Positions 1-23,337 of a DNA stretch of 23,337 nucleotides are shown piece by piece (positions within the stretch are counted from its first letter, which is position 1; every line of letters starts with the position of its first letter). The notes under the pieces were generated by a model, which saw nothing but the letters and a program-made list of their open reading frames with translations, was not told the origin of the DNA and ran no database searches. A program made the position numbers and the translations under genes. The DNA lies in assembly GCF_000611645.1 (NCBI RefSeq), contig NW_014013306.1, positions 1 to 23,337 of the forward strand. The letters run 5' to 3'. The DNA is from Monoraphidium neglectum. Lineage: Eukaryota; Chlorophyta; Chlorophyceae; Sphaeropleales; Selenastraceae.

Positions 1-232
1 GGCGTGGAGTTGGGGAGATCGGGGGGCTGGAGCAGGGGCGACGAAGTAGCGCCGGTGGCTTTACGCAGTCAGTGCTTGGGTGCAGGTGGCTCATGTCCAG
101 GGCGCAGCAGGGCAGGACATGGGACTTGCTTGGCAGCTGGCAGGTGATCGTGAGTGATTTGAGGAGCCTTGGTAGGGGCGACACTGACGCTGCAATCTGG
201 CCGGGTGCGCCTCCTTCCCCCATTGCTGCCAG
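1..232. other. probable intron at the left edge
   Basis: No coding exon can be supported here. The stretch ends in a pyrimidine-rich run and an AG at 231-232, which serves as the acceptor for the exon at 233. It is most simply the 3' part of an intron whose upstream exon lies outside the window. Short open frames exist, but none shows a recognisable protein or a matching splice donor. Confidence 0.45.
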
Positions 233-2722
233 GCCGCCCGCCTGGAGGCCCAGCGGCTGCGGCAGCTGCACCCCTACTTCCCGGCAGCCGCAAAGCAGCG
301 GTGGACGGGGCGGCAGGAGTGGGCCACGTACCGCGCGCTGATGTCACCACAGGCGAGTGATGCGGCCGCAGCTCGCCCGTGCCGGGGATGACGTGTGTGC
401 CTGAAGGGTGGGGGACATGATAGTGTTTACCACACAGACTTTTCATGTGCTGGGCTTTAGCTTCGGCAAGGAAAAATGAGGGTCAGGAGGGCACCCACTT
501 TGTGGCCCCCCCCCTGAGGGCCTGTCGGTCCCTGCGCACCCACCTGCCTGGCTCTCTGCCCGCCCACACTCCAGCTTTGGCAATGCCCAGCAAACCAGCC
601 CAGCCCCATACACCCCTGCTCCAGAGGACCGCCGCAACGTCGACCCCGAAACAACGACCCCGCCCCTCCCCCGCTGGCCTGCCCACCGCCGGCCCTCAGG
701 TTGACAAGGCGCCCTGGCTGGCCGCCTGGGACCGCCAGGCGCGCGTGCTGCTGCGCCTGGAGCTGCGGTCGGGCGCGGTGTCGGGCGGCGGCGCGCTGGC
801 GGACGCCTTCAATTCTGTGGCGGAGGATGAGGACGAGGGGCTGGGGGCGGTTCGGCTCGAAGAGGTGGGGGCTGGAGGTTTTTCTTCAACAGCTTGGTGC
901 GGTTTTACCCCAAAGCTAGAGGGAACAGCTGGGGACTCTTTATGGCGCTGTGCTGCTTGGGTCTGTCGTGCTGGGGTGTGGTGTTCCATGGAGGGTAGCT
1001 CGGTGGGCAGGTGACAGGGTTCAGTTGCTCTGTGTGTGCGTGGGGGGGGTGTGGGTGTGGGTGTGTGTTTGTGGGGGGGGGAGGGTGCGCACGCGCGCGT
1101 GTGCGCGGGGGGAGGGCGCAGGGCGCAGCATGAGGCTCTGGGCAGGTGCCGGCAGGTGAGGCCGCCTGCAGCTGCTGACATGTTGGGGCGAGCACGCTGG
1201 CTCGTGCATACGTTGAAGAAGACGTCAGGTGCGGTTGAGGCTGTGCCCAGCTCATGTGGCTAGGGTCAACCATAAACTCAAAAGCCGCACTGAGCGCCCC
1301 GCCCCAACCTCATCATCGGCGCCGTAACCATTGTTGCAGCTGCTGAAACATTGGGGGTACAACAAGACCGAGGTCCAGCAGGTGCTCAGGGCCATGGAAG
1401 CTGCCGTGAAGCCGCCGCCAGATCCCGATCCGGACAAAGACGAGAACGTGGCAGAGGGAGCGCCAGCTGAGCCGAGCGCCGACGCAGAGAGTGGAGAGGG
1501 AACTGTCCTGGGAACCAACGGCGTCATAAGCATGGGCGCGGACGAGCAAGGTGATGCGCACGACGCTGGAGACGGCAGCGACGACAGGGCAGGCGAGGGG
1601 CCGCGGCAGAGGAGCGGCGACCTGGAAAGCCGCGGCGGCGGTGGCGACACGGGACCCGCGGGCGGCAGGCGGCCCTCAAGCACTGCGCCGAATGCAGCGC
1701 AGCGGCAGCAATCATTCGCGCCGGAGCCGTCTGCGCGGCAGAAAACGCCTTCGAGCCGCCCGCAGTCCAAGGGCGCAGCCGCCGCACGGCTCGCCACTGC
1801 TGCCAGCAGCGGGCCCAGCCGCATGAGCAGTCGGGGCGCCACGGCCCGGCTCTCAAACCCGGACGGCGCCGGCAGGGGCCCCTCGGGCGGCGCGGCGCGG
1901 CTGTCGAACGCAGACGGCGGCGGCAGCGGCGGTGCGAAGGCCAGCCCTGCCAAGCGGTTGCCCAGCGCCAGCGGCGCGAGTGCAGGCGCACAGCAGGGTG
2001 TGGCCGGCAGCGGCAGGCTAAATTCCAGCATGCGCGGCGCGGCCGGCCCCGCCGGGCCCGGCGCCGGCGACGGTGCGCCGTCGCGGCCCGGGTCTTCCGG
2101 CGCCAACATGCCGAGCCAACTGGCGCTCCAATTGGAGGTGAATGCGCCGAAACCCTCGACTCCGCGAGCCCGCGGCGATCGCTTGCACACAGGAACAGCC
2201 TTTGCCTGCGTGCGGCGACGCATACACATGCATCATGCTGCCTGCAGGTTGCCCTCTCTTGCCTCCATACACTTGGATTTCTAATTGTTCCGTTATCTGT
2301 GCATTACTCAGCCGCCGGCACATGTGCGGCTGCGCCCCAAACCCACCGTCCGCCCACTCCACCGCAACCCCGGTCTGCCACAGGCGCAATACAGGGGCAT
2401 CACGTACGACGAATTCATCTCGATCGTGGTGCCAGACCCCTCTTGGGCCGCCAGCGCGGCGCGGCCTTCCGAGGCGGCCGCTGGGTCGGCCGGGGCCTCG
2501 AATGGGGCCGCCGGCGGCGGCGACGGCGGGGGCGGCAAGGGCGTCGGCGGTGCGTCTGCCCGCGCGAGGGCGGCGGGAAACAGCAAGCAGCAGCAGCAGC
2601 AGCAGCCACAGGCGGGCGAGCCAGAGCCGCCTGTTGAGGCGGACCGTCCAGATGAAGAGGGGGAGGCGGGAACGGCGGCAACCACATCGGTTACAGGCAG
2701 CAGAGGGGTGTCAAGCGCCTAG
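233..2722 (+). CDS. 3' part of an unrecognised protein with EF-hand-like ends and a low-complexity middle
   Basis: Model: join(233..352, 700..864, 1340..2137, 2312..2722), all phase 0, 497 visible residues, stop TAG at 2720-2722; the start lies to the left. The first exon is charged and helical (LEAQRLRQLHPYFPAAAKQR). Residues about 70-125 (ALADAFNSVAEDEDEGLGAV, then RLEELLKHWGYNKTEVQQVL) look like an EF-hand helix-loop-helix, but the loop is one residue out of register and lacks the canonical Asp/Gly pattern. A roughly 240-residue Ala/Gly/Ser/Pro/Arg-rich stretch follows, with ARLSN-x-DG occurring twice. The last exon starts PPAHVRLRPKPTVRP and holds GITYDEFISIV, resembling the exit of a second EF-hand, then a Gly-rich and poly-Gln tail. 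The first intron (353-699) needs a GC donor (CAG|GCGAGT). I do not recognise the family. The EF-hand reading is inference; the exon chain is fairly secure because four exons join in one phase. Confidence 0.6.
1030..1110 (+). repeat. TG/G-rich microsatellite in an intron
   Basis: Degenerate (TG)n with G runs, ending in alternating CG/TG (acgcgcgcgtgtgcgcg). It lies in intron 2 (865-1339) of the left-edge gene, on the donor side, with TG on the sense strand. Confidence 0.8.
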
Positions 2723-3542
2723 TGAGCGTGCGGCGCCGTGTTGCTTCAAACATGCATCGTAAACTCCTTTATCAAGGTTGTCGTGGCTGCTGTTTTCAAA
2801 CGTTTTGCCTCGCTCTTGGTACCATTTGTGGCAATCGGTTTGAAAACCCAGAAGCATTGGCAGACCGCTGGCCTGCAGCTTGGCTGGATCAAATTGCAGG
2901 CGGGGATCTGATTGCCTTGGCCTCAGCATGTTGGCTAAGACAGGCCAACAAATTGGTCTGTGCAGTATGGTGATTGCGGGATACAGCTCTGCAGGTATGT
3001 GAGACAACGGGCCAGCAGCTGTTGAGGTGCTGATTTGACACCCGTGGCACCCTGAGTGGCCACATGCATCACCAGTCCTGAGAGCAGCGGTATGCTCAAC
3101 TCAGTGAAACGAGCAGCCGGGTTGCATGGTGAAGGCTCAATCACCTTGATTCATGTGCCAAGCAACGGGATGGCGGGGCAGCGGTGGGGCACAGGGCACG
3201 GCGCGCATATCCCTGTCACATGGTCGAAGCGCCGGGGTTGACACACAACTCGTGAGTTACCAGTGTGCCCTGCATTTTGGTCTCATGCAAGATTGTGATA
3301 GGTCATAATCTCATTCATGTACAGCTGAGATGAGGGTTCGGGCCGCTAGCACCGAGTGCAGTTGGCTCGATTGCGGGTGAGAGTGACAGGGGGCGCGCTC
3401 GGTCGGTCGACCATGGCAGGGTCGAACATGGCATCGCCGGCTTTCCTCACGGTAGCACATCGACAAGAGACCCATGTTCTCCCGACTGGCCCGCAAATAA
3501 GTGACATCCAGCCCGATCTGCGCACAGGTTTTTACAATTGCG
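2723..3542. other. intergenic: 3' UTR of the left-edge gene and promoter side of HCAR
   Basis: About 820 bases with no supportable gene and visibly more A+T than the exons. I see no TGTAA polyadenylation element here and no convincing TATA box. An in-frame TAA at 3498-3500 lies 42 bases before the HCAR start codon and rules out a longer HCAR N-terminus in this exon. Confidence 0.6.
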
Positions 3543-5438
3543 ATGGCAAACCTGGACGCGCGGTCAGCAGCGGGAAACATCGTATCGCAAACATGTAGCT
3601 CAAAGGCTTTCGCGAGATCAGGGCAACGTGCGCGTGTCCCGCTGACGCGCTCTAGTGCAGCACGGGCAGGCGGCGCTGCAGGTGCCGCGCCAACTCAGGC
3701 GCCGCAGCTCCCAGATGACTGGCGCTCCAAGGTGTGCAACCATGCATGTGGTCAGCACGCTGTATGCAACTGTATTACTTGTTGAACTGCATACCGGGTG
3801 TGCGCACATGCGTGTTTACCCCATTTGTGCCGCAATTTGCAATGACGCGGCGTGACAAGCGAAGGCCGTTCGCGTCGCGACCACCGCGCTCTCGCCCCTT
3901 AGCAACTTGAACGGCGTCAGCCCGCCTCCTCGCCGACGCCACTGCCGCCGACGCACTGTGGCGTCCGCAGGCGCGCCCCATCCAGCCTGGCAGCAGCTAT
4001 CCCGCCAAGGAGTTCTGCAGCCACTGCGGGCTGTGCGACACATACTATGTGGCTCACGTCAAGAGCGCCTGTGCCTTCCTGGGGGACGGTGCGCCCCTTA
4101 CTTGGGGCTGGTTGAAGGAGGACCCCTCCATGTGGGCGGTTGAGCTGCAACGGCAGCTGCAGCTGCAGCTGCCTCGCACACACACTCACACAATCACACA
4201 CAAACTCACACACACACAACACACACATGTGCGTGCACACAAACAAACCCCTGTTCATCTTGAAACCAAAGGCATGAGCAAGGTGGAGCGGCTGGAGGAG
4301 CAGGTCCACGGCAGGCGCAGGTGGGCAGCAGCAGGCACCCTCCGACACAGCCAAAGGTGCCGCCTGCAGCCGCAGGCGCTAACTGCACCGCTGTACGGCT
4401 GCACGGCTGCACCGCCACCACGCGCTGCTCTCCGCCCCCGTCGTGCGGGTTTGATGAGGCTGGGTGCGGGGCTCGACTTGCGGTCACGGCAGGCTGCCAG
4501 GTTTGCACGATGGCAGCCGGCCGCTTGAGTCCACCTGCTCCCCGTCTGCGCCCACCACACTCCTGTGACCTAGGGACCCGGACGATGATGACGAGCTGCA
4601 CTTTGGCGTGGCGCAGGAGGTGTGCGGGGCGGGGTGGGGCCAGTGCTGCTGGGCGCAGGGGTGTGGGAGCGCAGGGGTGCATCAAAGTGCGGGCGCTTTG
4701 CTGCAGCCGAGCATGGGTGTGGCTCAGGAGCGTGCATAGGGTGGGGTAGGGACATGCGAGGTTGGGGTCTAGACATGCAGGGGCGGCTGGCGTGGCCGCA
4801 GCGCTGGCGAAGTTGCGGGGGCCAGCTCGATGCTAGTGAAGGCGTAGGCTGCGCCTGGTGGATGGCTGCTCCAAGCATATGCAGGGCTGCAGTGTTGTCG
4901 CCCGCAGCGATCTCAGTGCAGCTGCTGCCGTCAATTCGCCTGCCTCCTTCCAGGGCTCGCCCTGACCTTTGTGCCACCCCACGTTGCGTTTATTTTGCTG
5001 CCCTTTGCTGTTGAACGCCAGGTGCTCTATGCCAGGCGGGACCCTGGGCTGGAGGGCGCACAATGGACGGGCGTTGTCACAGGTTTGAGATGCTGTGTGT
5101 TCAGGGGTAACATGTACTGTTGTGCTTCAGTCATGTTGATGAATGCATGTGCTGAAAGAATAAGAGAGTGTGTGTGTGTGTGTGTATGCGTGTGTGTGTG
5201 TGTATGTGTGCATGTGTATGTGTGTGTGTGCGCGCACGTGTGCACGCTGAGATGTGACCAGTCCGCATTAGCTGGCGCGAACAGCCAGCACCAACCCACA
5301 AGCAAGCACCGCGAAATCCATTGTTCCAGGCATTGCGATTGAGATGCTCAACAGCGGCAAGGTGGATGCTGTGGTTTGTGTCCAGTCGGACCCCGATGAC
5401 AGGTGCGCGCGCATATGTGTTTGTGTGTGTTTGTGTTG

Positions 5439-5477
<39 letters not shown>

Positions 5478-7726
5478 CGCACATATGTTTGTGGAGGCAG
5501 TGGTGTGCAAGCACGTGCTTTCGCGGTGGCTTGGATTTACAAAGGAGGATGGTTTTGTGGGGCTTTCTGGATGTTCGTAAAACCTCGGTGATTTCGGGTG
5601 TAGCTGTCGGCAGTGTGCGCATGGGGAGGCTAGGGTTAAATGCGCGCCTGGGGCTGGGGAGTGACGCGGTGATGCGGTGCGTCCAGTCAGGCACCCTGGA
5701 CGACTGGACAGATAATCGGGGGAGGGGTTGCTCGCTGCGGCCTTTTTGTTCCAACCCGCCTTTCCCTGCGATGGGAGGTGCCGTGCATGGTGCCAGCGGA
5801 CCCTAGCTTCTGAGCCTCTTGCCGCCAGCCAGCACCATGAGTCACCCACCATGGGGCAGCATGCCCAAATTGCTCCCTGCTCTCGCCCGCGGCCCAGGCT
5901 CAAGCCTCGTCCCGTGGTGGCGCGCACGGCCGAGGACATTCTGGCGTCGCGCGGCGTGAAGCCCTCCTTGTCACCCAACCTGGAGGTCTGTGAGCTTGCA
6001 TATGCCGGCAAGTGGCAGCGCGTGTGCCCTAATGCGGTGCATGCGCGAGTCTATGCACGTGCGCATCGATTGCTTGCTCATAGCAAGCAACGTGCAGCCT
6101 GCTCAGCAGCTGTTGGTGACGTGTGCACGCATAGAAGTATGGTTTCCCGCATGCAACTGGGCACTAACTTGTCGCCATCGCCCTCGACCATCACAGCACA
6201 TGCGGCACTCAGTTGATCCCAAGTGACATCTTCCCACTCTGTCTTCGATCCCATTTTTGAATCTGAAACCCTGCCTGCTGCCAACGACATCAGCCGCCCC
6301 CTCCCCGCGGGCGCTCTCCCCGCGGTCCGAAGGTGCTGGCTACAGTGGAGGCCCTCGCGCCCGACGTCAAGCGGCTGCTATTCATCGGGGTCGGCTGCCA
6401 GGTCGGCTGAGGTTGGGGCCTGCAGTGGGGACGCTTTTGGCTGGGAGCGGTACATGTAGGATCTTGCGTGGCAGGCGCCCCTCCTGCCGTTCAGATCCTT
6501 GGCAGCCCAAGGAATCCTCATTTTCCGGTCATGCTGCCGGGCCAAGCGGCCATCTAACCATGCACTCGTTCATCCGTGCATCCATCCATCCATCCATCCA
6601 TCCATTTATCGATTCATCCATCCATCCATCCATTTATCTATCCACTAATTCCCCTGCCCGTCCAGGTCCAGGCGCTGCGGTCCATCGAGCCCTACCTGTC
6701 CCTGGAGAAGCTGTACGTGATGGGCACCAACTGCGTGGACAACGGCCCCAGGGAGGGCCTGGACAAGTTCCTCAAGGCAGCCAGCAAGGACCCAGGCAGG
6801 CGGGCGGGGCAGGCCTTTGCGAGGGGGAAGCGCGTGGTGGTCGTCCTGCCCCCAACTATGCTGTAAACCAGCCTGTGCAGTCCACCGTTGGGTCTTCCAG
6901 CTGGCGCAACACACTTGACCGCTCAACCCAATCCTGCGCGCATGAAAGCCTGCTCGCAACAACACGCCCGGCCCCACGCCTCAACCAGCCCCCGGCACAC
7001 CCTGCAACACCGTGGCCTGGGCGCTACTCCTACCCGTCCCCACCAGCATCCCCACCGTGGTTTGTATCCCTAATTCAGACGTTGCCTTGGATTTCTACCT
7101 CCCCTCCCCCTACCAGACACGGCCCTGCACTATGAGTTCATGCAAGACTACAAGGTCCACATAAAACACACAGACGGGTCCTTCGAGTACGTCCCCTACT
7201 TCTGCCTGCCAGCAAAGGTGGGCTGGGGCACGCGGTGTGACACACGCACGCGTGCGTGCGCCCGCGCGTCCAGAAAGCATCCGGCCGCTCGGAGGCGCTG
7301 CTGGTGGTCATTCCACCCACTTCAGCGTGCTGGTTGCCTGTCCGACGCCCTGCCCTGCCCCGACCCCACCTTGATGACCCATGCACCCACCTACCCCATG
7401 ACTCAAAAAAAGGACCTGAATGACGTCATTGCGCCGTCATGCTACAGCTGCTTTGACTACCCCAACGCGCTGGCAGACATAGTGGTGCGGGCTGTTGGGG
7501 TGGGAGGTGTGAGGGGGACGCTCAGCATGTTGAGCAACAATCGCCTCAGTTTAGTGCTGACCAGCAGCGAGGATTGGCACGTTGACGCGCAGGGTGACAG
7601 GGGGCCCAGAATGGGTCTGCGGGGCCGAGGGGCCAAGCCTGCACCACCTGTATGTCCAACATCACAATTATGCATGCAACAATTTTGTGTTCGCAACAAA
7701 CCCCTGACCCACCCATTGGGCCCCTC

Positions 7727-7782
<56 letters not shown>

Positions 7783-8442
7783 CACACACCTGTGCGCCTG
7801 CATTCACACCCCAGGTGGGCTACATGGGTGTGCCCTACCAGGGAGTGGACATGACTAAGCACCTGCAGTACGTCACAGTCCGCAACGAGGTGGGCCCATG
7901 GGGCGCGCGTGTGGCACACGCACGCACTGCACCACTGCACCACCCGTCACCCGCACGCGGCATGAAGCCTCAGCCAGCTTTGAAGCGCAGGAACCATTGG
8001 TGCAACCGCAAAGGCTCTCTTGCTCCCTTGTACGGCTGCAAAGCAGTCGCCTTGGCACCGACACGAGTGGTCAAAGGGGTCAAACTGGGTACGTGATGTC
8101 GACGGATGCGCGGACGCCCTCGCGTATCACCATAGAGCCGGCGTCGCCCAGCAGACACGCCCCTGATCCCTGGCACTACTGCAGAGGGGCCGAGAGATGC
8201 TTGATGCTCTGGGCGCCGCGGGGCAGCTGGTGCGGGTGCCAGCGGAGAGCCGCGGGGACAGGCGGCCGCTCGTGATGCAGGTGGGCGCGCCGGCCGCGAC
8301 GCGATGGCGAAAATGCAGTGACATGTCGAATTTTTTGGAAGCCGCAGTGGCGACTGTGCGTTTGGCGGCTTGAACTGCTCGATGTGCTTCATCGCCCCTG
8401 CGCCAGGCACATGGGGCCGCCTGGCTGTGTTTATTCGCTTGT

Positions 8443-8498
<56 letters not shown>

Positions 8499-9442
8499 CC
8501 GCAGCAGCATCGCTGTTGGCGGTAGTGCACACACGCCCCCCACGCACCACGCTCGACCACCCATGCTTCCACCATCGTCCCCAAATTCCCTCGGCCCCAA
8601 TTCCCCCCGCAACATCCCAAACGCCCGCCACCCGCGCCGCCCCGCTGCCTCAGACCGTCATCTCTGACGACCAGGCCAAGCTGGGCACCTTCCAAGACCC
8701 CGCCCCCCTGTGGCTCGGCAACATCATTGCCTGGATCCTGAATCTGGTCGGGCCAAAGGGCCTCGAGTTTGCCAAGTGAGCCGCGCGGGCGTTTGTTGCC
8801 CCTGCAACATCAATGTGATGGAGAGGCCCAGCAGGCTGAGTTCCTTGTGCGGGGCTCGAAAGCCCCAGGGAGGGAGGGTCGTGGCTAGGGTTGAACGTCG
8901 TTATCTATACGCGCGAAATGCCTCGCGCCGTTGGGGCGTGGTGATGACTGGGTTTTGTGGATGTTCTTAGGTTGACTCGCGGCGTGTAGCGACCTTTTGG
9001 CCCCCTGCCGTGTGTGATGGCAGCCGTCGATTCGTCCGCGTGGCCCCTCATTTGCGTGTCCGCAGGTACAGCATTGACTACCATTACATCCGCAACTGGC
9101 TGTACTGCCAGCGCCACATGGGGCCGGACAGGTGCGGGCGCAGAGGGGAACACTGCGGCACGCTTTTCATGAGCAGCGATTTGTCATACGATGCCCTTCA
9201 CGGTTCGCAGGGCGTGGTGCGTTCTCTGCTTCTTTTTCAAGGTTCAGCAGACTCCCAAGCCAGCTTGGGAAGGAGCGTGCCTGGTCTCGCAACACATGCG
9301 TTACCCGCTGCCTCGCTCCCCGTCACCCGATGATGCCAGGGCGGCCCGCCACGTCCCGGAGTTTGCCAAGCGGATCCTGGAGCAGTACGACGGCCCCAAA
9401 GGCGAGGTGCGGGCGCGGCTGGCGCTCAAGCCCAAGGCGTGA
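3543..9442 (+). CDS. HCAR: 7-hydroxymethyl chlorophyll a reductase, chloroplastic
   Basis: Model: join(3543..3731, 3971..4088, 4272..4320, 4574..4619, 5022..5082, 5330..5402, 5898..5985, 6333..6401, 6666..6795, 7117..7217, 7413..7484, 7815..7889, 8185..8280, 8654..8775, 9066..9131, 9340..9442); 16 exons, 485 aa, every phase consistent. The ATG is the first after an in-frame TAA. Residues 1-50 are Ala/Arg/Ser-rich, as in a chloroplast transit peptide. The FrhB-type core begins at LPDDWRSK (56-63). Cysteines likely to bind Fe-S clusters are C79, C82, C85 and C97 (FCSHCGLCDTYYVAHVKSAC), C230 (GVGCQ), C254 (GTNCVDNG), and C318 and C321 (APSCYSCFDYPNALAD). GPKGLEFAKYSIDYHYIRNW is the usual late block. 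The plant enzyme uses ferredoxin, FAD and Fe-S clusters to reduce 7-hydroxymethyl chlorophyll a to chlorophyll a; plant HCAR is of similar length (about 460 aa). Intron 9 is GC-AG. The close paralogue BciB/F-DVR (8-vinyl reductase) is the main alternative. Confidence 0.93.
4152..4173. repeat. 22-bp perfect palindrome built from CAGCTG units
   Basis: The stretch from ggcagctg to cagctgcc equals its own reverse complement. It lies in HCAR intron 2, directly before the CA tract. It could form a hairpin in the pre-mRNA; no function is claimed. Confidence 0.75.
4177..4240 (+). repeat. (CA)n-rich tract, HCAR intron 2
   Basis: Interrupted CA dinucleotides on the sense strand in the 3' half of intron 2 (4089-4271), ending about 30 bases before the acceptor. 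Confidence 0.85.
5166..5243 (+). repeat. (TG)n tract, HCAR intron 5
   Basis: TG dinucleotides with TATG and GCG interruptions, sense strand, in the middle of intron 5 (5083-5329). Confidence 0.85.
5415..5483 (+). repeat. (TG)n/(CG)n tract next to the donor of HCAR intron 6
   Basis: Begins about a dozen bases after the donor of intron 6 (5403-5897) and ends in alternating CG. TG is on the sense strand. Confidence 0.85.
6577..6642 (+). repeat. (TCCA)n tetranucleotide repeat, HCAR intron 8
   Basis: TCCA/CATC units with TTAT interruptions, pyrimidine-rich on the sense strand, shortly before the acceptor of intron 8 (6402-6665). It may double as the polypyrimidine tract. Confidence 0.85.
7730..7789 (+). 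repeat. (CA)n tract before the acceptor of HCAR intron 11
   Basis: Nearly pure CA dinucleotides on the sense strand in intron 11 (7485-7814), ending about 25 bases before the acceptor. Confidence 0.9.
8444..8497 (+). repeat. (CAG)n trinucleotide repeat in HCAR intron 13
   Basis: Fourteen CAG units, one CAA, then three CAG, on the sense strand inside intron 13 (8281-8653). It is non-coding by the gene model, because the flanking exons carry the conserved protein and join in phase without it. Confidence 0.9.
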
Positions 9443-10264
9443 TGTGACGCAACGTGATGTGATGTGACGTCATAGATGACAGCGCGTGCTTGCAAGAGTG
9501 AGCCTCCACCGCACCCTTGGCTGGGTTGCCTTGGCTGGGCCTGCAGCTTCGTTAGATTGGGTTTCTGAGCCACCATCTGCTCGAGTCGCTAGTGTGTGGC
9601 TTTTTTTATGTCCCTGTATGCATATTGTTATGCGAAGCCAGCAGCCGGCATGTTTCGGCACCGCTTGAACCGGTTTTGTGGCTGCAGCACAGATGAGAGA
9701 CACCCTTGACCCCACTCTTGCGCCCGTGCTTATCCCTTTGAAAGTGCAAGGCGTGCTGTTTACGCCGGGTGTCGCGATTCTAAGCATCCCGTGCTGTGCA
9801 AGCACTGAAAGCGTGAGTGTGGCAACTGCCGGAAGCGCGGAATCGACATGTCGGGGTGGCGCGTTCTTGATTGCTGTGGCACAACGCGTCACGAATGTAA
9901 TTAACAACGCTTCAAAGTTGCTCGCCAGTGTGGTGTCACAAGCGCAAGGCCCTGCTGTGTACCTCGTACGCACCAGCACACAAGCGGCTGGCGTGCCAGC
10001 ATGGCAAGCACGTGCTGCCGAGGTGCCCTGACTAATGTACACGATTGCTGCAATGCCTTTGCTGTACCAATGTTGGTTTATCAAATGCTTATCGATGTGT
10101 GATAAAGGATCCAGCATTTCTGCTCTCACGCGCAGCCCGGACAATTCGCGCTTTCAAAAAATCGATCTGGCGAGCACAGATGTTGTTTCTGCGCCTGCGT
10201 CCATAGTTAGTGTCTAATTTAGATATCATATTGAGTTTCAGGCTATTCTTTCGCACCTGGCAGG
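9443..10264. other. intergenic: HCAR 3' UTR and NEDD1 promoter side
   Basis: About 820 bases without a supportable gene. A tandem tgatgtgacg-type run follows the HCAR stop (9440-9475). The last 250 bases are AT-richer, ending with an in-frame TGA (10232-10234) just upstream of the NEDD1 ATG. Confidence 0.6.
9896..9900 (+). promoter_or_regulatory. candidate polyadenylation element TGTAA for HCAR
   Basis: TGTAA is the usual poly(A) signal in core green algae. This copy lies 454 bases after the HCAR stop codon. It is the only copy I noticed on this strand between the stop and the next gene. Confidence 0.45.
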
Positions 10265-13200
10265 ATGGCGGCGGGGCCGGAGGCATGGAACACGTCTGAG
10301 CTACTCGCCGCGTGCTGCGGCGCGGCGGTGCAGGTGTGGGCCCCCCTCAGCGCCGACCCCCGCCGGGACGTCGCGATCGACGAGGCCGCGGGCGTGTCGG
10401 CGCTCGACTGGAGCGGCAACAACAAGGTGCTGGCGGTGGCGGGCGACAAGGCCCAGATCACGATGGTCGGGGGTGGCAAGGTCATAGGGTACGTCCCAGA
10501 GGTCCCAGAGGCCAGCTTGAGTGGCGTCACGGCAATGAGATTCTCCGCGGACTCCAAGCGACTCGCTATCGGATGCACAAACCGGGCGCTGCACATTCGC
10601 GACCTTCGGAGCCAGGTGGGGCGCGTGGGTGCGGAAGACGGGAGCATCACAACGGGGGCACGAGGGAGCGGCGGCGGNNNNNNNNNNNNNNNNNNNNNNN
10701 NNNNNNNNNNNNNNNNNNNNNNNNNNNNNNNNNNNNNNNNNNNNNNNNNNNNNNNNNNNNNNNNNNNNNNNNNNNNNNNNNNNNNNNNNNNNNNNNNNNN
10801 NNNNNNNNNNNNNNNNNNNNNNNNNNNNNNNNNNNNNNNNNNNNNNNNNNNNNNNNNNNNNNNNNNNNNNNNNNNNNNNNNNNNNNNNNNNNNNNNNNNN
10901 NNNNNNNNNNNNNNNNNNNNNNNNNNNNNNNNNNNNNNNNNNNNNNNNNNNNNNNNNNNNNNNNNNNNNNNNNNNNNNNCAACGGGGGCACGAGGGAGCG
11001 GCGGCGGCCGCGAAACGCGGCCCCGCCGTGCCGGGCCGCGCTTCGCGCGGTGGCCCATGGGCACAGCATGGGCGGAGGCATCTTCAGCAGATGCGCCCAC
11101 TCGGCAGCAGCCATGAGGAGCGGGAATGTTCAGGTTCGCACCAGCGCCAGCAGCTGCGGCAGCAGCAGCGCGACGCTGCCGCCGCAAACTCCCAACCCGC
11201 CCCTCGGCCGGCCGCCCCGGTGACCAGGGCGCTGGCAACAAGTGCATAATCGACCACAAGGCACCCGTGGCCGCGCTGGCCATCAGCCCCGACGACTCAT
11301 TGCTGGTGTCTTCCAGGTGCGAGCACGACTCACCCCGCCCCCTTTCGGCCGCCGAGCCGCTGGGCCCCAACACGCCTGCCTAGCGCTGGGCGAGCGTTTC
11401 GGCCGCAGAGTGTATGCAATGCCGCAGTCTGCCTGGCTTGGGCTGTGCGGTGTTCAAAGAAAAAGCAACTGTATGAGGGCGGTCAGCGTTTGCCAAGTAA
11501 TCCTTGCAAGAGGGAGTCCTTGCAAGAGGGAGTGTCGTGCTGGCACGCGCACACATACACACACACACACACACACGCACACACCCACACACACACACAC
11601 ACATCGCGCACATGTACGCACACACACTCGCTCACATCTGCTACACACACACGCGCACACACCCCTGTGCAGTGCTGGCGGCCAGGTAATGCTCCACGAC
11701 TTCAAAACAGGCGCCAAGCTCGCCTCCCTCGCCCACGACGGCGCCGCGCGGTCCGCCGCGCTGCAGTTCTGTGCTTCAGACGCCGACCGCCTGGCGACCG
11801 CCTCGGACGACGGCGGCGTCGCCGTCTGGAGCGTCGCGGCCCGCGCGGCGCGGCACGAGCTGCGTCGGCTGCACCGGGTGCGGCGCCGCGCGCTCCTTGA
11901 CCCAATGCCGCGCGGCGCGGCTTGCTGCCGTGCGGCGCGCAGCGTGACTTGGGACCAGGCATCTGCTGGAACAAGCTGCTTGCCTCCCTGAGCTTGCGCA
12001 ACCTTGGAGGCTCGAAACGGCGTCGGCAACCGCTGCAAAACACTTTATGAAATCTGCCATACCAGGGCCGTCCTGTGTGAGGACCTCACTTCACGTCTTT
12101 GACCCAAAACATCTGTTGCCAATCGCAGGGCGGCGCCACGGGCGTGCGTTTCGCGCCGGACAGCCCGCACGTCCTATACTCGTGTGGCAAAGATGGCCGG
12201 CTGCTGGTGCTGGACACGCGGCAGCCGACACAGCAGCAGCAGGTGCGGGGCGCGGCGGGGCGCTGAGCAGGCGGGCCCTGCGAGCGGGCTGCGCGCTGCT
12301 GCTGATTGCTACCTGCGACACCACTCACTGCCGCAACACCGACATGGCTCACGAGCCCGTGACTGAATGCGGTACGCGTGAGCGCTTCCAGCTTGAGCAG
12401 ATCACTACCTCTACCGTGTCCCCCCCCCACACACACACATACATGCATGCAACACACGCACGCAACATACATATAAACTCACGCACACACACGTGCCCGC
12501 GGACATCGTCATCTGCTCCCCACCGCAGGAGACCCTTGCCGCGCAGGCGTCTCAGCCCCTGACGTGCTTGGACGCGCGCTTCGATGCCCGCAGCCTGGCA
12601 GTGGGGACGTCTGGAGGCGCCGTCCTGGTGTTTGACCTGCGGCGCCCCGGCCAGGAGGTCGGCTCGCGGTCTTTTGGGGACGCGGCGGGGCCGGTAGCCT
12701 GTGTGCGGTGGCAGCACGCGCCGCACGCTGGGTCAAAGCACAAAGCGGCAGCGGCGGCCTCGGCGGGCGGGGCCGCAATCAGCGGCGCGCCGGGGCGGCT
12801 GACGGCGGCGGCGGCGCCTGCGGCCGCGGCCGCGGCCCTGAGCGCGCAGGGCGGCCGAGGGGACGCGATCTTGGCCGCGAGGGGCGCCCCGGCCGCAGCT
12901 GCTGGTGCCTTCGGGCCGCACGCACCAGCGGCTGCCGCGGCGGGGCGCTCGGTGACGCCGGAGCCGGCGCGCGGCGTGTCGCCGGAGCCCTCAGCCGTGT
13001 CCGGGTTCAGCCTGGTGGGCGGTTGGGCTCTCAGGGACTTGGGGCTGCCTCGGTTCGCAGCGGGGACTACAAAGGGCTTCAATGGCTTGGTGCCCGTTGC
13101 AGATTATGCAGCAGCTTGTGGCATGGATCCTGTTGATCGTGATCTGATCTTGATCGGCGCCGCGTTGACTTTCATCGCATCGTCATGACTCGCTGTCCCC

Positions 13201-14241
13201 GCATGCCGCTCTGGCTGCTCTGGCTGTGCAGGACGGCTTCACACGGGCGGTGTCCCCGGTGCGCCTCAGCGACCCCGACACCCGCACGCCCACCGGCCCA
13301 AACACTGCCGGCGCCGGCGCGGCGGCCGCGGCGACGCCGGGCGACTCGTTCGCGTCGGGGGTCGGCGCGTTCATGGTCACGCCCGGCGTCGGCGTCACCC
13401 GCGGGCTCGCAGCCGCGCAGGGGCTGGCGGCGGCGGACGGGACGCCGATCAGTCGCATCGCGCAGTTTGCTGCGAGCGACCCGCAGCTGCCGCCGCCGCG
13501 TCCGCAGCAGCCTGTGTTGGGCGCCGCCGGAGGCAGCAGGGGCGAGCGCGCGGCTCTGGACACTCAAAACCGGCCCGCCGCGGACGCGGCGCCGCCGCCG
13601 CCGGGGGGCGCGAAGGCGGGGCCGCCAGCCGGCGCGGGCGGCGCGCGGCACGGCGGCGTAGCGGCGCAGGCAGCGGCGGGAGTGACGCCGCGGGGCTATG
13701 CGGGATCGAGGCAGCAAGCCGGGTCTGGCGTCGCCGCACGGGCTGCAGCCATCACCAACGCGGCCGGCGGCGGCCTCGGCAGCCGCGCGGCATCAGCCGC
13801 ATCCAGCGCCGCCGTCGAGGCCGCTGCCGTGGCGGCGCTGGAGGGCGCCGCGGGCGCGGCCTCGGCGCGGGCGGCACAGGAGGCAGGCGCAGCCGCGGCG
13901 GCGGCGGGGCCCGGCGCGGGCGTGGACGGGGTGTTTGCGGGGCCAGGGGCGGGGATGATGCTGCGGGAGGACGTATTCCGCGCATACATTGACCAGCAGA
14001 CGGCGGTGAGAGGGGCGCGGGCAGACGCTCGAGCGCCGGGGGGGGGTGCAGTCGGGGGACCAGGCGCGCGAGGCATTGGCGGTGTCGTGATGGGGCCGAT
14101 GCTCCCCGCGCGGGCGCGTGGGCCGGGCGATGCAGCTGGGCGCGGCACACCCAACATGGGGCATCTGGGTGTTGAATGACTTGCATGCGTATGGGCACTC
14201 CGCATGCTACACGCATGCAGTCATCTTCACATGCAAGCACG

Positions 14242-14303
<62 letters not shown>

Positions 14304-14907
14304 ACACAATTACACACACACACCCTCACTCCAGGCCGTGCGCCAGGACGTCCGCAGCCTGCACTTGGAGGTGCTGCAGCAGTTCCACCAGGCGCAGGTC
14401 AGAGGGGAAGTTTGGGGTGGGGGTGGTAGGGGACCGCCCGCCCAGACGGCCAGACAGCCGCCGCGAGCCCCGACCGCAGTGCCGGACGCACCCCGGCCGG
14501 ACGCACCCCGGCTCGCGCCCGCTCTTTGTGCGCCCCCGCTTCCGGCGGCCCTTTGAAAACCTCAGCTGAGAGGGCCAGCCCGTCCCGCTCGCTGCTGATC
14601 TTGCTTGCGAATTCCCGCCGCGGGCAAGCCAGCCGCCTCGGCGGCATGTATCGTGAACACTTGTGTAACCCATGCCCGCTGCCACGCCACCGACCCGCCC
14701 TCAAGCAAATTTCACATTTCTCCCCCTGAATTCCGCCCCCAGATGGACCTTATGAGTGTTGTGGAGGGCCTGGCCCAGCGCCAGGAGGCCATAGTGCAGC
14801 GCCTGGAGGCCCTGGGGCGCCAGGTGCAGGAGGCGGCGGACAGCCGGGGCGCGGGGGGGCTGCAGAGCGGCGGCGGCGGCGTGGGCATCTCCATGGCGTG
14901 GCTGTGA
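10265..14907 (+). CDS. NEDD1: NEDD1-type WD40 protein, gamma-tubulin complex recruitment factor
   Basis: Model: join(10265..10615, 11228..11316, 11673..11877, 12129..12242, 12529..13014, 13232..14005, 14335..14397, 14743..14907); 8 exons, 748 aa. The ATG follows an in-frame TGA at 10232-10234. About seven WD40-like blades can be seen: near residues 12-27 (AVQVWAPL), 44-68 (ALDWSGNNKVLAVAGDKAQI), 86-113 (MRFSADSKRLAIGCTNRALH), 124-155 (LAISPDDSLLVSS), 165-195 (RLATASDDGGVAVWSV), 217-245 (VLYSCGKDGRLLVLDTR) and 262-291 (SLAVGTSGGAVLVFDLR). An Ala/Gly/Pro-rich linker follows (about 300-650). The C-terminus REDVFRAYIDQQTA, AVRQDVRSLHLEVLQQFHQA, MDLMSVVEGLAQRQEAIVQR is an amphipathic coiled coil that matches the NEDD1 segment of animals and plants binding the gamma-tubulin ring complex. 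The expected role is microtubule nucleation at basal bodies and spindles. Intron 1 contains the assembly gap, but the phase joins cleanly across it. The exon 2 acceptor (11227) is the least certain boundary. Confidence 0.9.
10650..11007. other. assembly gap flanked by the same 28 bp on both sides
   Basis: Unknown bases occupy 10678-10979 (302 N). The 28 bases before the gap (10650-10677, starting caacgggggcacgaggg) are identical to the 28 after it (10980-11007). Either the contig ends overlap and the true gap is zero or negative, or a GC-rich tandem repeat collapsed here. The whole stretch is in NEDD1 intron 1. Confidence 0.9.
11501..11532 (+). repeat. 16-bp perfect tandem duplication
   Basis: tccttgcaagagggag occurs twice head to tail in NEDD1 intron 2, just before the CA tract. 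Confidence 0.9.
11549..11663 (+). repeat. (CA)n tract before the acceptor of NEDD1 intron 2
   Basis: Interrupted CA dinucleotides on the sense strand running to within about ten bases of the acceptor at 11671-11672. Confidence 0.9.
12429..12493 (+). repeat. (CA)n-rich tract, NEDD1 intron 4
   Basis: CA-rich sense strand after a run of eight or more C, in the 3' part of intron 4 (12243-12528). Confidence 0.85.
14243..14323 (+). repeat. (CA)n tract before the acceptor of NEDD1 intron 6
   Basis: Long nearly pure CA run in intron 6 (14006-14334), ending about ten bases before the acceptor. The preceding and following exons are the two halves of the gamma-tubulin-recruiting helix. Confidence 0.9.
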
Positions 14908-15336
14908 GGCGGTGCCCGGGGGAGGGGAGTGGCGGCCGCGCGGCGGCTGCGGGCTGCGGCGCGGCGGCGGGCGGCGCGGGGCGCCTGGTGGCGGCGCGGG
15001 CTGGGCAGCGGCTCGGCCCGGCTTGAGCGTTTCATGCACCAATGTGCTGGCGCCTGCAGCCGTGGCGCTGAGCCGGCAGTGTCGGCCGCACCCGCAAACT
15101 TGCTGTTTGCAATAGTGCTATGTCGACCACTACGATAGCTGGAACATCTGAACGACAAACATGTGATGTTACAACTCGACATGAGGGATCAGACTTGGCA
15201 TCAGGCGCGCCGCTGCGGCCGCCATTGACCTGGTATCAGGTCAACACTGGTGCCCTGAGGGCGCCCCGCCGCCGCCAATCCAGCCAGCAGGACCTGAGTC
15301 CTACCAACATGGGGGATGGGGGGGTCCCCTCGCGCG
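14908..15336. other. convergent intergenic region, NEDD1 and FAD dehydrogenase 3' ends
   Basis: 429 bases separate the two stop codons. The first half is very GC-rich (the NEDD1 3' UTR). No gene is seen. A TGTAA for the minus-strand gene lies here; none was found for NEDD1. Confidence 0.65.
15169..15173 (-). promoter_or_regulatory. candidate polyadenylation element TGTAA for the FAD dehydrogenase
   Basis: TGTAA on the minus strand, 163 bases past the stop codon of the minus-strand gene, a plausible 3' UTR length for a green alga. Confidence 0.55.
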
Positions 15337-17095
15337 TCAAAACCCGAGCCTGAGGTGCACACCCGTGAGGGAGGCGACCACGGCCTCCCCCACACGCAGC
15401 CCGTCCACCGCCGCCGACACGATGCCGCCCGCGTAGCCGGCGCCCTCGCCGCAGGGGAACAGGCCCTCCAGGGAGACGCTGCATTCGGTTTGAATTGGCG
15501 CGGAAGGAACCGCCCAAGCAGGCTGGTCAGGGGCAAAGCACTTTGGCCGTTCGTCTTGGGGCCCACAAAGTTTGCATGGTGATCAATGGAGCTGCACACA
15601 CCTTTGGCACGGGTCCGGCCAACACCACACCAAGAAGCACCCCCGCCCCTGCAGCAAACCAAAGGATGACGGGTCGCACAGGCGAGCCCAACAGCGGGGC
15701 GGGCTGCCGAACGCGCGCCCACGCACTCAACATAGCGGCCGCGCTTGCGGTTTGCGCCCATGCGCACCTGCAGCAGTCGTCTGCCCGCCGCTCTATGCGG
15801 ACCGGCGCGCTCGTCCGCGTCTCGACGCCGTGCAGCAGCCCCTTGCCGCTCGCCACAAAGCCGGGCAGGTTCCGGTCAAACCTGGTCAAACGCGGTGCAG
15901 GGTGCGGGTAGTGCCAAAATGAGACAGCTGAGGAGCCGTCAGTGCCACAAGGGGCACACGACCCAGACAGTTGCAGGCGAAAAATGTTTGTCACGCGCTA
16001 GGTATGGACAATCTTCGGCAGTGGCGGGGAAAATGCATCCCTCGGAGCGAGCGGCAGGCCACCGGCTAAAGCGTGCCACCGCCCGGTCAAACCTGGTCAA
16101 GGCGGCGCGGATGGCGGCCGACATGGAGTCTGGGTAGAGGTCGTGCAGGGGGGCGCTGGCTATGCCCAGGCGGTACGAGCTCGAGGGCAGCGCGGCGGGG
16201 TCAGACGTGCGCCCTGGCGGGTAGGAGGCAATGGAAGTGACAGCGCACGAATTGCAGCATTGAGAGAGGGCATGCTTGCATGTTGTGTGGTGGCGGTCCG
16301 GAATGTGCGTGATGCTGTTTCCGGAAAGTGTCAGGGGGCCGTCTCACAGCGATGACTGGCCAGATCTTGCAGCAAAAAAGAAACTGTGAATTTCGCCGCG
16401 CCACATGGCTCCTGCTCAAGGCAGGACGGCCACCTGCCCCGCCGCCGACTAAGAATAGGACGCGCACGCGTCCATGCAAGGAAAAGCACGCCCACGCGGC
16501 AGCGTCCCGCCCCCGCACCTGCCATGAAGTCGTCCACCCGCTGAACGGGCGCGATCAGCGCGCCGCCGCCGCGCCGCGCGCCCTCCCGCTCCATCTCGCG
16601 CTGCGGGAAGCCGCGCGCCAAGAGAGCAACCGGTGTGCAAACGCGCCCAAAAACAAAGCCCGATTGAGCCTGATAAACAAGGCCTTCGAGCGCGACAGCC
16701 AACAATACGGTATGGAAGGTTGACACAGGTGTTTGCATTGTTTGAGTTTCACACCTGCAGCTCAACGCCGGCCAGCGGCCCGTGGGCGGCCTCCAGGTGC
16801 GCCCAGTCGCCATGCCGCACTGTCACCACCAGGGCCGAGTTGCACCAGGGGGAGGAGCGCTTGCTGGGACGCGAAGCGGGGGAGAACGTGTGGTGGAGAG
16901 GGGGAGTGCAATTGCGTTTGAGAAGGGAACAGGCTGGATGGGTGCAGGTTGGATTGCAAACCCAGGGAGGCTTGGCACGCACGGCTGGCTCAGGACAGGC
17001 GGCCATGCAGCTGCCGCACGCATGCATGCAGTGACACGTGTGCACATACACACAAAACACACACATTTGAAAACACAAAGTGCCGCGCGCGCACA

Positions 17096-17138
<43 letters not shown>

Positions 17139-20100
17139 CACTCACACGCACGCACACACACGCGCGCACGCGCAGACTCCTCCCCGCACCTGAAGCTCAT
17201 GCCGTTGATGCACAGCTCGTCCTCGCTCGTGCTGGTGGGCACGATCTGGCCGCCAGGGCACATGCAGAACGAGTACACCCCCCTGCTGCCCTCCCCGTCA
17301 CCCTCATCGCCGCCGCCAACAACCACCCCTTCCGCCCTTCCGACTTCCACAGCCTGTCCCTCACGCTGCTGTTGCTGCTGCTGCTGCTGCTGCTCGTGCT
17401 TCCCCCTCCCGCTGCTGGTCGCCCCATCACTGCCGCCGCCGCTGCTGCTGTTGCTGCTGCGGCTGCTGCTGCTGCTGCTGCTGCTGCCACCGTGGCTTGC
17501 GTGGGGTGCAGGTGCTGACAGGCTGTCCAGGATGTTGGTAGCCAGTGTGTAGTCAGCCACGGGCAGCTTCCCCTTGCCACGCATGACCTGTCAGAGGAAC
17601 GAAAAGGGGGTCGTAACAGGATCAGCGCGCTCTCAACTCCCTGTGTGGACTTGCATGGCTGGCTCAACCCTGAATGCATTGTTATGCAGCGCGCCCATCA
17701 GGGCAAAAAGAGCAGCCATGATGTGCGGGCCTGTCGCTCTGAACCAGCCTGCAACGCCTGGCTGGCGCTGCGCCGTGCACTTGCAAACCTGTCAAGTTCA
17801 CACGCCCTGGTGCATGCAGCAGGACATGATGGCACAAACTTCACTCCGTCCCCTCTTCATCAGTGGGTCGCAGCCGGGCTGCGTGCGGCCCAAAACCGCC
17901 CCACCCCCCCTCGGAAAGACAAACAAACCCAAGCCGCGCTCACCCCCCTGGCGTCCTCTTCGCCGTATTGGGCCGCGTCCAGCCACGCCTGCGGGTGCTC
18001 TATCCTGAACCCCAGCGCAAACGGCTTTGCGCTCATGGCCACGCCGCGGGCCGCCAGCGTCTGGTACAGCGGACGCGCGGAGTGGCCCGGCGCCAGCACG
18101 ACAGCGCTGGCGCGCAGCGCCTCGCCCCCTGCAGACGTTGCCGCATGTTCGCGCGTGCAGGTCAAGGGGTCAGGGCAGAATTCAGCAGACGAGGTGCTGC
18201 CCGTCGTGCCGAGGCCAGCAGCTGCCCTTGCCGCGTAGGCCATGAGTGCAAGAGTATCTTACGGCACTCTTGAAGACCAGGTCAGCCACTGACTGATCCC
18301 CTTGGCTCCCTTGACAAATTGCAAAAACTGTGTTGCGCACTGCAGCAAACAAACACTTGTGCCGCATGAGGCAGCAGCACATCCAATCAACCAGTATCCC
18401 CTAACCGCCGTCTCACCTTCCAAGATCACGCCCGTTGTGCTGCCGCCCTCCACTATAAGATCTTTCACGGAGCAGCCAAACCTAACCTCAACGCCCAGCG
18501 CCTGCGTGAGGTGACGCCACCATGGTGTGGCGGCACGTGTGATGACGTCATCAATCACGCAGCACTCGGTCAGGGGATGGAGCGGCTGCTTGCGCCTTCG
18601 TACGCCGAGCCTCTCTTTCGTGACCTTTCAGGGCTTGACAGCCTGAGTGGCTGTCTCCACCCCACTGCGCCATTGACCTAAAGGTTTGCGACGGCAAGGC
18701 CGTTGTGATGCCCACCAGCCAGGGTTCGAATGGTTGCTCCGCCGGCATCGTGAAGTTCTCACCTGCAGGTGGGCCCTGAAGTTCTTGAGGATCCTCACGA
18801 GGTTCTCTGTGCCCATGTGGGGCTTGCCGCTGACGAGGACGGCCTTGGCGGTTGGGAGCGGTCGGGGGAGGTCATGATCGGTTGGGAGCAGTTAGGCAGT
18901 TTGAGCATGTAGCAGGTTGAGCGTGGCGGCGTCAAGGCAGGAGGCGAGAGGGCCTGCAACAAGTGCGAGTCTGCTAGCAACCAGGGGAGGGGGCGGCAGT
19001 GCTGGGCCCATCCATCAAAAGTGGCAGCCAATGCTCGGTGTGCGAAATTGACAACATGGCCCAACGGCGATGTCGGCAGGTGCATCCCGCGGGGGCCAAG
19101 CTGCAGGGATCCATCCCCCGGCGGGCCGGCGGTGGGCTCACATCGGGCGCCCCGAGGGCGTGGAGGGTCGTCAGCACGCGCCTCACGGGGTCGCTGTTGC
19201 GCCCGATGCGGGTGGTGAGCTTCCCGTCACTCCAGGTGCCCGCGCCGCCCTCGCCTGAAGCGGGGGAAGGGAGGGAGGAGAGGAACGGGCGCTGTCAGTG
19301 GGGGAAGGGGGCGGCTTAGGGAGAGGGCACGATTTGAGGATCGCAGCCGGCGCCTGGCGAGCAAGCGCGTGGTGATGTCGAGTCAGGGCCGCAACCTGGC
19401 ACACACACCCCTGGTGACGCCCTGGCATGTGACCTTATGCGTCCCAAAACCACCGCCTGCACTCCCCTCACCCACCCACCATAGCATAGGTTGCTCTCGG
19501 GGTTGAGCCGTCGCCGCACAAACAGCGCCCCTATGTCGCGGCCCCGCTGCTCCACCGCCTGCCCCTTCTCCAGCAGGACGACCCTCAGCCCCGCCTCTGC
19601 CGCAGCCAGCGCCGCAAACAGCCCGCCTGGGCCGGCGCCCACCACGACCACCGGCTCGCGCGCCGCGCCGCCCGCGGCGCCGCCGACGGGGGCGAGGAAC
19701 GCCGCGTCGGGCGTGATTAGGTGGGCTGGGGCCGTGGCGCCGCCGCTGCTGCGTGAGGCGTCGTTGGCAGCCGCGAGCACATCCAATTCTCCTGGCGCCA
19801 GCCTGCGGCGGCGCAATCGTTGGCTGGTTGGTTGGATCACATACACACACATATATCACAGAATAAAAATATGCCATATACATGCTGAAACATGCAAACA
19901 TAAGGGGTATTTGGGAGGGTGTATTGCCCTTTCGGGCCAACCATTCCACCAAAAAGTCAGGAGGGCAGCCACAGTTGCTGCGCAACAGGAGGGGCGAGCC
20001 GTAGGCCAAAGGTGAATGGCAGCCCGCCCGCCGGAGCCGCGACCCCACGCACGCCCGGGCTCGCGCGCAGCGCTCACCACTCCACAAGCCCCTGCCGCGG

Positions 20101-21228
20101 CTCGAGGCCCGCCGCGCCGGCCGCAGCCGCGGCGGCTGCATCGACATCAACGACGTAGGCCCACATCTTGGGCTTGTACCTCCGCGCGTCAAACGCCTTG
20201 CGCACCTGTGAGGGATTTTTACGATCGCCAGTTGAGGCGCGTGCACGGTGGCGGGGAAAAGTGGGGGGAGGGACGCAGGGCGCGGCCGCAGAGGCTGGGG
20301 ATTGGGGTGCACGTTGCGACACTCTCCGGCCGGTCGGCAACCGCAGGGTGCCGCGTTCCCTCATGCATGTCGTGGCCAGAAACACCGGCAAAATGCAGCG
20401 GAGGCGCCAGCCATTCATACACACCCAGAAGCGCCCCACCACCCACCCAGCCACCCACCATTGTTACTGCGCCCGCGCGCAGCTGCCTGGTGCAGCCCAG
20501 GCGCTCCTGGGCGGCCGCCCGCAGCTGCTCGTGCACCGACAGGTCGTCCTGCGGCGTTGGGGGGCGTCATCGCACCCTGGGGACGACGACGCGTGGCGAC
20601 ACGAGCGACCAAGGCGTGCGCCACTGCAGAAACGCGCCGCGGCCACGGCGATTTCGCTGCAGCTGGTGCAGAGTCGGCGCAGACTCTGTTGCACTGCCTG
20701 CCTTGCTGACGCCTGCCGTAGGGCCGCCGTCAGGCCCCCTTGCCATGGGTTCGTGTCACCAGCCCCCCATACCTTCCCGGGGTCATCCTCAGCGAAAATC
20801 TTGAGATTGAACAGCCGCCAGCTGCCAGTAGGTTTGCCTGCTGGCGGCCGCGGCAAGTTCGCGTCTGCGGCGCCGTGCTGCTGCTGCTGCTGCTGCTGCT
20901 GCCGCTGCTTCTGTGCACCACCGCCCCGCCCGCCGCCACGCCCGGCGCCGCGCCCGCTGCTGCGCCCTCGGCCGCGCCCTCGGCCGCCCCCACTGCGCCC
21001 AGAGGTTGACGCTCTGCGGTCCTCGCGGCCGCTGCGGTCTGCTGTGCTGCCACCATTGCCCTCGCCCTGCCTGGATGTGCGGTTGCTCGCAGCGGCCGCG
21101 CTGGCGGCGACATCCCTCAGAGTGCGGCGGCCGCCGTCGAGGCTGGGGACGACCGGCAGCGATGCTGCATGGCAGTGAAACGGTGGTCTTGTATGTCGGC
21201 CTGGCAATCTTTGAAGTCGAGCTAGCAT
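15337..21228 (-). CDS. COG2509-type FAD-dependent dehydrogenase, probably organellar
   Basis: Model (+ coordinates, complement): 20773..21228, 20468..20548, 20078..20205, 19480..19802, 19142..19254, 18763..18843, 18417..18501, 17944..18128, 17190..17587, 16755..16863, 16519..16600, 16093..16213, 15768..15881, 15337..15478; 14 exons, 805 aa, all phases fit. ATG 21228 is the first in frame. Residues 1-135 are Arg/Gly-rich with an RGG-like stretch (79-104) and Gln8 (110-117), perhaps partly a transit peptide. VRKAFDARRYK (180-190) is the family's N-terminal signature. VVVVGAGPGGLFAAL (from 273) is the FAD-binding Rossmann motif. SNLCYGEGGAGTWSDGKLTT, KPHMGTENLVRILKNFRAHL, ALGFRIEHPQ, GVYSFCMCPGGQIVPTSTSE, NSALVVTV, and PCGEGAGYAGGIVSAAVDGL near the C-terminus complete the family pattern. 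A roughly 80-residue Ser/Gln/Gly-rich insertion (about 505-585) interrupts it. Family members are uncharacterised oxidoreductases; a plant homologue is, as I recall, linked to pigment defects. The substrate is unknown. Confidence 0.93.
15872..16100 (-). repeat. 18-bp direct repeats bounding intron 12 of the FAD dehydrogenase
   Basis: The coding-strand sequence TTGACCAGGTTTGACCGG occurs at 16083-16100 and, identically, at 15872-15889. The donor cut falls inside the first copy (ACCAG|GTTTGA, intron from 16092) and the acceptor cut at the same point of the second (ACCAG|GTTTGA, exon from 15881). The intron is therefore 15882-16092, 211 bp. The match extends 8 bases into exon 12 and 10 bases into exon 13, then stops. 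The protein across the joint reads AALTRFDRNLPGF, as expected for the family. Confidence 0.92.
17092..17170 (-). repeat. (TG)n tract next to the donor of FAD dehydrogenase intron 9
   Basis: CA dinucleotides on the + strand, so TG on the sense strand of the minus-strand gene. It begins about 20 bases after the donor at 17189-17188, with a CG-alternating start. Confidence 0.85.
17364..17490 (-). repeat. (CAG)n repeats coding for Gln and Ser in the FAD dehydrogenase
   Basis: CTG runs on the + strand read on the minus strand as AGC (a Ser run) and then as CAG (nine Gln) within exon 9. They lie in the low-complexity insertion between ADYTLATNI and GVYSFCMCPGG. Confidence 0.85.
20875..20902 (-). 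repeat. (CAG)n repeat coding for eight Gln in exon 1 of the FAD dehydrogenase
   Basis: CTG units on the + strand give CAG codons for Gln110-117 in the N-terminal low-complexity region, directly after the Arg/Gly-rich stretch. Confidence 0.85.
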
Positions 21229-21283
21229 AGTTTTGGCGCACCTGTGTTGCACAAATGCTGATGTTTGATCTAACACGCTTGCT

Positions 21284-21297
21284 GTGTATATAGTATA
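21284..21297 (-). promoter_or_regulatory. possible TATA-like core promoter element of the FAD dehydrogenase
   Basis: The minus strand reads ACTATATAC about 60 bases before the start codon. It is the most TATA-like string in the region upstream of the start. Position and composition fit a core promoter, but no transcription start is known. Confidence 0.3.
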
Positions 21298-21887
21298 GCG
21301 GACAATTCCTTAGTTAGCAAACAGAAATTCAGTAATCGTATCATCACCAGTGACGGATTGGTTTCACCATCCTCGGTGCCGTCGACGCTGCCGTTGTCAC
21401 TTTGTTGCCTCCGAGTCGCCTCACAGCTGTCGTTGCTCGCATGCGGTGACAAGCACCGGCTCACAGCAAACTGTCACAGCTCGATTCCTTCGGCTCATAG
21501 GCCCAGCCAGGAATCGTGTCGAGCGAGTTTATTTGTCGTGCCCGAGTGACTGCACGCTGACGACACGCGCGGTGAGCACTGCTGCAGATCTGCACGCTGC
21601 AGCGAGCACCTGACTGTCTGACACAATGCAGAGAAAACATGAGCCGGAGCCGTTGAGTATGCACGCATTTGCAGGTGCGCGGCTGTGTTGGGCCTACCGC
21701 CTGTAGCTGTGTTGGAGATGGAGTGCGCTGCAGTCCTGGGCTGCAGCTGCCAGCCCACACACTGTCTAGCTTGCTGCCAGACCACATGACCGGAGCACCC
21801 CTTCCAAGCCTTTGTTTACGACGATTCAGGATGATACACATGCAATCACACCAGCCGTCCACGCGGTACCATGCAGTCCTTCTGTCT

Positions 21888-21892
21888 TTACA
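21888..21892 (-). promoter_or_regulatory. candidate polyadenylation element TGTAA for the right-edge membrane protein gene
   Basis: TGTAA on the minus strand, 318 bases past the stop codon at 22211-22213, a reasonable 3' UTR length. Confidence 0.45.
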
Positions 21893-22210
21893 CGTGCAAG
21901 CAACAAGCAACACTAGACATGCAGAAACGGATGAATGGCCTACTGCAGTGGTTTTCACCCGTGCTCAGGCGGCCGGCAGCGCCAGAGTGCATCAGCACAT
22001 GAGTTTCACAACTAAATGGCATGCGCCGTGTAGCCTGACTGACATCGCATCGCGGCTCTCTAGTGCCAGTTCTTTTGATGTCACAACGAACTGCAAGGAC
22101 ATGCGGCGAGCCGCCCTGTTCCAAACCCCGTTGGTCAAACCAGTCGCCGCAGAAAGCCCTCTCGCCTTAGCACCGGCCGTGTGCTTTGGGCCCACGGGTG
22201 TCGTGCCGCC

Positions 22211-23304
22211 TCACACTTTCATCGGCCCCGCCCCTCCGGCGCCCGCGCGGCGCTGGCGCCAGCCCAGATGGAAGGCGAGGGCGAGACAGAAGATCGCGCT
22301 CAGGATCATGCCGGCCGCCGTGGTGGCGGCGCGGGACCACCACACACCCTGGAGGTGCAGGCGGGTGGGTCAGCGGGCAGGTGGGTGGGCCGGCGGGTGA
22401 GCGAGTGCGCAGGTGTGGCGGCGGCGTTGACAGGCCAGCAAGGGTTAACAAGCGGCTTGAGAGGAGGCTCCAGCGAGAGTGTGCAAACGGCAAGAGGGGG
22501 TCTCGCCGAGTGAGGACGATAAGGTACACGCATCGAGGAGAGGGTCGCTTTGCGGGCGTCACCAAATCATCTGGCTGCCACACGCACCACACATGATGAA
22601 CGCGCTCAGGAGATTCTTCCAGTCCGCAGTCCACAAGTGGACCGCTGCGCCACCAACTTTATCTGCTGCGGCCCACACATCTGCACGCACCACACAGAGC
22701 TTGTTGGGGCTTTGAAGCTTTGAAAGCGCGCACCCGGCTGATGTATGCGACGTCGCGCAGGCCGAGGAAGGCGTCGCCCGCGATGATGAAGAGCACCGAC
22801 AGCACCGCCATCCACGCCATCCACGACAGCGCGCTCGCGATGAGCCACCCAGTGCCGGCGGCGATGGCGAGGCCGATGAGCGTGACTGTGGGTGTGGCGC
22901 GGCGTGGGGGGGGGGCATGAGGCAGGGGGTGTTTGGGCAGGGTGCTTTGGACACGCCAGGGATGGTTTGGGCCGGGGGTCAACTTGGGTGATGTTGGTGC
23001 ATCTGTGTGGTCAGGTGCGCTTGCACTGACGACAAGGATGCGAAAACCGAACCAAATGTCACCAACAAAACTACCTAGCCAGCTGCTCACTATGCCGCAC
23101 GCTGTGCAGGGTGCTGCTTTCAGGCTGACTGGAGCGTGCGGCGACCTGGCTGCAGCTGGGCTCTCGACCGGTGCCACCGCAGCGCGGCGATGCTTGGGTG
23201 TGCGCTGGTAAAGCGTGCCTGCCCCAGCAGCTTACCGAACAGGAATGCGATGAAGAACCAGTACAAGCGGTACATGCTGGAGCAGTCCAGGCTGTTGGTG
23301 AAGC
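22211..23304 (-). CDS. C-terminal part of a small multi-pass membrane protein, unknown function
   Basis: Model (+ coordinates, complement): about 23236..23304, 22734..22885, 22211..22348, stop TGA 22213-22211. Phases fit (1, then 0). The joined protein runs FTNSLDCSSMYRLYWFFIAF, then LFVTLIGLAIAAGTGW, LIASALSWMAWMAVLSVLF, IIAGDAFLGLRDVAYISR, GVWWSRAATTAAGMILSAIF, CLALAFHLGW, and ends in a basic, Gly-rich tail (RQRRAGAGGAGPMKV). Three hydrophobic segments are clear: LYWFFIAFLFVTLIGLAIAAG, WMAWMAVLSVLFIIAGDAFLG and AAGMILSAIFCLALAFHLGW. The intron donor GTAAGC at 23235 is canonical. The acceptor chosen for the first visible exon (AG at 23306-23305, after a pyrimidine-rich run) is uncertain, and the exon could extend to the window edge. 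I do not recognise the family; a four-helix MARVEL-like protein is possible but unproven. Confidence 0.65.
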
Positions 23305-23337
23305 CTTCACGGGTGGAGGGGGCAGCGAGGGGCAAAA

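Follow-up and report, generated by a model that had tools for sequence, protein, structure and literature searches.

Intron 12 of a gene for an FAD-dependent dehydrogenase in the green alga Monoraphidium neglectum is very probably a recent gain, accompanied by duplication of a segment of the exon. We consider it probable that it is a spliceosomal intron that arose when a 193-bp insert entered the exon and 18 bp of the exon were duplicated, with fill-in of a staggered break plus filler DNA as the most likely course of events; the staggered-break mechanism, taken by itself, has about an even chance of being right. The window, i.e. the whole stretch of DNA analysed, comprises 23,337 nt of contig NW_014013306.1, and the gene lies on its minus strand with a coding span at 15337..21228. 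The 14-exon model gives a protein of 808 aa, and the frame is open after joining of the exons. The protein matches the PF21688 C-terminal domain with an E value of 1.2e-61, and its best homolog is a Chlamydomonas incerta protein with 62% identity across residues 270–808. The boundaries of exon 1 are the least certain part of the model. A run of 302 N at 10678–10979 of the window is an assembly gap or a withheld stretch, distant from intron 12.

Exon 12 (16093..16213, minus strand) ends in GCCGCCTTGACCAG and exon 13 (15768..15881, minus strand) starts with GTTTGACCGGAACCTG, both placed by the gene model and by homology. Between them lies intron 12 (15882..16092, minus strand), 211 nt long and in phase 2, which has the GT...AG ends of a spliceosomal intron and whose removal restores the conserved frame. 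The predicted splicing would join CTTGACCAG to GTTTGACCGGAAC, so that exons 12 and 13 together read AALTRFDRNLPGF, and removing one copy of the repeat described below restores A-L-x-R-F-[D/E] in the protein. The best 120 of 7,998 homologs match the spliced protein across this junction: the F at the junction is kept in 118 of them and the L in 100, and one has extra residues at this point. The gene finder ends exon 12 at 16063 and favours another donor, CCG/GTGGCC, located 30 nt further in (window 16062–16092), which keeps the frame and adds ten residues. This choice counts against the splice model used here, but the donor of the 14-exon model is favoured because the ten additional residues fall where the homologs have none; CCG/GTGGCC might represent a possible alternative splicing of intron 12. 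The donor CAG/GTTTGA is the only one of the 13 in the gene with a T at position +3, the others having G in 11 cases and A in one, and such a T is expected if the donor was taken over from exon sequence. In 6 of the 13 introns of the gene a CTGAC, CTAAC or TTGAC precedes the intron end by 37–72 nt. Intron 12 is one of them, with the CTGAC at 15938..15942 (minus strand), 61 nt from its end, as a candidate branch site supplied by the insert.

The sequence TTGACCAGGTTTGACCGG is found at both ends of intron 12, identical in 18 of 18 bases, with the 5' copy at 16083–16100 across the donor AG/GT and the 3' copy at 15872–15889 across the acceptor AG/GT, both on the minus strand. The AG/GT has the same position in both copies, and the repeat reaches 8 bases to the left of the splice point, into exon 12, and 10 bases to the right, as measured into exon 13. 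The repeat and these limits had been described in a sequence-only reading, which also held a chance origin to be very unlikely and saw nothing comparable at the other introns of the gene, and on each of these points the counts agree with it. A sequence search of the window, allowing up to 3 mismatches, finds the 18-mer nowhere besides the two copies, and 100 shuffles gave no match. The remaining 12 introns of the gene have a junction match of 1–5 bases. Among 186 introns predicted in 151 kb of DNA no junction repeat exceeds 7 bp; this is a non-random sample in which the first 38 loci were picked for holding the 18-mer and 29 introns come from the window; the 18-bp repeat is compared with these introns and not counted among them, the gene finder placing the donor of intron 12 elsewhere. 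Pairing donors with acceptors of other introns 20,000 times gave junction repeats of 10 bp at most. With the columns taken as independent, the probability of 18/18 is about 10^-9.2 per intron, a figure computed on a set of 284 introns that includes overlapping loci. Chance alone is without power to explain the junction repeat of intron 12. In the same 151 kb, with simple repeats removed, there are three direct repeats longer than 18 bp, of which one has AGGT. This is a 36-bp repeat in locus L018, at 142–282, with the copies 105 bp apart, seemingly the duplicated end of an exon and start of an intron; it looks like a tandem duplication and was rejected as a similar intron. Also rejected was a 12-bp repeat in L052 that holds AAGGT, as it sits in apparent coding sequence.

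The age of the intron can be judged from relatives and from the repeat itself. P0121 is a metagenomic ORF, 74% identical to the protein and located on a 12.3-kb contig, which is contiguous through the intron 12 junction (AALTEFDRRLPGF) and departs from the protein exactly at the end of exon 13. Its tail, EDCCRCGAQ, resembles the read-through of intron 13 here, DDCCRCAWAQ. Because the ORF is contiguous at the junction and carries this tail, we infer that it is unspliced and contains intron 13 and not intron 12. P0121, known as a translated ORF only, thus appears to lack intron 12 and to share intron 13. The sequence-only reading had proposed that related algae be compared for absence of the intron, and P0121 provides this at the ORF level, as it does the absence from a close relative that belongs to the staggered-break model; the intron may instead have been lost in the line of P0121. 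In P0143 and P0144 the departure from the protein comes a few residues later, after PGFV, with no break at the intron 12 junction. When exons 12 and 13 were used as query, 32 short homologous proteins were retrieved, some of which may be spliced predictions, and 30 of them cover residues 37–45, the stretch that contains the junction codon; three of these have a gap of one residue close by. P0148 starts at residue 38 and still covers the junction codon, P0149 starts downstream, and none of the 32 starts, stops or breaks exactly at the exon 12–13 junction. Given the 18/18 identity of the two copies, a simple model of neutral change (14 free sites) limits the divergence since the event to about 15% at the 10% level and 19% at the 5% level. 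No second copy of the gene without intron 12 was found, the 12 matches all being in the window's own contig.

According to the explanation that we favour, an uninterrupted exon would have been broken at TTGACCAG/GTTTGACCGG by a staggered double-strand break, and fill-in of the break would have left 18 bp of exon on both sides, with about 193 bp of filler DNA joined in between. The 5' copy of the repeat would then give the donor CAG/GTTTGA and the 3' copy the acceptor ACCAG/G, and since both copies would be cut at the same base, the old reading frame would return and the protein be unchanged. The insert would also have provided the candidate branch site CTGAC. The presumed filler corresponds to the body of the intron (15890..16082, minus strand), and no source for it was found, the body matching nowhere else in the searched assembly. 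The length of the repeat, which exceeds the 4–12 bp known from Daphnia (see below), and its likeness to a dispersed array both count against this explanation.

The next candidate after staggered-break repair, which we regard as unlikely, is that a transposable element or a single-copy introner inserted and duplicated 18 bp of its target site. It would account for the duplication at both ends, and introners are known to recruit splice sites from the duplicated target (PMC9860276). Terminal inverted repeats occur in some introner families only. The ends of the body carry an inverted match, GCGGTG/CACCGC, of 6 bp and within 2 bases of the ends; an equally good match is seen in 1.4% of 5,000 mismatched intron ends, a control from the same set of 284 introns with its overlapping loci, and this match decides nothing. 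Against an element stands the search for further copies. Dispersed copies of the body had been put forward in the sequence-only reading as something to look for, and the body matches only itself in the 34.6-Mb assembly (1,632 contigs), at E 0.001 as well as at E 10; the search skips very common words and the assembly contains N stretches, so this absence applies to the bases searched and is not assembly-wide. In the 10,000 bases of L049 (G000:C40:1-10000) 7,190 are N, and L050 (G000:C360:1-10000) consists of N in all its 10,000 bases. A nuclear donor or a sister copy of such age should be visible in the assembly. Furthermore, the duplications of introners as given in PMC9860276 are 3–9 bp, as against 18 bp in intron 12, no inverted repeat of at least 8 was found in a repeat search, and the body has no Rfam match at E ≤1. 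It has no stable fold (z 0.10), and no exact 24-mer of it is found in GTDB or IMG/VR contigs (0 in each).

The 18-mer had been treated as unique exon sequence, and this does not hold, as it belongs to a class of TTGACC arrays spread over the genome. It is found at 42 places in the 34.6-Mb assembly at up to 2 mismatches, the copies in the window included, as compared to 0 places for each of two controls, the reversed 18-mer and a permuted one that keeps the internal period. Among these 42 places, the pair in the window is the only one with its copies an intron's length apart. One further exact copy is located at G000:C771:10497-10514. Pairs of TTGACC within 30 bp number 821 (reversed control, 53), and 124 places have a pair at a distance of exactly 10 bp (reversed control, 0). 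The arrays, in 38 loci, have two to a few units with varied spacers and unlike flanks; examples besides C771 are L012, L022, L037 and L046. We take them to resemble W-box cores, and among the titles listed by a literature search no report of TTGACC arrays in an algal genome was found. Only 4 of 60 array sites are wholly inside a predicted exon, versus 26% of random positions, and the exon at the intron 12 junction thus mimics a common, largely non-coding array. Since the 18-mer is a member of this class, the two copies can be explained in other ways than by simple duplication of a target site. Either the likeness of the exon to an array is coincidental, or the array contributed to the event, serving as a break or pairing site.

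The latter might have taken the form of template-switch repair, in which the broken exon end would have paired with a distant array, about 190 bp been copied and the ends rejoined. We find this course of events quite unlikely. It draws on the 42 places and the empty controls, on the oddity of an array in a conserved exon, and on a weak third repeat unit (72%) that is shifted 10 bp into the intron at 15882–15899 and overlaps the 3' copy on its intron side, as in the arrays. However, there is no locus among the matches with the body beside an array. In 40 array hits (38 loci) the flanks share on average 4–5 of 15 bases with the intron or exon flanks. The best match is 9 of 15 and includes that of the exact C771 copy to the start of exon 13, which is taken for chance. 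In addition, codons for L-T-x-F-D can spell the array by chance, and P0121 also has L-T-x-F-D. A more general proposal, that dispersed TTGACC arrays act as exchange points in break repair, and that an exon spelling the array captures DNA between two copies and becomes exon-intron-exon, is a long shot. If true, new introns would arise by preference in exons that resemble a repeated motif of non-coding DNA.

It is most improbable that the intron is old and that its ends were made alike later, whether through selection for the array or through gene conversion between the splice sites. Of the 18 bases, 12 are accounted for by the array and another 4 by the splice sites, and in the first 60 nt of predicted introns TTGACC has roughly double the density (16 hits, 1.33 per kb) of that in other sequence outside exons (0.66 per kb), a count that leaves out the chosen array sites. 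On the other hand, the intron is missing from P0121, where intron 13 seems to be present, and a link between arrays and splice sites was not replicated in a second set of 22 sites from 30 new loci, from which 7 loci already seen and one tandem neighbour had been dropped beforehand. Arrays are near a junction in 16 of 38 sites in the first set and 7 of 22 in the second (random 23%), and their orientation is 12 v 4 in the first set and 3 v 4 in the second. All array tests use a gene finder trained on the FAD gene alone, with a neutral donor score that admits wrong junctions. Under these settings a coding/non-coding boundary is present at 22 of 38 array sites, versus 38% at random, and an array lies within 50 bp of a splice site in 14 of 38 cases (11.4 expected), which is near random, and within 5 bp in 4 of 38 (1.5 expected, p 0.07). 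The arrays were accordingly rejected as an intron-end or inverted-terminal signal, the hints of the first set having failed in the 22 new sites and the distances being near random. They were rejected also as a branch-point or acceptor element: there is no strand-specific excess of acceptors downstream, the sense strand being better in 18 of 38.

An origin by tandem duplication of exon sequence holding AGGT is not supported, since local alignment of the body to the flanking exons is no better than in 300 shuffles. The view that the rest of the intron is unlike either exon is thereby upheld, and so is the preference in the sequence-only reading for insertion over tandem duplication, as far as a gain with duplication of the AG/GT exon segment is concerned; its suggestion of an introner-like element is not supported, the body being single-copy in the searched assembly and the duplication 18 bp long, and neither, on the same two points, is a family of introners. 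Introns from tandem duplication (PMC3443670) share with intron 12 the use of two AGGT copies as donor and acceptor; such an intron should resemble the adjoining exons over its full length, whereas intron 12 does not. According to PMC9860276, introners form families of 5 to more than 2,000 copies, some families with target duplications of 3–9 bp; the duplicated target can provide donor and acceptor alike with the mRNA unchanged, as in intron 12, but intron 12 differs in its single-copy body and 18-bp duplication.

That intron 12 is a recent gain, of a type already known and with a duplication of unusual length, is well supported. The nearest published pattern is that of the neo-introns of Daphnia pulex formed at staggered double-strand breaks, which according to PMC4202315 have exon-intron repeats of 4–12 bp and inserts whose source is in most cases unknown, whereas the 18-bp repeat of intron 12 is longer and comes from a dispersed array class. 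The origin of a single intron is rarely caught with the footprint intact. With the duplicated exon segment, both recruited splice sites and a relative seemingly without the intron, the staggered-break model becomes testable in one gene, and the membership of the repeat in the array class provides a specific idea on why the insertion site was chosen. An inverted pair of the TTGACC core, TTGACCTGGTATCAGGTCAA, is located at 15225–15244 of the window, about 90 bp beyond the stop of the FAD gene.
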